The position numbers and the translations under genes were made by a program. DNA of 64,000 nucleotides from Synechococcus sp. PCC 7335 (lineage in GTDB: Bacteria; Cyanobacteriota; Cyanobacteriia; Phormidesmidales; Phormidesmidaceae), in contig NZ_DS989904.1 of the NCBI RefSeq assembly GCF_000155595.1, positions 1-64,000 of the forward strand, in the 5' to 3' direction. Below, piece by piece: positions 1 through 64,000 of this stretch (position 1 is the first letter of the stretch; every line of letters starts with the position of its first letter). The notes below the pieces were generated by a model. It was not told the origin of the DNA and did not search any database. It saw only the letters and a list, made by a program, of their open reading frames with translations.

Positions 1-696
1 CAAATATGGCATTAGCTCCAGGCGAATCCGATTACGCCGAAAGTTTAGATCCTGATTACTGCTATCTATCCACACAGGAATGTGCTGATCTTGGCAAAAA
101 TGAGCGGTTTCGGCGCGAGTAAAATCCAGCAAGGGCCTGACTAAGGTAATCGCTTGGGACTGCTTTATATCTAGATTGTCACCCTGAGCTAGGCACGCAG
201 CTAGGCTCAGAGGCCTTGTCCATCTAAGGGTGCCTAGGCCATCGGTGCCTGCTCCTCTGATTAGGTTATAGAGGACAGTTTCAGCGCGATCGCTCTTTGT
301 ATGGCCTGTCACCACGTGGCTATAGCCCTGTTCCCTAGCAACTCGTTCGAACACCTCATAGCGCCATCCTCTAGCGGCTGCCTCGGTTTTGGCTAGCCCC
401 TTGGCAAGTTCTATTCGGACGGGTATCTGCCACGCCTCAGCTAACTTCACCACATGCGCCGCATTTTCAGTCGAATCTGTTCTCCAGCCATGGTCACAAT
501 GAATCCATCCCAAAGACCAGTACCATTTAGAGCTTAAGTCACTCAGCAGCCGAGCTAAACATAGTGAGTCTTGCCCTCCTGAGACAGCAATCAAAATATG
601 GCTATCTTTAGGGAGCAAGCGCTGCTGACGCAATAGAATATGCAGCTTGGCGTGAGCTGCTGACCAGCTAGCTGAAGTGCCTGTTGTAGGAGTCAC
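1..696 (-). CDS. tilS: tRNA(Ile)-lysidine synthase TilS, N-terminal part (3' end outside window)
   Basis: TilS ligates lysine to C34 of the CAU-anticodon tRNA-Ile so that it reads AUA. Translating the minus strand from a GTG at 696-694 gives an open frame of 232 codons running off the left edge. It carries the PP-loop ATPase motif SGGQDS at residues 39-44. A GHTKSDRAETVLYNLIRGAG segment and a WIDSSNQDLNFRRNRIR segment follow, both typical of the TilS catalytic domain. The C-terminal domains lie outside the window. The GTG start is the likely one because no in-frame ATG precedes the PP-loop. The next gene on the same strand ends 73 bp upstream. I am confident of the family; only the length is unknown. 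Confidence 0.9.
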   Translation of the reverse strand, partial: MTPTTGTSASWSAAHAKLHILLRQQRLLPKDSHILIAVSGGQDSLCLARLLSDLSSKWYWSLGWIHCDHGWRTDSTENAAHVVKLAEAWQIPVRIELAKGLAKTEAAARGWRYEVFERVAREQGYSHVVTGHTKSDRAETVLYNLIRGAGTDGLGTLRWTRPLSLAACLAQGDNLDIKQSQAITLVRPLLDFTRAETAHFCQDQHIPVWIDSSNQDLNFRRNRIRLELMPYL

Positions 697-769
697 TGTG
701 CTCCTGCTCTAACTCTGAACGCTAAGTATAGACAGTGGAGGTTCACCGTCTGCACATCTATCAACTGCA

Positions 770-1876
770 TTAGTCTGCTTTGGTCACATCGTCTTGAATC
801 TCAGCAGCTGTCTGCTTCATTTGTTCAGTAGCTTCGTTGATACGCTGTTTTGCCCGCTGCAGCCAGTTTTCACTACTATCTACAGGACTAGCCGACTCTC
901 GAATTTCGCTACGTGATCTGCCTAAATCCTCTCCAACAGTGCCCTTAGAATCAAAATCGATACTTTCAGCCTCTGACTTGTAAGCGCCAGATTGCGGAAC
1001 ATTGCTAGCATTAAGCATATCGCCATGAATACTGTTCACGCTGCTGTCGAGAGCTGGAGATTTGATAGGCGTTGAAACGTCCTGCGCACCAACTGATGAA
1101 GCACCCTGGATATCAGCTGACCCAAAGGTTACTGGGCGTAGCGTCTTGGCATTAGTTGTCCTGCCTGACTTTGTTTCATATTGCTCACTATCCACAATCA
1201 CAGTATCAGCAGACAACTTTTCTTCAACAGGTTTTTCTACAACTGGTCCGCTATCGGCCCCACTCTCAGGCGCAGCGGTGATAGGAATACCTGGCTTAGG
1301 AACCTCTGGATGAACCGAACCAGCATCAGGTGTCAGGTCGTGAGTAATACCACTATCAAAACCACTGATGATTCGATCGCTTTGATCAAGATCCAAATCA
1401 GTCCCTAGGGTGTCACTAACTTCCTCATCATCGGTGCGCTTAGCTGCGGCCCAAATCAATAGGGCCAGACCTGCGAGCGGCACTAGCAGCCACCACCATC
1501 TCCCTCGCTCAGCTAGTGGGTCGCTAGCACCACTCGACTCCACATCACTATCTATGGCTGGAACTATTGTTGGTATAGCGACATCGCCAGCAGTTTCACC
1601 AGGTTCAAGCTCAGCACCTAAGACCCCCTCTGTCCCTTCTGTAAGTAAATTACCGCTCGTATCAATCAGGTCACCTTCTGCGTTGACCAAAAAGCCTGCT
1701 GAATTGATCAAGTTACCCTCAGCATCAACCAGCTGGTTGCTAGCCTCAGCCTGGATTGGGGTGGTCTGTGATAGGGCTGGCAGTGTCTGATTGAACACCG
1801 TCGTCAGCTTGGTAGGAATAGCACAGGCGATTAGCGCCACGATTGCTAGAACTGGAACTCTTTCGTGATGAGCCAT
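770..1876 (-). CDS. hypothetical membrane protein with heptad glycine repeats
   Basis: Family not recognised. The 368-residue product starts with a hydrophobic segment (about residues 7-21) that could be a signal anchor. Residues 51-78 hold four tandem 7-residue repeats of the form [DN]-x-x-G-x-L-[IVL] (DAEGNLI, NSAGFLV, NAEGDLI, DTSGNLL). A second membrane helix rich in W and L follows at about residues 127-144 (WWWLLVPLAGLALLIWAA). The rest is an acidic, Ser/Asp/Pro-rich and probably disordered region. It ends in a charged helix (QRAKQRINEATEQMKQTAAE) that could form a coiled coil. The layout suggests a short segment outside the membrane and a long cytoplasmic or periplasmic tail. It sits between tilS (same strand) and the divergent min operon; neither gives a functional clue. 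Confidence 0.7.
   Translation of the reverse strand: MAHHERVPVLAIVALIACAIPTKLTTVFNQTLPALSQTTPIQAEASNQLVDAEGNLINSAGFLVNAEGDLIDTSGNLLTEGTEGVLGAELEPGETAGDVAIPTIVPAIDSDVESSGASDPLAERGRWWWLLVPLAGLALLIWAAAKRTDDEEVSDTLGTDLDLDQSDRIISGFDSGITHDLTPDAGSVHPEVPKPGIPITAAPESGADSGPVVEKPVEEKLSADTVIVDSEQYETKSGRTTNAKTLRPVTFGSADIQGASSVGAQDVSTPIKSPALDSSVNSIHGDMLNASNVPQSGAYKSEAESIDFDSKGTVGEDLGRSRSEIRESASPVDSSENWLQRAKQRINEATEQMKQTAAEIQDDVTKAD
1643..1726 (-). repeat. four 21-bp coding repeats (heptapeptide G-x-L)
   Basis: Codons 51-78 of the 770-1876 gene encode DAEGNLI, NSAGFLV, NAEGDLI and DTSGNLL in tandem. Gly is fixed at position 4 and Leu at position 6. DNA identity between units is only moderate, so the protein pattern looks selected rather than freshly duplicated. 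Confidence 0.7.
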
Positions 1877-2461
1877 TATTCCGATGATGCCTCCGGTGCG
1901 TTTCGGTAGCCTTTAAGACTTTGTAGCCCTCGAAATACCTAAGCTCTAGATACCTAAGTCAAGTAGCTAGGTAAAGCAGGTGTAATCGACTGTGATAGCT
2001 AATCAACTGAGATAACTACGTGCGATAACTATGAACATACAGCCTAAGACAGCCTTATTCGATACTGCCTGATTTTATGTTTCCGTTAAACATAATGATT
2101 GTTTCAAGGCTTTGGTAGGGCTACCTATTTCAGCTTCACACCTCTTGTGATGTCTTGTCGGGATTTTAGTCGAAACGTTAGATAACGCGATCGCCCCTTC
2201 AAGGCTCCCTCTACCTAAAGCTTCCTAAAGCTCCGTTTATTTATAGATAACTCAAATAGATAGATTAAGATAGCGACATCGAAAAGATATCAACTCGTTT
2301 TGATAAATCTAGGTATATTTAGTCCGCGCTATGTTCCATAAAGCAATAGTGTTCTAAGATAGCCAGTGTTCTAAGATAGCCAGGTCTTGTGGCTTGGTAA
2401 GTAGGGATGTGTCCCTATCTCATTTGAGCTAGAACATATCGGCCATAAGGTGTGTCGGCAG
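1877..2461. promoter_or_regulatory. divergent intergenic region before minCDE
   Basis: About 570 bp separate the minus-strand membrane protein gene from minC and must hold both promoters. I see an AT-rich stretch at about 2225-2330, a 10-bp tandem repeat (CCTAAAGCTT/C) at 2214-2233, and a perfect 17-bp tandem duplication at 2348-2381. No clear -35/-10 pair could be assigned and no small gene is evident. Confidence 0.4.
2348..2381. repeat. 17-bp perfect tandem duplication upstream of minC
   Basis: AGTGTTCTAAGATAGCC occurs twice back to back (2348-2364 and 2365-2381), about 70-115 bp upstream of the minC start. It lies where a promoter or 5' untranslated region would be expected. Confidence 0.9.
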
Positions 2462-3376
2462 ATGGTTCCAGATTTTTCTTCTCAGAGTAGCCAGGAATCT
2501 GAGGAGATTGACTTTAATAACTTCATATTGGAAATTGAGCCAGAGCCGGCGTCGGCAGAGGGTTCACCTGCGTCAGTCGAAGGACAGATAAAGGCAGAAG
2601 GCAATCCCAATTTACAGGTACACTTCAAGAGTGAGAATGGTCGGCTGCTGCTGGTTTTGCCGCCAGCGCCCGAAAAAAGCCGTAATCCAGTTTACTGGGA
2701 GGAACTTAGGCAGCAGTTAAAGGGGCGCATTAGTGGCAGTGAGCGGTTTTTGCAGCCACATACCCCTGTCCATCTGATTGCACGTGATCGCCTACTAGAC
2801 AGTCAGCAAATACAAGAGATAGATGGTTTGCTAAGCGACGCGCAGCTTCCACTCAAGCGAATCTACGCTAGCCGCCGTCAGACTGCTGTTGCCGCCGCTA
2901 CTGCTGGATACTCAGTAGAACAGCAAACTACCCTCAATTACCTAGGGCAGGGACAAGAAGCCTCCCGCCAGGCAATGGACGAACCACTATACATGCAAAG
3001 CACCTTTCGATCTGGCGTGGAAGTGCGGCATCGAGGAACCGTCATAGTGTTGGGTGATGTCAACCCTGGTAGCTCTATTGTGGCTGAAGGCGATATTTTT
3101 GTCTGGGGACACTTGCGCGGAGTAGTGCATGCCGGCGCGCAGGGCAACAGCCAATGCCGCATCATGGCACTACATATGCAGCCGACTCAGCTGCGTATTG
3201 CCGACAAGGTGGCGCGATCACCTGACAACCCACCTGCTCAATACCAGCCAGAGGTGGCCTATATCGGTCCTGATGGCATCCGAATAGCCCTAGCCTCCGA
3301 GTTTGCCCTTGCTGACTTAACTGACTCAGGAAACACCCCAGGCCCCCTCCCAGAGACCACCCCAGAGACCACCTAA
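2450..3376 (+). CDS. minC: septum site-determining protein MinC
   Basis: MinC inhibits FtsZ assembly away from mid-cell and is carried to the membrane by MinD. The C-terminal half (about residues 180-275) matches the MinC beta-helix domain: a basic RSGVEVRHRGTVIVLGDVN segment, then GSSIVAEGDIFVWGHLRGVV and a tail giving the MinD-binding face. The N-terminal domain (about residues 45-140) is the weaker FtsZ-interaction part. The first 40 residues are acidic and probably disordered. The frame opens with GTG at 2450, but ATG at 2462 (residue 5) is an equally good start, with AAGG at 2447-2450 as ribosome site. minD begins 8 bp after the stop, so the genes are surely co-transcribed. Confidence 0.93.
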   Translation: MCRQMVPDFSSQSSQESEEIDFNNFILEIEPEPASAEGSPASVEGQIKAEGNPNLQVHFKSENGRLLLVLPPAPEKSRNPVYWEELRQQLKGRISGSERFLQPHTPVHLIARDRLLDSQQIQEIDGLLSDAQLPLKRIYASRRQTAVAAATAGYSVEQQTTLNYLGQGQEASRQAMDEPLYMQSTFRSGVEVRHRGTVIVLGDVNPGSSIVAEGDIFVWGHLRGVVHAGAQGNSQCRIMALHMQPTQLRIADKVARSPDNPPAQYQPEVAYIGPDGIRIALASEFALADLTDSGNTPGPLPETTPETT

Positions 3377-3384
3377 GAGAATTC

Positions 3385-4182
3385 ATGAGCCGCATTATCG
3401 TTATGACCTCCGGTAAAGGAGGCGTTGGTAAGACAACCTGCACAGCAAACATAGGTATGGCCCTAGCAAAAGCGGGGCAGCGTGTTGCTGTAGTCGACGC
3501 CGACTTTGGCTTGCGGAATCTGGATCTGCTGCTAGGTCTGGAAAATCGCATCGTCTACACTGCCCTAGATGTGCTCGCCGGAGAGTGCCGCCTCGACCAA
3601 GCACTCGTTAAAGATAAGCGACAGCCAAATCTAGCTCTGCTGCCTGCCGCTCAAAACCGTTCAAAAGAATCTATCAAACCAGAGCAGATGAAGCGCCTGA
3701 TCAAGGCCTTGACCAAAGTCTATAATTTCATCTTGATTGACAGCCCTGCGGGTATCGAAATGGGCTTTCGCAACTCGATCGCGGCTGCTCGTGAAGCGAT
3801 CATCGTCACTACGCCAGAGATCTCGGCAGTTCGCGATGCTGATCGCGTCATTGGTCTGCTAGAGGCCAACGACATCAAAACAATCCGGCTTGTGATTAAT
3901 CGATTGCGACCGACGATGGTCGCAGCCGATCAAATGATGTCGGTTAAAGATGTCCAAGGTATTCTATCTATTCCGCTACTAGGCGTCATTCCTGATGACG
4001 AACAGGTGATTGTTTCTACCAATAAGGGAGAGCCTTTAGTACTAGACGAAAATCTTTCTCAAGCTGGAATAGCGTTCACAAATGTTTCCCAGCGTTTGCT
4101 AGGCGAGAAAGTGCCCTTGATGGACCTAAGTGTCCAAAAAGAAGGGTTCTTGACGAAGTTCAAACAATTGTTTGGGGGATAG
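3385..4182 (+). CDS. minD: septum site-determining protein MinD, ParA-type ATPase
   Basis: MinD is the membrane-cycling ATPase that recruits MinC and is stimulated by MinE. The deviant Walker A motif KGGVGKTT is at residues 11-18, the switch I aspartates are in VVDADFG at about residues 36-42, and the switch II DSPAGIE segment is near residue 120. The C-terminus (KFKQLFGG) is the amphipathic membrane-targeting helix. At 265 residues it is the normal family length. It follows minC by 8 bp. minE starts 100 bp downstream; that spacer contains a HIP1 site (4193-4200) but no obvious terminator. Confidence 0.97.
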   Translation: MSRIIVMTSGKGGVGKTTCTANIGMALAKAGQRVAVVDADFGLRNLDLLLGLENRIVYTALDVLAGECRLDQALVKDKRQPNLALLPAAQNRSKESIKPEQMKRLIKALTKVYNFILIDSPAGIEMGFRNSIAAAREAIIVTTPEISAVRDADRVIGLLEANDIKTIRLVINRLRPTMVAADQMMSVKDVQGILSIPLLGVIPDDEQVIVSTNKGEPLVLDENLSQAGIAFTNVSQRLLGEKVPLMDLSVQKEGFLTKFKQLFGG

Positions 4183-4282
4183 AGTTGATAGTGCGATCGC
4201 CCTTTTTCCAAAAACCTCTTGACAAACGTATAGCTCCCAATCGGCCGCCACTCGCTGGCATCGACATCACGGTGACACTCTT

Positions 4283-5137
4283 ATGGCAATTCCTATTATC
4301 AGCGACCTACTAGAAAAATTCTTTGGGCCACCAGAAGACTCCCACAGCCGCGACGATGTCAAAAGAAGGCTTAAGTTTGTGCTAGCTCATGATCGCTTAG
4401 CCCTAGATCCTCAGACGCTAGAAATGATGCGTCAAGAGATTATCGCTGTTGTCTCTCGCTACGTAGAGATCGATTTTGATTCACTAGAATTCTCTCTAGG
4501 TACAGATCAGCGGATGACCACCCTAACCGCTAACTTACCTATTCGTCGTATCCGCTCTGTCAACCGTGGTCTAGGTGAGCCTATAGATTTAGAGGTGCCA
4601 GCTAGCAACGTCGAGCTGACCTCTCAGTCCGAGACAAAAGCAGCAGGTGCCACAGTTGATAAAGTCGCACCACAAAAGCTTAAGGAAGAAAATCTCAATG
4701 AGTCTGATTTAAACAACCAATCGCTAGATATCGATCGAACTGAAACGAGCAGTGAGCCAAACTTACCAGATAATTCCAACTCTAGTGACTCAGAGGTTAG
4801 TGACTTAGAGCTTAGTGATTCAGAACCTAACGATCCAAGATCAGGTGATTTGAGCAGCAATTTAGAAGTAGATAATTCAGCCTTAGATGATTCAGCCTTA
4901 GATGATTCGGAGCTTAATCAGTCAAAGCGCGAGATATCAAAGTTAGATGATTCAAGCTCAAGTAATTCAGAACTAGACAATCTAGCCAGTGAGCTTCCCA
5001 ACCAGAAAGGCAAACCAGAAGAAAATAACCAGGCCAAAGAATCCACTCATGAAGTCTCGGATACATCGATTTTAGAAGCATCGGACGAAACTACTATGAG
5101 TAAGGTTGAGCCCAGGAACAACGTAGACGTCGGATAA
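4283..5137 (+). CDS. minE: MinE cell division topological specificity factor with a long repeat-rich acidic C-terminal extension
   Basis: Residues 1-90 are a complete MinE: an N-terminal membrane and MinD-contacting segment (IISDLLEKFFG), the anti-MinCD helix region (RDDVKRRLKFVLAHDR) and the dimerisation domain ending in NLPIRRIR. MinE proteins are usually about 85-110 residues, but this frame continues to 284. Residues 91-165 are a polar linker. Residues 168-236 are about 14 units of five residues (SDSEV, SDLEL, SDSEP, DDSAL, DDSEL, NQSKR, EISKL, SNSEL) rich in Asp, Ser, Glu and Leu. The tail ends in another acidic stretch. It is open, in frame, and followed by stpA after only 14 bp. It is therefore translated unless a sequencing error removed an early stop. 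The function of the tail is unknown. Confidence 0.92.
   Translation: MAIPIISDLLEKFFGPPEDSHSRDDVKRRLKFVLAHDRLALDPQTLEMMRQEIIAVVSRYVEIDFDSLEFSLGTDQRMTTLTANLPIRRIRSVNRGLGEPIDLEVPASNVELTSQSETKAAGATVDKVAPQKLKEENLNESDLNNQSLDIDRTETSSEPNLPDNSNSSDSEVSDLELSDSEPNDPRSGDLSSNLEVDNSALDDSALDDSELNQSKREISKLDDSSSSNSELDNLASELPNQKGKPEENNQAKESTHEVSDTSILEASDETTMSKVEPRNNVDVG
4784..4990 (+). repeat. 15-bp coding repeats in the minE tail
   Basis: The tail of minE has a 15-bp period. The clearest units are GATAATTCAGCCTTA (4871-4885), GATGATTCAGCCTTA (4886-4900) and GATGATTCGGAGCTT (4901-4915). Flanking units are more diverged. The array encodes an acidic five-residue repeat with Leu often at position 5. Confidence 0.85.
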
Positions 5138-5151
5138 ACGGCACGAAATCA

Positions 5152-6435
5152 ATGCTACATCACCAAACAGTTTCCTTAGATCATGCTGCTTTAGCAGACT
5201 ATTTAGGCCAAAGCGAGAACTTACTAATCATTCAAGATCTAGACGGCGTCTGTATGCCTTTGGTGAACGATCCGCTGAATCGGACCCTTGGCAAAAGCTA
5301 TCTAAGCGCAACAACACAGTTCGATGAGCATTTCTTCATATTGACCAACGGTGAGCATATCGGCCAGCGCGGACTACAAACTATCATCGAGAGCGCAGTC
5401 GGTGGCGCAGCCGTAGCAAAAGAACAAAGGCTTTATCTGCCAGGACTAGCAGCTGGCGGTGTGCAATGGCAAGATCGTAGTGGCGAAGTCAGTCATCCAG
5501 GGGTTGATCAAACTGAGCTAGATTTTCTAACGGAGGTGGCTGAACGCATTGAACGGACGCTAGACGATTTTTTGAAGGCACAGCATTCTTTCTCAGAAGC
5601 TGAACGAACACGACTTGTAAAGGCATCTGTTTTAGATAACGTCGCTTCGCCAACTGCGAACCTTAATTCTCTCTACCAGGCAATAGTAGGTGAGTTAGAA
5701 ACTACCCATAGCTCAGATATCGATCGGTTTGTTCAGCTTCAGCAGCATATTGTGACTTTAATGGAAGAACTGTTGCAAGAAGCAGAAGCCGCTGGACTAG
5801 CCGATCAGTTCTTCGTTCACTATGCACCAAATCTTGGGCGCGACGGATTTGTTCACGAGGCAGTCTGGTTTGCCGATGCCCAAACGGCAGGTACGACCGA
5901 TTTTCAGTTCATGCTGCGAGGCGCGGTTAAAGAAGCTGGGGTGCTGTCACTGCTAAACCACTATTTCTTCGTACATACTGGGCATTACCCATTAGGGGTA
6001 GATTTCAACGCCAGACAAGCACCGCGATCGCTCGATGACATGCTCAAGCTAGTCGTTCAAAATTTTGAGCGATCGCTTATGCCTACGATTGTAGGGGTAG
6101 GCGATACAGTGACTAGTCAGGCCGTAGAACAAAATGGCAAGCTAGAATTCAAGCGAGGGGGAAGCGATCGCAACTTTCTTCAGCTCATCCAAAACATTGG
6201 TCAAGCTACCGAAACACCAACGCTGCAGGTATTCGTCGATAGCAGCGGCGGCGAACTTCGCAATCGTCGCCCAGTCAAACTAGGTACTAACAACGAAGGC
6301 AGTCCTATCGTATTAGATGGAATTGGCGATCCTAGAGACGAAAGCGATCCATTGACAATCAACGTAGTTTTTCCAAACGGACCAGAAGAGTACTGCCAAA
6401 TGTTTCAGAGTGCGGCTGGTAAACGAAAAAAATGA
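5152..6435 (+). CDS. stpA: glucosylglycerol 3-phosphatase StpA
   Basis: StpA removes phosphate from glucosylglycerol phosphate, the last step in making the compatible solute glucosylglycerol in salt-stressed cyanobacteria. The haloacid-dehalogenase-type motif is at residues 29-32 (DLDG within LLIIQDLDGVCMPLVNDPLN). The diagnostic blocks LTNGEH, LYLPGLAAGGVQWQDR, SVLDNVASPTANLN, FFVHYAPNLGRD, FQFMLRGAVKEAGVL and GVGDTVTSQ match what I recall of Synechocystis Slr0746 across its whole length (427 versus about 420 residues). It starts 14 bp after minE, so it is probably in the min transcript. The partner synthase (ggpS) is not in this window. A strong inverted repeat follows at 6472-6494. Confidence 0.93.
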   Translation: MLHHQTVSLDHAALADYLGQSENLLIIQDLDGVCMPLVNDPLNRTLGKSYLSATTQFDEHFFILTNGEHIGQRGLQTIIESAVGGAAVAKEQRLYLPGLAAGGVQWQDRSGEVSHPGVDQTELDFLTEVAERIERTLDDFLKAQHSFSEAERTRLVKASVLDNVASPTANLNSLYQAIVGELETTHSSDIDRFVQLQQHIVTLMEELLQEAEAAGLADQFFVHYAPNLGRDGFVHEAVWFADAQTAGTTDFQFMLRGAVKEAGVLSLLNHYFFVHTGHYPLGVDFNARQAPRSLDDMLKLVVQNFERSLMPTIVGVGDTVTSQAVEQNGKLEFKRGGSDRNFLQLIQNIGQATETPTLQVFVDSSGGELRNRRPVKLGTNNEGSPIVLDGIGDPRDESDPLTINVVFPNGPEEYCQMFQSAAGKRKK

Positions 6436-6471
6436 GGTTGGGCGAAATATAGCGTCTCTCAATCACCCAAA

Positions 6472-6494
6472 ATCTAGATCTCGGGGATCTAGAT
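6472..6494. terminator. 9-bp inverted repeat after stpA, possible terminator
   Basis: ATCTAGATC (6472-6480) and GATCTAGAT (6486-6494) form a perfect 9-bp stem with a 5-nt loop, 36 bp after the stpA stop. No T run follows, so intrinsic termination is uncertain; it may act as a 3' RNA stabiliser. Confidence 0.5.
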
Positions 6495-6638
6495 CAATAA
6501 GTGAAGGCCTCATAGAATAAAGTGTTGAGTGGCTCACAGATTATGTACAGTAGATGGCTTCCCCGATATGTACTTAACATCCCTGCACATCGCTTATGAT
6601 ATCTTTAAACAAGTAGAGAAAAGTATTATCAAGCCACC

Positions 6639-6851
6639 ATGGAAAATAAAACGAAGCTTGTCCCTGTAGAGTCTAATACCACCTCTACTGAACTTGATAG
6701 CAAAATCCTCGGCGTCAGCGCTACTCGATACTACAAACCAGAGCCTCGGCTGGGTTTTACGCCCTACGCTGAGCTATGGAACGGACGCTTAGCGATGGTT
6801 GGCTTCTTTGTGGCACTAATCTTCGAACTTATATCAGCTCACGCTCTCTAA
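6639..6851 (+). CDS. hli: high light-inducible protein (HliP, single-helix CAB-like)
   Basis: Hlips bind chlorophyll and carotenoid as dimers, and protect or aid assembly of photosystem II proteins under stress. The 70-residue product has the conserved chlorophyll-binding motif ELWNGRLAMVGF at residues 45-56. This starts the single transmembrane helix, which continues with FVALIFELIS. The N-terminal 35 residues are polar and stromal. ATG at 6639 is preceded by a purine-rich tract. The gene stands alone; the next gene is convergent. A 7-bp inverted repeat (GCGCAGC 6878-6884, GCTGCGC 6901-6907) lies just downstream. I could not place an RpaB (HLR1) element upstream with confidence. Confidence 0.93.
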   Translation: MENKTKLVPVESNTTSTELDSKILGVSATRYYKPEPRLGFTPYAELWNGRLAMVGFFVALIFELISAHAL

Positions 6852-7031
6852 ACAAATCCATCCCCATTGATGGCAATGCGCAGCAAGCATACTCAAAAGG
6901 GCTGCGCCTACGTATCATTGCTGTGCGCTTTACATCGTACGGCAGGGACTGCAGCCTTTGGGGGTGTAGTCAGCAAAGTGCGAAAGGCTATACGTATCAA
7001 GTACATCTTGGGCTAAGCCCCAAGCTCCCTT

Positions 7032-7499
7032 CTAAGCAATATCTGGAGGAACTTGCCTTCTTGCATGTTGCGAAAGCCTACTATGAAACATTGCCTTGAT
7101 ATCATCGCGGCGTACCTCTATGGCCTGGTCGCGAGCCTCAGTCTCTATAAAAATTAAACTATCGACCGGGGTGATAGAGGGAAGCTGAAACAGCAGTTGT
7201 GCAACAGGCACAGGAATTGCCATCAGATTGGGGGTGCTAGCTGCTAGCTTATCTCCAGCCGCACTGCTCAACGAAGGGTAGGCGTAGATCACTCTCTTTG
7301 ACTGAGTAGGATTGTCTTTGTGGGCAATCGTTGCCTGTAGCCACTGCCTGTTTGCAGTCTGCAGAATGTAGTACTCCAGATGCTGAAGCTGACTAGCAAT
7401 ATTAGAAATGATAGGTGAAACCACCTGAATAGCTTTCCTGAGATTAGCTTCTGATGGAGCATCCTCAATCAACTTTTGTAGCTGCCGGTCAATAGTCAT
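7032..7499 (-). CDS. conserved hypothetical protein (cyanobacterial)
   Basis: A 155-residue protein of no recognised function. It begins with a helical, Leu/Ile-rich segment (about residues 1-40) and a HLEYYILQTANRQWLQATI stretch. A mixed region with PVPVAQLLFQLPSI follows, then an acidic to basic C-terminus ending in SRLSQHARRQVPPDIA. No signal peptide, membrane helix or cysteine motif is visible. ATG at 7499 is the only good start. The gene converges on hliP and diverges from hetZ. Base composition and codon use look native. It resembles small cyanobacterial proteins of unknown role, but I cannot name the family. Confidence 0.65.
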   Translation of the reverse strand: MTIDRQLQKLIEDAPSEANLRKAIQVVSPIISNIASQLQHLEYYILQTANRQWLQATIAHKDNPTQSKRVIYAYPSLSSAAGDKLAASTPNLMAIPVPVAQLLFQLPSITPVDSLIFIETEARDQAIEVRRDDIKAMFHSRLSQHARRQVPPDIA

Positions 7500-7724
7500 A
7501 GAAACTCATAGAAAGAGCAGCCATGGAAAAGGCGCAGGAAGATCACGTCTAACGAAATTTAATACTTATATGAAAATCTAGTCAGGCTATCTAGAAGAAT
7601 GTTTGGAAACCTAAGCGATCTGTCTATTCTCATAACTGGTGGTGCTTACTCATTATAGATCTCGGACTATATAGATAGGGATCTTATCGAAAGGTCAACC
7701 ATCGGGAATCAAGTATAGCTGGTA

Positions 7725-8828
7725 GTGAAAACGCTTTTTGAACGACTTTCTGAGGAGCTTAGTGTAAAAACTAACGCTTCAATTCGACACTGCTATGAAG
7801 TTGCTAAGCGTATTGAGAAAGAAGCGCGTCGTATCTGCATGGAAAGTCAGAGGATCCAGAACTCCGGCGACATAGAAGGTTGGGCAAACAATCTAGCCGG
7901 CATTAGACTGACGCAGTGCTTGAGATACGCCGATCTAGGATCTACTAAGGGGCGAATAGAGCTACACAGCAGCTTAAGTGCAATTATCTATCGCTACATA
8001 ACACCACCCCAAGTTCAGGCTAGCTATCAAGCTCGCATTTTGTTAATAGAAGACTTCTTGCAAAACTTTTATGCGGAAAGTATCAATGCTTTTAGACGTG
8101 AGAACGAAGTTGCTCTCACCTACCGACCTCGATCTTTGCTAGAGCTAGCTGAATATATGGCCTACACAGAGCGTTATGCCAAACGTCGAATTCATCTTTC
8201 CAAAGGTCGTAGTCAGCAATTGATTATCCTGCGCGCGCAAACCTTCTCAAAGAAACAGCCACCAGAAACCGCAGTAGATATTCAGCAAACCATTGAGGGC
8301 ACAGAGACAGCCCGTCCTCGAACGGCATCTTCTCAGCGTCTGCGTGAGGAGCTATTGACTGATAAGAGCCGCTTCGAGGAAGAAGAGACAATCAGAGAGC
8401 AGGTAGTCGATCAGCTGATGAATTATCTAGTAGCAAAAGGTCAGTGTGACTGCGCTGACTATTTCGCCCTCCGTTTAAACGATCTACCTACTCACAAGAT
8501 AGAAGATATTCTGCAAATCACCTCTCGAGAGCGAGACTACTTGCAGCAGCGATTCAAATATCATTTACTAAAGTTCTCTTTTGTACACAGCTGGGAACTT
8601 GTTCATGAATGGCTAGGGATAGAGCTATGTCAGAATCTGGGACTAACTCCTTACCAGTGGACACACTTTCGGACTGAAATAAACTCAATCCAAGCAGAGA
8701 TTCTGACACTGAAGCAGAAAAAGCACAGCGATCAGGAAATTTCTAATCAGTTGAACATCACATCAACTCAGCTAAGAAAACAGTGGTTCAATCTATTAGA
8801 GAAAGCCTGGGATATTCGAAACGTATAA
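7725..8828 (+). CDS. hetZ: HetZ-family protein
   Basis: HetZ is a putative DNA-binding regulator required early in heterocyst differentiation in Anabaena; homologues also occur in filamentous strains without heterocysts. The 367-residue product starts at GTG 7725 (KTLFERLSEEL). It has the N-terminal helical domain with CYEVAKRIEKEARRIC and QCLRYADLGSTKGRIELHS, and the block PPQVQASYQARILLIEDFLQ. The last 40 residues form a likely helix-turn-helix (SDQEISNQLNITSTQLRKQW). A PatU3-like gene follows 406 bp downstream on the same strand, the same pairing as hetZ-patU3 in Anabaena. The assignment rests on recalled similarity and this pairing. No HetR gene or heterocyst structural gene is in the window. 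Confidence 0.75.
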   Translation: MKTLFERLSEELSVKTNASIRHCYEVAKRIEKEARRICMESQRIQNSGDIEGWANNLAGIRLTQCLRYADLGSTKGRIELHSSLSAIIYRYITPPQVQASYQARILLIEDFLQNFYAESINAFRRENEVALTYRPRSLLELAEYMAYTERYAKRRIHLSKGRSQQLIILRAQTFSKKQPPETAVDIQQTIEGTETARPRTASSQRLREELLTDKSRFEEEETIREQVVDQLMNYLVAKGQCDCADYFALRLNDLPTHKIEDILQITSRERDYLQQRFKYHLLKFSFVHSWELVHEWLGIELCQNLGLTPYQWTHFRTEINSIQAEILTLKQKKHSDQEISNQLNITSTQLRKQWFNLLEKAWDIRNV

Positions 8829-9234
8829 AAAACTCATTCTCCACTTTTGTTCGCCCTGCCATAGTAATCGATGAAAATTGATTCAAATAGCATTTTCAGT
8901 ATGCTTTTATAGCCAGTGCGAGATCCTTTCTTTACACTTGCAATACCATGAAGAAACGACTTTGCATCTGCTAAACAATCCGGTTTGAAGGCCAACTCAC
9001 ATGAAGCCTAAAGACAACACATGATTTACTCTATCTACCAACAAGAATAAGGAATACCTTTACTTGTGAAGTTCTAACCTATTGACATCCTCATAGTAGA
9101 AATTCCCCTAGTAGAGAGGTATTCGCTCTGGGCACCTTCATTATCTTCAGACTTTCTGTTGCCTTAAGCGGTGCTTTGGATTAGACAGGTTCTTTTAGAC
9201 AGCTCAGTTAGCTAGCTACGGAGACACCCACGCT
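8829..9234 (+). other. 406-bp spacer between hetZ and the patU3-like gene
   Basis: No coding frame of useful length is visible. A TTGACA hexamer at 9082-9087 could be a -35 box but has no convincing -10 at 16-18 bp. A purine-rich ACGGAG (9219-9224) precedes the proposed TTG start of the next gene. No hairpin with a T run was seen, so read-through from hetZ is possible. Confidence 0.4.
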
Positions 9235-10089
9235 TTGCAAGAACGTTTCCATTCTCTAATCAAACAACATTTAATGTTGGAATACGCAAAGAAGCCGCCT
9301 CTTTTTCCTTGGGAGTCGGAGCTATGTGAGTACCCAACGGAGGCTGACCTTGCTAGTGCAGATAGTGCTATGTCGACAGACGAAGCGATCGCGCTATGGA
9401 AACAGCATCTGAGTTCACTCGACGTGCCTAAACTGTTACCGGAGTCAGTACTCAGTGCTTTAATCAGGCAATGTCAAAATATCATCCGACCACCCGCCCA
9501 GCGAGGAATTCAATTGGTTCGCGTGGTTGAACCATTCTTTCCCGTTCAGAACAGTACATTAGAGTCCATTGCCAATATCGTCCTAGCACCGGTCTATCGT
9601 TCTGACAATGAGACCAAAGCCGCTGTGCTAGAGCAAATCACTAAGCTAGCTAATGATTATGATTCTGCTAGTGTAGAACAGCAGATTGCACTGCTGATGA
9701 TAGCGGCTCAAGAAATGCTGGAGGCGATGACGCTATCGCTGTCTAAGCAAAAGCCTGAAGACACCCGAGAGTGGATAACGGCTCACGGTATGATGAGACT
9801 ATCTACCAAGTACATAGCAACCGCTAAAAACCGGCTCACGATCACTGCTATGCTACCGAAAGCCGGTCATTTGCGACTACTGTGCAATGGCAGTGTGGAA
9901 AAGCAGACATTTTGCTCGCAGCCTGATTTGCTAGCGTTAAGTTGGCATATACCTAACTTCGAGAAGACTTATCTACTTGAAGTCTTCTTAGATACTGAAG
10001 ATACTGAAAAAACAACCCTGAACTTTGTAGTCAGACTCGAGTCGTCCGACGATGAAGAGCTACCAGGACCTATGTCCTTCAGCTCGTGA
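9235..10089 (+). CDS. PatU3-like protein (heterocyst pattern family)
   Basis: PatU3 acts with HetZ in Anabaena pattern formation; its molecular role is not settled. The 284-residue product has the N-terminal signature KKPPLFPWESELCEYP (residues about 17-33) that I associate with PatU. A helical middle and a C-terminal beta-rich region (residues about 195-275) with TAMLPKAGHLRLLCNG and TTLNFVVRLESS follow. The frame opens at TTG 9235, with an ATG (TTAATGTTGG region, residue 13) as alternative. The N-terminal residues VRFHSLIKQH-like segment make the TTG plausible. Its position after hetZ is the main support. No membrane segment or catalytic motif is apparent. Confidence 0.6.
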   Translation: MQERFHSLIKQHLMLEYAKKPPLFPWESELCEYPTEADLASADSAMSTDEAIALWKQHLSSLDVPKLLPESVLSALIRQCQNIIRPPAQRGIQLVRVVEPFFPVQNSTLESIANIVLAPVYRSDNETKAAVLEQITKLANDYDSASVEQQIALLMIAAQEMLEAMTLSLSKQKPEDTREWITAHGMMRLSTKYIATAKNRLTITAMLPKAGHLRLLCNGSVEKQTFCSQPDLLALSWHIPNFEKTYLLEVFLDTEDTEKTTLNFVVRLESSDDEELPGPMSFSS

Positions 10090-10264
10090 TTTCGTAGGGT
10101 TCGTCATAGAACTAGTCTTGCAACATCGCCTTTGCAAAGAAACTGTTCCGCTATCTCTCTGAGAGTAATCCCAGTAAAACTCAGGATGTAGTCAGAATGA
10201 GGAGAGTACTTTCCTTAATTGTGTTTTCTCAACTGAGATCTTCGCCTTGATAAGGTCTGATCCG

Positions 10265-10286
10265 GTCTACTAAAGCAGACTTTTTT
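10265..10286 (+). terminator. weak terminator candidate after patU3-like gene
   Basis: GTCT (10265-10268) can pair with AGAC (10277-10280), directly followed by six T (10281-10286). The stem is short, so this is only a candidate for the end of the hetZ-patU3 transcript. Confidence 0.3.
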
Positions 10287-10382
10287 CCACAGTAGGAAAA
10301 CTATTGACCTTCTATCGCGTACGGCATCAGTAGCTAGTTATCAGCTCGACCAATTGTTAGCGTCTGTTTATATATGACGATG

Positions 10383-10405
10383 AACAGCTCCTTTCACGAG
10401 CTGTT
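10383..10405. repeat. 8-bp inverted repeat upstream of argD
   Basis: AACAGCTC and GAGCTGTT flank a 7-nt spacer. It lies about 145 bp before the argD start with no T run, so it could be an operator dyad or an RNA hairpin. Confidence 0.5.
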
Positions 10406-10551
10406 AGGAGTATCGCTGCTGACAGAAGTAGCGTTACAATCGTTACCTGCAATTAGCGTTTGTCGCGATATCGTTGAACGCAATTCTATTGTCAAAGATA
10501 GCGCCGACGTTTGTTCCCTTTGAAATTCCTATTCTTTAAAAATTGCCGACC

Positions 10552-11829
10552 ATGACGTCTCAAACCTTAACGCCCGCAGCTTCACCGGCTTTCTCTATGC
10601 CAGAAAAACCTGGCTTTGAATCAACCGAATTTGACCAAAATGTGATGGCGACCTATGCTCGCTTTCCAATTGCGATGGAGCGCGGCGAAAGATGTCGTCT
10701 ATGGGATTTGGAAGGGCGTGAGTATCTTGATTTTGTAGCGGGCATTGCTACTTGTGCGCTGGGTCATTCTCATCCGGCGATGATCAAAGCGGGAAATGCG
10801 CAATTGCAGAAGCTTCAGCATGTCTCGAATCTGTATTACATTCCTGAGCAAGGAGCACTCGCACAGTGGCTAATTGATCATTCTTGTGCCGATCGCGTAT
10901 TCTTCTGTAATTCAGGTGCAGAAGCGAATGAAGGCGCTATTAAGCTGGCCCGCAAGTATGGACACACTAAGCTAGGAATAGAAGCGCCTATCGTAATTAC
11001 GGCGAAATCAAGCTTTCATGGGAGAACGCTAGCCACCGTCACGGCGACCGGACAGCCTAAGTATCAGAAGAACTTCAACCCCTTGATGCCTGGATTTTAC
11101 TATGTGCCGTACAACGATATAGAGGCGTTGAAAGCCGCTATAGAAGAGCTTGATGCCGACCAGCGTCAGGTTGCGGCTGTGATGCTTGAGCCGATGCAAG
11201 GGGAAGGCGGTGTTTGTCCTGGTAATCCCGTGTATTTTAAGCAGGTGCGGCAGCTCTGTGATGAGCTAGGGATTTTGCTGATTCTAGATGAGGTACAAGT
11301 AGGGATGGGCCGTACAGGTAATCTGTGGGGCTATCAAACGGTCGGGGTAGAACCTGACGTATTTACCTCTGCTAAGGCGCTAGGAGGCGGTATTCCGATT
11401 GGAGCGATTCTGACGAAGAGTCACTGCGATGTGCTGCGCCCTGGGGAACATGGAAGTACATTTGGGGGAAATCCCTTTGCCTGTGGGGTGGCCATGGCGG
11501 TATGTCAGACACTAGAGCAGGAGAATGTGCTAGAGAATGTGCGATCGCGTGGCAAACAGCTCAGAAAAGGGCTAAAGGCGATCGTTAATAAATACCCGAA
11601 CCTATGCAAAGGCGTTCGAGGCTGGGGCTTGATTAACGGCTTAGTTTTAAACCCGGATAGCGATATTGCCGCGATCGATATTGTCAAAGCCGCACTTGAA
11701 AAAGGACTGTTAGTTTTGCCAGCAGGAACACAGGTAGTTCGACTCGTTCCACCACTGATCGTGACCGCGGATGATGTGGATAAAGCGCTTAGCCTGATTG
11801 ATGAAACATTAGCAGGCCTCTCCAAGTAG
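10552..11829 (+). CDS. argD: acetylornithine aminotransferase ArgD
   Basis: ArgD is a PLP enzyme converting N-acetylglutamate semialdehyde to N-acetylornithine in arginine synthesis. The class III aminotransferase landmarks are all present: FCNSGAEANEGAIKLARK, SSFHGRTLATVTATGQPKYQ, the PLP-contacting LILDEVQVGMGRTG, the Schiff-base lysine in TSAKALGGGIPIGA and GSTFGGNPFACG. About 425 residues is normal, with a short N-terminal tail of cyanobacterial type. ATG 10552 is preferred to the TTG at 10543. The gene converges with recF, whose stop lies 26 bp downstream. Its 5' region is long (about 460 bp), leaving room for nitrogen control, but no clear NtcA box was found. Confidence 0.96.
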   Translation: MTSQTLTPAASPAFSMPEKPGFESTEFDQNVMATYARFPIAMERGERCRLWDLEGREYLDFVAGIATCALGHSHPAMIKAGNAQLQKLQHVSNLYYIPEQGALAQWLIDHSCADRVFFCNSGAEANEGAIKLARKYGHTKLGIEAPIVITAKSSFHGRTLATVTATGQPKYQKNFNPLMPGFYYVPYNDIEALKAAIEELDADQRQVAAVMLEPMQGEGGVCPGNPVYFKQVRQLCDELGILLILDEVQVGMGRTGNLWGYQTVGVEPDVFTSAKALGGGIPIGAILTKSHCDVLRPGEHGSTFGGNPFACGVAMAVCQTLEQENVLENVRSRGKQLRKGLKAIVNKYPNLCKGVRGWGLINGLVLNPDSDIAAIDIVKAALEKGLLVLPAGTQVVRLVPPLIVTADDVDKALSLIDETLAGLSK

Positions 11830-11855
11830 GATCGCGCCAGGTCTCTAGCTAATTT

Positions 11856-13082
11856 CTAGTAGCCAGTTTCTAGCAGTGCACCCTGATGAACCGTCAGAAT
11901 CTGTGACTGCTCAAGCCATTTGGCATCAAAGGCACCAAGATGAGTCGTTGTAATCAGGGTTTGAAATCGATCTTCAATCGTTTCTAGCAGCTGATTTTGA
12001 CGCTTGAGATCTAGTTCAGCTAATACATCATCTAGCAATAGCAGCGGTGGTTCACCAATCACCGCTTCAATCAGCTCTAGTTCTGCTAGCTTTAAGGCGA
12101 GAACCAAAGTTCTTTGCTGACCTTGCGACCCGTACTGGCGAGCGGGCGTGTGATTAATCGAAAAGTCAATATCGTCTCGATGGGGACCAGCGAGTGAGGT
12201 GCGCTGATGATATTCGGCGATCGCTCGCGATTTTATCTTTTCAAAGAAAACCTGTTGAATATGATCAGGATCGTCAAGCTGCGCGTCTTCTACTGAATCC
12301 TTTTTAGGGTCTTTCAACAACAGCGTCTCTTCTGTCGATAAGCCTGCTTCTGTCGATAGACCTGTTGTAGAGACAGTCGTAGAAATATTGGGCTGATAGG
12401 TAATCATCAATTGCTCTGCATCACCGCTAATCGCTCGGTGCCAGGCCTGAGCCAATGGAATCAAACGCTGTAGCCCGCGCGATCGACGCCTGATCACTCT
12501 AGTCCCAGCTGCCACCAGCTGCGCATCCCACAGCGCCATTTGCGTAGAGTCGAAAGGCTGACTATTCTCTTCATCAGTGTGCTGTTTGATAAAAGCGTTA
12601 CGCTGTTTTAGAACCTGATTGTATTGCTGCAAAATATAGGCATAGACAGGCTCTAGCTGAGTCAGTAGCGTGTCTATCCAGCTGCGTCGCTCGCCGGGTC
12701 CACCGCGCACCAAATCGATGTCTAGACTAGAAAATTGAACTGCGTTGAGAGAGCCTAGGAAATCTTGCTGACGCTTGAGCGTTTCACCATTGAGGATAGT
12801 GGCTCTGCGCCCGCCGTTACGTAGAACTAGATTGAGTTCACTAGGGCCAAGCTCTTTTTGAAGCTGGGCTTTGATATGGGCGGTCTTTTTGCCTTCTCCA
12901 ACCAAGTCGCGATCACGACTCGTTCGATGGGATTTCAAGGTTGCTAGCAACTCCACTGCTTCTAGCAGGTTAGATTTTCCCTGGGCGTTATCTCCTAGCA
13001 GAATCGTCTTGGGTGCGCCAAAAGCTACAGATTGGCTGCTGTAGTTGCGAAAGTTCTGCAAATAGAGGTGCTTAAGGAACAT
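11856..13082 (-). CDS. recF: DNA replication and repair protein RecF
   Basis: RecF is an SMC-like ATPase that loads RecA at gaps through RecR and RecO. With the ATG at 13082 the protein starts MFLKHLYLQNFRNY, the canonical beginning, with Walker A GDNAQGKSN at residues 30-38. The signature region YGSQGQQRTLVLALKLAE and Walker B PPLLLLDDVLAELD are near the C-terminus. An upstream TTG (13115) would add 11 residues without homology. At 408 residues it exceeds the usual 360-390. A Ser/Thr/Glu-rich insertion lies near residue 240, containing an 18-bp tandem duplication (GLSTEA/GLSTEE). It diverges from the glycosyltransferase gene with only 39 bp between starts. Confidence 0.95.
   Translation of the reverse strand: MFLKHLYLQNFRNYSSQSVAFGAPKTILLGDNAQGKSNLLEAVELLATLKSHRTSRDRDLVGEGKKTAHIKAQLQKELGPSELNLVLRNGGRRATILNGETLKRQQDFLGSLNAVQFSSLDIDLVRGGPGERRSWIDTLLTQLEPVYAYILQQYNQVLKQRNAFIKQHTDEENSQPFDSTQMALWDAQLVAAGTRVIRRRSRGLQRLIPLAQAWHRAISGDAEQLMITYQPNISTTVSTTGLSTEAGLSTEETLLLKDPKKDSVEDAQLDDPDHIQQVFFEKIKSRAIAEYHQRTSLAGPHRDDIDFSINHTPARQYGSQGQQRTLVLALKLAELELIEAVIGEPPLLLLDDVLAELDLKRQNQLLETIEDRFQTLITTTHLGAFDAKWLEQSQILTVHQGALLETGY
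12329..12364 (-). repeat. 18-bp tandem duplication within recF
   Basis: CTTCTGTCGATAAGCCTG (12329-12346) is followed by CTTCTGTCGATAGACCTG (12347-12364), 16 of 18 identical. It encodes GLSTE-type units in a non-conserved loop of RecF. Confidence 0.9.
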
Positions 13083-13121
13083 GCTCTTCAGTTTAGAGTA
13101 AGCGGGAATAGCCAAGTGCAG

Positions 13122-14414
13122 ATGCGTGGCAAAATCAGCGGGAGTTTCAAAGCATTGTTCAAAGCATTGATAGAAGCGTTAGGACGGTGGGGTATCGAAG
13201 GGTGGGTTGATCCCTGGTTGGGACTATGGAGTCTACTGTTCGCGAGCTGCGTTGCAAACTTAGACTTTCATCGGCGCTTTCAAAACTCTATTCGCAGTGC
13301 GCCTCGACTTGATCCGCTAGAGGGCTTTCCGACCAAGCTACCAAGTGTGAGTGTCATTATCCCGGCTTATAACGAGGTAGACAACATCGCAGAGTGCATG
13401 GAATCAGTACTGGCAAATGCGCTACCGGATGGTTCACAGATGAAGCTGATTGTGGCAGATGATGAGTCGAACGATGGCACCCAACTGGTCGCAGACAAGA
13501 TTGCTGAAAACGACGGTCGAGTGAAGGTGCTCACGGTGCTGCCGCGCCCTACTGATCAGCCCTGGCGCGGTAAAAACTGGGCCTGCGTGCAGGCAGCTAA
13601 GGAAGTGGAAGATAGCGAATATGTCTTGTTTATTGATGCGGATGTCCGGTTAGGTGAGAATGCGATCGCCTGCGCCTTAACTAACGCTCAAACCTACAAT
13701 AGCGATCTCCTTAGCTGTGCTCCTAAGCTTATCTACGGATGCTTTTCAGAGTGGCTGGTTCAGCCCCTAATGGCGCTACTGATTGCAGTCGGGTTCAGCT
13801 TTGAAGGTGTAAACGACCCGCAGCAGCTTGATAAGGCAGCAGCAGCAGGACCATTTATGCTGTTTCGGACAGCCGCATACAAAGAGATTGGTGGACACGC
13901 AGCCGTTGCCAGCATTGCAGTAGAAGATTTTGAACTCGCGAAGGTAATCAAAGCAAGTGGGTTTAAACTACGCTACGTCCTAGGGACTGATGCTGTGAGC
14001 GTTCGGATGTATCGTTCGTTCGCAGCTCTATGGGAAGGATGGACAAAAAATTTCTATATCGCTGGGGGACGCAATCCATTTTTGACAGTGGCTTCATCTG
14101 TTGTGATCGCTCTTCTTTTTGTGGTGCCCTGGCTTGGCATTGCAACCAGTCTACTGGGACTTGCTCTAGGTGCGCCCGCTGCTAGCATCGCACTGGGGCT
14201 TTCGGTTTTGGCAGTGGCGCTTCAGGTGTTTATGCGCCTGGCATCGGCTCGAACCATTGATGAGCCACCAAGATATCTGTATTTAAGCTGGTTAGGAGGA
14301 GGGATTATCAGCGTGATTGCCCTCGTTTCGATGATCAAAACAGAGACAGGTTGGGGATGGACTTGGAAGGGGCGATCGCTCGCCGCAAAGGCATCTCCAA
14401 TCGCCGAAACTTAG
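13122..14414 (+). CDS. cruG: family 2 glycosyltransferase, CruG-like
   Basis: The 430-residue product has an N-terminal membrane-associated helix (about residues 30-48), then a GT-A domain starting at PSVSVIIPAYNEVDNI (residues 74-89). The DxD-type motif lies in LFIDADVRLGENAI, preceded by WRGKNWACVQAA. A later block reads GPFMLFRTAAYKEIGGH and VEDFELAKVIK. Several C-terminal membrane helices follow (FVVPWLGIATSLLG and others). This arrangement and the blocks agree with CruG, the glycosyltransferase that decorates the 2'-hydroxyl of myxoxanthophyll in cyanobacteria. The partner cruF is not adjacent, so substrate is inference; a hopanoid or other lipid glycosyltransferase is the alternative. 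ATG 13122 avoids overlap with recF. Confidence 0.72.
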   Translation: MRGKISGSFKALFKALIEALGRWGIEGWVDPWLGLWSLLFASCVANLDFHRRFQNSIRSAPRLDPLEGFPTKLPSVSVIIPAYNEVDNIAECMESVLANALPDGSQMKLIVADDESNDGTQLVADKIAENDGRVKVLTVLPRPTDQPWRGKNWACVQAAKEVEDSEYVLFIDADVRLGENAIACALTNAQTYNSDLLSCAPKLIYGCFSEWLVQPLMALLIAVGFSFEGVNDPQQLDKAAAAGPFMLFRTAAYKEIGGHAAVASIAVEDFELAKVIKASGFKLRYVLGTDAVSVRMYRSFAALWEGWTKNFYIAGGRNPFLTVASSVVIALLFVVPWLGIATSLLGLALGAPAASIALGLSVLAVALQVFMRLASARTIDEPPRYLYLSWLGGGIISVIALVSMIKTETGWGWTWKGRSLAAKASPIAET

Positions 14415-14517
14415 CAGAAAATCTGTGGTGGGCTGCATCTTTTACGAGCCTTAGAAATATCTCGATCCCCTTGCAGCAAACCGTGCAGCCGATGCTACAA
14501 TACTCAAGCGAAAGCGA

Positions 14518-14589
14518 TGGGGTGTCGCCAAGTGGTAAGGCAGCGGGTTTTGGTCTCGCCATTCCTAGGTTCGAATCCTAGCACCCCAG
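14518..14589 (+). tRNA. trnQ: tRNA-Gln (anticodon UUG)
   Basis: The sequence folds as a full cloverleaf. The acceptor is TGGGGTG (14518-14524) with CACCCCA (14582-14588) and discriminator G. The D arm is GCCAAGTGGTAAGGC. The anticodon arm is GCGGG-TTTTGGT-CTCGC with anticodon TTG. The T arm is CTAGG-TTCGAAT-CCTAG. CCA is not encoded. A hairpin follows from 14601. Confidence 0.96.
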
Positions 14590-14600
14590 CTCTATAATCT

Positions 14601-14655
14601 AAGCCGTTCCTAGTCAGTGCCTCTCTAGTGGTTCTTGCAGCCAGGAGCGGCTTTT
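14601..14655 (+). terminator. hairpin after tRNA-Gln, likely terminator
   Basis: AAGCCGTTCCT (14601-14611) pairs with AGGAGCGGCTT (14643-14653) over 11 bp with one G-T pair. The 31-nt loop is itself able to fold, and T residues end the stem (CTTTTG). It begins 12 bp after the tRNA. Confidence 0.6.
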
Positions 14656-14705
14656 GTACTACATAGCTCCTTTATTAGACAGCTCCTTATTTAATCAATC
14701 ATTAG

Positions 14706-15122
14706 ATGGAAGGCACTCAAGCTAAAAGTACAACGATGCAGTATTCTGCTGCGGTGATGCGGCGTGCCGAAAGGGCCGTACGGTGCTCTCCCTTTTATCT
14801 AAAGCTACTGGCGGCGATGCGCGACCACAGTGTCAGCGTACCTACTATTGCAGAGGACAGTGGTGCTATCAAAGGCTATACGCAGAAGCCACTTACCGAT
14901 GTCTCAACCGAAAGAGAACTTATGTGGCTTGCCTCAGTTGGCATCTTGCGCCGAGAGGTCGATGGCCAAGGTCTAACAGATAGCTTTCGACTGACTCCTT
15001 TGGGCCGTCAGCTTGTGGAAGATTGGCAGAACAACGGCTGCATAGAGAAAAGGGCTTCTATCGCTGACTCCCTCCAAAATGCTGTTATTCGATGGCTGAG
15101 GCTACCGGACTGGCTAGTTTGA
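14706..15122 (+). CDS. Npun_F0494 family protein
   Basis: A 138-residue cyanobacteria-specific protein of unknown function. Recognised by the blocks YSAAVMRRAERAVRCSPFYL, LKLLAAMRDHSVSV, KGYTQKPLTDVSTERELMWL and GILRREVDGQGLTDSFRLTP, then GRQLVEDW. The predominantly helical N-terminal part followed by the VGILRREVD...RLTPLG segment looks like a winged-helix fold, but DNA binding is not shown. ATG 14706 is used; an ATG 11 residues later is possible. It lies alone between the tRNA-Gln terminator and cobQ, on the same strand as both. Confidence 0.8.
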   Translation: MEGTQAKSTTMQYSAAVMRRAERAVRCSPFYLKLLAAMRDHSVSVPTIAEDSGAIKGYTQKPLTDVSTERELMWLASVGILRREVDGQGLTDSFRLTPLGRQLVEDWQNNGCIEKRASIADSLQNAVIRWLRLPDWLV

Positions 15123-15335
15123 TGCTAAACGTTGATTTAGTGAACGTATTCACTGCATGTGACCCTGGCCAGTGTGAGTAGCTTCGAAGTATCTATTGAC
15201 GTATCTAGTGATGCGTAAATATACGTAACTATTACCCTAAGTATTAGAACAAGCATCAGATTGTTCCTTTTTTCCGGCTCACGATGACCAAGTTTGGGTA
15301 ATGTGAGGGATGTAGAAATAAACGAGGGGCATTAA

Positions 15336-16823
15336 GTGGTGAAGTCAATAATGGTAGTGGGTACGACCTCCCATGCAGGTAAATCCATGTTAGTGACTGC
15401 CCTTTGTCGCATCTTAAGTCGTAAGGGCTGGCGAGTTTCTCCGTTTAAAGGCCAGAACATGGCGCTAAACTCGTATGTCAGCACTACCGGAGCTGAAATT
15501 GGCTATGCCCAAGCAGTACAGGCATGGGCAGCGGGCGTCTCACCCCAAGCGGAGATGAATCCCATTCTGTTAAAGCCACAGGGGAATCAGACTTCACAGG
15601 TTGTTCTCAAAGGGCGAGTGATTGGCACAACAACGGCTCAAAGATATTACGAAGAATTCTTTAGTGCTGGCTGGCAGGCCATTCAAGAAAGCATTGCTCG
15701 GTTAGGTCAAGAGTTTGACCTGTTAGTTTGTGAAGGTGCTGGCAGTCCTGCTGAGATTAACTTGAAGCACCGCGATCTAACAAACATGCGAGTGGCTTCT
15801 TATCTAAAGGCACCGACTATTCTCATTGCAGATATCGAGCGCGGCGGCGTCTTCGCCCATATTGTCGGTACCTTAGAGCTGTTAGAACCAGACGAACGAG
15901 CCTTAATAAAGGGCATCGTAATCAATAAGTTTCGGGGCCAACGCTCTATCTTACAGCCAGGAATCGATTGGCTAGAAAAGCGGACAGGAATCCCGGTGAT
16001 TGGAGTTATCCCATGGATTGACGAGGCCTTCCCCGCAGAAGATTCGCTTTCTTTACTAGAGCGAACGATTAACAAAGCTCAATCTGAAATTACGGTAGCT
16101 GTGATTCGACTGCCGCGCATCTCCAACTTCACCGATTTTGATGCGCTAGAAGCTGAGCCTTCGGTGACCGTTAAATATTTGTCGCCACGCGATCCATTAG
16201 GCTATCCAGATGCCGTGGTCTTGCCGGGGACAAAAACAACAATTGCCGACCTGTTGATCCTACAGCAAACTGGGATGGCAGAAGCCCTGAAAAACTATGC
16301 CGCGGCGGGCGGTACGGTTATGGGCATTTGTGGCGGATTTCAGATCATGGGACAGATGCTAGCTGACCCTGAAGGCTTAGAAGGTCAAGAAGGCCGGTTT
16401 AACGGATTGGGGCTGTTGCCACTGCGGACCGTCATCACCAATCAAAAGGTCGCTCGACAGCGGACAGTGACCTCTAAATATCCGCAAGAAGGGTTACCGG
16501 TCATCGGCTATGAAATTCATCAGGGAAAAACTCAGCTCGTGATGGCAACCGAAGAAGATAGCGAGAATACATTCATGCCAATATTTGATGATCGCAGCTT
16601 GGGTATTGTCGATGGTGAACAGTCAGTATGGGGCACCTATCTACACGGCATCTTTGATAACGGGCCTTGGCGACGGGCGTGGCTAAATCGGTTACGACAG
16701 CAGCGTGGGTTAGGCTCTATGCCCACAGGAATTGCTAATTACCGAGAACAGCGTGATAGTTTGCTTACTAGCTTAGCTGTCACCATTGAAGAATACATCG
16801 ATCTATCACCGATCATAGGCTGA
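15336..16823 (+). CDS. cobQ: cobyric acid synthase CobQ
   Basis: CobQ amidates four carboxylates of adenosylcobyrinic a,c-diamide in cobalamin synthesis, using glutamine and ATP. The ATP-binding DTBS-like domain starts at once with GTTSHAGKS (residues 9-17) and includes SPFKGQNMALNSYVS, CEGAGSPAEINL and ADIERGGVFAHIVGT. The glutamine amidotransferase domain has the nucleophile in GICGGFQIMGQ (about residue 330) and a C-terminal GTYLHGIFDN histidine motif. At 495 residues it has standard length. GTG 15336 or 15339 is the start, with GAGGGG at 15323-15328 as ribosome site. No B12 riboswitch box was seen in the 210-bp upstream spacer. A cobD-like gene occurs at 52101. Confidence 0.97.
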   Translation: MVKSIMVVGTTSHAGKSMLVTALCRILSRKGWRVSPFKGQNMALNSYVSTTGAEIGYAQAVQAWAAGVSPQAEMNPILLKPQGNQTSQVVLKGRVIGTTTAQRYYEEFFSAGWQAIQESIARLGQEFDLLVCEGAGSPAEINLKHRDLTNMRVASYLKAPTILIADIERGGVFAHIVGTLELLEPDERALIKGIVINKFRGQRSILQPGIDWLEKRTGIPVIGVIPWIDEAFPAEDSLSLLERTINKAQSEITVAVIRLPRISNFTDFDALEAEPSVTVKYLSPRDPLGYPDAVVLPGTKTTIADLLILQQTGMAEALKNYAAAGGTVMGICGGFQIMGQMLADPEGLEGQEGRFNGLGLLPLRTVITNQKVARQRTVTSKYPQEGLPVIGYEIHQGKTQLVMATEEDSENTFMPIFDDRSLGIVDGEQSVWGTYLHGIFDNGPWRRAWLNRLRQQRGLGSMPTGIANYREQRDSLLTSLAVTIEEYIDLSPIIG

Positions 16824-16922
16824 GCTATGAGCCTTAAGTAATGGATGAGGAAGACATAGTCCAACTGTCAGCTACGATCAACAGCTAGCTATTAAAACCG
16901 GCGGATATCGTCTAGGCTTTTA

Positions 16923-17744
16923 TTGACCATTTTAGGTAGACGTGTGACCATTAGCTCAGTTGTCCTTTTATCTATAGCGGGTCTGTTTTCGGGCATTTTA
17001 GCGGGTTTCTTAGGTATCGGTGGCGGTACGTTGTTGGTGCCCGTTTTACTACAGCTTGGGTTTGAAAGCCATGCAGCAACCGCGACTAGCAGCTTAGCGA
17101 TTCTGGTGACTTCTACTACCGGCAGTGCTCAAAATTGGCGGATGGGCTACTTGGACCCTAAGCAGATTTTACTGCTGGGCATACCAGCTGCGATCGCAGG
17201 CTTCTTTGCTGCCTTACTAGTAGATGGTGTGCCTCAATACTGGCAGCTATTTGGGTTTGGCTTGTTGATGCTAAGCAACCTGTACTTGGTATCGCTCAAA
17301 AAAAGAGTCATTCAAAAGGCACAGTCTCGGGAATCTAAAGCGGTGGCAGCTCCAGCGATCACCCCGGGGATAGCTCGGACGATCACTGGAACAATTTCAG
17401 GATTTATGGCAGGGCTATTTGGCGTAGGCGGCGGCGTGATCTTAGTGCCGCTGCAGATTTTGCTGCTAGGTGAAGGTATTAAAACAGCGGTTCGAACTAG
17501 CCTTGGCGTCATCGTCATCACCTCTATTTTTGTCTGTATTGGCCACGCTATCCAAGGCAATATTCGTTTAATTGAGGGGTTACTTCTGGGGCTCGGTGGT
17601 CTAGTCGGTGTGCAAATTAGCACTAGATTCCTGCCGCGACTGAGCGATCGCACCGTGACCCAGCTATTTAGGGCGCTCTTGATTGTGCTTTCTATCTACA
17701 CCTTTTGGAAGGCATGGTCGCTCTACACAGCGGGCATTGCATAA
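16923..17744 (+). CDS. TauE/SafE family permease (sulfite exporter-like)
   Basis: An integral membrane protein of 273 residues with about eight helices in two homologous halves. Each half opens with a Gly-rich repeat: SGILAGFLGIGGGTLLVPVL near residue 23 and SGFMAGLFGVGGGVILVPLQ near residue 155. That duplicated GxxGxGGG signature defines the TauE/SafE (DUF81) family, which moves sulfonates, sulfite or other small anions. The substrate cannot be told from sequence. The frame opens with TTG 16923; GTG 16944 just before the first helix is an alternative. It follows cobQ by 99 bp and converges on the HAD gene. Confidence 0.88.
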   Translation: MTILGRRVTISSVVLLSIAGLFSGILAGFLGIGGGTLLVPVLLQLGFESHAATATSSLAILVTSTTGSAQNWRMGYLDPKQILLLGIPAAIAGFFAALLVDGVPQYWQLFGFGLLMLSNLYLVSLKKRVIQKAQSRESKAVAAPAITPGIARTITGTISGFMAGLFGVGGGVILVPLQILLLGEGIKTAVRTSLGVIVITSIFVCIGHAIQGNIRLIEGLLLGLGGLVGVQISTRFLPRLSDRTVTQLFRALLIVLSIYTFWKAWSLYTAGIA

Positions 17745-17768
17745 AGGCGGCAGTAGTCGGGGCTGACT

Positions 17769-18536
17769 TTATGCTTCGCAAATCTTTCGAGCTAAAGCAA
17801 TGTCAAGATACTGAGCATCACCGACTTCTCCAAAGACAACTTTAAAGGGCTCATCAGGTTCACCGAGATCACTGATGACTAGCGCCGCTTTTGAGAAGTC
17901 TTGAGTGTGCGTGTAGTCATTGACAGTGACGATGGTTTTAAGGCCTGTTTGAGTAGCAGAGAGCAGACCATTGTTAGTATCTTCAAAAGCAAGGCAGTTT
18001 TCGGCTGGTAGGTTCAGATGCGATATGGCGTATTCAAAAACATCAGGAGCAGGCTTTTTGTGAGGAACCATATCACCGGCGGCAATGACTTCAAACCAGT
18101 CTAAGCTTTCTGTGCCAAGCGTACTGGCAAGCAAAGCTTGAACATTAGCGGGTGTTGTTGTTGTTGCGATCGCCAATCTCACGCCCTTTTCTCTAGCCTC
18201 ACTCAGCAATCGTTCTACACCTGGTCGCAAAGGAATCCGTCCCTCTATTGCATACTGCGTGTAGTACTTTGTCTTGGTGGCGTGCAAAGACCGGACGAAT
18301 TCAGTCAAATCAGCAAATCCTTCTGGCAAGACGAAATCGGGTTTGGACTCGATAAAAGCGCGAATTCGCTCCTTACCCCCCGAGACTTCTAGCAGCTCTC
18401 CATAGCGCTCTGTTGACCAGTGCCAATCGAGCCCCGCGTCGACAAAAGCTTGATTAAACGCGGGCCGGTGGCCGTCACGTTCTGTCTCAGCTAGTGTGCC
18501 ATCGACATCGAAGATCAGTGCTTTGAGTTCGGCCAC
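17769..18536 (-). CDS. HAD-family phosphatase, CbbY-like
   Basis: A haloacid dehalogenase-type phosphatase. Motif I DVDGTLAETE is at residues 10-19, an alpha-helical cap (about 20-100) contains the SGGKERI segment, motif II is in LAIATTTTPANV, motif III in HKKPAPDVFEYAI and motif IV in CLAFEDTNNGL. The cap features resemble CbbY, which removes the inhibitor xylulose-1,5-bisphosphate in phototrophs, so that is the likeliest role. GTG 18536 has GGAG seven bases upstream and is preferred to TTG 18557. The gene is divergent from dprA and convergent with the TauE-like gene. Confidence 0.82.
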   Translation of the reverse strand: MAELKALIFDVDGTLAETERDGHRPAFNQAFVDAGLDWHWSTERYGELLEVSGGKERIRAFIESKPDFVLPEGFADLTEFVRSLHATKTKYYTQYAIEGRIPLRPGVERLLSEAREKGVRLAIATTTTPANVQALLASTLGTESLDWFEVIAAGDMVPHKKPAPDVFEYAISHLNLPAENCLAFEDTNNGLLSATQTGLKTIVTVNDYTHTQDFSKAALVISDLGEPDEPFKVVFGEVGDAQYLDIALARKICEA

Positions 18537-18626
18537 GCGGTCGCTCCAATAAAACAAGTCTAGAGTTGATCTTATAGCATCTATAGGACGGGCACCCTAG
18601 GACATAATGCGACTAGGAGAACGGTT

Positions 18627-19862
18627 GTGGCGTCAGAAAGAGCATATTGGCTAGCATGGTCGCAAGTTAAGCATGTAGGACCGGTGACGATCAAGCGGCT
18701 ATGGGAGCACTTTGGCACTCTAGAACTCGCTTGGCAGGCAACCGCCAGTGAGCTGCTAAAGGTCGATGGGATTGGACTGTTGAGCGCTGAGCGAATTGTG
18801 AGCGTGCGATCCAAGCTAAATCCTGAACAGCTACTTGTTGAGCACGAAAAGAAGAACAAAGCTTTTTGGACGCCTGTAGATGCGGATTATCCAGCGCTAC
18901 TATTTGCAATCAACGATCCGCCGCCGGTTCTCTACTATCGTGGCAGCCTGCGACTGAGCGATCTGAATAGATTAACAGTAGGGATAGTGGGAACGCGCCG
19001 ACCTTCTACCTATGGCAAGCGCTGGACGCAAAGGCTGAGTCAGCGGCTATCGCAACAAGGGGCGGTGATCATTTCTGGGTTAGCAGCCGGGATTGATACC
19101 GAAGCACATACAGGCTGTCTGTATCAGCAAGGACTGACGGTGGCAGTGGTAGGAACGGGTGTGGATATCGTCTATCCGGCTCGGAACCAAAGCCTCTATC
19201 AGCAGGTGGTCGAAAATGGCCTAGTAGTCAGCGAATATCCAGATGGGACCGGACCGGACAGAACGCATTTTCCGCAGCGAAATCGGATCATTGCCGGACT
19301 AAGCCGAGCGATTTTGGTAACGGAGGCTCCAGCAAGATCAGGAGCCTTGATCACAGCACGATTGGCAAATGACTATGGTCGGGAGGTGTATGCGCTGCCA
19401 AGCGCGCTGGGCAACGAGCAGGGGGAGGGATGTCTTCGCCTAATCGCTGAAGGAGCGCAGATCATTCTAGGTGAGCAGGTTTTGATGGACACATTGGAAA
19501 AACTACCGGCGGTAGACTCATCCGCAGTTCCTAATCGCACTGTTTCTAGTCAATCAGATCTTCTTAAAAAAACAACCTCTGAAAAAGTCAGTTCTAAAAG
19601 AGATATAGACACCAAGGCTGTAGGAAATTTAGAAACGTCGGAGGCGCTTGAGATCAATTCAACCGACTTAAAGAAAGCTATTTCAGAGCTAACGCCTGTC
19701 CTGGCCAATGTGCTGGAGGCAGTAGCCATCGAGCCGACGATAGTTGACTATATTGTTCAGCAGACTCAGATGGAGACGGGCATCGTGCTTAGTGCACTAT
19801 TCCAGCTAGAGCTATCGGGAATGGTGATTCAGCTACCAGGTATGCAATATCAGCGCGCATAG
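18627..19862 (+). CDS. dprA: DNA processing protein DprA
   Basis: DprA protects incoming single-stranded DNA and loads RecA during natural transformation. The 411-residue product has an N-terminal helix-hairpin-helix region (LLKVDGIGLLSAERIV, about residues 43-58). The Rossmann-like core follows, with VGIVGTRRPSTYGKRW, SGLAAGIDTEAHTGCL, GTGVDIVYPARN and FPQRNRIIAGLS. A polar linker of about 60 residues leads to a C-terminal winged-helix domain (about 345-411). GTG 18627 has AGGAGA eight bases upstream. With the pilMNOQ operon at 54-59 kb this suggests a capacity for DNA uptake. Confidence 0.95.
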   Translation: MASERAYWLAWSQVKHVGPVTIKRLWEHFGTLELAWQATASELLKVDGIGLLSAERIVSVRSKLNPEQLLVEHEKKNKAFWTPVDADYPALLFAINDPPPVLYYRGSLRLSDLNRLTVGIVGTRRPSTYGKRWTQRLSQRLSQQGAVIISGLAAGIDTEAHTGCLYQQGLTVAVVGTGVDIVYPARNQSLYQQVVENGLVVSEYPDGTGPDRTHFPQRNRIIAGLSRAILVTEAPARSGALITARLANDYGREVYALPSALGNEQGEGCLRLIAEGAQIILGEQVLMDTLEKLPAVDSSAVPNRTVSSQSDLLKKTTSEKVSSKRDIDTKAVGNLETSEALEINSTDLKKAISELTPVLANVLEAVAIEPTIVDYIVQQTQMETGIVLSALFQLELSGMVIQLPGMQYQRA

Positions 19863-20140
19863 CTAAAAAACACTATTTTCTTGCGCTACAGCCAAAAGGT
19901 CTATGGAGGTGATCGGCTGTAAATTCAATCAGGTTGTCATTTATCTAGAATCAATGTGTTAGAGAATGACACCGAGCAATTAGCGTAGAGATAGGTTGGC
20001 TAGCATCGCCGTGATTGTTCTCGAAGTGTCTGGAGATGGCAATCAGCACTCGAAGCCTGATATAAAGTCTTGATCGTCTTTGCTTGTTTGATTTGTCCTT
20101 TTCGCTTGTTTGATTTCTTGTCCCTTCTTGGCCTGTCTCA

Positions 20141-21502
20141 ATGGCTTCCGCAATCCGCCGTGCTCGGCCTGCTCTCGATTTCATTCCGCCTAAGTACAGT
20201 CCACTGCTGCGACGCGTGATAGGACCGTTAATGCCTATATGGACTACCTGGCAGACAAACTTAGCTGAAGTAGAATCACATAATGTAGAAACTTTAGCCA
20301 AGCTCTATCACGAGTTTGAGTCAGGAAAAACTCGGTTATTGTTGGCTTTTCGCCATCCGAATCCAACTGATCCTTATGTGCTTAGCCATTTACTCTGGCG
20401 GGATTTGCCACAGACAGCCAAACAAATGGGTGTGCCCGTAGGAACAACGCACGCTCATTTTATCTACGATCGCGGAATTCCGCTGTGGGCCGGTGGCTAC
20501 CTAGGCTGGCTGTTTTCTAGGCTAGGAGGAGTGCCCATTCAAAGAGGTAAGTTGGATCTGCAAGCGCTGAAAACAGCACGAGATCTGTTCGTGAACGGTC
20601 AGTTCCCCCTAGCAGCAGCCCCAGAGGGCGGCAATAATGGTCACAACGAAATTGTCAGCCCGCTAGAGCCAGGAGTTGCCCAGCTAGCGTTCTGGTGTCA
20701 AGAAGATCTCATTGAGCAAGCGCGAGATACTAGCGTAGTAATTTTGCCATTGGGCATTCAATACCGCTATATAGAAGAGCCTTGGCAAGCAGTAGAGTCA
20801 ATGATGAGTCGGCTAGAGGCAGAAAGCGGACTAGAGCCTACGAGCGGGCTAGATCTATACGGACGGCTCTACCGACTAGCAGAGCATTTGCTGACGCTGA
20901 TGGAAGACTATTATCAGGAGTTCTATAGAGTAACGTTCAAGAGGGGGGATGAGTTTACAGAATCGATGGATGCTAACGATTTGCTGGCGACTCGGCTGCG
21001 ATCGCTGATCGATGAAGCCCTCAAAGTAGCAGAGCACTACTTTGGTTTACGCCCGAAAGGCTCAACCATTGACCGCTGTCGTAAGGTAGAACAAGCTGGG
21101 TGGGACCGCATCTTTCGAGGCGAAACAGAAACACTCTCCCCGGTGGAGCTAGGACTTGCCAATCGAGTCGCAGAAGAGGCCGATCTGCGAATGTGGCATA
21201 TGCGCCTAGTTGAAAGCTTTGTCGCTGTCACGGGTCACTATGTCAAAGAGCATCCGAGCGCTGATCGGTTTGCGGAGACCGCTTTGCTGCTAAGAGATAT
21301 GGTGGAGAAAATCAAGCGTAATCAAAACAGTCAGCCGGTCGTGTCAGGGCTGCCGCTAGGACCGCAGAGAGCGATCGCCACCGTTGGCGAACCAATTATG
21401 GTGGGGCCTCTGTTTGCTAGCTATAAGGCAAAAAGACGACAGGCGATCACATCGCTCACAGCGAAGCTGCAAGAACAGATGGAGTCATTGATTCTAACGT
21501 GA
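20141..21502 (+). CDS. 1-acyl-glycerol-3-phosphate acyltransferase-like protein (PlsC domain)
   Basis: A 453-residue protein with a PlsC-type acyltransferase core. The catalytic HxxxxD motif is HPNPTD at residues 72-77, and the substrate-binding motif lies in APEGGNNGHNE (about 166-176). A VILPLGIQYRY strand typical of motif IV follows. The domain covers about residues 55-220. The C-terminal 230 residues are helical (QEFYRVTFKRGDEFTES, FVAVTGHYVKEHP) and do not match an acyltransferase I know. The protein is therefore longer than standard PlsC (about 240). It likely acts on glycerolipid or another acyl acceptor at the membrane. ATG 20141. The 280-bp upstream spacer shows no feature. Confidence 0.82.
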   Translation: MASAIRRARPALDFIPPKYSPLLRRVIGPLMPIWTTWQTNLAEVESHNVETLAKLYHEFESGKTRLLLAFRHPNPTDPYVLSHLLWRDLPQTAKQMGVPVGTTHAHFIYDRGIPLWAGGYLGWLFSRLGGVPIQRGKLDLQALKTARDLFVNGQFPLAAAPEGGNNGHNEIVSPLEPGVAQLAFWCQEDLIEQARDTSVVILPLGIQYRYIEEPWQAVESMMSRLEAESGLEPTSGLDLYGRLYRLAEHLLTLMEDYYQEFYRVTFKRGDEFTESMDANDLLATRLRSLIDEALKVAEHYFGLRPKGSTIDRCRKVEQAGWDRIFRGETETLSPVELGLANRVAEEADLRMWHMRLVESFVAVTGHYVKEHPSADRFAETALLLRDMVEKIKRNQNSQPVVSGLPLGPQRAIATVGEPIMVGPLFASYKAKRRQAITSLTAKLQEQMESLILT

Positions 21503-21592
21503 CTTCATCTATGCTTCGGTGATAGCAATCCTGACCTAGGACTAGAATCCTGAGGTGATCTAGATAATTTATCTTTGGTTCTACAGCTTTAA

Positions 21593-22255
21593 TCACTTAG
21601 CTAAAGGCATCATCTTCTCAGCAATTACCGCGTAAAAAGGATCGCCACCGCCAAGACCCATCATTTGTAGAATAGCGGGCGCTTCTGATTTGTTGATCAC
21701 AGTTTCGATATTGCCAAAACCAGGAACAGACTCAAAGTAGCGCTTCACCAGTTCAACCCGGCTCGCTTCGCTACCGTCTCGCCAAAGTGCGATCGCCTTC
21801 TGATAAAACATTCGATTAGAGAAACTAAAAATTGCGATTCCACCAGGCTTTAGGACGCGATAGACTTCTGCAAACACCTGTTCAGGATACTGAATATATT
21901 GAACAGAAACGGTGTTGATCACCGCGTCAAAAGAACAATCTTCTAAAGGGAGAGTTTGGTTCTCGTTCAGGTTTTGCACAAAATAGTGATCGAGCTGTTT
22001 GTTGCGAGCAAGTTCTTCGGCATTCAGCCCATGTCCTTCAACATAGTCGTAGTCGATATCGCCTGGGAGATGGGAAACCCAGCTGCTCATCATATCGAAA
22101 ACACGGCTATTTGCAGGGATGCGATCGCGATACAGCTTTGTCAACTGAGCAATAAATCCTTCATCGACGTGGGTGACAAATCTAGGCTGTGCGTAAAACA
22201 GGGAATCATCCGAGGGATCGAGTTTGTTTCTTTGTGTGGTTTCTAACAGCATCAA
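21593..22255 (-). CDS. class I SAM-dependent methyltransferase, type 11
   Basis: A 220-residue soluble protein with the methyltransferase type 11 pattern in its centre. Present are FDAVINTVSVQYIQYPEQVF (motif around the catalytic loop), EVYRVLKPGGIAIFSFSNRMF and a preceding acidic VEGHGLNAEEL. The first SAM motif is atypical (VFDMMSSWVSHLP replaces the usual GxGxG), as in a group of plant and cyanobacterial proteins of this type. Substrate unknown. ATG 22255; a second ATG follows immediately. The gene is divergent from the guanidine operon and shares a 366-bp region with it. Whether it is functionally linked to that operon is unknown. Confidence 0.8.
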   Translation of the reverse strand: MMLLETTQRNKLDPSDDSLFYAQPRFVTHVDEGFIAQLTKLYRDRIPANSRVFDMMSSWVSHLPGDIDYDYVEGHGLNAEELARNKQLDHYFVQNLNENQTLPLEDCSFDAVINTVSVQYIQYPEQVFAEVYRVLKPGGIAIFSFSNRMFYQKAIALWRDGSEASRVELVKRYFESVPGFGNIETVINKSEAPAILQMMGLGGGDPFYAVIAEKMMPLAK

Positions 22256-22621
22256 TAAAGGCGTAGGTGAATTCTCTTTTAGTGTAGAGAATTGTGAGTG
22301 GGTCCGCAGCGAATAGAGTGGCTACCAAAGCGATACGTTGAGACTTATTGCAGCGATTGTGGTCCTAGTCCTTTTTTATAGCAATGGTCGGATGCATACT
22401 CTGCGAGAAGGCAAAGCCTACGGTCATTGCTAGACCACTTAGCTCTTCATGCATCAAGGGTTTCAGCCCTAGAAAATGTGTAGAGCTAAGTAGCGAAAAT
22501 TATAGTAGTGTGCATAGAGTGTTCTTTTATCTCTTTTTTAGGATTAGCTGCTTCATAATTGCCTATATCTCTAGCATTTAGACTCTAGCGTTTAGACACA
22601 ATCCCTCCAGGTGACCCTCCT
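22256..22621. promoter_or_regulatory. divergent region between methyltransferase and guanidine operon
   Basis: It must contain promoters for both directions. The middle holds a set of nested inverted repeats (22360-22489) described separately. A T-rich segment lies at 22520-22545. The GTGACC-like purine-poor stretch directly before ATG 22622 offers no strong ribosome site. A 65-codon frame on the plus strand (22384-22581) crosses the hairpins and is not considered a gene. Confidence 0.5.
22360..22489 (+). ncRNA. candidate structured leader of the gdmH operon
   Basis: Several helices are nested or in series. TGGTC (22360-22364) pairs with GACCA (22433-22437), enclosing GCAATG (22381-22386) with CATTGC (22425-22430). 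Inside these AGGC (22409-22412) pairs with GCCT (22416-22419). A second domain has a perfect 8-bp stem, TTAGCTCT (22439-22446) with AGAGCTAA (22482-22489), around an AGGG/CCCT hairpin (22457-22470). The hallmark ACACGG of guanidine-I riboswitches and the ACGR loops of the II class were not found. The element ends 132 bp before gdmH. Pairing is seen; a regulatory role is inference. Confidence 0.4.
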
Positions 22622-23809
22622 ATGACCGATTCCCCTACGTCTCAAAATCCCGATGGATCTTCACGTAGCGAGGCTGACTATGCCCTAGAAAAAGAGGCCA
22701 GGCTACCTTTGACTGGCTGGCAGCAAGAAGTCGATCAGGGTCTGACGTTTGGTTTAGAAGCAGCTGAAAGTATTCGCGATCGCTCCATTCCCACCTTTTC
22801 TAGGGGTGAGCTGCCTCACTATGCTGGTATCACTACTTTTCTCAAAGCACCCTACGTAGAAGATGTCCGTCAGGTTGGAAACTATGATGTCGCTATCGTC
22901 GGCGTACCCCACGATTCTGGTACCACCTACCGTCCCGGTACGCGCTTTGGGCCGCAGGGCATCCGTCGTATCTCGGCGCTGTATACCCCCTACAACTTTG
23001 AGCTAGGTGTCGATTTACGAGAACAGATCACACTGTGCGATGTAGGCGACATTTTCACTATTCCAGCGAACAACGAAAAGTCCTTCGACCAGATCTCTAA
23101 GGGAATTGCCCACATCTTCAGCTCTGGTGCGTTTCCAATTATTCTAGGCGGAGATCATTCCATCGGCTTTCCCACTGTTCGCGGTGTCTGCCGTCACCTA
23201 GGCGATAAGAAAGTAGGCATTATCCACTTTGATCGCCATGTCGATACTCAAGAGACCGATCTAGATGAGCGAATGCATACCTGCCCTTGGTTCCATGCCA
23301 CCAATATGGCGAATGCGCCTGCTAAAAATCTGGTACAGCTAGGCATCGGCGGTTGGCAAGTTCCGCGCCCAGGGGTCAAAGTATGTAGGGAGCGAGCAAC
23401 TAACATCTTGACCGTCACTGACATCACAGAAATGGGGCTAGACGCAGCCGTAGACTTCGCGCTAGAACGGGCAATGGATGGCACCGATTGCGTCTATATC
23501 AGCTTTGATATTGACTGTATTGATGCGGGTTTTGTACCTGGAACAGGCTGGCCTGAGCCGGGTGGTTTACTGCCTCGCGAAGCGCTTTATATGCTAGGCA
23601 AAATTGTCTCGAAAGCGCCCGTTTGCGGCTTAGAAGTTGTTGAAGTATCGCCCCCTTATGATATCAGCGATATCACGTCGCTGATGGCAACTAGAGTCAT
23701 CTGTGATACGATGGCGCACTTGGTGCTTTCGGGCCAACTACCTAGAGCTGGCAAACCAGACTACATTCATGAAGAGGCTGATATGAGCCTTGGCAGTAGC
23801 TGGGAATGA
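22622..23809 (+). CDS. gdmH: guanidine hydrolase GdmH-type ureohydrolase (agmatinase family)
   Basis: Arginase/agmatinase superfamily enzyme of 395 residues. The six metal ligands are present: H179 (GGDHS), D204, H206, D208 (FDRHVD) and D296, D298 (SFDIDCID). It differs from ordinary agmatinase by an N-terminal extension of about 80 residues, by FDRH instead of FDAH, and by the segment DAGFVPGTGWPEPGG. These features, and the HypA/HypB and ABC genes that follow in the order known from Synechocystis sll1077-sll1082, match the nickel-dependent guanidine hydrolase that yields urea and ammonia. Older annotation would read agmatinase (speB). ATG 22622 is clear. It is the first gene of the operon; a 42-bp gap leads to the next. 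Confidence 0.88.
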   Translation: MTDSPTSQNPDGSSRSEADYALEKEARLPLTGWQQEVDQGLTFGLEAAESIRDRSIPTFSRGELPHYAGITTFLKAPYVEDVRQVGNYDVAIVGVPHDSGTTYRPGTRFGPQGIRRISALYTPYNFELGVDLREQITLCDVGDIFTIPANNEKSFDQISKGIAHIFSSGAFPIILGGDHSIGFPTVRGVCRHLGDKKVGIIHFDRHVDTQETDLDERMHTCPWFHATNMANAPAKNLVQLGIGGWQVPRPGVKVCRERATNILTVTDITEMGLDAAVDFALERAMDGTDCVYISFDIDCIDAGFVPGTGWPEPGGLLPREALYMLGKIVSKAPVCGLEVVEVSPPYDISDITSLMATRVICDTMAHLVLSGQLPRAGKPDYIHEEADMSLGSSWE

Positions 23810-23851
23810 GCAGTCAAGAAAGCAGCAAACTCATGGCGGTTTGAGTAGATC

Positions 23852-24202
23852 ATGCATGAAACCGATATGACCAAAGCGCTCATCTTTACTGTTAAAGGTT
23901 GGCTAGCTGAGCAACCTGGGCATCCAGCTGTTGAACGAGTGCATCTAACAGTAGGTGAGTTCACTTGTGTAGAGCCGGTTAGTCTGAAGTTTGCGTTTGA
24001 GGCGCAAACGCAAGGGACGTTTTTGGACGGTGTGGAACTGGTGATTGACGAAACTCCCTTGATCGCATTTTGTCATCGGTGTCAGCACGAGTACAGGCCG
24101 CAGATAGGATTGCAATATGCTTGTCCATCTTGCCAATCGCCGATGGATGATATTCGTTCTGGGCGAGAACTAAAGATTGGTCGGGTAGAGTTTTCCGTTT
24201 AG
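23852..24202 (+). CDS. hypA: HypA-like nickel chaperone (guanidine hydrolase accessory)
   Basis: A 116-residue HypA-family protein. The N-terminal nickel-binding start MHE is intact. The zinc site is C74-x2-C77 and C91-x2-C94 (FCHRCQ, YACPSCQ). VERVHLTVGEFTCVEP and LKFAFEAQTQGT are typical of the core. HypA normally helps HypB insert nickel in NiFe hydrogenase, but no hydrogenase genes are here. Its place between gdmH and hypB suggests it matures the nickel centre of the guanidine hydrolase, as reported for Sll1078 (GhaA). ATG 23852 is required by the MHE motif. Confidence 0.9.
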   Translation: MHETDMTKALIFTVKGWLAEQPGHPAVERVHLTVGEFTCVEPVSLKFAFEAQTQGTFLDGVELVIDETPLIAFCHRCQHEYRPQIGLQYACPSCQSPMDDIRSGRELKIGRVEFSV

Positions 24203-24226
24203 AGCCGTTTAGAGAAAAGTAACCGT

Positions 24227-24931
24227 ATGCATCAGACATTTGACGCCGCTTTAGAGCTAAATTTGCTTCATGCCAATCAGCACGGGGCCGACCAAAATCG
24301 CGATCGCCTAAACGCATGGGGCATCACCTGCCTCAACTTGATGAGTTCTCCAGGATCAGGCAAAACTCAGCTACTAGAACAGACATTGAAGCTGCTACAG
24401 GCTGAACTGCGAATGGCGGTGATAGAAGGAGATATGACCACTCAGCTAGATGCCGATCGGCTGCGCCAGCACAACGTGCCGGTGATCGCCATCAATACAG
24501 GCCGGGCTTGCCACCTAGACTCCAAGATGGTTGCCGGTGGGCTGCATCAGTTTTCTCATGAACAGCAGCCTGAAAAATTTGACCTAATGTTTGTTGAGAA
24601 CGTAGGTAACCTGGTGTGCCCTGCCGAGTTTGAAGTAGGAGAGCATGCCAAAGTTGCGCTGCTAAGCATCACAGAGGGTGAAGACAAGCCGCTTAAGTAT
24701 CCCATTATGTTCCGAGAGGCGGACTGTCTATTGATTGCGAAGACAGATCTAGCCCCCTATCTAGATGTTGACATCCAAAAAATCGTCAAAAATGTACGTC
24801 AGCTAAATTCTAAGGTAGTCATTATCCCGGTTTCAGCTAAGACAGGAGAAGGGTTGGATGTATGGTGTGACTGGATCAAACAGTGCATTGTCAATCAGAA
24901 TCATACTTCTAAAAGCGTAGCCGCACGATAG
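24227..24931 (+). CDS. hypB: HypB-like GTPase, nickel insertion (guanidine hydrolase accessory)
   Basis: A G3E-family GTPase of 234 residues. The P-loop is SPGSGKT (residues 41-47), then [12 protein letters not shown], a Cys-His pair in [11 protein letters not shown] (the metal site between subunits), [13 protein letters not shown] and a base-recognition segment AKTDLAP. It lacks the His-rich N-terminal nickel store of some HypB proteins. It starts 24 bp after hypA. The likely client is the adjacent GdmH-type enzyme rather than hydrogenase, as for Sll1079 (GhaB) of Synechocystis. A 153-bp gap precedes the transporter genes. Confidence 0.92.
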
Positions 24932-25084
24932 GCTAACGCCTTCTACCCAAGCGCTACGGAACATACCTTGGTACTTAGCAGTTTGATAGTCAGTAAGTAA
25001 CTGGTAGCATTCGCTACCATGCGTGGTTGCGTTTTTCGGCACCATACATCGCTGTACTTTCAATTTCTTGCCTTACGTTTTTAT

Positions 25085-26131
25085 ATGAAAAGACGTCAGC
25101 TTATCTCGCTGTGCTTAGCCTTCTTCTGCACTCTATTTTTCACAATTGGCTGCGGAGGCCCATCCGCGGATAGCGGCGAGAGTGAGCCAGGAAGTGAAGC
25201 GGCTAGCGAACCTGCTGGTGAGGCGATCGTGATTGGATACAGCAACTGGGCTGGCTGGTGGCCCTGGGCGATCGCGCAAGAAGAAGGTTTATTTGCGGCC
25301 AATAACGTCAACGTTGAGATGCGCTGGTTTGATGGCTATGTTGAATCAATGGAGGCGTTTGCGGCCGGTCAGCTAGATGGCAACTGTCAAACGCTCAATG
25401 ACACGATTTCATTCGCAGCCGAGGCCGTCAATGGAGAGGTGGCGGTTCTAGTCAATGACAACTCTGCAGGCAATGACAAAATCATTGTGACTGAGGAGAT
25501 CAACTCGGTTGCTGATTTGGTCGGCAAGCAGGTTGCGGTAGAAGAAGGCGTCGTGGATGACTTTCTGCTAACGCTTGCTTTAGAAGAAGAAGGATTTTCT
25601 CGAGAGGATGTTGAGATTGTGCCGCTAGAAACCGGGGCAGCAGCGGCGGCATTTGCCGCTGGGCAAGTAGATGCTGTGGGCGCTTTTCCGCCTTTTTGGC
25701 TAACCGCTTTAGAGCGCGAAGGCAGTAAAGAGCTATTGTCATCTAATGATTTCCCAGGGGCCATTCCCGACCTACTCGTGATGAGCCAAACCATCATTGA
25801 TGAACGGCCTGAAGATGTACAGGCGATCGTCAATACCTGGTTTGATACGCTGGCGTTTATGGAAGAGAACCCCGAGCGCGCTGACGAGATTATGGCGGCT
25901 AGAGCCGATGTCACGGTAGAAGAGCTACAGCTATTCAAAGAAGGCACTCGGATGTTTACGATAGAAGACAACTTGGAAGCCTTTAGCGACGGTGATGATA
26001 TCAAGCATTTGTCTGCTGCTGCTGAGGAAATGGCGGAGTTCATGGTAGGGGTTGGGTTTATTCCAGAAGCACCTGATCTAGAAGCGATTTTAGACGATCA
26101 GTTTGTTACCGCCTATGCGGAAGCTCAATAG
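25085..26131 (+). CDS. ABC transporter substrate-binding lipoprotein, NMT1/SsuA-like (probable guanidine importer)
   Basis: The first 23 residues are a lipoprotein signal (KRR start, hydrophobic core, FFTIGC with the lipid Cys at 23). An acidic Ser/Gly/Glu linker follows. The binding domain starts at IVIGYSNWAGWWPWAIAQEEGLF, typical of NMT1/THI5 and SsuA proteins. AAFAAGQVDAVGAFPPFW lies in the second lobe. The ATG at 25085 is chosen because it gives a proper signal peptide; an upstream ATG at 25019 would add 22 residues. It sits in the position of sll1080, so guanidine is the probable ligand. The permease starts directly after its stop codon. Confidence 0.88.
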   Translation: MKRRQLISLCLAFFCTLFFTIGCGGPSADSGESEPGSEAASEPAGEAIVIGYSNWAGWWPWAIAQEEGLFAANNVNVEMRWFDGYVESMEAFAAGQLDGNCQTLNDTISFAAEAVNGEVAVLVNDNSAGNDKIIVTEEINSVADLVGKQVAVEEGVVDDFLLTLALEEEGFSREDVEIVPLETGAAAAAFAAGQVDAVGAFPPFWLTALEREGSKELLSSNDFPGAIPDLLVMSQTIIDERPEDVQAIVNTWFDTLAFMEENPERADEIMAARADVTVEELQLFKEGTRMFTIEDNLEAFSDGDDIKHLSAAAEEMAEFMVGVGFIPEAPDLEAILDDQFVTAYAEAQ

Positions 26132-26983
26132 ATGAGTGTAGAATCTGGCTCTGCTTATTCGCCCATCACGCTGCTAGCTAAGCGTAAAAGCATGCAGCCT
26201 AAGCTGTTTTGGCGACTAGGTGAGCCGATTCCGTCTGGTCTAAATTGGGGGCTGCGGACGGCTTCTGTTGTGGTTCCGATTTTTCTTTGGTGGCTACTAG
26301 CCAATAGCGGTCTAGTTAATCCCAAATTTTTGCCTTCTCCAGTTGAGGTGATTGCTGCGTTTGGCAGACTATGGGAAAAAGGGCTATTCATTGATGATGT
26401 GACGGCAAGTGTCAGGCGAGTTGGTATTGGATTCTTGCTATCCGCCATCATCTCGGTACCTTTAGGAATTGGCATGGGAGCGTTTGCGGCAGTGCGATCG
26501 CTGCTTGAGCCACTGATTGGCATCGTTCGCTACATGCCTGCGCCTGCTTTTATCCCACTGCTCATTATCTATCTGGGTTTAGATGAAGCGCCGAAGATTG
26601 CTCTGATTTTTATTGGGGTGATCTTCTTTAATACGCTGATGATTATGGACGCGGTGAAGTTTGTTCCAAAGCACCTGCTAGAGGCAACCTATACGCTCGG
26701 CGGCTCGCGCGCCCAAACGCTTTTACAGGTGATCACACCCTACGTGGTGCCAAACATTCTAGATGCGTTTCGAATCAATATGGCAGCGGCTTGGAACTTG
26801 GTGGTAGTCGCAGAGCTAATCGCCGCGAATGAGGGACTAGGAAAGCGGATTGCGATCGCCCAAAAATTCTTTCGTACCGACGAGATCTTCGCCTATCTCA
26901 TTGTGTTAGGCGTAATTGGTTTCTTAATTGACCTTTCTCTAAAGCTGTTGCTAAAGGCAACTTGCAAATGGGCGGTCGACTAA
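26132..26983 (+). CDS. ABC transporter permease, SsuC/TauC-like
   Basis: A 283-residue inner membrane subunit with about six helices. The first is SVVVPIFLWWLLANSGL after a 40-residue cytoplasmic N-terminus. The conserved EAA loop lies at LLEATYTLGGSRAQTLLQVITP, contacting the ATPase. SVRRVGIGFLLSAIISVPLGIGMG and EPLIGIVRYMPAPAFIPLLI are typical of the nitrate/sulfonate/taurine-type permeases. Its ATG immediately follows the stop of the binding protein, and its TAA overlaps the ATG of the ATPase by one base (TAATG), so translation is coupled. Corresponds to sll1081. Confidence 0.92.
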   Translation: MSVESGSAYSPITLLAKRKSMQPKLFWRLGEPIPSGLNWGLRTASVVVPIFLWWLLANSGLVNPKFLPSPVEVIAAFGRLWEKGLFIDDVTASVRRVGIGFLLSAIISVPLGIGMGAFAAVRSLLEPLIGIVRYMPAPAFIPLLIIYLGLDEAPKIALIFIGVIFFNTLMIMDAVKFVPKHLLEATYTLGGSRAQTLLQVITPYVVPNILDAFRINMAAAWNLVVVAELIAANEGLGKRIAIAQKFFRTDEIFAYLIVLGVIGFLIDLSLKLLLKATCKWAVD

Positions 26984-27744
26984 TGCATCTCGAAGTTTCC
27001 AAGCTACATAAGCAGTTTGAGACAAGTAAAGGAACGATTCAGGTGCTAGAGAATCTCAACTTGCATGTAGAGCAAGGCGAGTTTGTCTGTGTCGTCGGTG
27101 CTTCTGGTTCTGGAAAATCTACGCTGCTAAGACTGATTGCCGGGTTGGAGCGGCCTACTTCAGGCACCATTGAGGTAGATGCCGATTCTGTAGTGGGGCC
27201 GGGTGCGGATAGAGGTATGGTGTTTCAAGACTACACGCTCTATCCGTGGATGAGCGTACAAAAGAATGTAGAATTTGGGCTAAAGCTGCAGGGTATTGAT
27301 AAGAAGACTCGACGGGAGCAGGCTTCGTATTATCTTGAGATGGTAAGACTCACTCAGTTTGCCGCAGCGCTGCCAAAGCAGCTATCCGGGGGAATGAAAC
27401 AAAGAGTTGCGATCGCCAGGGCTCTGACTAGCCAACCCAAAATTTTGCTAATGGATGAGCCATTTGGTGCGCTTGATGTGCAAACCAAAGAGAATATGCA
27501 ACAGTTCCTACTGGATCTATGGGAGAAAACTGGGACTAGCATCTTAATGATTACCCATGATGTCAGAGAAGCAGTCTTTTTGTCGCAGCGAATCTATGTG
27601 ATGACGGCTAGGCCTGGCACGGTGAAAAAAGAGATCGAAGTAGAACTAGGGCGATCACGCCAGCAAAAAACAAGAGAACTACCGCAGTTTAAAAACTATC
27701 AAGATGCCGTGATGGTAGAGCTGACTACACCCAATCATCAATAG
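26983..27744 (+). CDS. ABC transporter ATP-binding protein, SsuB/TauB-like
   Basis: A 253-residue nucleotide-binding subunit: Walker A GASGSGKST (residues 39-47), Q-loop in MVFQDYTLYPWMSV, signature LSGGMKQRVAIARAL, Walker B LLMDEPFGALD and the switch histidine in ITHDVREA. The C-terminal region is short, without an extra regulatory domain. Start ATG 26983 overlaps the permease stop; a TTG 21 bases upstream is less likely. It is the last gene of the operon and corresponds to sll1082. Two hairpins follow downstream (27803-27869). Confidence 0.93.
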   Translation: MHLEVSKLHKQFETSKGTIQVLENLNLHVEQGEFVCVVGASGSGKSTLLRLIAGLERPTSGTIEVDADSVVGPGADRGMVFQDYTLYPWMSVQKNVEFGLKLQGIDKKTRREQASYYLEMVRLTQFAAALPKQLSGGMKQRVAIARALTSQPKILLMDEPFGALDVQTKENMQQFLLDLWEKTGTSILMITHDVREAVFLSQRIYVMTARPGTVKKEIEVELGRSRQQKTRELPQFKNYQDAVMVELTTPNHQ

Positions 27745-27802
27745 AATTGACGCAGCGCAGTTAGAAGATGCGCTAACGAGGAATAGCTACGTAGCATCAA
27801 AG

Positions 27803-27869
27803 CCTATCTGCGTGATAGGGAAGGCTAAGGACCATTTAGCTATTGAATTTAGCGACTGAGCTAAATGGT
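27803..27869. terminator. two hairpins between the guanidine operon and acnB
   Basis: CCTATC (27803-27808) pairs with GATAGG (27814-27819) around TGCGT. Next ACCATTTAGCT (27831-27841) pairs perfectly with AGCTAAATGGT (27859-27869) over 11 bp with a 17-nt loop. Neither has a T run. They could end the operon, stabilise its 3' end, or belong to the acnB leader. Confidence 0.4.
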
Positions 27870-28004
27870 ACGCACAGATGCAACCCTTATTTCTCAAGTC
27901 TCCGGCAGTATTTCACCAATCGATGACTCGACAATAGGCAAATCGAGCCATAATAATAGCTTTGGATATCCCTCCACTAGAATAGAAAGAAAGAGAGTGC
28001 CCTA

Positions 28005-30614
28005 ATGCTTGAGTCTTATCGCAACCATGTTGAAAAACGCGCTGAGCTAAACGTGCCACCGCTGCCGCTGGATGCCGATCAGACCTCGGCGCTTTGCGAC
28101 TTACTCAAAGCGCCGCCTGCGGGTGAAGAAAATTTTCTGATGACGCTGCTGTGCGATCGCATCTCTCCTGGCGTCGATCCTTCCTCCTATGTCAAAGCCT
28201 CTTTCTTGACTGCTATTGCCAAAGGCGAAACCAATAGCCCACTGCTCTCTCCCAAAAAGGCTGTCGAGCTTCTAGGGACTATGCTCGGCGGCTATAATGT
28301 CGCTTCTTTGATTGAGCTACTCAAGGACGACCGCGAAGAGATTGCTCAGCTTGCAGCAGACGCGCTGAAGAAAACACTGCTGATATATGATGCTTTCAAC
28401 GATATCCTCGAACTCTCTGCAACGAACGACTACGCTAAACAGGTTGTAGAGTCTTGGGCCAATGCCGAGTGGTTTACCAGCAAACCCGAAGTCGCCCAGT
28501 CAATCACCTTGACTGTGTTCAAAGTCCCTGGCGAAACCAATACCGACGATCTTTCCCCAGCGCCACACGCGACGACTAGACCTGATATTCCTTTGCATGC
28601 TCAGGTAATGCTGGAATCCAAGATGGATGATCCGCTAGGTACGTTGGCTAAGTTGAAAGAAAAAGGACATGCGATCGCCTACGTTGGCGATGTCGTCGGT
28701 ACCGGCTCTTCACGTAAATCCGCTATGAACTCCGTTATCTGGCATATCGGCGCAGATATTCCCTTTGTTCCCAATAAGCGAACGGGCGGTTTTATTCTCG
28801 GTAGCAAGATCGCGCCTATCTTCTTCAACACGGCTGAAGACTCAGGCGCCATGCCAATCGAATGCGACGTGTCCAAAATGAACACGGGCGACGTGATCAC
28901 TATCCATCCCTATAAGGGCGAGATCACTGCCGGGGAAGCAACCAACGCAGGCGAGGTGATCTCTACCTTCACCCTTACGCCCGAAACCATCCTCGACGAA
29001 GTCCGCGCAGGCGGTCGCATCCCACTCATCATTGGTCGTTCTCTTACTGACAAAACTCGAATCGCGCTAGGATTAGAGCCCTCAGATGTGTTCGTACGCC
29101 CTTCTGCCCCAGTAGACACTGGCAGAGGTTTCACCCTCGCTCAAAAGATGGTCGGCAAAGCCTGTGGTCTTCCTGGCGTTCGCCCTGGCACCTCCTGTGA
29201 GCCCTTAATGACTACCGTCGGCTCACAAGACACCACTGGCCCAATGACTCGCGATGAGATGAAAGAGTTAGCCTGTTTAGGCTTCAGTGCCGGTCTCGTA
29301 CTCCAAACCTTTTGCCATACCGCCGCCTATCCCAAACCTATAGATGTTCAAACCCATGCGACCCTACCTGACTTCTTCGCCTCTCGCGGCGGCGTGGCGC
29401 TAGAACCTGGTGATGGCATCATCCACTCCTGGCTCAACAGAATGCTGTTGCCTGACACTGTCGGCACAGGCGGAGACTCACACACTCGCTTTCCGCTTGG
29501 CATCTCCTTCCCTGCAGGTTCAGGGCTAGTCGCCTTTGCCGCTGCAATTGGGGCAATGCCCCTGGACATGCCTGAATCTGTTTTAGTGCGATTCAAAGGA
29601 GAACTACAGCCTGGTATCACCTTGCGCGATGTTGTCAACGCAATTCCTCTAGTTGCCATCCAAAAGGGGCTTCTAACCGTAGAAAAAGAGAACAAAAAGA
29701 ATGTATTTTCAGGCCGCATTCTAGAAATGGAAGGACTGCCTGATCTTAAGCTGGAACAAGCCTTCGAGCTGACTGACGCCTCAGCCGAACGCTCTTGTGC
29801 AGGCTGTACGATCAAGCTCAGCGAAGAAACTACCGCTGAATATCTACGCTCGAACATCTCTTTGATGAAAAACATGATCGCCCGCGGCTATCACGACGAA
29901 AGAACGCTTGCTCGTCGCATTGCTGAAATGGAGAAATGGCTAGAAAATCCAACCCTAATGAGCGCAGACGCGGACGCAGACTATGCTGAAGTCATTGAAA
30001 TTGATCTCAACGAGCTGAAAGAACCTATTGTTGCAGCGCCTAACGATCCTGATAACGTCAAGACGCTCTCCGATGTTGTGGGAGATAAAATCGACGAAGT
30101 CTTCATTGGCTCTTGTATGACCAATATTGGTCACTACCGCGCTGCCGCTAAAGTGCTAGAAAACGAAGGCACCGTCAAAGGTCGCCTCTGGATTTGTCCG
30201 CCCACTCGTATGGATGAACAACAGCTTCGCAAAGAAGGCTACTATGGCACCTTTGCAGCTTCTGGTGCTCGTACGGAGATGCCTGGATGTTCTCTGTGCA
30301 TGGGCAACCAAGCGCGCGTAGAAGATGGCGTTACTGTCTTTTCTACCTCTACTCGCAACTTCAACAACAGAATGGGCAAAGGCGCTCAGGTTTACTTAGG
30401 CTCTGCCGAACTCGCTGCCGCCTGCGCTTTGTTAGGTCGTATTCCAGATATGAAAGAGTATCTAGAAGTGGTTGCTAGCAAGATTGATCCGTTTGAAGAT
30501 GAAGTGTATCGCTACCTTAACTTCAATGAAATTAGAGGATTTGAAGATGAGGGCCGGGTAATTCCAAAAGAAGAAGAAGAAAAGATCGAGAAAGAGGCTA
30601 TGGCAATCAAGTAA
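28005..30614 (+). CDS. acnB: aconitate hydratase B
   Basis: AcnB interconverts citrate and isocitrate, with a labile 4Fe-4S cluster. The 869-residue chain has the AcnB-specific order: an N-terminal HEAT-like domain (residues 1-160), the swivel domain next ([36 protein letters not shown]), then the catalytic domains. These include [33 protein letters not shown] and the cluster cysteines in GSCMTNIGH and [12 protein letters not shown]. Length matches the family (about 860). The C-terminus is a charged EEEEKIEKE tail. ATG 28005 follows a purine-rich GAAAGAAAGAGAG tract. It is a single-gene unit in this window. Confidence 0.97.
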
Positions 30615-31071
30615 ATAGAATATTCGAACATCAGAGTGCGCTAGGTTGAGCATGCTAAATCCATACGACAGCGCCAGTTACCGTAGGAGCAGCGCAAGCA
30701 ATGCCCCCTTGCGGCTTCAGGACGCTGTTTATTAGTTTTTTCTGCTAATACAAAGAGTTATTTTGATTTCTTCAACAATTTGTACGATCAGAAAGACTTC
30801 ATAACACATTCGAGCAAAGCGCTAAATCGCTTACTACGCTTGGATTCTAAAGAAGCGACTGGTAGTTGCTGCAAAAGGAACTTTCGAGATCAACAACTAT
30901 AATGTGCTGTGGGAGATTAGGTTGCTTCCTCTTTTAACCTTTTTGAACTTTAGCGTTTGCAAAGTCTCTAGCGATGAAGATATTTGCCGTTCAAACCACT
31001 GTGAACGGCAGTGCTCAGTATAATTTACCAGCGCAATCAATCAACTACTCCACTAGCAAGAACCGGAATAA
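30615..31071 (+). other. 457-bp intergenic region upstream of katG
   Basis: Contains a CGCAAG/CTTGCG repeat (30693-30698, 30708-30713), an AT-rich middle, a TATAAT at 30898-30903 without a clear -35, and the katG promoter with its 26-bp dyad at 30985-31024 (separate entry). No gene was recognised. Confidence 0.5.
30985..31024 (+). promoter_or_regulatory. katG promoter with perfect 9-bp dyad operator candidate
   Basis: TGCCGTTCA (30985-30993) and TGAACGGCA (31002-31010) form a perfect inverted repeat with an 8-nt spacer. Eight bases later comes a perfect -10 hexamer TATAAT (31019-31024). The -35 position falls inside the dyad, and no good TTGACA is seen. The ATG of katG is 47 bp beyond the -10. 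This geometry suits a regulator binding over the -35, either repressor or activator. Confidence 0.55.
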
Positions 31072-33372
31072 ATGAACAACACTCCCGCCACTTCCGCTGC
31101 CCAATGCCCCTTCCGTGGAACCCGCGTCGGCGGTGCGCTTGGCTCCAAGCCACAAACCGATGACTGGTGGCCAAACCGGCTTCAGGTCGAGCTGCTACAT
31201 CAAGAATCGCCAAAAGCGAACCCACTACGGGATGTCGACTACAGAGAAGCGTTCGAGAAGATCGACTTCGAGCAGCTAAAAAGTGATATTAAAGCGCTGC
31301 TAACAGACTCGCAGGACTGGTGGCCAGCCGACTACGGCAACTATGGGCCTCAGATGATTCGGATGACGTGGCACTCTGCTGGTACCTACCGCATCGCCGA
31401 CGGTCGTGGCGGCGCGGCTCAGGGCATGCAGCGCTTCGCGCCGATCAACTCATGGTGGGACAACGGCAATACCGATAAATCGCGACGGCTACTCTGGCCA
31501 ATCAAGCAGAAGTACGGCGCTTCGCTAAGCTGGGCCGATCTGATGGTGCTAGTTGGCAACTGTGCGCTAGAAATCATGGGCTTCAAGACTTTTGGCTTTG
31601 GCGGCGGGCGTATCGACGCTTGGGAAGCGGACCGAGCTACCTACTGGGGCCCAGAGTTCTGGAACGGTCAATCGTTTGGAGAAAACGGCAAGAAACATGC
31701 AGGTCATCCAGATGAAATGGTCACCCGTGATATCCGGTGGGTCGGTGAGCCCGACAACGAATACTATGACCTCGAGAATCCACTAGCAGCTTCTCATCAG
31801 GCGCTAATTTACGTTAACCCCGAGGGGCCGAACGGCGAAGGCGATCCTGCTGCATCTGCTCGCGATATCCGTGAGACCTTTGCACGCATGGCCATGAACG
31901 ACGAAGAGACTGTCGCTCTAATCGCAGGCGGACACGCTTTTGGCAAGAGTCACGGTATGGTCTCGTCAGACAAAATTGGCCCCGCTCCAGAAGGCGCGCC
32001 AATTCAGGCAATGGGTCTAGGATGGCAAAACCCTGAGGGTACTGGCTTTGCTGAATATACAATGACAAACGGCATCGAGGGATCGTGGACGCCCAATCCG
32101 ACCCAGTGGGACAACAGCTACCTAACGAATCTCTTCAAGTATGAGTGGGAGAAGACAGAGAGCCCATCGGGTGCGGTGCAGTGGAAGCCAAGCAATTCTG
32201 ATGCGCCGAAGACGCCAGATGCTCACAAGCCGGGCGTTGAGCACAATCTGATGATGATGACCTCTGATATTGCACTCAGAGTCGATCCAGCCTACAACGA
32301 GATTTGTCAGCGCTATCTCAATGACTTCGATCACTTCAGCGATGCGTTCTCACGCGCTTGGTACAAGCTGACGCATCGAGATTTGGGACCGAAGACGCGC
32401 TATCTTGGCCCGGAAGTTGCAGAGGAAGATCTTCCTTGGCAAGATCCGATTCCTGCACTGGACCACGAAGTTGTGGATAAAGCTGACATCAGTGGGCTGA
32501 AAGACAAAATTCTGACAAGTGGTCTTTCGGTCTCAGCGCTTGTATCAGCTGCTTGGTCGTCGGCATCGAACTACCGCGATTCTGACAAGCGTGGTGGTGC
32601 AAACGGTGCTCGCGTTCGCTTAGATCCGCAGAAGGACTGGAAGATGAATCGTCCAGAAGAGCTGAGTCAAGTGCTGTCGACTCTTGAGAAAATTCAATCA
32701 GAATTTAACAGTGCTCAGTCAGGCAATAAGAAAGTCTCAATAGCAGATTTGATTGTCCTTGGCGGTTGTGCTGCGGTTGAGCAGGCGGCTAGAGAGGCTG
32801 GCATCGAGATCGATGTTCCCTTTACGCCAGGTCGGATGGATACGACTCAAGAGCTGACATCAGATATCGAAAGCTTTGAGTGGCTAAAGCCAGTCTCGGA
32901 TGGTTTCCGTAACTACCATGACGAGGCTGTCGGTTATAAGGTGAAAGCGGAACGGATCTTTCTTGATCGCGCTCAGCTGCTGACGTTGAGCGCCCCTGAG
33001 TGGACGGTACTTGTGGGAGGACTGCGCGCGCTTGACCAGAATTGGGACCATTCAAAGCACGGGATCTTCACAGATCGGCCCGGTGTCTTGACTAACGACT
33101 TCTTCCGCGTCTTGACAAGCATGGACTATGAGTGGAAGCCAGTTGACAATCGCGAGATGATTTTTGATATTTGCGATCGCAAAACAGGTGAAACCAAGTT
33201 CACTGCTACCCGCTGCGACCTTATCTTCGGTTCTAATGCGGAGCTTCGTCAGGTTGCCGAAGTCTACGGCGCAGACGACGGCCATGGGCGCATGGTCAAA
33301 GACTTTGCCAAAGCTTGGAACAAGGTAATGATGCTTGATCGCTTCGATGTTCCAACTCAGCGACCTGATTAA
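31072..33372 (+). CDS. katG: catalase-peroxidase KatG
   Basis: A bifunctional haem enzyme destroying hydrogen peroxide. The distal residues are R97, W100 and H101 (RMTWHSAG). The proximal histidine lies in [11 protein letters not shown]. The Trp-Tyr-Met cross-link needed for catalase activity can form, from W100, the Tyr in LIYVNPEGP and the Met in ARMAMNDEE. The C-terminal half is the degenerate second peroxidase domain ([20 protein letters not shown]). At 766 residues it is slightly longer than typical (720-750). No signal peptide, so cytoplasmic. It is monocistronic and converges with the hydrolase gene. Confidence 0.98.
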
Positions 33373-33529
33373 AGGCAAAACGTAGTCCGAGCCAGCGACA
33401 GAGTGATGGTGCTTTTGCCATTCGCTCTATTGCTGGCGATCCGTATCTAAACCAGTATCTGAATAGCTTGCAACTTGCCAGTTCTCGACTAGCGCCTTGC
33501 TTCCCTGCCCTAGGGGTCTCAAATTTCAC

Positions 33530-35365
33530 TTAATAGCCAATGCGATCGCCCGCTGTCACAATTCCTAAAACATCTCGGTTATACCGCTCAGCGGCTAGCA
33601 GCACCTGAATATTGCGTGATTCGCAAAGCTGTGAAAGCGTTTTCAACTCTTTTGTTGCAGCAGATTGATGTGAATGACCCTCTTCAACCTCAGCCGACAG
33701 AGACAGCAGTAGTCGCTGAAAGCCTAGACAAGCTAAACCATAGATTAGCTGCTTGCTAACAAAAGCTTCAGGCCTGCGCGCTTCATTCGAATCACCTGCA
33801 CGAAAATATCCACCATGGGTATCGATTTTGCCTCTAGCCATCGCTGCTGTCAAAAACAAATAGTCGATAAAGCTAAGCGATCGCTTCTTCAAGCCACAGC
33901 TTAGCATTCCTACTTTCTCAGGTTTCCCCCCCTTTAATTCATCTGAAAACTCGTAATAGTCCGTACAGTCAAACACAGTAAATAGCTCTGCAATTGGCTT
34001 TTGTTCAGGTTCTAGAATTTCCCGTTGTCGGTGGCTCAAAGGTTTATGACTGAGCGTATATAGATACTCCAAAAAAGACGATACGGCGACCGTTCCCTTT
34101 GCGGTTTGATAAAGTACCTGCTTCGGTTCAAATCCACCATCGCCCCGCGCTTGCACATCGCTAAGCTGTTCACCCTCGGAGGCTTGAGCGTCGAAGTTGA
34201 TGATGCCGTATCTAGGTGTGCTGATGGCTTTGGAATAAGGCGATCGCACCACAACATTACCTAGCCGATAGCCCCCTTCCCTAGTTCTCGCCGGAAAGCT
34301 TGCGTAGTTAGCGGCAGTAGAGGCAAGCTTAAGCGCCATATCACCTTCATTACTAAATAAATAGGTTTCCTCAAACCGCCGTAGTGATGAGCTCAAAAAG
34401 TTCGCTCGGCCCGAAATAATTGTTTCGGCAGGTATATCAGGTGAGACTAGCATCAGTCGCCCCAGCGAGAAAACGTTACCAATCTTCGAAGAAGGCGCCT
34501 TAGATTTGTTCGTAGATCCTAAGCTGCCAATCGATTTGTAATCAAAGACATCAGAGAGAATACGAACGGAGTGAGTGACCACAAACCCACCCATACTATG
34601 ACCAATAAACGACAGCTTAATGCGATCGCCTGTAGACCAGTCTCGCGCTGGGTCTTCGGCTCGTACAGCCTTGTCAATCTGTCGAATTAGCTCTACTAGA
34701 TCTGGCACACCAAAGTTACTCGCTCGATACGAATCTCGAAAGTATCCGACTAGCCTTAGTATGAAAAGCGTTAGAACTATCACAACTAAAAGGGTTGATA
34801 GAACAACAAGACCAATCATCGCAACTTCGACAGCTAAGGCGATAGGTTGCGCGATCTGATGACGTAGCGTACTGATGATGGCCAAGCTTAAAAGTACAAT
34901 ACCAATCACCGAAACCACCTTTAGAACGATGGGCAGTGAGCGAAGAGCATATCCAAGTTTGTTAGCTAGCGTGTCCGATCCACTGCCATTGATCTGTTCA
35001 GAAGGCCATCGATAGCCAATCAACACCAACCCATCTGAGCGGCGATCACAGTTTCTAGTAATGTGATCTCTAATATCCTGGTACCACCCCTTAGTCGCTG
35101 TACCTGACGAGCTAGCAGTCGCAAAGGTCCCTAGCCCAGTATTGTAGCCATGTACAATTACCAAGATCTCAGGTGCTTCCTGAGCGCTCAAAAAGGCTGC
35201 CATCCGGTTGATATGCTCTTGAGGATCATCGACTTTCGCAACCCCATCTTCTACATTGTTGGGGGCGGTGCTACCTACAAAATAAGCAGGGAAATCTGAA
35301 GATGCTGGCGGAATTTCTTCTATAGAAAGCAGGTGCCTTCCCTTAAACGATTGAGTCTGTGTCAT
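33530..35365 (-). CDS. membrane-associated alpha/beta hydrolase
   Basis: A 611-residue protein. The alpha/beta hydrolase pattern is split by a membrane segment: the oxyanion strand LVIVHGYNTG (about residue 66) comes first, then two or three helices (KVVSVIGIVLLSLAIIS, LVVLSTLLVVIVLTLFILRL; about 145-215). The nucleophile elbow GHSMGG follows near residue 270. The C-terminal 200 residues are soluble and contain LSFIDYLFLTAAMARG and a DTHGGYF stretch. GHSMGG and VHGYN resemble DUF900-type serine hydrolases. Substrate unknown; a lipase or esterase role at the membrane is a guess. The gene is single, between katG (convergent) and rbsK (same strand, 331 bp away). Confidence 0.72.
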   Translation of the reverse strand: MTQTQSFKGRHLLSIEEIPPASSDFPAYFVGSTAPNNVEDGVAKVDDPQEHINRMAAFLSAQEAPEILVIVHGYNTGLGTFATASSSGTATKGWYQDIRDHITRNCDRRSDGLVLIGYRWPSEQINGSGSDTLANKLGYALRSLPIVLKVVSVIGIVLLSLAIISTLRHQIAQPIALAVEVAMIGLVVLSTLLVVIVLTLFILRLVGYFRDSYRASNFGVPDLVELIRQIDKAVRAEDPARDWSTGDRIKLSFIGHSMGGFVVTHSVRILSDVFDYKSIGSLGSTNKSKAPSSKIGNVFSLGRLMLVSPDIPAETIISGRANFLSSSLRRFEETYLFSNEGDMALKLASTAANYASFPARTREGGYRLGNVVVRSPYSKAISTPRYGIINFDAQASEGEQLSDVQARGDGGFEPKQVLYQTAKGTVAVSSFLEYLYTLSHKPLSHRQREILEPEQKPIAELFTVFDCTDYYEFSDELKGGKPEKVGMLSCGLKKRSLSFIDYLFLTAAMARGKIDTHGGYFRAGDSNEARRPEAFVSKQLIYGLACLGFQRLLLSLSAEVEEGHSHQSAATKELKTLSQLCESRNIQVLLAAERYNRDVLGIVTAGDRIGY

Positions 35366-35696
35366 AGAAAGTAATTAACCTCACGCATAGACAATAGATA
35401 CGTTGGATATTTGGCAAAACCTCTTAGCGGCTCTATCTCTTCAATAGCCCCTTCTAGGAACAATACTTTCCTATGAAACTTATATAGAACCTATGTGTGA
35501 TCTTCTATTCCAAAGGCAATAGTTGTAAAGGATTCAAGCTAATCCTTGAGCAAACGTTACTCTAACTATCCTTAGCTATCGTCTAGCCAGAGATAAAATT
35601 TTCCGTGAGAACCAATCTAGCAATCCTGATGCCTAGGGCCTAAATACCAACAACCAATACCTAAGAAAATAGATAAGACCCAAAGCAATGTAGAGA
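35366..35696 (-). other. 331-bp spacer between rbsK and the hydrolase gene
   Basis: A 7-bp inverted repeat AAGGATT/AATCCTT (35528-35534 and 35541-35547) could end the rbsK transcript on the minus strand, but it lacks a T run. Nothing else stands out. Confidence 0.35.
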
Positions 35697-36656
35697 TTAA
35701 TTAACGCTCAAGAAAGCATTAACCTCAGCGGTTGTTGGCATTGCACCTTGAGCACCTGAGCGAGTAACTGCTAGCGCTGCAACAGCATTCGCATAGCGAA
35801 TCGCTGACTTGAGGGAATCGCAATCTTGGAAAAAGGGAACACCGACGCCTAAATTAGTCTTTTTTGAGGAACAGATTGCTGCTGCCAATCCACCATTAAA
35901 CGCATCTCCAGCAGCTACTGTATCTACTGCATCAACTACAAAAGCTGGAAATTCAAAAGTGCCCGCTGTGCAAACACAGACGCAGCCCAATTTCCCTAGC
36001 TTTATGATCACGGTCTCAACCCCTTGCTGGTGTAGGTTTGTCGCTGCTAAAGTGGCGCTTTTCATATCTAAAACTTCTATCCCTGTCAGCAGTTCAGCTT
36101 CAGTTTGGTTGGGTGTTAGTACAGAGATATGCTCACAAAAGTCTTTAGTCAGCTTCCCTTGAGCTGGAGCTGGATCAACAATGACGAGTAGTCCAGCTTC
36201 ATGGGCTAGCGCTGCTGCCTTTTGCACAGTTTCCAACGGAATCTCAAACTGAAGCAACAATACTTTTGCCCGGTCCAAGTGAGTGACTAGCTGATCTAAT
36301 TCCACATCGCCCACCTCACCGTTTGCGCCAGAAACAACAACAATCTGATTATTGTTAGGTGCAACCGTAATTAGCGCTGTTCCTGAAGGCTGGCTAGAGC
36401 TGATGTTGAGCGATCGCGTATCAATGTTTTCGGCTTGGAGCTGCGATCGCAAACTTTCACCAAATCCATCATCTCCCACCCGGCCCACCATAGCCACATT
36501 TGCACCTGAGCGCGCCGCTGCCACTGCTTGGTTTGCGCCTTTCCCACCAGGTACCGTGACAAAGCTAGAACCCGTCAGCGTCTCTCCTGGCTGCGGTAAT
36601 CTTTCTACCCGCGCTACAAGGTCCATGTTTAGACTGCCTAGTACCAGAATTTCCAT
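35697..36656 (-). CDS. rbsK: ribokinase RbsK (PfkB family sugar kinase)
   Basis: A 319-residue PfkB-type kinase. It has the N-terminal signature VPGGKGANQAVAAARSGANV (about residues 34-53), the ribokinase opening ILVLGSLNMDLVARVERLP and the anion hole with catalytic Asp in VDTVAAGDAFNGGLAAA. Ordinary ribokinase length. It likely phosphorylates ribose, though other sugars cannot be excluded. No ribose transporter is near. Its ATG directly follows the stop codon of the upstream zinc-ribbon gene on the same strand, indicating one transcript. Confidence 0.92.
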   Translation of the reverse strand: MEILVLGSLNMDLVARVERLPQPGETLTGSSFVTVPGGKGANQAVAAARSGANVAMVGRVGDDGFGESLRSQLQAENIDTRSLNISSSQPSGTALITVAPNNNQIVVVSGANGEVGDVELDQLVTHLDRAKVLLLQFEIPLETVQKAAALAHEAGLLVIVDPAPAQGKLTKDFCEHISVLTPNQTEAELLTGIEVLDMKSATLAATNLHQQGVETVIIKLGKLGCVCVCTAGTFEFPAFVVDAVDTVAAGDAFNGGLAAAICSSKKTNLGVGVPFFQDCDSLKSAIRYANAVAALAVTRSGAQGAMPTTAEVNAFLSVN

Positions 36657-36917
36657 TCACTCGCTATCCGTCGTTTCTCTTTTCCCTAAATCTATCGGCG
36701 GCCGATCCGAGCTCCATCCCCACCAAACTGAGCCGCACTCGCACTGATAAAACTCTTGATACTTCCGCTTTCGCCCATCGACAAACACAGGTGCTCGTCG
36801 ATTTATCCAAACGGCCTGGGCTTCTGTGCTGCTAGCTCCACAGCTCGGGCACCCGAACGGCCGAGCGTGTACGGCATCTTTTGTCCAGCTAGGCGGAATC
36901 GGGGCAAACGCATCCAT
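36657..36917 (-). CDS. small zinc-ribbon-like conserved protein
   Basis: An 86-residue protein with two cysteine pairs: C23-x2-C26 (FGCPSCGA) and C59-x-C61 (YQCECGS). These may form a rubredoxin-like zinc ribbon. It also has a WWGWSSDRPP motif and a Pro-rich N-terminus. Resembles small cyanobacterial proteins of unknown function. The stop TGA abuts the rbsK ATG. It is divergent from dxr, with 159 bp between starts. No enzyme function can be assigned. Confidence 0.7.
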   Translation of the reverse strand: MDAFAPIPPSWTKDAVHARPFGCPSCGASSTEAQAVWINRRAPVFVDGRKRKYQEFYQCECGSVWWGWSSDRPPIDLGKRETTDSE

Positions 36918-37076
36918 GAGTTTAGAGCTCCGTAAGTTATGCTACCCATTACGGTAACGCCTACAGTATGCTGCGTCTATCCGGCCTGGACTTGGGTAGG
37001 CCAGATAGAGCAGAATCAAGCAAAGTGACCAGCAGTATGGTGAAATAAAGAAAACATTACAGATGGGATTCCTACA

Positions 37077-38246
37077 GTGAAAGCCATAACCCTGCTCGGT
37101 TCAACTGGTTCTATCGGCACACAAACGCTCGATATCTTGGCGCAATATCCCGATAAGTTTCGATTAGTAGGCATCGCTGCCGGTAGCAATGTCGCCTTAT
37201 TAGCTAAGCAGGTGATGCAGTTTCAACCAGAAATCGTGGCTATCTGTGATGAAAGTAAACTGACTGAGCTTAGAGAGGCAATTGCATCGTTAGAGCCACA
37301 GCCAATCATCGTTTCAGGGGAAGCTGGCATTGTCGAAGTTGCTAGATATGGCGACGCTGAGGCTGTCGTCACAGGTATTGTTGGTTGCGCTGGACTACTA
37401 CCTACAATCGCAGCTATCAAAGCGGGTAAAGACATCGCCCTAGCGAACAAAGAAACCCTGATCGCCGGAGGTCCGGTTGTGCTGCCCTTGGCCAAGCAGC
37501 ATGGCGTCAAACTTCTACCTGCTGACTCCGAGCACTCCGCTATCTTTCAGTGCCTTCAAGGCGTTCCTGAAGGTGGCTTACGCACTATTGAACTGACGGC
37601 ATCTGGTGGCGCTTTTCGCGATTGGCCTGTAGAAGAGTTACCTAACGTCACAATGGCCGACGCTATCAAGCATCCTAACTGGTCGATGGGTAAGAAAATC
37701 ACCGTTGATTCAGCAACGCTAATGAACAAAGGGCTAGAGGTGATTGAGGCACACTATCTCTTTGACTTGGACTACGACGATATTGATATCGTCATTCATC
37801 CCCAGAGCATTATTCACTCGATGATTCATCTTCAAGATACATCTGTATTGGCTCAGCTGGGCTGGCCAGATATGCGTCTGCCACTGCTCTATGCTATCTC
37901 TTGGCCCGAACGCATTCCCACTGACTGGAAGCCGTTAAGTCTAGCAGAACTTAGCATGCTTAGTTTCCGCAAACCAGATCATCAAAAGTATCCCTGTATG
38001 GACCTTGCTTATGCCGCAGGTCGTGCTGGAGGAACCATGAGCGCAGTACTCAACGCCGCAAACGAGCAGGCAGTGGCCCTATTTTTAGAAGAGAAGATTC
38101 ATTATTTAGAGATTGCTAAAGTGATTGAACAGGTGTGTGATCGCCACCAAAGCGATCTCAACAGCTCCCCTAATCTAGAAGACATCTTAGCTGTCGACCA
38201 ATGGGCTCGTGCTGCTGTTACTGAGCTGACAGCCGTGAGTGCTTGA
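37077..38246 (+). CDS. dxr: 1-deoxy-D-xylulose 5-phosphate reductoisomerase
   Basis: Dxr makes methylerythritol phosphate, the committed step of plastid-type isoprenoid synthesis that feeds carotenoids and phytol. The NADPH motif is [13 protein letters not shown] (residues 8-20). The metal and substrate site includes [14 protein letters not shown]. The family signature [23 protein letters not shown] is intact, with a C-terminal [16 protein letters not shown]. 389 residues is the normal length. GTG 37077 is the start because the protein must begin just before the Rossmann strand. A small membrane protein gene follows 93 bp downstream. Confidence 0.97.
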
Positions 38247-38339
38247 TAATAGTTAGATAGAGTGTTCAGATCCGTAAATGGAACGGCGCACACTGAATTT
38301 ACACTTGTAAAAACCGGCAAGATAGTTGAGGAGATCCGC

Positions 38340-38552
38340 GTGGAAATTGCATTGACCATAGGTGCGCTAGCGATCGCAGCCGTCGTTTTTTTCTGGCTGG
38401 TCGACTTCCTCAAAGACACGCTTAAAGCCACTCTGATTGTTGGCTTCTTCCTACTTGGGCTATGGCTAGCCTTTGGCATTGGCCCGAGCGAAGTTTGGGA
38501 AACCCTTAAAGGTTGGCTGCCGGACTTTCTATCTTCCAAAGGCAATCTTTAA
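38340..38552 (+). CDS. small conserved membrane protein
   Basis: With GTG 38340 as start the product has 70 residues. The start is supported by GAGGAG at 38328-38333, six bases upstream. A longer frame from 38262 would lack this and add a polar lead. One long hydrophobic segment (ALTIGALAIAAVVFFWLV) and a second (LIVGFFLLGLWLAFGIG) indicate two membrane helices. A C-terminal amphipathic stretch (SEVWETLKGWLPDFL) follows. Function unknown. It is probably co-transcribed with dxr, which may be relevant or chance. Confidence 0.7.
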   Translation: MEIALTIGALAIAAVVFFWLVDFLKDTLKATLIVGFFLLGLWLAFGIGPSEVWETLKGWLPDFLSSKGNL

Positions 38553-38702
38553 CTTGAAGACTAACCTCAATCTTCTTGTTGGCTTATGTCATTGGCCTAT
38601 TTTACTGGCCTGCGAGTATCTAACCCCTTGCGACAGCCAAAGACAACGCGTGCGTGCGAGTACCTGTAGGCTAGTTTATTCAATAGGTTTGAAGGTGATG
38701 AA

Positions 38703-40535
38703 CTAAGCATTACCGCAGATGTAATGGCTATAAGAAAACGATCCTTTGTTTCCTCGAAGAGGCTCGCCACAGCCTGCAGGCTCTAATGAGGGTGAAATTC
38801 CTAACATCCATAAATCAAACAGCTGTGACTCAGAACGAACCAACCCTCTAAGGGTTCCTTCAAGATCGTTGTTTGTAATCAAATCTCTCTTTAATAAAAT
38901 AAAGCGTGGTTCGCTTTTCCACTGCGATCGCGCTTCCAAATCTTTTTCTAGCTGCTGTTGAATTTCCCACGCTACTGACACGATTTCAATACCATATACG
39001 CTCGGCTGATTACCTACGACCGTCTGAGCCCCTAAGATGACTGGATATATCGATTCTGCTTGGATAAAATCGACAAACCGATCGGCTTGATAGAATTTTA
39101 GATGCGTACGATCTAGAACAATTACTAGAGATCCCAAAAAGCTCACACCCAAAACAGTCATTACAAAAGCCCGACCACTGATGTATTGCCTAACCAGCGG
39201 TAATTTAATCTGAGCAAACATATGCTCGCCATCTCTAGTCCAAAAAGGAGCCAGCAACGCACCGACTAAAATCACAATACTAGGATAAAAAACAAAGCTG
39301 TATCGATGACCACGAGTAATATCGAATCCAGCACCATAACAAATTGCCAAAAAGACTATATTACTCATGATGAAGAATCCACCGATGGCTAGTAATCCTA
39401 TGTGCCGTTCGGGTTGCTGCCATTGAAGCTTGAAAGATCGCACAAGCCATGGCACAAGCCACGGCACATAGCCAAACAACAACACGACACAAGAAACAAC
39501 AATCGTCGTCACAGCCACCGGTCCATAGCCACTAGACACGGGTGCTAGAATCGCGTACAGCCAGCCTGCGACTGATTGGGCAACTGGGCTTAACCAAAAG
39601 CTAAGATCTCTAGAACCGGTGATATAAGTCGTCTGGGGACTGCCATAGAAATTTAACAGAATCGGTAGCCACAGCAAAATTCCAGCAGAGGTTCCTAGCG
39701 CCACAATATAGATCTGGATCCATCGCGATCGCAACCCAGCCCACCTATCTTGACTAAAGTCTCGAACAAGCAAGCACAATAACACCAACCCTTCGACAAA
39801 ATGAGTAATGGCACAAAAGTAGTGCACCGCCACGCCGAATGAATTAATGACTATCCAACCTAAGACTACCGGCCAACCTATCGCTCGCCGGCCTTCTACC
39901 GCTCGAACAGCTAGTACGAAACAACCCAAAGACCCCATCACCGCTAGAATCGCTAGCGTATAGTGCCGGGCCTCTTGAGAGAGAAAGATAGAAAAGGGAG
40001 AAACCACCATCAGAGCAGCACATAGCAGGGCCGTTAGCCGATCGCGAAAGCTAATCCAACCAACCCAGTAGCTAACAGGGACAGCGATCGCACCGAAAAA
40101 AGCAGGCAAAGCCCTAGCTGCCCAGACAGAAGCATACCCATCCGCTTCGCCTATCAGCCAGTGAAAAAACACCATCCACCAGTGAGCCAAGACAAAGTAA
40201 GCAGGTGGATGATTGTTTTCTGCAAGCAGGTAAGTTACGGTGTCTGCTGCCGTTGCGCTAGGCGTGAGACGCAAGGGGCGAACAATCTGTTCTAATGTGA
40301 TGATTTGATCGGTTGGAATGAGTCTAGAAGAATTGCCAAGGCTGAAGAGTATAGTCGAGATTTCGTCCATCCAGGCAGGTTTGGCGACTAGATAGGTCAG
40401 GCGGATCATTAAGGCGATCGCGAATAGTCCTAATAGCCACCGGCCCACATGCCGAACCTTGGTAGCAGATTGAGAGTACGTGGGAAATTCGTCTCCAGCA
40501 GAAAGGACTGCAGGTTGACTTATTTTCTCGCTCAT
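38703..40535 (-). CDS. GT39/ArnT-like membrane glycosyltransferase
   Basis: A 610-residue protein with about 11-13 transmembrane helices and a C-terminal soluble tail of about 120 residues. Near the N-terminus the acidic motif WMDEIS follows the first helix, as expected for GT-C enzymes that use lipid-linked sugar. FLSQEARHYTLAI is the second typical block. ENNHPPAYFVLAHWW lies in the first outer loop. These mark the family of glycosyltransferases related to ArnT, PMT and RgtA-D. Acceptor unknown; cell-envelope glycan or lipid is likely. Single gene, divergent from the LysE-type exporter with 79 bp between starts. Confidence 0.8.
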   Translation of the reverse strand: MSEKISQPAVLSAGDEFPTYSQSATKVRHVGRWLLGLFAIALMIRLTYLVAKPAWMDEISTILFSLGNSSRLIPTDQIITLEQIVRPLRLTPSATAADTVTYLLAENNHPPAYFVLAHWWMVFFHWLIGEADGYASVWAARALPAFFGAIAVPVSYWVGWISFRDRLTALLCAALMVVSPFSIFLSQEARHYTLAILAVMGSLGCFVLAVRAVEGRRAIGWPVVLGWIVINSFGVAVHYFCAITHFVEGLVLLCLLVRDFSQDRWAGLRSRWIQIYIVALGTSAGILLWLPILLNFYGSPQTTYITGSRDLSFWLSPVAQSVAGWLYAILAPVSSGYGPVAVTTIVVSCVVLLFGYVPWLVPWLVRSFKLQWQQPERHIGLLAIGGFFIMSNIVFLAICYGAGFDITRGHRYSFVFYPSIVILVGALLAPFWTRDGEHMFAQIKLPLVRQYISGRAFVMTVLGVSFLGSLVIVLDRTHLKFYQADRFVDFIQAESIYPVILGAQTVVGNQPSVYGIEIVSVAWEIQQQLEKDLEARSQWKSEPRFILLKRDLITNNDLEGTLRGLVRSESQLFDLWMLGISPSLEPAGCGEPLRGNKGSFSYSHYICGNA

Positions 40536-40614
40536 GGAATTTGCGCTTTATCTCTATGCTCAGAAGGTAACCATAGCAGCCTAACAGTTTAGAAGAACTG
40601 GTAAACTCTCTTGT

Positions 40615-41256
40615 ATGAGTTTTAGTCAGGCTGCTGCTTTATTTAGCGTTATGTTTGTGCTGTCCGCCACGCCAGGACCTAGTGATTTTGCGGTGGTTGC
40701 TCGGTCACTAACGGCTGGTTTTCGGCAAGGCATGATGATGACACTAGGCATTGTCGCAGGTGATTTCTTATTTATTGCTTTCGCTATCTACAGCCTCAGC
40801 GAAGTTGCCGAATCGATGAGTGGTTTGTTCTCCTCGGTTAGATACATTTGCGCCGCATATTTGGTTTGGCTAGGCGCTAACACACTTAAAGGTGCATTTA
40901 ATCAAAGTGCATTTAAAGGCAGCTGCGTCAGAGCAACAAACCTATCAGCTTCAAAACGATCTTCTGGGTATGCCAGCTTTTTCAGTGGATTGTTGATCAC
41001 ACTAGGAGACCCGGGCGCAATTCTTTTCTATATGGGACTGTTTCCAGCTTTCGTCAATCTACAAACAATATCCATTCACCAGACATTGCTGATCATGGGG
41101 ATGGCAGCGCTGATCATAGGCGGTGTGAAAACAACAGAGGCGTATCTAGCAGATAGGGCAAAGAAAGTCTTGGAAGATGTTCGAGTTCAAAGGACCTTGA
41201 ATATGATGTCAGGCTGTGTTCTATTGGGTACTGGCCTAGTGCTTCTAGTTAAATGA
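40615..41256 (+). CDS. LysE/RhtB family amino acid exporter
   Basis: A 213-residue membrane protein with about six helices. The family signature SATPGPSDFAVVARSLTAGFRQGMMMTLGI (quoted here in two parts: SATPGPSDFAVV and SLTAGFRQGM) lies at residues 17-47. A second conserved piece (FFSGLLITLGDPGAILFYMGL) opens the second half. The family exports basic or neutral amino acids, but the substrate is not predictable. ATG 40615; no strong ribosome site. The AlkA gene ends 11 bp beyond its stop on the opposite strand. Confidence 0.88.
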   Translation: MSFSQAAALFSVMFVLSATPGPSDFAVVARSLTAGFRQGMMMTLGIVAGDFLFIAFAIYSLSEVAESMSGLFSSVRYICAAYLVWLGANTLKGAFNQSAFKGSCVRATNLSASKRSSGYASFFSGLLITLGDPGAILFYMGLFPAFVNLQTISIHQTLLIMGMAALIIGGVKTTEAYLADRAKKVLEDVRVQRTLNMMSGCVLLGTGLVLLVK

Positions 41257-41267
41257 TCAAAGGATTG

Positions 41268-41888
41268 CTAGTCTGGGACAGCATCGACATAGCGCCACAT
41301 ATGCAGGGCTAGATATGACCGATAAGGTGCGAATCGGACCGCTGTGCGAATCGTTTTCCTACGTTTGCTAGTAAGCCTTTCTAACGTCTTCTTGGCGGTG
41401 ACGTCGCCGTCAGGCCAGATATTCGCATCGGCAAAGTAGAAGATTCCCATCATATCAGCCGTCCACTGACCAACTCCCCAAAGCACAGTGAGACGTTTGG
41501 TCCGTTCGGTGTGGTTCAGCGCGCCGAGTTCTTTTGCATCTAACTGATTGGCTCGGGCCGCTTGGGCGATCGCCACCACCGTCCTCACCTTAGCGCCTGA
41601 CAACCCGCAGCCTCTCAACACAGCTGGATCAACTCTTACTAGGTAGTCGACAAAATTCACGTCTGCTGGCACGCTGGCGACTAGCCGTGCCCAAATCGAA
41701 GCAGCTGCTTTGAGTGAAAGCTGCTGTCCCACGACCGTCCGACACAGTTGCTCTACAAACGGCCGATCTTGCTTTGCAACCAGCTCTAACAGGCCATTCT
41801 GTTGGATAGCGAAGCTGAGTTCAGGGCTCAGCGTAGAGGCAACCATCAAAAGCTGATGGTGAATATCCTTGATTTCCTCCAGGGGCAT
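41268..41888 (-). CDS. DNA-3-methyladenine glycosylase, AlkA-type (HhH-GPD)
   Basis: A base-excision repair glycosylase of 206 residues that removes alkylated purines. The HhH-GPD core has VGQQLSLKAAASIWARL, the hairpin-helix-hairpin LWGVGQWTADMMGIF and the catalytic Asp in WPDGDVTAKKTLERL. The C-terminal APYRSYLALHMWRYVD is typical. It lacks the N-terminal domain of E. coli AlkA, as do many short homologues. Its ATG comes immediately after the stop codon of the binding protein gene upstream, so both are one transcriptional unit on the minus strand. Confidence 0.9.
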   Translation of the reverse strand: MPLEEIKDIHHQLLMVASTLSPELSFAIQQNGLLELVAKQDRPFVEQLCRTVVGQQLSLKAAASIWARLVASVPADVNFVDYLVRVDPAVLRGCGLSGAKVRTVVAIAQAARANQLDAKELGALNHTERTKRLTVLWGVGQWTADMMGIFYFADANIWPDGDVTAKKTLERLTSKRRKTIRTAVRFAPYRSYLALHMWRYVDAVPD

Positions 41889-43334
41889 CTACTCTACGGG
41901 AACATAGTCAAATCCAGTCCCCGAACGACTGCCAGGCACTACCTCTACTAGCTGTGATGGCTGATTGCGATCGCCCGTCGGTAAAAATCTTACTGTCTCA
42001 GTTGCCCCAGACGCACTAAAATCAGGTTCCGCCAAGATAGTGGCAACGCCTTCTCTAGTCGCATCCTGGTCAATAGCCGCAACCAGCGTACTGACTGCGT
42101 CATAGGCCATCACCGTCCGCCAGTTGACATCACCTCCCCATAGTCGACGAGATTCACTGACAAACCGACTTTGCTCATAGCTGAGAATATGCCACGGCAC
42201 AGCCACGACTAACCCCTCTGCATTGGCCCGGCCCACATCTAGGATCTTGAAGTTGTACATGTCATCACCACCAATCATCGGTAGCTCCTTTTGGTTGACC
42301 GAAATGATCTGTAGAGCAATGTCATTGGTATCCGCCGTCAGCGCCAGCATCACGACTTGAGCGCCTAGCCTCTTCGCCTCTTGAAGGGCTTGCCCCGCAC
42401 TAAATCCTGGCTGGCTAATATCAAAATCAGCCACCACACTACCGCCGTTACTCAGCAGCTCTGTAGTAAATTCTGACTTCACAGAGCGGCTATAGGCACT
42501 GTTGCTATCGAAGAAAACAACGGCCTGCTGCTGATCGATTTCGTTGAGCATGTACCGGGCTAGCGTGGCAGCGGCTAGGCGATCGCTAGGAACCGTGCGA
42601 AAGATATAGTCACCCGCATTCGAAATACTCACCGCTGTACTCGTGGGTGAAACCATCGTCAGTTCGCCCGCCTCATACACCGCTGCCGCTGCCAAAGTCG
42701 CATCGCTCGTGTAATGACCTACCACACCTAAGACAGAATCGTCTGCGGCCAAACTTTCGGCCACTTCGACTGCAGTTTCTGGATCGCCCCTATCGTCAAG
42801 CAATAGCACCTTCAAAGGCGTTGTGCCGCCTGCTTGATTGATTTCCGTTTGAGCTTGGGCCACTCCGCGCATCATCTCTAGCGAAGCATTCAAGGCACTG
42901 CCCACCGGGACTACCACTGCAATAGTATGAGCAGCGGCGTTGCCAATCTGGGCGTTGTTGAGATAGATCAAAGATTCTGGATCGTTTGGCTCTGCTTGCA
43001 ATGCTGCCGAAAACTCTGCCTGAGCGGTCTGAAAATCCTGCTCAGCAAGCGCGTCTAGCCCTCTTTGCTTAGCCGCAGACACTGCCCCGGGCAGCAGTGA
43101 TCGCCCAGATGAGCCATCAGCACCAGTTACCAGTGAAGCATTGGAGGAATTAGTAGCGCCTGCCTGATCACCTGAAGAATCAGTAGTACCTGTCCCATCG
43201 CCGCGCTCTGAAGACACAACAGGACCGGCCCTATCAGTGAACTGATTCACCAGAAACCAGCCGCCCCCACCCAGTAGCGCAGCCGTAAACAGCAGCGCAG
43301 CAATTAGAGTAGGCAGCTCATTCTTTTGGGCCAT
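41889..43334 (-). CDS. ABC-type Leu/Ile/Val-like substrate-binding protein with N-terminal anchor and TPR-like segment
   Basis: A 481-residue protein. A membrane anchor (LIAALLFTAALLGGGGWFLV, residues about 9-28) is followed by a Gly/Ser-rich linker. A TPR-like pair of helices comes next (GLDALAEQDFQTAQAEFSAALQAEP, quoted as its two ends GLDALAEQDF and FSAALQAEPNDP). The type 1 periplasmic binding domain (about residues 135-480) starts with IAVVVPVGSALN. It has ILRGVAQAQTEINQ-like and VVGHYTSDATLAAAAVYE segments typical of branched-chain amino acid receptors. No permease or ATPase gene is near, so it may be a sensor rather than a transporter part. The Ser/Thr kinase gene follows upstream by 45 bp on the same strand. 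Confidence 0.82.
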   Translation of the reverse strand: MAQKNELPTLIAALLFTAALLGGGGWFLVNQFTDRAGPVVSSERGDGTGTTDSSGDQAGATNSSNASLVTGADGSSGRSLLPGAVSAAKQRGLDALAEQDFQTAQAEFSAALQAEPNDPESLIYLNNAQIGNAAAHTIAVVVPVGSALNASLEMMRGVAQAQTEINQAGGTTPLKVLLLDDRGDPETAVEVAESLAADDSVLGVVGHYTSDATLAAAAVYEAGELTMVSPTSTAVSISNAGDYIFRTVPSDRLAAATLARYMLNEIDQQQAVVFFDSNSAYSRSVKSEFTTELLSNGGSVVADFDISQPGFSAGQALQEAKRLGAQVVMLALTADTNDIALQIISVNQKELPMIGGDDMYNFKILDVGRANAEGLVVAVPWHILSYEQSRFVSESRRLWGGDVNWRTVMAYDAVSTLVAAIDQDATREGVATILAEPDFSASGATETVRFLPTGDRNQPSQLVEVVPGSRSGTGFDYVPVE

Positions 43335-43379
43335 AAGACTGTTTGGATCGACTCTATCTAAACAAAGATGTCTGATTTC

Positions 43380-44882
43380 TCACATGATACGGGAAAGCAA
43401 GCTAAATATTAGCCGAAAGACAATCGCAACGATCACCATAACCCCTCCGGCCATCATCGCGATGACCGCAATCGGCACCCAGCCGCCCCCACCTAAAATA
43501 GAATGTAGGGGGCTAAAGAAGGCGATAACCGCAAGGGTTACTCCAGCAATGATGACAAGGTCCATGCCCTCGATCGCTCGCCGCAACTGAAGAGCGACCA
43601 GTACAGCTAGCATTGCCAGCCAAGCGCCACCACCGACTAGTGTGGTTCCTAACGTGCTAAGACAGGCGACCGCTAGCAGTCCTCCTTCTACACCTGCAAA
43701 CGCGGCGTTACCTAAGAACCGAGGCACAGATAGCAGCTGCACGGGAGCGCTAGCAGGTACTACAGGCGGTGAAGACTGCTTCGGATTTGCTGGTGAGCCA
43801 ACTTTTGGATTGGCGAGTGGAGGGGTAGGCTTGGGCTGGGAAGGAGTGACAGAGACAGATTGAGCAGATTGAGCAGATGAACCCATGATGGCTCTGCCAG
43901 TGGCTCTCGCCTGGGGGCTTACTGTCGATTGTGCATTTTTCGTGAGTGCTTCTACGACCGCCGCGGCATTAGGGAAACGATCTCTCGGCTTAGGTTGCAG
44001 CATCTTTTCTAGCACCTGTGCCAACCCTGTAGAAATCTGAGTAGACGACTGCCAGTTCCATCGGTTCGACACCGGATCACGTAGCTGATTCGAGTCTCTA
44101 TCGGTCAGTAGCACTACACACGTAGCCGCCAACGCATACAGATCGGATGTTTGGTCGACCTGGCCACTCATGATCTGTTCTGGCGGTGCATAGTCGGGTG
44201 AACAGATTGTGGTTGGGCCACGCCGACCTGCTGTCGGCGTGGTGACCTCCTTTACTGCGCCAAAATCTAGCAGCGATAGCTTACCGTCTTTACCCTGAAT
44301 GATATTTGAAGGTTTGACATCTCGGTGGATCGCGCCATTGTCATGTACAAAGCCTAGTACATCTAGCATCGCTGCCAGTACTTTCTCAATATCAGGTTCA
44401 GAAAATCTACCTTGGCGATCAAGTAGCTTTTCTAGATCGTCTCCCTCAACGTACTCTTGAACTAGATAAAACAGCTCTTCAGACTGGTTGTTCAACGGGT
44501 TGGTGACCAGCAGAGGGAAATAAGCATACAGGTTCGGAATTCTCGGATGTTGCAATCCCAATCGCTCTAGCACAATCGCTTCTTGGTTGAACAACCGTTG
44601 GGCGGTCGCTAGCTGCGGTGGCGTTAGCGTAACCGGCGGCTGAAATAGCTTCACTACACAGCGCCGTTGCGTTGGCGAATCAAAATCCTTTGCTAGAAAA
44701 GCAGTACCAAATCCCCCCTTACCCAACAGACTTACTGGCAAATAGCGACCGCGCAAAATGAGCTCCATACGACAGGCGCTGCAGTACTTTTGAGCTAGGG
44801 GATGCGGTAAGTTGGGATTATCGAGGTCCGAAAAATGATTGATCGGCGATGAACACTTAGGACGAGTGCAGTGCAGTTGCAT
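43380..44882 (-). CDS. serine/threonine protein kinase with N-terminal zinc ribbon and membrane anchor
   Basis: A 500-residue Hanks-type kinase. The N-terminus has four cysteines (C5, C10, C34, C37) in a zinc-ribbon typical of cyanobacterial kinases. The kinase domain has Gly loop GKGGFGTAF (54-62), Lys78 in CVVKLF, HRDVKPSNII, the DFG loop LLDFGAVKE and SPDYAPPEQIMSG. A Pro/Ser-rich linker (about 310-380) leads to four hydrophobic helices to the end (AFAGVEGGLLAVACLSTLG, LVIIAGVTLAVIAFFSPL). So the kinase is cytoplasmic and membrane-tethered. The binding protein next to it on the same strand might be its sensor partner; that is inference. Confidence 0.93.
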   Translation of the reverse strand: MQLHCTRPKCSSPINHFSDLDNPNLPHPLAQKYCSACRMELILRGRYLPVSLLGKGGFGTAFLAKDFDSPTQRRCVVKLFQPPVTLTPPQLATAQRLFNQEAIVLERLGLQHPRIPNLYAYFPLLVTNPLNNQSEELFYLVQEYVEGDDLEKLLDRQGRFSEPDIEKVLAAMLDVLGFVHDNGAIHRDVKPSNIIQGKDGKLSLLDFGAVKEVTTPTAGRRGPTTICSPDYAPPEQIMSGQVDQTSDLYALAATCVVLLTDRDSNQLRDPVSNRWNWQSSTQISTGLAQVLEKMLQPKPRDRFPNAAAVVEALTKNAQSTVSPQARATGRAIMGSSAQSAQSVSVTPSQPKPTPPLANPKVGSPANPKQSSPPVVPASAPVQLLSVPRFLGNAAFAGVEGGLLAVACLSTLGTTLVGGGAWLAMLAVLVALQLRRAIEGMDLVIIAGVTLAVIAFFSPLHSILGGGGWVPIAVIAMMAGGVMVIVAIVFRLIFSLLSRIM

Positions 44883-44908
44883 AAAGGAAGGTCACAAAAA
44901 CTCGACCG

Positions 44909-46012
44909 CTAGCGACTGGCCTCAGCATCGACTGCGGCTTTGGCCTTATCAGGCACTGTAGCAGATGTTTCCTGAGTAGCCTGTGTGGATTTTTCCTCAG
45001 GAAACTCGTCTTCAGAAAATTTGTCTTCAGCGTTGGATTTGCCGTTGACTTTCCCATTAGATTTAACACTAGCCTTCTTGAACTCTAGCGCCCGGTTTGT
45101 AAACTGCGGCAAGATTTCTTTGGTAAAGGCCTCAGCTGCTTTTGAGCGATAGCGATTGGGATTAAAAATCACAGAGAGGGTCCGTTTGACTTCGACAGAT
45201 TCAATCCGGGCTCGATGAATCACACCCATTTGCAATTCTTTTTCAATAGAGGAGGTAGAGGCAAACGCTACACCTAAGCCAGATTGAACAGCATTCTTGA
45301 TAGCTTCAATCGAGTTTAGCTCCATCTCTACGCGCAGTCTGCGAGTTTCAATACCACCGCGGGCTAATACCTGATCGATCACTTTACGAATAGTGGACTG
45401 AGAATCTAGCGTGATGAACTTCAGTTTGTACAAGTCGCTACGGGCAATTGTCTCATTAGTCGCTAGCGGATGAAAAACTGGCATAATTAGCGCTAGCTCA
45501 TCTTCTGCGTAAGAAGCGATCTCGAGGGAATCTTGCAGTTCTGGGGGGACTTCTCCACCAATGATAGCGAGATCTATTTGGCCGTTAGCAACGCTCCACG
45601 AGGTGCGGCGGGTGGAGTGCACATGGAGTTGAACAGCGACTTCAGGGTAGCGCTGACGAAATTGACCGATCATGCGAGGCAGTAGGTAGGTGCCGGTAGT
45701 TTGACTAGCACCGATGATTAGCGTTCCGCCTTGCAGGTTTTGTAGATCTTCAATCGCGCGGCAGGTTTCTTGACACAGGCTAAGAATGCGATCACCATAT
45801 TCCAATAGCAGATGTCCTGCTTCCGTCAGTTGCGCTCTTCTTCCGCCTCTGTCAAACAGGGGGACATCTAGCTGCCGCTCTAGGTTTTGTACCTGTAGGC
45901 TAACAGCGGGCTGAGAGACATAGAGACTGTCAGCTGCCCGCTTAAAGCTACCCTCGGCGGCGATCGCCTTTAGGATACGAAGCTGGTCAAGAGTAAAGGG
46001 AAGATCAGACAT
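44909..46012 (-). CDS. rbcR: LysR-type regulator RbcR
   Basis: A 367-residue LysR regulator. The helix-turn-helix is at residues 1-60 ([40 protein letters not shown]). The effector domain has [21 protein letters not shown] and [20 protein letters not shown]. Extended conservation of the kind seen in cyanobacterial RbcR (Synechocystis Sll0998), the activator of RuBisCO and carbon-fixation genes, supports the name. The C-terminus carries an extra 60 residues rich in Lys and Glu. ATG 46012 gives the canonical start MSDLPF; the upstream frame adds only six residues. It diverges from hrcA. Confidence 0.92.
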
Positions 46013-46356
46013 GATGGCGTAACCTGACAACTCAGGAGTCCAGTGAAGGTGAAAACGCAGCGATAGCTAAAATTTAAAACATTACGGTAACTCTCTGAAT
46101 TTACCAGGTATTGGGGTGTTTACCGCAGTTCTGCTGTATAGCTGAAGGTATCCTTACTCAAATTGGGGATCGCAATCGGTAAACCTCGCCTAAAATGCGC
46201 ACAGCGAACGGTAAGAGGCTGAAATGATCCTTTATGCTTTAGAGGGACTGGTACTAAAGCGTTCCCATAGATGTTCTATAGGACGTTGCTGTAGATGATG
46301 TGTACGTAATAGACATGCGTGGGCATTTCTATTAAGAGTGATCACACCGTAGGTTT
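46013..46356. promoter_or_regulatory. divergent region between rbcR and hrcA
   Basis: 344 bp. A short dyad TTAC-G-GTAA at 46082-46090, with a TTTACC and a TTACC-like repeat nearby, may be a LysR autoregulatory site; this is weak. No CIRCE (TTAGCACTC-N9-GAGTGCTAA) is present before hrcA, so this hrcA is not evidently self-repressed. Confidence 0.4.
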
Positions 46357-47451
46357 ATGAAGCTTAACTCCAGGCAGCAAGATATTCTTCGCGCTACGGT
46401 GCGTCACTATGTCGACACAGCAGAACCCGTCGGTTCTAAGTCTTTAGCAGATGGATACGATCTCCAGGTAAGCTCAGCAACCATTCGGAATGTAATGAGC
46501 GCTTTAGAAGGCTCTGGTTTGCTCTATCAGCCGCATACCTCTGCAGGTCGTATTCCTTCTGACTCTGGCTACCGTAGGTATGTAGATGAGCTGATGATGC
46601 CGTCAAAGCCCCTGACGCGCCAGATGGAAACGACACTGAGTAATAAGCTCGATTGGGACGGTATCGCTATGGAAGCGCTGCTTAAAGAGTCGGCTCAGGT
46701 ACTTTCAAGATTGAGTGGCTATATTGCGCTAGTAACCTTACCCCACGTAGAAGCCTCGACTATCAAGCATTTGAAGCTGGTGCGGGTTAGCGATCGCCAA
46801 ATTCTATTGATTGTTCTAGATATCTATCACAACCATTCGATCTTACTGCCGATAGATAGCGAACTCGAAGATGAGCCTAAAGATATCGACGCCGAGCTAC
46901 AGGTGCTTTCTAATTTTTTAACTGACCAGCTGAAAGGCCGCTCTTTACACGATGCAGAGCTAGACTGGTCAAACTTAGATCAGACTTTTCAAAGGTATGC
47001 AGAGGCGCTTCAAAGCGCAATTACCGACTTGTCTAGAAAATCACGTGTTCTGCCAAATACTCAGATTTTGATCAGTGGTCTAGCTGGCGCGCTAGATCAG
47101 CCGGAGTTTGCCGAACGTGAGCAAATTCGCAGCATCGTTCAACTTTTAGAAGATGGTCGCGATCAGCTTTGGCCTTTGATCGCTGCTCCTCTACCTTCGG
47201 AAATAAAATCAGGAAGTGCGCTGACCAATCAGCAAAGGATTAGGATTTGGATTGGCGCAGAGAATCCACTCGAGCCGATGCGTGCCTGTGCGCTAGTCGC
47301 CTCTCGGTATGGACATGCGCCGGGGCCCACAGGCAGCCTAGGCGTGTTAGGACCTACAAGGATGCTATATGAAAATGCAGTTGCAGCGGTAGAAGCGGCC
47401 GCCAACTATCTAACCGACGCGGTATCAGGCAATCAGGAAGTCTATATCTAA
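46357..47451 (+). CDS. hrcA: heat-inducible transcription repressor HrcA
   Basis: HrcA represses groESL and related chaperone genes by binding CIRCE. The N-terminal winged helix (LNSRQQDILRATVRHYVDTA, SSATIRNVMSALEGSGLLYQ and PHTSAGRIPSDSGYR) is canonical. The GAF-like domain and dimerisation region follow to residue 364. The length is normal. ATG 46357. It is not linked to grpE-dnaK here, as is usual in cyanobacteria. The last sense codon and the stop lie in the first copy of a short repeat shared with the convergent rhomboid gene. Confidence 0.95.
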   Translation: MKLNSRQQDILRATVRHYVDTAEPVGSKSLADGYDLQVSSATIRNVMSALEGSGLLYQPHTSAGRIPSDSGYRRYVDELMMPSKPLTRQMETTLSNKLDWDGIAMEALLKESAQVLSRLSGYIALVTLPHVEASTIKHLKLVRVSDRQILLIVLDIYHNHSILLPIDSELEDEPKDIDAELQVLSNFLTDQLKGRSLHDAELDWSNLDQTFQRYAEALQSAITDLSRKSRVLPNTQILISGLAGALDQPEFAEREQIRSIVQLLEDGRDQLWPLIAAPLPSEIKSGSALTNQQRIRIWIGAENPLEPMRACALVASRYGHAPGPTGSLGVLGPTRMLYENAVAAVEAAANYLTDAVSGNQEVYI

Positions 47452-47490
47452 AAGTTGCCGTTCTAAAAGTCGGCCGTTCTAAAAGTCGTT
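47447..47490. repeat. three short tandem repeats at the hrcA/rhomboid convergence
   Basis: TCTAAAAGTTGCCGT (47447-47461), TCTAAAAGTCGGCCGT (47462-47477) and partial TCTAAAAGTCGTT (47478-47490). The hrcA stop TAA is in the first copy; the rhomboid stop (CTA on this strand) is in the third. Confidence 0.85.
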
Positions 47491-48048
47491 AGAGGGCTGT
47501 TTGGGTCTTGATAATAGTCTGGCCGCTAGCACACCGCCTAGAAAGCCAAATAAGTGACCTTCCCACGAGACCCCTGGTTGAGTGGGTAGTACACCCCAGA
47601 TGATACCGCCGTATAAAAATGCAACCAAGAGCGAGAAGGCGATCGCCACCGCGCTCCGCTCGAAATACCCACGCAGTAGCAGAAAGCCAAAGTAGCCAAA
47701 AATAACGCCGCTTGCCCCAATATGACTAGCGGGTGAACCAATCAGCCAAGTTCCAAAACCGCCGACTATCGCTGAAATAATACTTACCCAGATAAAGTCT
47801 TCAGTCTCTCGCAGCATGATCAGCCATCCCAAGCTCACCAGTGGCACTGTATTTGCAATCAAGTGCGCAAAATTACCATGCAAGAATGGAGCAAAGAAGA
47901 TACCGAAAAGACCAGGGAGCGATCGCGGACGAATCCCAAAATTATTTAGCGCACCTCGAAACACCACCTGGTCGACAATCTCTATCGCCCATAACAAAAC
48001 GACAATGCCAAACAAAATCTTGATCTGTAGCCGGAATTCCTTAGCCAT
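47479..48048 (-). CDS. rhomboid family intramembrane serine protease
   Basis: A 189-residue protein with about six membrane helices. The catalytic Ser is in IGASGVIFGYFGFLL and the catalytic His in WEGHLFGFLGGVLA. The HGNFAHLIANTVPLVSLG block gives the conserved His and Asn of the L1/TM2 region. These three match active rhomboids, which cleave membrane proteins within the bilayer. Target unknown. A cytoplasmic N-terminus of only a few residues. The start ATG 48048 is clear. Convergent with hrcA, and separated by 82 bp from hemH. Confidence 0.9.
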   Translation of the reverse strand: MAKEFRLQIKILFGIVVLLWAIEIVDQVVFRGALNNFGIRPRSLPGLFGIFFAPFLHGNFAHLIANTVPLVSLGWLIMLRETEDFIWVSIISAIVGGFGTWLIGSPASHIGASGVIFGYFGFLLLRGYFERSAVAIAFSLLVAFLYGGIIWGVLPTQPGVSWEGHLFGFLGGVLAARLLSRPKQPSNDF

Positions 48049-48129
48049 AGGTACTGACAGAGAAAGCTAGGGTAGTCATCAGAAAACTAGAATGCTCATC
48101 GACATGCTAACAACGGCAGAGCAGTACAG

Positions 48130-49293
48130 CTACAGCAGCCCGATCAGGTGCAAAGGACCCTGTCCAGTGACAATCTCTGCCAGCAGCGCCAAAAATCCTA
48201 GCATCGCTAGCCGTCCATTCCATACTTCAGCGACTGGCGTCATTCCCCAAGCAGACTTATCTTGCGGATAGATTCGCACCTTCTTCTCCGGCTTTACCAG
48301 GTCGGAAAAATGCACAGGTTTGCCGCTTAGGGCCTCCTCAACCATATCCGCCATATCCACCACAAAGCGCGGATAGGTATCTAACGCCGGCACTCGGTGG
48401 AAACCCTCAATTCCTCGCTCTTCCGCAATCTCGCGATACTCGATGTCAATCTCTTGCAGCGTCTCAATATGCTCTGAAACAAAGCTAATGGGCACGACAA
48501 CGAGATCTTTGATACCTTTATTCGCTAGCGCTTCAATCGCGTCTTCTGTATAAGGCTGCAACCATTCAATCGGACCGACTCGGCTCTGATATGCCAGCGT
48601 GTAGTCGTTAGGCCGACCCAACGCCTGCATAATTAAATCAGTGCAGTGCTCGATTTCTTTCTGATAAGGATCGCCAAACTCTTCTACATAGCTGACTGGC
48701 ACACCATGGGCACTAAAGAAGATATGAGCCTCATTAGGGTTTGGTAGCTTATCTAGTTCTATGCGGATCAAATCAGCCATGGAATTTACGTAGCCAGGAC
48801 GCGCATACCAGGACTCAATCAGGGTGTAGTCGATTGGGGTCAAAGCGGGGTCTTCCTGCCAAATTTGCTCTAGCAGGCGAAAGCTAGAACCGCTAGTGCT
48901 GATCGAATACTGAGGATAGAGTGGTAAGACGACCAGCTGTTCGATACCGTCTTTTTTAATCCGGGCGATCGCCTCTTCGGTAAATGGGTGCCAATAGCGC
49001 ATCCCCACATACACCTCAGCGTCCTTTCCTTTTTCTTTAAGCGCTTCTTTTAGCGCCGACCCTTGCTCCTCTGTAATTCGTCTTAGTGGTGAGCCGCCAC
49101 CGATCTGCTGATAGTTTTCTTGAGACGTTTTTGCCCGCCGACTTGAGATAAACCAGGCTAGGGGCTTTTGCAAAGCAGGGAAAGGAATTCGGATGATCTC
49201 AGGATCCGAAAACAGATTAAACAAAAAGGGCTGCACGTCCTCCGGCTTCTCTGGTCCACCCAGATTCAGTAACAAAACTCCCACACGGCTCAT
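48130..49293 (-). CDS. hemH: ferrochelatase HemH with C-terminal chlorophyll-binding (CAB) helix
   Basis: HemH inserts iron into protoporphyrin IX to make haem. It has [20 protein letters not shown] at the start, [17 protein letters not shown], the active-site His in [14 protein letters not shown] and [18 protein letters not shown] with its Glu. After about residue 325 a linker leads to the CAB domain [12 protein letters not shown] (356-367) followed by a hydrophobic helix. This is the same motif as in hliP. The combination is normal in cyanobacterial and type II plant ferrochelatases and coordinates haem with chlorophyll. 387 residues. ATG 49293. Divergent from the integrase gene. Confidence 0.97.
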
Positions 49294-49357
49294 AGTGAAT
49301 CGCGTACCCTGACGCTTAGTGTTTTAATAATCTTTGTCTATCGTAACAACTAACGTT

Positions 49358-50548
49358 ATGCCTGAGACATTCCCTTCAGCGGAAATTGCCACAGAAACAG
49401 CAAAACACCCAATAGATGCGCCGCTTGCCAAAGTCAATCAGCGGTTCAAGGCTGCCAAGCTCGGACTCAAAATCGAGCGTCGTGGCGATAAACTCAACTT
49501 ACGCGGCACCCTGCCACCTCGTCCTGACAGTCCTAAACTCAAAGCCTACCAGCAGCGTATTCCGCTTAGCCTTCCTGCCAACAAAGCCGGGCTAAAGCAA
49601 ATTGAAAAGACAGCCAAAGTTGTCGCTGCTCGGCTAATCGAAAACACGTTCAGCTGGCAAGACTACCTGGGTCCAACGGCTGGATTAAAACGGACTGGGG
49701 CAGACATCGGGGCACAGATTGCAGTCTTTAAGAACCACTTTTTTGAATCGCGCGCTGGCATAGCCAAACCGTCATCAACTCGCACCACATGGGAAAAGGC
49801 GTACGTTCCTTACTTCAACAAGCTACAGGCGATCGCAGCTCAGCACCCTAGTTACTCTTTGCCCGAAGCCATCTACGCCACTGTCCAGAGCACTAAGGCA
49901 AACTCTCGCAGTCGTCAGATCTGCTGCACGGCGCTAGAGGCACTAGCGAGCTTTCTCAATATTTCTTTGCCAATCGAGCTAAAGGCTTATTGGGGTAGCT
50001 ACGGTAACAGCAAAACTCAGCTTCGTCGGCTCCCCACCGACGATGAAATCCTTCAGACCTACGAAAAAATCAAAAATCCGGCTTGGCAGTTCGTCTATGG
50101 CATCATGGCTACCTACGGCCTGCGTAATCACGAGGTCTTCTACAGCGACTATAGTATGCTCACTAGTGGCGACGATGAAGCCGCTATCGAAGTCCTAGAA
50201 GCCACTAAAACCGGCCAGCACGACGTTTGGCCCTTCCCCCTCGAATGGGTAGATGCTTTCAATCTACGAGAAGTTAGATTGCCTAAGGTCAATACCGATC
50301 TAAGCACCACCACACTTCAGCTCGTTGGACAGCTAGTTTCCAAACAGTTTAGGCGCTATGAAATCCCGTTTTCGCCCTACGATCTGCGCCATGCCTGGGC
50401 CGTTCGCACCATTGGCGTTGGTCTGCCCGACACGGTCTCTGCCCGGATGATGGGCCATTCAGTGGCCGTCCACAACCGCACCTATCACCGCTGGATCACT
50501 CGCCGCGACCAGAGCGCGGCGGTAAAAGCGGCGCTGGCCAAAGCGTAA
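49358..50548 (+). CDS. tyrosine recombinase / site-specific integrase
   Basis: A tyrosine recombinase of about 396 residues from ATG 49358 (the frame also opens at TTG 49334). The N-terminal arm domain (GLKIERRGDKLNLRGTLPPR) and a SAM-like core-binding helix domain precede the catalytic domain. The catalytic residues are complete: Arg in TYGLRNHEVF, Lys in EATKTGQHDVW, His and Arg in DLRHAWAVRT, His in MMGHSVAVHN and Tyr in RTYHRW. Closely similar proteins, as I recall, are common on cyanobacterial chromosomes. No excisionase, phage gene, attachment-site tRNA or direct repeat is near, so it looks like a solitary gene with an unknown job. Base composition matches neighbours. Confidence 0.87.
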   Translation: MPETFPSAEIATETAKHPIDAPLAKVNQRFKAAKLGLKIERRGDKLNLRGTLPPRPDSPKLKAYQQRIPLSLPANKAGLKQIEKTAKVVAARLIENTFSWQDYLGPTAGLKRTGADIGAQIAVFKNHFFESRAGIAKPSSTRTTWEKAYVPYFNKLQAIAAQHPSYSLPEAIYATVQSTKANSRSRQICCTALEALASFLNISLPIELKAYWGSYGNSKTQLRRLPTDDEILQTYEKIKNPAWQFVYGIMATYGLRNHEVFYSDYSMLTSGDDEAAIEVLEATKTGQHDVWPFPLEWVDAFNLREVRLPKVNTDLSTTTLQLVGQLVSKQFRRYEIPFSPYDLRHAWAVRTIGVGLPDTVSARMMGHSVAVHNRTYHRWITRRDQSAAVKAALAKA

Positions 50549-50760
50549 GAACCTTCTTCTCAACTGCTATGCGCCGAGACTCTATCTTTTTTCATTTGTT
50601 CCAGCAATATCCTCAGCTACTCTTCGACCTGCTGCCAACGCCGCCCGACAACGCCGCTGACTACAATCATGATGTACCGCTACGAGGGTAGTAGCCAGAA
50701 GGAAGTCGAGCCAATCTAAATATTTCATTGAAGGATATATAAAGGCGCCCGATTCCAGAC

Positions 50761-52095
50761 CTAATGACTACGCCGCCAGTTAAACCAGTTTTCTGACCAG
50801 TCTCGTTTCCAGTGTCCAACCTCCCACTGAGACCGTTGATATTGTCTAGCTGTTGCCTGCGCTAATGCCAACAGATGACCGGGTGATGTTGATGGGACAT
50901 TAGGAATCTTGTGGCAAAGATGGGCTACAGACTGACCGAGGAAAGCAGCTAAAGGCAAAATGTAATCAGCGGCGCGATCGCCTACTAAATGAATCCCTAC
51001 TAGCCGACGATCGACACTCACTAACTGGCAATAGCTAGGTGAGGGCGTAGCTCTAGATAAGTCGGTGCTGTTCGCTTGAGTGACTTCCTCTACTTGCACC
51101 TTAGTACCGTAACGGTGGATTGCCTGAGTCTGGGTAAGCCCAGCCATCGCAAACTGGCCACCCGCTATGATTGTTTGGCCAAGCTTAAGTCGGCGTGTAG
51201 GTAAAAATAGGGCATTTCTGATGGCAACTGAAAGGTCTTGATGAGTGATGACGGTATCTGCCTTTCCTTGAACTGCTGCACCACAAGCAAATAGGCGAGG
51301 CGTTCCAGCTTGTAATTTTCGATTGACGCTTAGATAAGGTGAATACTCTGAGGAACGATAGGCAAACTTAGGTAAGATCAGCGCGGGTTGTTCAGTACCA
51401 AAGCGCAGCGTACAGTCTGACTGGCTGTCAATCACCTGAGTATCGGCTGGATCTAGAAAGGTGACACCGGCTTGCGTGAGTTGCGATCGCGCCAGTTGCT
51501 GCACTTGTTTATTCCAATCGGGTAATACCTCTACTGTCTGCAGCGTCACTTTGACACCGAGCTGGCCTAGCACCTTAGCCCACAGTAGTGATCGCAGCTC
51601 TCCGCCCCAAACCATGACTCTTTGAGGAAGTTGTGTCGCACTTAGTAGCGGCTTAAACACATCGGGCGATAAGCCAAAAGCGGCTAAGACCGCTCGCGCT
51701 TTTATCTGCCTACTGTACGTAGTCACCCAGCTTTTTTTAGACAGCTGCACAGGCATCTCTAAGACGACATCAACGCCTTTGGCGCTCATCGCTGCCACCG
51801 AGAGATCGCTATCTTGAGTTTCAGTAGCGATCGCACTCCATTCCAAAAAAGCGCTCCAAGCCCAGTTTGGTCTGTCCTGAGTTTCGTAACCGAACCACTG
51901 ACTCACTGCCTGCGTTTGCTGTCCATTCGCAATTTGCTGAAGTGCTTGCAGCAGAAAGCGACATCGCTGGTTGAGCAAAAACAAACCTGGTGGCTCTACT
52001 AAGGCCACTCTAGCGCCATAGCTAGCAGCCTGAAGCGCAGCATTTCGCCCCGCTAACGTTCCACCAAGAATCACTAAGTCATACTCAACTGCCAT
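50761..52095 (-). CDS. FAD-dependent pyridine nucleotide-disulfide oxidoreductase-like protein
   Basis: A 444-residue protein with the fold of the dihydrolipoamide/mercuric reductase family. The FAD-binding strand reads LVILGGTLAGRNAALQAASYGARV, where GGTLAG replaces GxGxxG. The second Rossmann block is VMVWGGELRSLLWAKVLGQLGVKV. LFACGAAVQGKAD is the second FAD contact. The redox CxxxxC pair of disulfide reductases is absent from the first domain, which carries NQRCRFLLQAL instead. It is therefore probably not a disulfide reductase. Substrate unknown. Five bases separate it from the cobD-like gene upstream, so they form an operon. Confidence 0.78.
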   Translation of the reverse strand: MAVEYDLVILGGTLAGRNAALQAASYGARVALVEPPGLFLLNQRCRFLLQALQQIANGQQTQAVSQWFGYETQDRPNWAWSAFLEWSAIATETQDSDLSVAAMSAKGVDVVLEMPVQLSKKSWVTTYSRQIKARAVLAAFGLSPDVFKPLLSATQLPQRVMVWGGELRSLLWAKVLGQLGVKVTLQTVEVLPDWNKQVQQLARSQLTQAGVTFLDPADTQVIDSQSDCTLRFGTEQPALILPKFAYRSSEYSPYLSVNRKLQAGTPRLFACGAAVQGKADTVITHQDLSVAIRNALFLPTRRLKLGQTIIAGGQFAMAGLTQTQAIHRYGTKVQVEEVTQANSTDLSRATPSPSYCQLVSVDRRLVGIHLVGDRAADYILPLAAFLGQSVAHLCHKIPNVPSTSPGHLLALAQATARQYQRSQWEVGHWKRDWSENWFNWRRSH

Positions 52096-52100
52096 TGACT

Positions 52101-53216
52101 TTACCCTGGTCTCAACTCAGGTAGGACCTCAGCTAGGGCTACTAGTAATTTCTGATTTTCCTTTTCAGTTTTGATTGCCACTCGAAAATAGCGATCGCCT
52201 AATTCTGCAAAGCTCATGCAGTCACGGATATAGATCTGATAGCGTTTGAGGAGCTGCTCTTGTAGCGCTGTGGTCGAAACATCACAGGCAACCAGAAGGA
52301 AATTGACGTAGCTAGAAAGCGGGGTCAACCCCCTGAGCGACGCTAGCCCACGGTAAAGCTGCGCCCTAGCTGATTCTAACCACTTCCAAGTTTGGCGCTG
52401 AAAGGAATTGTCCTGAAGTGCAGCGATGCCGGCTGCGGCTGCGAAGGTATTTACCGACCACGGATCCCGCCATTGCCTCCACCGGCTAAGGGTTGGGGGA
52501 TAGGCGATCGCATATCCTAGCCGCACGCCCGGCATACTGTAGAACTTCGTCAGCGAGCGGATGACAATTAGATTTGGAAAATCGTAGACGGCTTCAATCG
52601 CGCTCTGGTCTTGCTGAGGTGGCAAAAAATCCATGAATGCTTCGTCAACGACAACGAGCGCGAATTTTGACAGGAGCGATCGCACTTTCTTTCTTGCAAA
52701 GACTGCTCCAGTCGGATTATGCGGATTATTCAATAGAAAGCCGCACTCATCGAGTGGAATGCCTTTAGGAACAGCCAAGCTAGCATCCCACTGCTCAAAC
52801 CGCCAGCGGTCCGTATTCAAGTCGTCTATCTCTAACAGAGGAATATTCAACGGCTGGACATCGAACGATCTCAAAGCGCGATCATAGTCGCTAAATCCAG
52901 GACTAAGCTTTAGCGTTGGCCGTTGTAATGAAGCTAGATCGCGGGCCGCATAGGTCAGGAGTTCTGCTGCGCCATTGCCAGGAAGAATATAGTCAATAGG
53001 TAAGTGGTGATAGCGGGCGATCGCCTCTCGCAGCAGTCCATAGGCTGGATCGGGATATGCCGCTATAGACGAGAAAGCCGCTTGGATCGCTTCTAGAACA
53101 GAAGGAGGCGGTCCAAGCGGGCTGATGCTAGCTGAAAAGTCTAGCAGTTCATTAGGAAGACACTGTGCAAGCTCAGCGGCCCAAGTCAGATTTCCACCAT
53201 GAACCGGTCTAGACAT
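52101..53216 (-). CDS. cobD: threonine-phosphate decarboxylase-like aminotransferase (CobD/HisC family)
   Basis: A class I/II PLP enzyme of 371 residues from ATG 53216 (MSRPVHGGNL). The HGGNLxxAAE opening and LLDFSASISPLGPP are typical of CobD, which makes aminopropanol phosphate for cobalamin. The PLP lysine is in VIRSLTKFYSMPGVRLGYA, with FLLNNPHNPTGAVF and VVDEAFMDF upstream. The distinction from histidinol phosphate aminotransferase rests on the N-terminal motif. Together with cobQ it supports de novo cobalamin synthesis. It lies between HU (same strand, 35 bp upstream) and the FAD gene. Confidence 0.86.
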   Translation of the reverse strand: MSRPVHGGNLTWAAELAQCLPNELLDFSASISPLGPPPSVLEAIQAAFSSIAAYPDPAYGLLREAIARYHHLPIDYILPGNGAAELLTYAARDLASLQRPTLKLSPGFSDYDRALRSFDVQPLNIPLLEIDDLNTDRWRFEQWDASLAVPKGIPLDECGFLLNNPHNPTGAVFARKKVRSLLSKFALVVVDEAFMDFLPPQQDQSAIEAVYDFPNLIVIRSLTKFYSMPGVRLGYAIAYPPTLSRWRQWRDPWSVNTFAAAAGIAALQDNSFQRQTWKWLESARAQLYRGLASLRGLTPLSSYVNFLLVACDVSTTALQEQLLKRYQIYIRDCMSFAELGDRYFRVAIKTEKENQKLLVALAEVLPELRPG

Positions 53217-53251
53217 AGATTTCTCGAACGAGCCAAGCAAAAAAGCAGTGA

Positions 53252-53536
53252 CTACTTCTTTTTGCCTGCCACCATTTCCTTAAATTGCTTACCGGCCGAA
53301 AACGCAGGCACTGTAGTTGCTGGAATCACCATGGTGTCACCAGTCTTAGGATTGCGGCCTTCCCGCTCCTTGCGATCACGTGGCTCAAACGAGCCGAAGC
53401 CCACTAGCGTAACCTTGTCACCTTTTGACACAGCTTCCATAATGGACTCTACAGCCGCTGAAATCACAGCATCAGCCTGCTTCTTCGTAACCGAAGACTT
53501 CTCTGCAACTGTATCGACGAGTTCACCTTTATTCAT
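53252..53536 (-). CDS. hup: DNA-binding protein HU
   Basis: A small nucleoid protein of 94 residues. The N-terminal helices (MNKGELVDTVAEKSSVTKKQ) and the beta-ribbon arm are classic: FGSFEPRDRKEREGRNPKTG with the intercalating Pro in VIPATTVPAF. It bends and compacts DNA as a dimer. The start ATG 53536 has GAGGAG eight bases upstream. The 513-bp upstream region holds a 15-bp tandem duplication within the expected 5' region. Confidence 0.98.
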   Translation of the reverse strand: MNKGELVDTVAEKSSVTKKQADAVISAAVESIMEAVSKGDKVTLVGFGSFEPRDRKEREGRNPKTGDTMVIPATTVPAFSAGKQFKEMVAGKKK

Positions 53537-53575
53537 GCTTATCTCCTCGGAGGATGATTGAGTTAGTTTGAACGA

Positions 53576-53605
53576 GTTGATTTGATCTAAGTTGATTTGA
53601 TCTGA
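53576..53605. repeat. 15-bp tandem duplication upstream of hup
   Basis: GTTGATTTGATCTAA (53576-53590) and GTTGATTTGATCTGA (53591-53605) differ at one base. They lie 40-70 bp upstream of the hup start codon. Confidence 0.9.
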
Positions 53606-53854
53606 GCCGACTAATGTTTGCCCACAGGTGTCTGCCCATAGACAAAGCTTGAAGTTTGTATGAGGCTTATCAAAATAAAAAGATTACAAGCAATTGACAG
53701 CAATCGCTGAAACCCTTGAAACCTCATGGAAATTTACTGACTCATTCTAAGGGGTACTTGCGCAATCTGAACAGAGAAACCCCTGAATTTGTATGCATTT
53801 GGAGGATTTTTAACAAAAATTACTGTTATGAGCGGCAAAGCGACGTTATGGCTT

Positions 53855-53897
53855 GACAAAAAGCCGATGCTTCCTTTGAAAAAGAAACGTCGGCTTT
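53855..53897 (-). terminator. intrinsic terminator of the pilMNOQ operon
   Basis: AAAGCCGA (53860-53867) and TCGGCTTT (53890-53897) make an 8-bp stem. On the minus strand the stem is followed by a T-rich run (TTTTTGTC). It lies 150-190 bp after the pilQ stop. Confidence 0.7.
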
Positions 53898-54049
53898 ATT
53901 CAAAGATCGGTTGTATCTAGGATGGGTGATATCTAAAGGGGTAGTTTCCAAAGACAGCTAGCTGCATTCTTTGGCTGCATCCTATAGTCAGAAAATTGAT
54001 AGCCAAAGCGGTAGCGTATTCAAGCGCTACACTAGCTGGTCTCTTACAA

Positions 54050-56230
54050 CTATCTTTCTAGTAGCTGCTGCACATCTTCGCTAGGTACATAGCCATAGCC
54101 ATAAACACTCTGGTCAGAATCATTCATGACCTGTGGGGTGAGCAAAACAATCAGCTCCCGACGAATATTCTCCCTATCAGAATTTCTAAAGAGCGCACCT
54201 AATAAAGGAATATCACCTAGAATTGGCACCTTAGTAACAGTATTTCGATCAGACTCTTGGATAATGCCAGAGAGCACAAGCGTTTGCCCATCTCTTACCC
54301 TAATCTGCCCAGAGGTTAGCTGACGGTTGGCTAGCAGTACAGCCTCTTCAGTCCCTATATTGAACGTATCGGTTGGGGCCGAGATAGAAGGTGCTACGGC
54401 CAAAGTCACAAAACCATTATCGTCAATCCGATCTATCTGAACCTGTAGGTTTAAGCCAGCATCCTCTTTTTCAAACGTCACTGTTCTAAGAACGCCGACC
54501 TCTGTAGTTTCTATGTCGGTTGTGATATTGGTGACGACTTCTTGAGTGAGCTGCACTGCGGCTGTTTGACCTTCTTGAATCACCAACGTTGGATCGGTCA
54601 CTATCTTAGCGTTGCTGCTTTGTACAGAAGCTTCTAACTGAGCTAGGAACTGTCTAGCAATGCCCAAAGCGCCGCCTGCCACGCCAAAGTTTATTAGACC
54701 AATTCCACCGCTCTGGGTGATTGCTGTATCGCCTAGGCCAAAGGAGAACTGGGAACCAAAGGAGTCAGAATCATTCAGGTTGACATCAATCACTCGTAGA
54801 TTAACAGCGACCTGACGACGACGAATGTCTAGCTGTACCATCTGAGCAGTTGCAATTTCAATTTGACGTGGTGTACCAATTAGCGTTAAAGAGTTTGTGC
54901 GCTCATCACCAATGACCTGTAACCCACGTAATAGCGGGTCAGCATCGGCAAAGTCAATTCGCTGATTGGTTAGAGATGACTGAGTAACTGTCGATTCGGT
55001 AACGTCTGTACCCTCACCGACTTCTACCGCACTCACGCTAGTTACAGAGCTTTCACTATTAACGGCACTTTCAGCGCCCATTGAGACTAGGAAGTTGACA
55101 GCGTTACTCACATCAATCTGGTTTAGGCGGATACTACGTACTAGAACATTGCGGGCGCTATTCGGTAGACGGGGGCCAACAAAAATGGTCTGGCCAACTT
55201 TATTCGCGTCTAGACCAGAGAGCTGTAGTACATAGTTAAAAACGTTTTGTACCGACTCGTTTTCGATATCTAAAGAAACTAAGGCGTCAAATGCTTCTTC
55301 GCCCTCTCCTTCATTGCTAAAAGCTAAGTTCAGACCAGTAGCTCTTGCTAATAAGGCAAGCACTTCGCGAGCGGAGGCATCTCGTAAGACCAATCTAGGT
55401 ACCCGTTCTGTTGTGCCTAGATCAATTTCGTCTAGCGTAGAGTCGATATCGGATACAGATAAGTCACCGACTGGGGGCGCGATCGCCCGGGGTAACAGAG
55501 GAGGCGCACCGTTCAAAGTCGGTGTCGTAATCGGCGTACCGTCGATCATCACCTCTGGATTCGGCACGAGAATTTCGGGTGCTGCTTCATCTTCTATCGC
55601 TTGAGCAAGCTCGAAGGTGCTAGCGCTAGATCCTTCCGCTTCGATAGGAATGGCTTCGGTAAGAGTGGCTTCATTGAGACTGGCTTCGGAGAGGCTAGCT
55701 TCGGCGGAATTCGCTTTGCCAGGAACGGTAATTAAGGACTTTGGTAGGTTAGAAGGCGCAGCTTTGGCATGCGATCGCGTATCTAAAGCCAGCACAAAGT
55801 CATCGTCTGTTGACTTTTGAATCTGACTAACCGGCGCTTTTGTTTTGCTCAGTACCGTTACTCTGACACGTTCTGGTGCGATCGCTTCTAGCTTGACAGA
55901 CGCAATTCCAGGCGCAGGATTCTTTCGAGTAAAACTTTCCCCTTCTGGCAACTTCAGCTGTGCATGAGCAATATCCGCTTGCAGTATTTCACCTAGGCTA
56001 GCTGTAACAACTTGAGGAGAATCTCCTCTAGTCTCCAGCTTCAGTTCCAATCCGGCAGCGGTTCTTTTCAAAGCAATACCTTCTACAATCGTCGCACCAA
56101 TAGCAGATTGAGCAACGATCAGAGGGCCGGTCAGTACAGCTAAAGCGCCACCTAACATCAAGCTTCTAAAATTAAGACGGCGTTTCACAAAAAGGTACTC
56201 CTTCAATTGAATCTGGCGGTACATAGGCAA
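54050..56230 (-). CDS. pilQ: type IV pilus secretin PilQ
   Basis: PilQ forms the outer membrane pore for type IV pili. The 726-residue protein has an N-terminal signal region, an AMIN domain (about residues 45-150, VEGIALKRTAAGLELKLETRG quoted as VEGIALKRTAAG), a long linker and a secretin/TonB short N-terminal domain (VLALLARATGLNLAFS). An NHN-like domain precedes the secretin domain itself (VAVNLRVIDVNLNDS, VPILGDIPLLGALFR and RRELIVLLTPQVM). The linker carries a five-residue repeat (SLSEA, SLNEA, TLTEA, IPIEA) near residue 185. ATG 56230; a later ATG would shorten the signal region. Last gene of the operon. Confidence 0.95.
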   Translation of the reverse strand: MPMYRQIQLKEYLFVKRRLNFRSLMLGGALAVLTGPLIVAQSAIGATIVEGIALKRTAAGLELKLETRGDSPQVVTASLGEILQADIAHAQLKLPEGESFTRKNPAPGIASVKLEAIAPERVRVTVLSKTKAPVSQIQKSTDDDFVLALDTRSHAKAAPSNLPKSLITVPGKANSAEASLSEASLNEATLTEAIPIEAEGSSASTFELAQAIEDEAAPEILVPNPEVMIDGTPITTPTLNGAPPLLPRAIAPPVGDLSVSDIDSTLDEIDLGTTERVPRLVLRDASAREVLALLARATGLNLAFSNEGEGEEAFDALVSLDIENESVQNVFNYVLQLSGLDANKVGQTIFVGPRLPNSARNVLVRSIRLNQIDVSNAVNFLVSMGAESAVNSESSVTSVSAVEVGEGTDVTESTVTQSSLTNQRIDFADADPLLRGLQVIGDERTNSLTLIGTPRQIEIATAQMVQLDIRRRQVAVNLRVIDVNLNDSDSFGSQFSFGLGDTAITQSGGIGLINFGVAGGALGIARQFLAQLEASVQSSNAKIVTDPTLVIQEGQTAAVQLTQEVVTNITTDIETTEVGVLRTVTFEKEDAGLNLQVQIDRIDDNGFVTLAVAPSISAPTDTFNIGTEEAVLLANRQLTSGQIRVRDGQTLVLSGIIQESDRNTVTKVPILGDIPLLGALFRNSDRENIRRELIVLLTPQVMNDSDQSVYGYGYVPSEDVQQLLER
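55651..55710 (-). repeat. 15-bp coding repeats in the pilQ linker
   Basis: Four 15-bp units beginning TGGCTTC or TAGCTTC on the plus strand (55651, 55666, 55681, 55696) encode the pentapeptides ending in EA. They lie between the AMIN and secretin domains. Confidence 0.8.
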
Positions 56231-56307
56231 AGCGGAGAGCAGAAAATCTTGTCGTAAATATATAGACCGAAAGGCTGTAACTCAGGCGCGAGTGCTGAAA
56301 ACTGACT

Positions 56308-57144
56308 TTAGGGATCGGCAGCTTCAGATTCAGCACTCTCAGATTCAGCACCCTCTTCAGTCTCTGGCGGCGCTACCTCTGGGGGTATATCCGCATCGGC
56401 AGCCGGAATTAATGCATCAATTTGAAATGACGTATCTAACTGAGACTTTGGGCTACTGATCACTTGACCGTCGCTACCAATCACGGTTTCCTCTACCGCT
56501 TGAGTGCTAGTGATGCTGAAGTCTCGGATCATCAATAGAGGCTCCAACCGTTCTAGATTTCTTAAAATCGATTGAGTCTGGGCATAGTCAGCAGAAAAAC
56601 TGACTGCATAGGTCTCGCGAATGAGTTTTCCATTCACTCCCTCGCCCAGTGAGCTATCCGTCACAACAACTTTCTCTCCGGGGACGAAGGACTGAAGCTG
56701 CGCTTCTAAGAGAATAGGAGGGATGCCTCTAGCTCTGACCTGATTGCGAATGCCATTGAGCTTGGCATTACTGCTTTCAATCCGTTGGTTGATATCCAAT
56801 AGCAGCGTATCCATCGTCTCTTCATTGGCAAAAAGAGCATATACATTTCGCCGTCTTTGCATCGCTGCGGCTAACGCTGCCTCAATCCTGGCAATATTTT
56901 CTAGCTCTTCAGCTTGAGAGATAAGCTGTTGTTCTTTGGTCGCAATGTCTACCCGCAGCGTTGCGTTACCGGCGGCCACAGGCATCACTTTTTCTTTGAA
57001 CAGATAGCCAGCACCGCCTACTCCCACTAAGGCAATCAAAACCCCGAGGATAGTCGGCGTGATTTCCAGACCAAAGACAACCGGATTGATCGGTTCGTCA
57101 ATAAATTCAACATCATCAGGCGAGAAATCTCCAAAAGCAGTCAT
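56308..57144 (-). CDS. pilO: type IV pilus assembly protein PilO
   Basis: A 278-residue inner-membrane protein with one N-terminal helix (TPTILGVLIALVGVGGAGYLF, residues about 29-48), a coiled coil (about 60-105, KEQQLISQAEELENIARIEA) and a ferredoxin-like periplasmic domain. An acidic Glu/Ser tail ends the chain. It pairs with PilN to bridge PilM and the PilQ secretin. Its ATG overlaps the pilN stop by one base (TAATG), so translation is coupled. pilQ starts 77 bp further on. No pilP is found between them, as is usual in cyanobacteria. Confidence 0.88.
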   Translation of the reverse strand: MTAFGDFSPDDVEFIDEPINPVVFGLEITPTILGVLIALVGVGGAGYLFKEKVMPVAAGNATLRVDIATKEQQLISQAEELENIARIEAALAAAMQRRRNVYALFANEETMDTLLLDINQRIESSNAKLNGIRNQVRARGIPPILLEAQLQSFVPGEKVVVTDSSLGEGVNGKLIRETYAVSFSADYAQTQSILRNLERLEPLLMIRDFSITSTQAVEETVIGSDGQVISSPKSQLDTSFQIDALIPAADADIPPEVAPPETEEGAESESAESEAADP

Positions 57145-57893
57145 TACTCTATTGCTCCTGTTGCTTGAAGGGCACGAATACGAGCAGCTATGCCGGTTGA
57201 TTCTTGCTGTCGATTCAACTCGATGAGTAGTGCCGTTGCTGGGATACTCTTGATATCGCCAATGATGGTATAGCTAACTAGTTCAGTCGACTCGGCTGTA
57301 GCAGCCTCACCCGGACAGCGTCCAGGCACCTGCGATCCCAGATTGGCTGTCGTAATCTCAATAGAGTCACTGACCAGAAAAGGGGAGCTTTTCAGCGTGA
57401 GTAGAAAATCGTTTACGTCATTGAAAGAACAGGCATTGCCTGCTATCTCAATACCCCCTACCGCCGAGCCCTCTTCGGTAGGGGCTGTTTGTATCAGGGT
57501 TTGAATCTGAGTACGAGCAGGAATTCGCCCCTGCATATCGCGCACGATTGCCGACCAGGGACGGATGCGTTCAAACACGCTAGCTAGTGCTTGGATTTCT
57601 GCATTGACAGCCACCGTCTGCTGTTTGATGGTATCTACTTGAGCAACTTTTTGTAGAAGTTCTGATAGCTGCGCGTCTAGAGCAGAAGCACGAGCCGTGA
57701 GTCGATCTTTTTGTTTTTCTAGCACCATCCAGTAGCTACCCACACCACCAAACGCGCAGAGGGCAACGGCTAGCCCTATTAACACAGGAAGTCTTCTAGA
57801 TGTAGGGCTAGCTCCCAACTGAGAAGCAGGAACAAGGTCCTCAACCGGTCTATCAACTCGGTCGTTGAGAAAATTAATATCGATTCCATACAT
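57144..57893 (-). CDS. pilN: type IV pilus assembly protein PilN
   Basis: The short N-terminus MYGIDINFLNDR holds the PilM-binding motif (INFLNDR). A membrane helix follows (LPVLIGLAVALCAFGGVGSY), then a coiled coil and a periplasmic domain. ATG 57893 gives the canonical start; an upstream GTG-type start would overlap pilM by 26 bp. 249 residues, somewhat longer than Pseudomonas PilN. A four-base gap follows the pilM stop. Confidence 0.9.
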   Translation of the reverse strand: MYGIDINFLNDRVDRPVEDLVPASQLGASPTSRRLPVLIGLAVALCAFGGVGSYWMVLEKQKDRLTARASALDAQLSELLQKVAQVDTIKQQTVAVNAEIQALASVFERIRPWSAIVRDMQGRIPARTQIQTLIQTAPTEEGSAVGGIEIAGNACSFNDVNDFLLTLKSSPFLVSDSIEITTANLGSQVPGRCPGEAATAESTELVSYTIIGDIKSIPATALLIELNRQQESTGIAARIRALQATGAIE

Positions 57894-57897
57894 AGCT

Positions 57898-59004
57898 TCA
57901 AACCTCCCTGAGCCCAAGCCCAAATACCGTCGCTAGCCCTGAGCGCTGAGTGGGCAAAGTGTCCTCATCGGTTTCAATTTCCAAAGAATCGACTGGATCA
58001 ATTACAGTCGTAGGCAGACCCAAACGCTGAGAGAAAAACTGATCTAGATTACCGATCGCTCCGCCTGGGCCAGCTAATACTAGCTGTGCTATCTCCATGT
58101 CTTCTCCTTGACTAAGATAAAAGTCGATTGAGCGTCGTAGTTCGTCAGTCAATTCACCAAGAACCCGCAGCATGGCGGTCATACCAGGATTCATACCCCC
58201 CGTAGGTCTATCAGTAGCCGGTCTGCTATCAATCGGTGTGGGCGGTATAGACAGAGCCTGTAGCAAATTAATATTGCGAGAGGGAGGTAAATTCATCGCT
58301 CGGCTGAGAGCGCTTTGGATTTGGAAAGTACCTAGCGGAACAGCCCGTGAGAAGTGAGGGGTACCGTCTACTACAATAGAAATCTCGGTGCTCTCAAACT
58401 GAATATCAACAACGGTGATCGCTTCTTGTGAAGTAAACTGCCGTAGCTGTTCGCGGATAGTACGAATAAGCGCAAAGCTGCTAGCTTCAAGAATGTTTAG
58501 ATCTAGGCCCGCCTGAGCAAAGGTTTCGGTGTAGCTGTCCGTAATCTCCTTTCTAACGGCAACCAGCAGAACTCTAACTTTCTCGATGCCATCATCGTCG
58601 AGCACGTAGCCGACTTTTTGGTAATCAACATCGGCTTCATCTCTGGGGAAAGGCAAGTACAGGCTAGCCTCCTGGTTGAGAACCATTTCATGAAGTTCGT
58701 CATCGTCGAGTTCGGCAGGCACGAGAATAACACGAGTGACCGCACGAGCTGGTATTGCAGTAGCCGCTTGGGTGACATTGATATTGTGCTCAGCCAACGT
58801 TTCTTGAATGATTTCAGCCATAGCCAAACTATCGACTATCTGACCTTCTTCAAAGACACCCTTAGGCACAGCAGCCGTTGCAAAGGCCTGTAGCGTTAGC
58901 TTTTGTCCCTGTTTTTTTAACCGCACTATATTGATGCGCTCAGGCGTCAGTTCGATACCGACACCCGACGAATTTCTGGAGAATAGTGACTTGAGTCTGT
59001 TCAC
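57898..59004 (-). CDS. pilM: type IV pilus assembly protein PilM
   Basis: A cytoplasmic actin-like ATPase of 368 residues. It starts with SSGVGIELTPERINIVRLKK, the strand binding phosphate in the FtsA/actin fold. AITVVDIQFESTEISIVVDG is the second phosphate loop and LVLAGPGGAIGNLDQFFSQRL the adenosine motif. PilM binds the PilN N-terminus and aligns the pilus machine. First gene of pilM-pilN-pilO-pilQ. With dprA this supports both motility and transformation. Start ATG 59004. Confidence 0.93.
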   Translation of the reverse strand: MNRLKSLFSRNSSGVGIELTPERINIVRLKKQGQKLTLQAFATAAVPKGVFEEGQIVDSLAMAEIIQETLAEHNINVTQAATAIPARAVTRVILVPAELDDDELHEMVLNQEASLYLPFPRDEADVDYQKVGYVLDDDGIEKVRVLLVAVRKEITDSYTETFAQAGLDLNILEASSFALIRTIREQLRQFTSQEAITVVDIQFESTEISIVVDGTPHFSRAVPLGTFQIQSALSRAMNLPPSRNINLLQALSIPPTPIDSRPATDRPTGGMNPGMTAMLRVLGELTDELRRSIDFYLSQGEDMEIAQLVLAGPGGAIGNLDQFFSQRLGLPTTVIDPVDSLEIETDEDTLPTQRSGLATVFGLGLREV

Positions 59005-59391
59005 GACCGCGCCTAGATTTATATCCGAATTTCGACCCTAGATTGCCCAGGTCTTAACAAGAAAATTACGTCCGTTTTCTGTAAGACTTGGGTGGCCTTA
59101 CGCTTGTCGTAGCGGGTTTCATACGTAAGATTACAAATGAAGCTCGCTATAGCTTTTTGTAGTTTTCCCATCATGCAGATGTAACAAACAGGCTTGATGT
59201 GCGGCGCTGTAGTAGCTTCTTTTCTTCTACTTTTCTAAGTTATGGAATTCATCGGCGCGATCGCCCAGCAGTAATCACCCAAAACAAAGCCTTCACCGCT
59301 CGATATAGCAGTAAAGGCTTAGATAATTTGAAACTTGGTATGATCTAGCTTGATGAAAGCGATGAAAACAACAAACTAAGAGAGCGGCAAA
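59005..59391. promoter_or_regulatory. region upstream of pilM, including terminator of the preceding gene
   Basis: 387 bp. It holds the terminator 59281-59320 of the 59392 gene, a HIP1 site near 59259, and the presumptive pilM promoter between about 59030 and 59200. A -10/-35 pair was not assigned. Confidence 0.4.
59281..59320 (-). terminator. terminator for the 59392-59850 gene
   Basis: AAGCCTT (59287-59293) pairs with AAGGCTT (59314-59320), the stem extending imperfectly through AC/GT and GCT/AGC. On the minus strand it is followed by TTTGTTTTGG. Confidence 0.6.
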
Positions 59392-59850
59392 CTAAGAGAG
59401 CTTAGTACCTTCAAGCTTTTCTTGCTCAGTGACAGCATCGATGCGATCAGCATCAGACTTGTTTAGCTTTAGCTTTTCGCCCACACCAGCAATCTTAGAT
59501 TCCACATCGTTCTTAGCAAAGTAGCCAGAGAGGAACGTGCTCACAGCAGATAGCACAATAGGACCTAGAATGAAGCCTATCAAACCGCTGACGCTAAACC
59601 CAGGCACCAGTACAGAGGCCAGCCAAAAGCAAAAGCCATTAACGACCAAGGAAAAAGCTCCTAGGGTAAGGAAGGTGACCGGCAGCGACAACAGCTTCAA
59701 AACAGGTTTAACAGAACCGTTGACAAGACCTAGCGACACCGCCGCCGCGAGTGCGGCAGGGAAAGTGGCAATGCCCACACCTGGAACAACCAGATCAACG
59801 ATTAGGATGCTCAAGGCGGTAATTAACGTAGTTACGAAAAATCCCAGCAT
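59392..59850 (-). CDS. phage holin family / YvlD-like membrane protein
   Basis: A 152-residue protein with four hydrophobic helices: FFVTTLITALSILIVDLVV, a Gly/Ala-rich segment, LPVTFLTLGAFSLVVNGFCF and ILGPIVLSAVSTFLSGYF. A polar 35-residue tail follows with AGVGEKLKLNKSDADRI. The pattern GLVNGSVKPVLKLLSLPVTFLTLG identifies the four-TM holin-superfamily IV group (YvlD). These are widespread chromosomal proteins and not evidence of a prophage. Function unknown. A single-gene unit with its own terminator. Confidence 0.85.
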   Translation of the reverse strand: MLGFFVTTLITALSILIVDLVVPGVGIATFPAALAAAVSLGLVNGSVKPVLKLLSLPVTFLTLGAFSLVVNGFCFWLASVLVPGFSVSGLIGFILGPIVLSAVSTFLSGYFAKNDVESKIAGVGEKLKLNKSDADRIDAVTEQEKLEGTKLS

Positions 59851-59937
59851 ATTTTTTTCTCTTCTTTTTAAGGTTGAATGATTGAAAGCGACTCTAGAGC
59901 AAGGTCTACTTTCAGGCCAGTATTAGGTAGGGTCAAA

Positions 59938-60126
59938 CTAATCTGCTGGCAGCGCAGCTTTCTCATAGTGTTTGGCGATCGCCCATACCGCGTGGATGCT
60001 ACCAGGTAGCACACCTAAAAATGTCAAAGCCAGATTGATAAAAAATGCTGGGCTGATCCCGTAAGTCAAGAAAACGCCAACGGGTGGTAGCACAATACCA
60101 AGTATGTAACGGACAAGTTTGTTCAT
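59938..60126 (-). CDS. YqaE/Pmp3 family small membrane protein
   Basis: A 62-residue protein of two hydrophobic helices with the family pattern LGIVLPPVGVFLTYGI and NLALTFLGVLPGSIHAVW, and a hydrophilic C-terminus. Pmp3-type proteins affect membrane potential and are often stress- or salt-induced. ATG 60126 with a purine-rich GGAGATAGAC site upstream. It precedes the YvlD-like gene on the same strand with 87 bp between them. Confidence 0.9.
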   Translation of the reverse strand: MNKLVRYILGIVLPPVGVFLTYGISPAFFINLALTFLGVLPGSIHAVWAIAKHYEKAALPAD

Positions 60127-60691
60127 GGGGTGTCTATCTCCTTTGCTTTACTCTTTTAGAATGCCAGAACTCTTTTGCTTGTAAGGTGTAGAAAACCCGC
60201 TAGGATGAGGAAACAGATGGTACATCGACGGTTTTCACTACTCTTACACCTTCATTTGCAACAAAGCGTTCGGACAAAGTGTTTGGTCAGATGATTCGGT
60301 TGGATAACATGAGCTAGACGGCATAGTGAAATGCAGTCGCATCAAATCATCCAGAAGCCAATACCTCTAAGTATTATTAGAAGTGTAAATTCATACATCC
60401 ATCCGAATGAAGAGAGCTTAGCTAGAGCTACTACCTCTGACGGAGGTAATTGAGGTTTAGGAAGGTTAAGGCTGTAACCTGCGCTACACAAGTGCGCTGA
60501 TAATGCATTTGGAGCGAGTACGAACCTAGAGCGAGTAAGAAGTCGACCACTAGCGTTGGAATATAGCAGTAGCCTAGTAGCACAGGGCTGAGCTGTCTGA
60601 TTACGATAATCTGGCCTACCCGGTTGCCCCAAACAGGTAGCTTGTGATGTAAAGTCACAAATCATCGCGCTGTTGAGTTGCTGTATATACC
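60127..60691. other. 565-bp intergenic region
   Basis: Divergent promoter region for the YqaE-type gene (minus) and the binding lipoprotein (plus). A 6-bp hairpin TACCTC/GAGGTA (60432-60448) is present. Minus-strand frames crossing this region have no recognisable product and poor starts. I see no RNA gene. Confidence 0.4.
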
Positions 60692-61981
60692 ATGACAAAT
60701 ATTCGCTACTGGAAAAAGTTTGTAGCCCTCGCCTTAATAGGCCTACTCTCAAGCTGGCTGATTAGCTGTGGTAGCAGCGCTAATACTGCTACTGACGGTT
60801 CTGGTAAAGCCGAAGTCGAATTTTGGACGATGCAGCTCTCACCAAAATTCGATGATTATTTCAATTCGCTGATTGCCGATTTTGAGGCTGAAAATCCAGA
60901 GACGACTGTGAAGTGGGTAGATGTTCCCTGGTCTGATATGGAGACCAAGATCTTAGCGGCAGTATCGGCTAATAATGCACCGGACGTGGTGAATCTAAAC
61001 CCTAACTTTGCCTCTCAGCTAGCGACGAAAGGAGCTTGGCTAACTTTAGACGATAAGCTTTCTGAAGAAGAAAAAGCAGTCTATCTACCGAAGATTTTTG
61101 AAGCGACCCAGATTGATGGCGAGAGCTTTGGATTCCCTTGGTATCTGACGGCTAGAGTAACGCTCTATAACAGTGAGATTTTTGAAGAAGCTGGTATTAC
61201 CGAGCCTCCAGAGACCTTCGAAGCACTAGCTGAGGTGGCTAGAACTATCAAAGAGGAGACTGGGAAATATGCCTTCTTTATCAGCTTTGTACCCGAAGAT
61301 GCGGCAGACGTGCTTCAGTCGTTTGTGCAGATGGGTGTAGCGCTAGTCGATGATCAAGGGAATGCAGCCTTTAATACACCCGAAGGCAAAGCTGTCTTTC
61401 AGTACTGGACCGATCTCTATCAAAATGAGCTGTTACCGCGTGAAGTGCTAACCCAGGGGCACGCTCAGGCGACTCAGCTCTATCAGTCGGGGCAAACAGC
61501 GATCTTGACCTCAGGCGCGGAGACTTTGAGCGCGATCGCAACCAACGCTCCAGACATCGCCGCTGCCACCAAAGCCGCTCCCCAAATTAGCGGCGTCACC
61601 GGCAGAAAGAACGTAGCAGCTATGGATTTAGTCATTCCTAGATCTACAGACGTAGAGGAAGCAGCGCTAAAGTTCGCCCTTTTCGTCACTAATGATGAAA
61701 ATCAACTAGCTTTCGCAAAGTCGGCTAATGTCCTACCTTCTACAGTTAATGCGATGTCTGATAGCTACTTTACCGACCTGCCAGCAGAGGCTTCTCCTGT
61801 AGAGATAGCTCGCTCTGTTAGCGCTAGCCAACTAGAGGATGCAGCCGTGCTGATTCCAGCGATGGAAGATGTGAAGGTCCTGCAAAAGGTGATCTATGAC
61901 AACTTGCAAGCGGCGATGCTAGGGGATAAGACCGTGGACGAAGCGGTAGCAGATGCAGCGACAGAGTGGGATAACCGATGA
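60692..61981 (+). CDS. ABC-type sugar-binding lipoprotein (extracellular solute-binding family 1)
   Basis: A 429-residue lipoprotein: signal with LSSWLISC and lipid Cys at residue 26. A mature region begins VEFWTMQLSPKFDDYFN and continues with DFEAENPETTVKWVDVPWSDME and APDVVNLNPNFASQLA. The typical ligand-cleft residues (WYLTARVTLYNSEIFEEAG) and a C-terminal AAMLGDKTVDEAV follow. Belongs to the family that binds maltose, glycerol phosphate or other oligosaccharides. No permease or ATPase gene is adjacent. The SUMF1-like lipoprotein follows 57 bp downstream. Confidence 0.9.
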   Translation: MTNIRYWKKFVALALIGLLSSWLISCGSSANTATDGSGKAEVEFWTMQLSPKFDDYFNSLIADFEAENPETTVKWVDVPWSDMETKILAAVSANNAPDVVNLNPNFASQLATKGAWLTLDDKLSEEEKAVYLPKIFEATQIDGESFGFPWYLTARVTLYNSEIFEEAGITEPPETFEALAEVARTIKEETGKYAFFISFVPEDAADVLQSFVQMGVALVDDQGNAAFNTPEGKAVFQYWTDLYQNELLPREVLTQGHAQATQLYQSGQTAILTSGAETLSAIATNAPDIAAATKAAPQISGVTGRKNVAAMDLVIPRSTDVEEAALKFALFVTNDENQLAFAKSANVLPSTVNAMSDSYFTDLPAEASPVEIARSVSASQLEDAAVLIPAMEDVKVLQKVIYDNLQAAMLGDKTVDEAVADAATEWDNR

Positions 61982-62038
61982 CTTCGACGGCGCTCACCTG
62001 ACTTCGAGGCTGCTTGGTTTCAAAATAAGGAATGCAGT

Positions 62039-62965
62039 ATGCAAAATCGACTTGCTTTATTATTGCTGTTTGCGATGGTGGGATGTTCAGGTCAAGAGAG
62101 CGCTGAGCACGTATCTGAAGCCGAAATACCAGTGACGCGCTCAGCGTGTGAACAGCAGGGATTTGTTTTTATAGAAGCGGGCGATTTTTTGCGGGGAAGT
62201 GATCGCACCCAAAAAGACTACGCCTACCGCATCAGCGCTGAAGGCTTTGCCGATTCGCCGGAGGAGATCGCCGAAGCAGAGGCGGGCTATCGGCGTCGCA
62301 ACTGGTTTGAGCGCGAGCCGGACGAGCAGATGGTCAATTTGCCAGCGTTTTGCCTAGCTCAGAATCTAATTACCAACGAGGACTATCAAGCGTTCGTGCA
62401 AAGTACCGATCATAAGCAGCCAGGTATTTCAGCCGCAACCTATCAAGCGCAGGGGTTCCTAGTGCATGACTACAGCAAAGTAGAGCCTTATCTATGGCAA
62501 GACGACCAGTACCCAGCTGGCCAAGGACAGCATCCGGTGGTACTAGTTTCGTATGAAGATGCGTTGGCCTATGCAGAATGGCGATCGCAACAAGATGGCG
62601 TTACCTACCGACTGCCAACGGCTTTGGAATGGGAGAAGGCGGCTAGAGGGACGGATGGGCGCTATTTCCCCTGGGGCAGTGAATGGCGAGATGACGCTAC
62701 AAACTGGGCGAGAAATGGACCTACAGGGACAAGTGCGATCGCTACCTACCCCGATAGTCGCAGTCCCTATGGCATTGAAGATATGGCGGGCAACGTTTTT
62801 GAATACACCAGCACGCTCGTTGAAAAATCCAATGGTGAAACGGAGGTTTTACTTAAAGGCTGCGGCTGGGATGACTATCCAGGTTTTTGTCGAGCGGCCT
62901 ATCAGCATGATCGCCCCCATGACTCAAAACACATTCTTTTTGGCTTTCGCCTGACCTTAGAATAG
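62039..62965 (+). CDS. formylglycine-generating enzyme (SUMF1)-family lipoprotein
   Basis: A 308-residue protein with a lipoprotein signal (LLLLFAMVGCSG, Cys17). The SUMF1/FGE-sulfatase domain starts FVFIEAGDFLRGSDRTQ and includes LPAFCLAQNLITNEDYQAFV, HPVVLVSYEDALAYAEWRSQ, RLPTALEWEKAARGTDGRYFPWG and DMAGNVFEYTS. In true FGE the catalytic cysteines come in a GGSxxCxxxxC segment. Here the corresponding stretch is LKGCGWDDYPGFCRAAYQ, with two cysteines in different positions. It is thus unlikely to convert sulfatase cysteine. Its location outside the membrane suggests a binding or structural role. Likely co-transcribed with the binding protein. Confidence 0.85.
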   Translation: MQNRLALLLLFAMVGCSGQESAEHVSEAEIPVTRSACEQQGFVFIEAGDFLRGSDRTQKDYAYRISAEGFADSPEEIAEAEAGYRRRNWFEREPDEQMVNLPAFCLAQNLITNEDYQAFVQSTDHKQPGISAATYQAQGFLVHDYSKVEPYLWQDDQYPAGQGQHPVVLVSYEDALAYAEWRSQQDGVTYRLPTALEWEKAARGTDGRYFPWGSEWRDDATNWARNGPTGTSAIATYPDSRSPYGIEDMAGNVFEYTSTLVEKSNGETEVLLKGCGWDDYPGFCRAAYQHDRPHDSKHILFGFRLTLE

Positions 62966-63044
62966 GTTGGCCAAGCAAAAGAAAGTATACTTTGTCGCCT
63001 GCTGCCCGCTAATATCAGTCGAAGTAGAGCTATTTCCTTAATCT

Positions 63045-63956
63045 ATGGCACCCTCTTTGCCCAGCAGCTTACCTAAGCCCCAAGACTCAAGCGCTCAGCC
63101 AACAGAGACTCAGACTTTGCTAGAGCTTCAACGGCTCATCGACGTCATTGCTCAGCTACGTAACCCTGAGGGCGGCTGTCCTTGGGATCTCGCTCAAACA
63201 CCTCAGAGCCTAACGCCATACATCATTGAAGAAGCTTACGAAACGGTAGATGCTATTCAAACCGGTAAGACCAAAGATGTAGCCGAAGAGCTAGGTGATC
63301 TGTTGTTACAGGTTGTCTTGCAAGCGCAGATCTTTCAAGAGCAGGGTGATTTCAACTTGGGAGATATTGCGAAGGGAATTGCTGATAAGATGATTCGCCG
63401 GCATCCTCATGTTTTTGAGAATCAGACTGACGAAGCAACTGATAAGACGCCAGAAGCAATCAGTACTACGTGGGAACAAATCAAGTCAGCGGAAAAGGCA
63501 GATACTGAAGATCCTAATAAACTATCTCCAAAACTGCGGCGATACGCCAGATCATTACCTCCACTCACAGGGGCCATGAAAATCTCCCAAAAAGCTGCTA
63601 AAGCCGGGTTCGAGTGGGACTCCCTGTCAGGGGTCTGGGCGAAAGTAGATGAAGAAATCGCCGAACTACAACAAGCTATTCAATCAGAGACCACTACTGC
63701 ACAAGAAAGTGAGCTTGGTGATGTTCTATTCTCTTTGATTCAGATTGCACGGTGGCAAGGGCTTGATCCCACTGCGGCGCTTCAGGGCACGAATCGTCGG
63801 TTCATTCAGCGCTTTGCTAGTGTTGAAGCTCAAGCCCAAAAGCCGCTACATTCCTATGATCTAGCTGAACTCAACGCGCTTTGGCAACAGGCGAAGCAAC
63901 AGATTGCAGCACAGTCAATTGTCTCAGAGCCCTCTGCATCAGAGTCCTCGCATTAG
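63045..63956 (+). CDS. mazG: nucleoside triphosphate pyrophosphohydrolase MazG
   Basis: MazG hydrolyses nucleoside triphosphates to monophosphates and pyrophosphate, cleaning the nucleotide pool. Two MazG domains: the first (about residues 25-130) has CPWDLAQTPQSLTPYIIEEA and the acidic metal cluster EEAYE...EELGD, with RRHPHVFEN. The second (about 180-265) has KAGFEWDSLSGVWAKVDEEI and ELGDVLFSLIQIARW. The N-terminal 25 residues form a Ser/Pro/Gln-rich lead. Length normal (about 270-300). ATG 63045. The window ends 44 bp after the stop. Confidence 0.95.
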   Translation: MAPSLPSSLPKPQDSSAQPTETQTLLELQRLIDVIAQLRNPEGGCPWDLAQTPQSLTPYIIEEAYETVDAIQTGKTKDVAEELGDLLLQVVLQAQIFQEQGDFNLGDIAKGIADKMIRRHPHVFENQTDEATDKTPEAISTTWEQIKSAEKADTEDPNKLSPKLRRYARSLPPLTGAMKISQKAAKAGFEWDSLSGVWAKVDEEIAELQQAIQSETTTAQESELGDVLFSLIQIARWQGLDPTAALQGTNRRFIQRFASVEAQAQKPLHSYDLAELNALWQQAKQQIAAQSIVSEPSASESSH

Positions 63957-64000
63957 AGAATAAGCACTGTCAAAACACAATCCCTTACAACACACAAGCG

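Follow-up and report, generated by a model that had tools for sequence, protein, structure and literature searches.

Identification of a guanidine-utilization operon

The six plus-strand genes at positions 22622-27744 of the window (the whole 64,000-nucleotide stretch analysed) almost certainly constitute a cyanobacterial guanidine-utilization operon; its riboswitch has most simply been lost, and it is probably transcribed from an ordinary promoter, constitutive or set by nitrogen status. As the system has already been described (Synechocystis sll1077-1082), the operon is an ordinary new member of it, with the absent riboswitch as its single unusual feature. It adds a clear example of a cyanobacterial guanidine-utilization operon, and corrects three annotations (agmatinase, hydrogenase HypA and hydrogenase HypB) in which automatic pipelines would probably err.

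The open reading frames, located at 22622-23809, 23852-24202, 24227-24931, 25019-26131, 26132-26983 and 26962-27744, were consecutive and on the plus strand, as a sequence-only reading of this DNA had described. They were assigned to gdmH, for a predicted Ni-dependent guanidine hydrolase of 395 aa (22622-23809; PDB 7esr/7oi1 match, signature residues and tree), a hypA-like gene for a putative nickel metallochaperone of GhaA type, 116 aa (23852-24202; TIGR00100, H2-E3 and two CxxC pairs), a hypB-like gene for a putative nickel GTPase of GhaB type, 234 aa (24227-24931; TIGR00073, tree and alignment), and three ABC transporter genes, encoding an SsuA/NMT1-like substrate-binding protein of sll1080 type (25019-26131; TIGR01728 and NMT1_2), a permease of sll1081 type (26132-26983; BPD_transp_1) and an ATPase of sll1082 type (26983-27744; ABC_tran and the junction). 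The intergenic gaps were, in order, 42, 24, 87 or 153, 0 and -1 bases. The ATG of the ATPase gene at 26983 overlaps the permease stop codon by 1 base, and the open reading frame list gives an alternative TTG at 26962; the zero- and one-base junctions claimed earlier for the last three genes hold if the ATPase begins at the ATG. The start of the substrate-binding protein is ambiguous (25019 or 25085); a signal-peptide-like MKRRQLISL...GCG possibly marks 25085 as the start, and the protein is probably a lipoprotein.

The order of the six genes matches that of Synechocystis sll1077-sll1082, as had been stated. When the loci of the 80 most similar of 379 named relatives were compared, gdmH-hypA-hypB-sbp-perm-atp was the commonest order, present in 49 of the 80 cyanobacterial relatives. 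The operon was assigned to the sll1077-1082 type on this gene order; the riboswitch, which is lacking here, was not made a condition of membership because it is not universal (52/58 genomes, see below).

GdmH is related to guanidine hydrolases

Residues 15-395 of GdmH matched PDB 7esr/7oi1 with an E value of 4.4e-239, far beyond chance; 7OI1 is referred to in PMC11410670 as the Synechocystis guanidinase. All six residues that bind metal in the arginase superfamily are kept (H179, D204, H206, D208, D296 and D298), in accordance with the earlier reading, and the FDRH and GFVPGTGWPEPGG motifs that it listed were both found in the translation. The arginase domain starts at residue 89; a long N-terminal extension had been noted there. 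A Thr and a Trp (T105 and W313 in N. inopinata) are used in PMC11410670 to infer guanidinases, and alignment identified T102 and W310 of GdmH as their equivalents. Among 55 ureohydrolases compared, the position of W310 is occupied by Trp in all 23 GdmH rows and by Thr in all 32 others. As several non-GdmH ureohydrolases also carry the Thr equivalent to T102, the Trp is the discriminating residue. The phylogenetic tree placed the enzyme in the GdmH group of 23 rows with support of 100/98 (nearest relative in the tree, 91% identity) and left the 32 other ureohydrolases, E. coli SpeB among them, outside, which bears out the view that it is unlike agmatinase. On homology, it belongs with the guanidine hydrolases (GdmH) and not with the agmatinases, and its predicted substrate and metal are guanidine and nickel.

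The sole arginase-family gene above the cut-off in the genome was gdmH. A second PF00491 match, on contig C2 (483907-484068), was weak, below the cut-off and crossed a stop codon, and was dismissed as a chance match or a remnant. The warning that automatic annotation would mislead proved apt, as the top NCBIfam models were agmatinase for gdmH (TIGR01230, 172.3 bits, below the equivalog cut-off of 174.3), and hydrogenase HypA (TIGR00100, 114.3 bits against a cut-off of 88.1) and HypB (TIGR00073, 299.5 bits against 121.2) for the next two genes.

HypA/HypB-like chaperones and the ABC importer

The HypA-like protein, which carries H2-E3 plus two CxxC pairs, showed 79% identity to the gdmH-linked copy of Phormidesmis priestleyi and 37% to the other HypA of the genome. 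The operon HypB lacks the N-terminal CxxCGC motif that alignment showed in the other HypB of the genome and in E. coli HypB. In the HypB tree, which carries long-branch warnings, it fell into a group (100/99) made up of 25 GdmH-linked rows and one further row, apart from the hydrogenase-side HypB of the genome and from E. coli HypB. The search proposed earlier, for a hydrogenase served by hypA/hypB genes outside the operon, located a NiFe hydrogenase and adjoining hypA/hypB on contig C2. The operon pair adjoins gdmH and is distinct from hydrogenase HypA/HypB, as is expected of the GhaA/GhaB type (the tree covers HypB), and shows neither NiFe hydrogenase linkage nor CxxCGC in HypB. The claim that the two are not hydrogenase factors stands, given the position of the operon HypB among GdmH-linked HypBs.

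A HypB gene lay no more than 6 kb from gdmH in 54 of 58 GdmH genomes. A hydrogenase match was present in 36 of the 58, and 34 of these 36 combine a single such nearby HypB with one more elsewhere; of the 22 genomes lacking a hydrogenase match, 17 have the gdmH-near HypB only. No HypB was found at E<=1e-40 in two of the 58 genomes (G121 and G159), and PMC11410670 reports that comammox guanidinases have no nickel chaperones in the neighbourhood of their riboswitch region; the chaperones may therefore be helpful rather than required for GdmH.

The substrate-binding protein scored 282.7 bits with TIGR01728 (cut-off, 163.5) and has an NMT1_2 domain. Among the best 80 of 379 loci, a substrate-binding protein like that of the window was not found in 25, partly because contigs end, and 14 contained only gdmH-hypA-hypB, with the full 7 kb downstream covered in nine. 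The importer therefore does not always accompany the enzyme. Guanidine is the predicted substrate of the importer, and the direction of transport is predicted likewise.

Absence of a guanidine-I riboswitch

No guanidine riboswitch was detected in the 366 bases upstream of gdmH (22256-22621, plus strand) by Rfam, a cyanobacterial guanidine-I model or folding. The Rfam search of 22100-25200 generated no match at E<=5, and the cyanobacterial model, run with filters off, generated just an antisense 5-bit match at 22528-22604 upstream of gdmH. Across the genome, RF00442 had no match at E<=0.001 (stricter filters), and the best E value of the cyanobacterial model was 4.2; with the assembly 95% complete, a riboswitch in unassembled DNA is possible. 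The absence was not mentioned in the sequence-only reading. In 52 of the 58 GdmH genomes and in 70 of the best 80 of 379 named loci, nearest relatives included, gdmH is directly preceded by a guanidine-I riboswitch, though 20 of these 70 are building rows of the cyanobacterial model itself. Ten of the same best 80 of 379 lacked one directly upstream, and a genome of the same family (G215) is likewise riboswitch-less, with hypB on another contig. A degraded remnant was also considered, and nothing recognisable was seen in the alignment of the upstream region with that of P. priestleyi locus L048 or with the cyanobacterial model, filters off.

The absence is most simply accounted for by loss in the lineage, and guanidine sensing by that RNA would therefore be unavailable to the operon. 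None of the 80 loci contained a match at E<=1e-8 to the acyltransferase, methyltransferase or aconitase genes that flank the operon in the window, within flanks of up to 7 kb, many of them shorter; loss through relocation of the operon is therefore possible.

Other signals were sought upstream of gdmH. Two adjoining inverted repeats were found (22379-22432 and 22437-22491), but the fold of 22370-22621 was not unusual (z -0.32; 75 of 200 shuffles fold equally well) and the upstream region had no significant match in the relatives' loci compared, so that there is no support for a structured leader in place of the riboswitch. No strict NtcA site (GTA-N8-TAC) was present in 22256-22621, where one-mismatch sites occur at 22480 and 22490; one strict site lies at 25004, ahead of the binding-protein gene, among nine across the 64 kb. 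A strict site within the 250 bases upstream of the binding-protein match was found in 5 of 54 relatives, against about 2 to 3 expected. NtcA control was not supported. No regulator gene adjoins the operon in the open reading frame list or by Pfam. For the ten riboswitch-less loci, upstream open reading frames were listed in eight and candidate regulators were put through Pfam in three, which identified a neighbouring Lrp/AsnC regulator in L076 and a TetR regulator in L113, and gave no match for the candidate in L072.

Proposed function and alternative explanations

In the proposed pathway, guanidine would enter the cell through the ABC importer, the HypA/HypB-like pair (GhaA/GhaB in Synechocystis) would put nickel into GdmH, and GdmH would convert guanidine to urea and ammonia. 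The urea would then be split by urease, whose alpha subunit is encoded elsewhere in this genome and in all 58 GdmH genomes. The operon would probably be driven by an ordinary promoter. That the first gene instead encodes an agmatinase or another ureohydrolase, with hyp genes for hydrogenase factors beside it by chance, would fit the top NCBIfam models (TIGR01230, 172.3 bits vs a cut-off of 174.3) and the lack of any other agmatinase candidate above the cut-off in the genome. This is highly improbable, however, as SpeB and the 31 other ureohydrolases are kept outside the group of the enzyme, W310 is confined to GdmH rows among the 55 compared, the hydrogenase has hypA/hypB adjoining it, and the operon HypB lacks CxxCGC and is placed among GdmH-linked HypBs. 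Moreover, PMC8390497 reports that guanidine, but not agmatine, was degraded by extracts from a Synechococcus strain that expressed Sll1077. It is also very unlikely that riboswitch loss has left the operon to decay or to go unexpressed: the riboswitch is gone, and hypB lies apart in the riboswitch-less G215, yet all six reading frames are open here and the proteins, including GdmH with its 91% identical relative, are well conserved.

With function as a guanidine-utilization operon retained, its regulation may be read in two ways. We consider the chances even that the operon has become uncoupled from guanidine sensing: the riboswitch would have been lost, perhaps at a move to a new neighbourhood, and expression would now be constitutive or under general nitrogen control. 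Sensing of guanidine by an RNA leader of an unknown kind or one greatly diverged, or by a distant regulator, which is compatible with the same function, seems rather unlikely; the inverted repeats and the regulators adjoining riboswitch-less L076 and L113 are consistent with it, whereas the ordinary fold of the leader, the upstream region without significant match in the compared loci, the lack of an adjoining regulator gene and the negative search with the cyanobacterial model, filters off, argue against it. If the operon is indeed decoupled from guanidine sensing, it would provide a natural test of the purpose of the riboswitch; were expression independent of guanidine, comparison of such strains with riboswitch-bearing relatives could be used to ask why guanidine needs a dedicated sensor.

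Comparison with known systems

E. coli agmatinase SpeB has the arginase superfamily and metal ligands in common with GdmH, but lies outside the GdmH group, and S and T replace T102 and W310. Metformin hydrolase (MefH) is described as a Ni-dependent ureohydrolase activated by adjoining HypA/HypB, but as heteromeric and with another substrate (PMC11399263), and its match was far weaker (best subunit, E 1.8e-41). The guanidinase of Nitrospira inopinata shares the enzyme family and the signature residues with GdmH, and differs, according to PMC11410670, in having an APC permease, no nickel chaperones nearby and a riboswitch. Synechocystis sp. PCC 6803 sll1077-sll1082 (GdmH, GhaA, GhaB and ABC importer) has the same six genes in identical order (PMC10094980, PMC8390497) and is reported to have a guanidine-I riboswitch upstream (PMC8390497, PMC12186494), where none was found here. 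Urease is encoded elsewhere in this genome, likewise in the model genomes of PMC11410670. The nearest relatives of the operon are of Phormidesmis and Pseudanabaenaceae type. The nearest whole operon, that of Phormidesmis priestleyi ULC027bin1 (L048), shares the gene order of the operon described here, with protein identities of 77-89%, but is preceded at a distance of 125 bases by a guanidine-I riboswitch.

Identity of the six genes and their likely misannotation

All six plus-strand genes claimed in the sequence-only reading were found at window positions 22622-27744, with intergenic gaps of 42, 24, 87 or 153, 0 and -1 bases, in order. Family searches assigned the products to the arginase family, HypA, CobW/HypB, an NMT1/SsuA-like binding protein, a permease and an ABC ATPase. 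The top PDB matches of the arginase-family product, GdmH, in phmmer were 7esr and 7oi1 (E 4.4e-239, residues 15-395), followed by 9fek, which we take to be the N. inopinata enzyme (E 1.1e-176); the match after that reached only 1.1e-49. In PMC11410670, 7OI1 is referred to as the Synechocystis guanidinase, and T105 and W313 of N. inopinata are the residues by which guanidinases are inferred. The window GdmH carries the equivalents, T102 and W310, along with all six of the six metal ligands. Among 55 aligned ureohydrolases, all 23 GdmH rows have Trp at the W310 site and all 32 others have Thr there; Thr at position 102 is less telling, being also present in some non-GdmH ureohydrolases. These 55 rows are a chosen subset, consisting of 12 of 80 named GdmH loci, 41 PF00491 rows (part of the matches from a search of 59 genomes), the window enzyme and E. 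coli SpeB. In a maximum-likelihood tree of the 55 rows (54 different), which drew a program warning about several long non-GdmH branches, the GdmH rows formed one group (support 100/98) with the window enzyme inside and SpeB and 31 other ureohydrolases outside, in agreement with the earlier separation of this enzyme from agmatinases. No second arginase-family gene was found above the cut-off in this genome. The enzyme was reportedly described by Funck et al. in 2022.

GdmH scored 172.3 bits against the agmatinase equivalog model, just below its cut-off of 174.3, and the operon HypA and HypB passed their equivalog models. Therefore, an automatic pipeline is likely to give wrong names to all three, as had been warned. 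Overall, the observation in the sequence-only reading was right and its interpretation is supported.

HypA and HypB linked to GdmH

A NiFe hydrogenase with hypA and hypB close by was located on another contig, C2, and the operon HypA and HypB share 37% and 40% identity, respectively, with these copies. The N-terminal CxxCGC motif of the genome's other HypB and of E. coli HypB is missing from the operon HypB. A HypB tree was built from 47 proteins: 24 of 69 GdmH-linked copies, the window copy, 21 copies from elsewhere in GdmH genomes (including this genome's hydrogenase-side copy) and E. coli HypB. The 25 GdmH-linked rows (the 24 and the window) grouped with support 100/99, and the group took in one stray copy as well, which comes from G215, a genome that gave no hydrogenase match. 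The remaining copies did not form one group, since five, along with E. coli, branched closer to the GdmH-linked group than the other fifteen did, at a point where, according to a program warning, long branches meet.

Of the 386 genomes sampled from the phylum, 58 encode GdmH (E<=1e-100), and in 54 of these 58 HypB lay no more than 6 kb from gdmH. A second HypB was encoded elsewhere in 34 of the 36 GdmH genomes with a hydrogenase match, one of which (G332) had a weak match below the cut-off. In the 22 without such a match, HypB was near only in 17, near and far in two, far only in one and absent in two. Both G121 and G159 have GdmH and the riboswitch, and neither HypB (E<=1e-40) nor a hydrogenase match was found in either genome. 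This distribution of HypB across the 58 genomes lends support to, but does not prove, the idea that the operon pair serves GdmH. Together with the separate C2 pair, the missing motif and the HypB tree, it likewise favours, short of proof, the proposal that the pair are not hydrogenase factors. The Synechocystis pair is named GhaA and GhaB in PMC10094980.

Gene order and import

Gene order was compared in the best 80 of 379 named relatives, a choice biased to close relatives. The full order gdmH-hypA-hypB-sbp-perm-atp was present in 49 loci, gdmH-hypA-hypB only in 14 (nine with the full 7 kb downstream), gdmH alone in six (two with the full 7 kb), gdmH-hypA in five (one with the full 7 kb) and other arrangements in six. 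In Candidatus Paraprochloron terpiosi (L110), importer genes directly follow gdmH, and neither window-like hypA/hypB nor a riboswitch was found at the locus. Leptolyngbya sp. BC1307 (L058) carries a divergent guanidine-I riboswitch pair at 519-628 (-) and 915-1024 (+); over the 7 kb that follow its gdmH, neither hyp nor importer genes resembling those of the window were found. In G215, gdmH is on contig C87 (L018; apparently the contig of L072, which also has hypA), and the GdmH-type hypB is on a different contig (C12:30453-31088, L148), adjoining a family 3 solute-binding protein.

The putative ABC importer was assigned its role by position and resemblance to sll1080-1082. At three loci, a sodium:solute symporter adjoins gdmH and no window-like ABC importer was found: L057 (3170-4675 and 4815-4930, -) and L095 (5055-6530, -), both confirmed by PF00474, and L101 (8221-9708, +). 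This symporter is a candidate alternative guanidine importer. One of the three stands behind its own divergent guanidine-I riboswitch, and locus L100 has a symporter fragment in addition to an ABC importer. Among the papers available for searching, none joined guanidine, riboswitch and sodium solute symporter, and a single one, on C. difficile riboswitches, joined guanidine, riboswitch, symporter and cyanobacteria. The urease alpha subunit is encoded in this genome and in 58 of 58 GdmH genomes, so urea could probably be metabolised further; urease small-subunit and accessory genes were recognised by eye among its ORFs.

Absence of the guanidine-I riboswitch

RF00442 was detected in 52 of the 58 GdmH genomes (51 above the Rfam gathering score), in all 52 with a copy 32-183 bases upstream of gdmH. 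It was not found in this genome, G215 of the same family, G058, G083, G324 and G332, in a search whose stricter filters may lose weak matches; G170, also of this family, has it. A guanidine-I model built from 20 cyanobacterial copies placed the riboswitch 42-334 bases upstream of gdmH in 70 of the best 80 named loci, 20 of the 70 being the model's own building rows. The nearest relatives (L047, L060 and L048, the Phormidesmis priestleyi ULC027bin1 locus) have it by Rfam's own model too, and L062 and L074, which the cyanobacterial model reported, fell short of the Rfam gathering score. Among the ten loci without it, the sequence available upstream in L084 is just 376 bases long, and L071 gave a weak 26-bit match on the opposite strand, facing the importer genes.

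An Rfam search of window 22100-25200 (E<=5) gave no match. With filters off, the cyanobacterial model gave only weak matches in window 20000-30000, the best (8.9 bits) antisense and far from the leader (22256-22621, +), and its best match over the whole genome had E 4.2. The simplest reading is that the riboswitch was lost in this lineage. As the window's flanking genes were found in none of the best 80 loci, the operon may have moved away from its leader, which we offer only as a suggestion.

Upstream of gdmH, neither a strict NtcA box nor unusual leader structure was found; no regulator gene lies beside the operon, the divergent neighbour being a methyltransferase gene. A pair of neighbouring inverted repeats ahead of gdmH (22379-22432 and 22437-22491) had no significant match among the comparison loci. 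The gap that separates hypB from the binding-protein gene holds a perfect NtcA-like GTA-N8-TAC at 25004-25017; sites of this kind ahead of the binding-protein gene were not clearly commoner than by chance. Regulator genes adjoin two riboswitch-less gdmH loci, Lrp/AsnC in L076 (779-1243, -) and TetR in L113 (6256-6876, +), where protein control may stand in place of riboswitch control.

The Synechocystis operon has a guanidine-I riboswitch ahead of sll1077 according to PMC8390497 and PMC12186494, whereas none was found in the window; the same gene cluster, riboswitch included, is described for marine picocyanobacteria in PMC10119275. The guanidine system is already known, and the window operon, with its absent riboswitch as the one unusual feature, is a new member of it.
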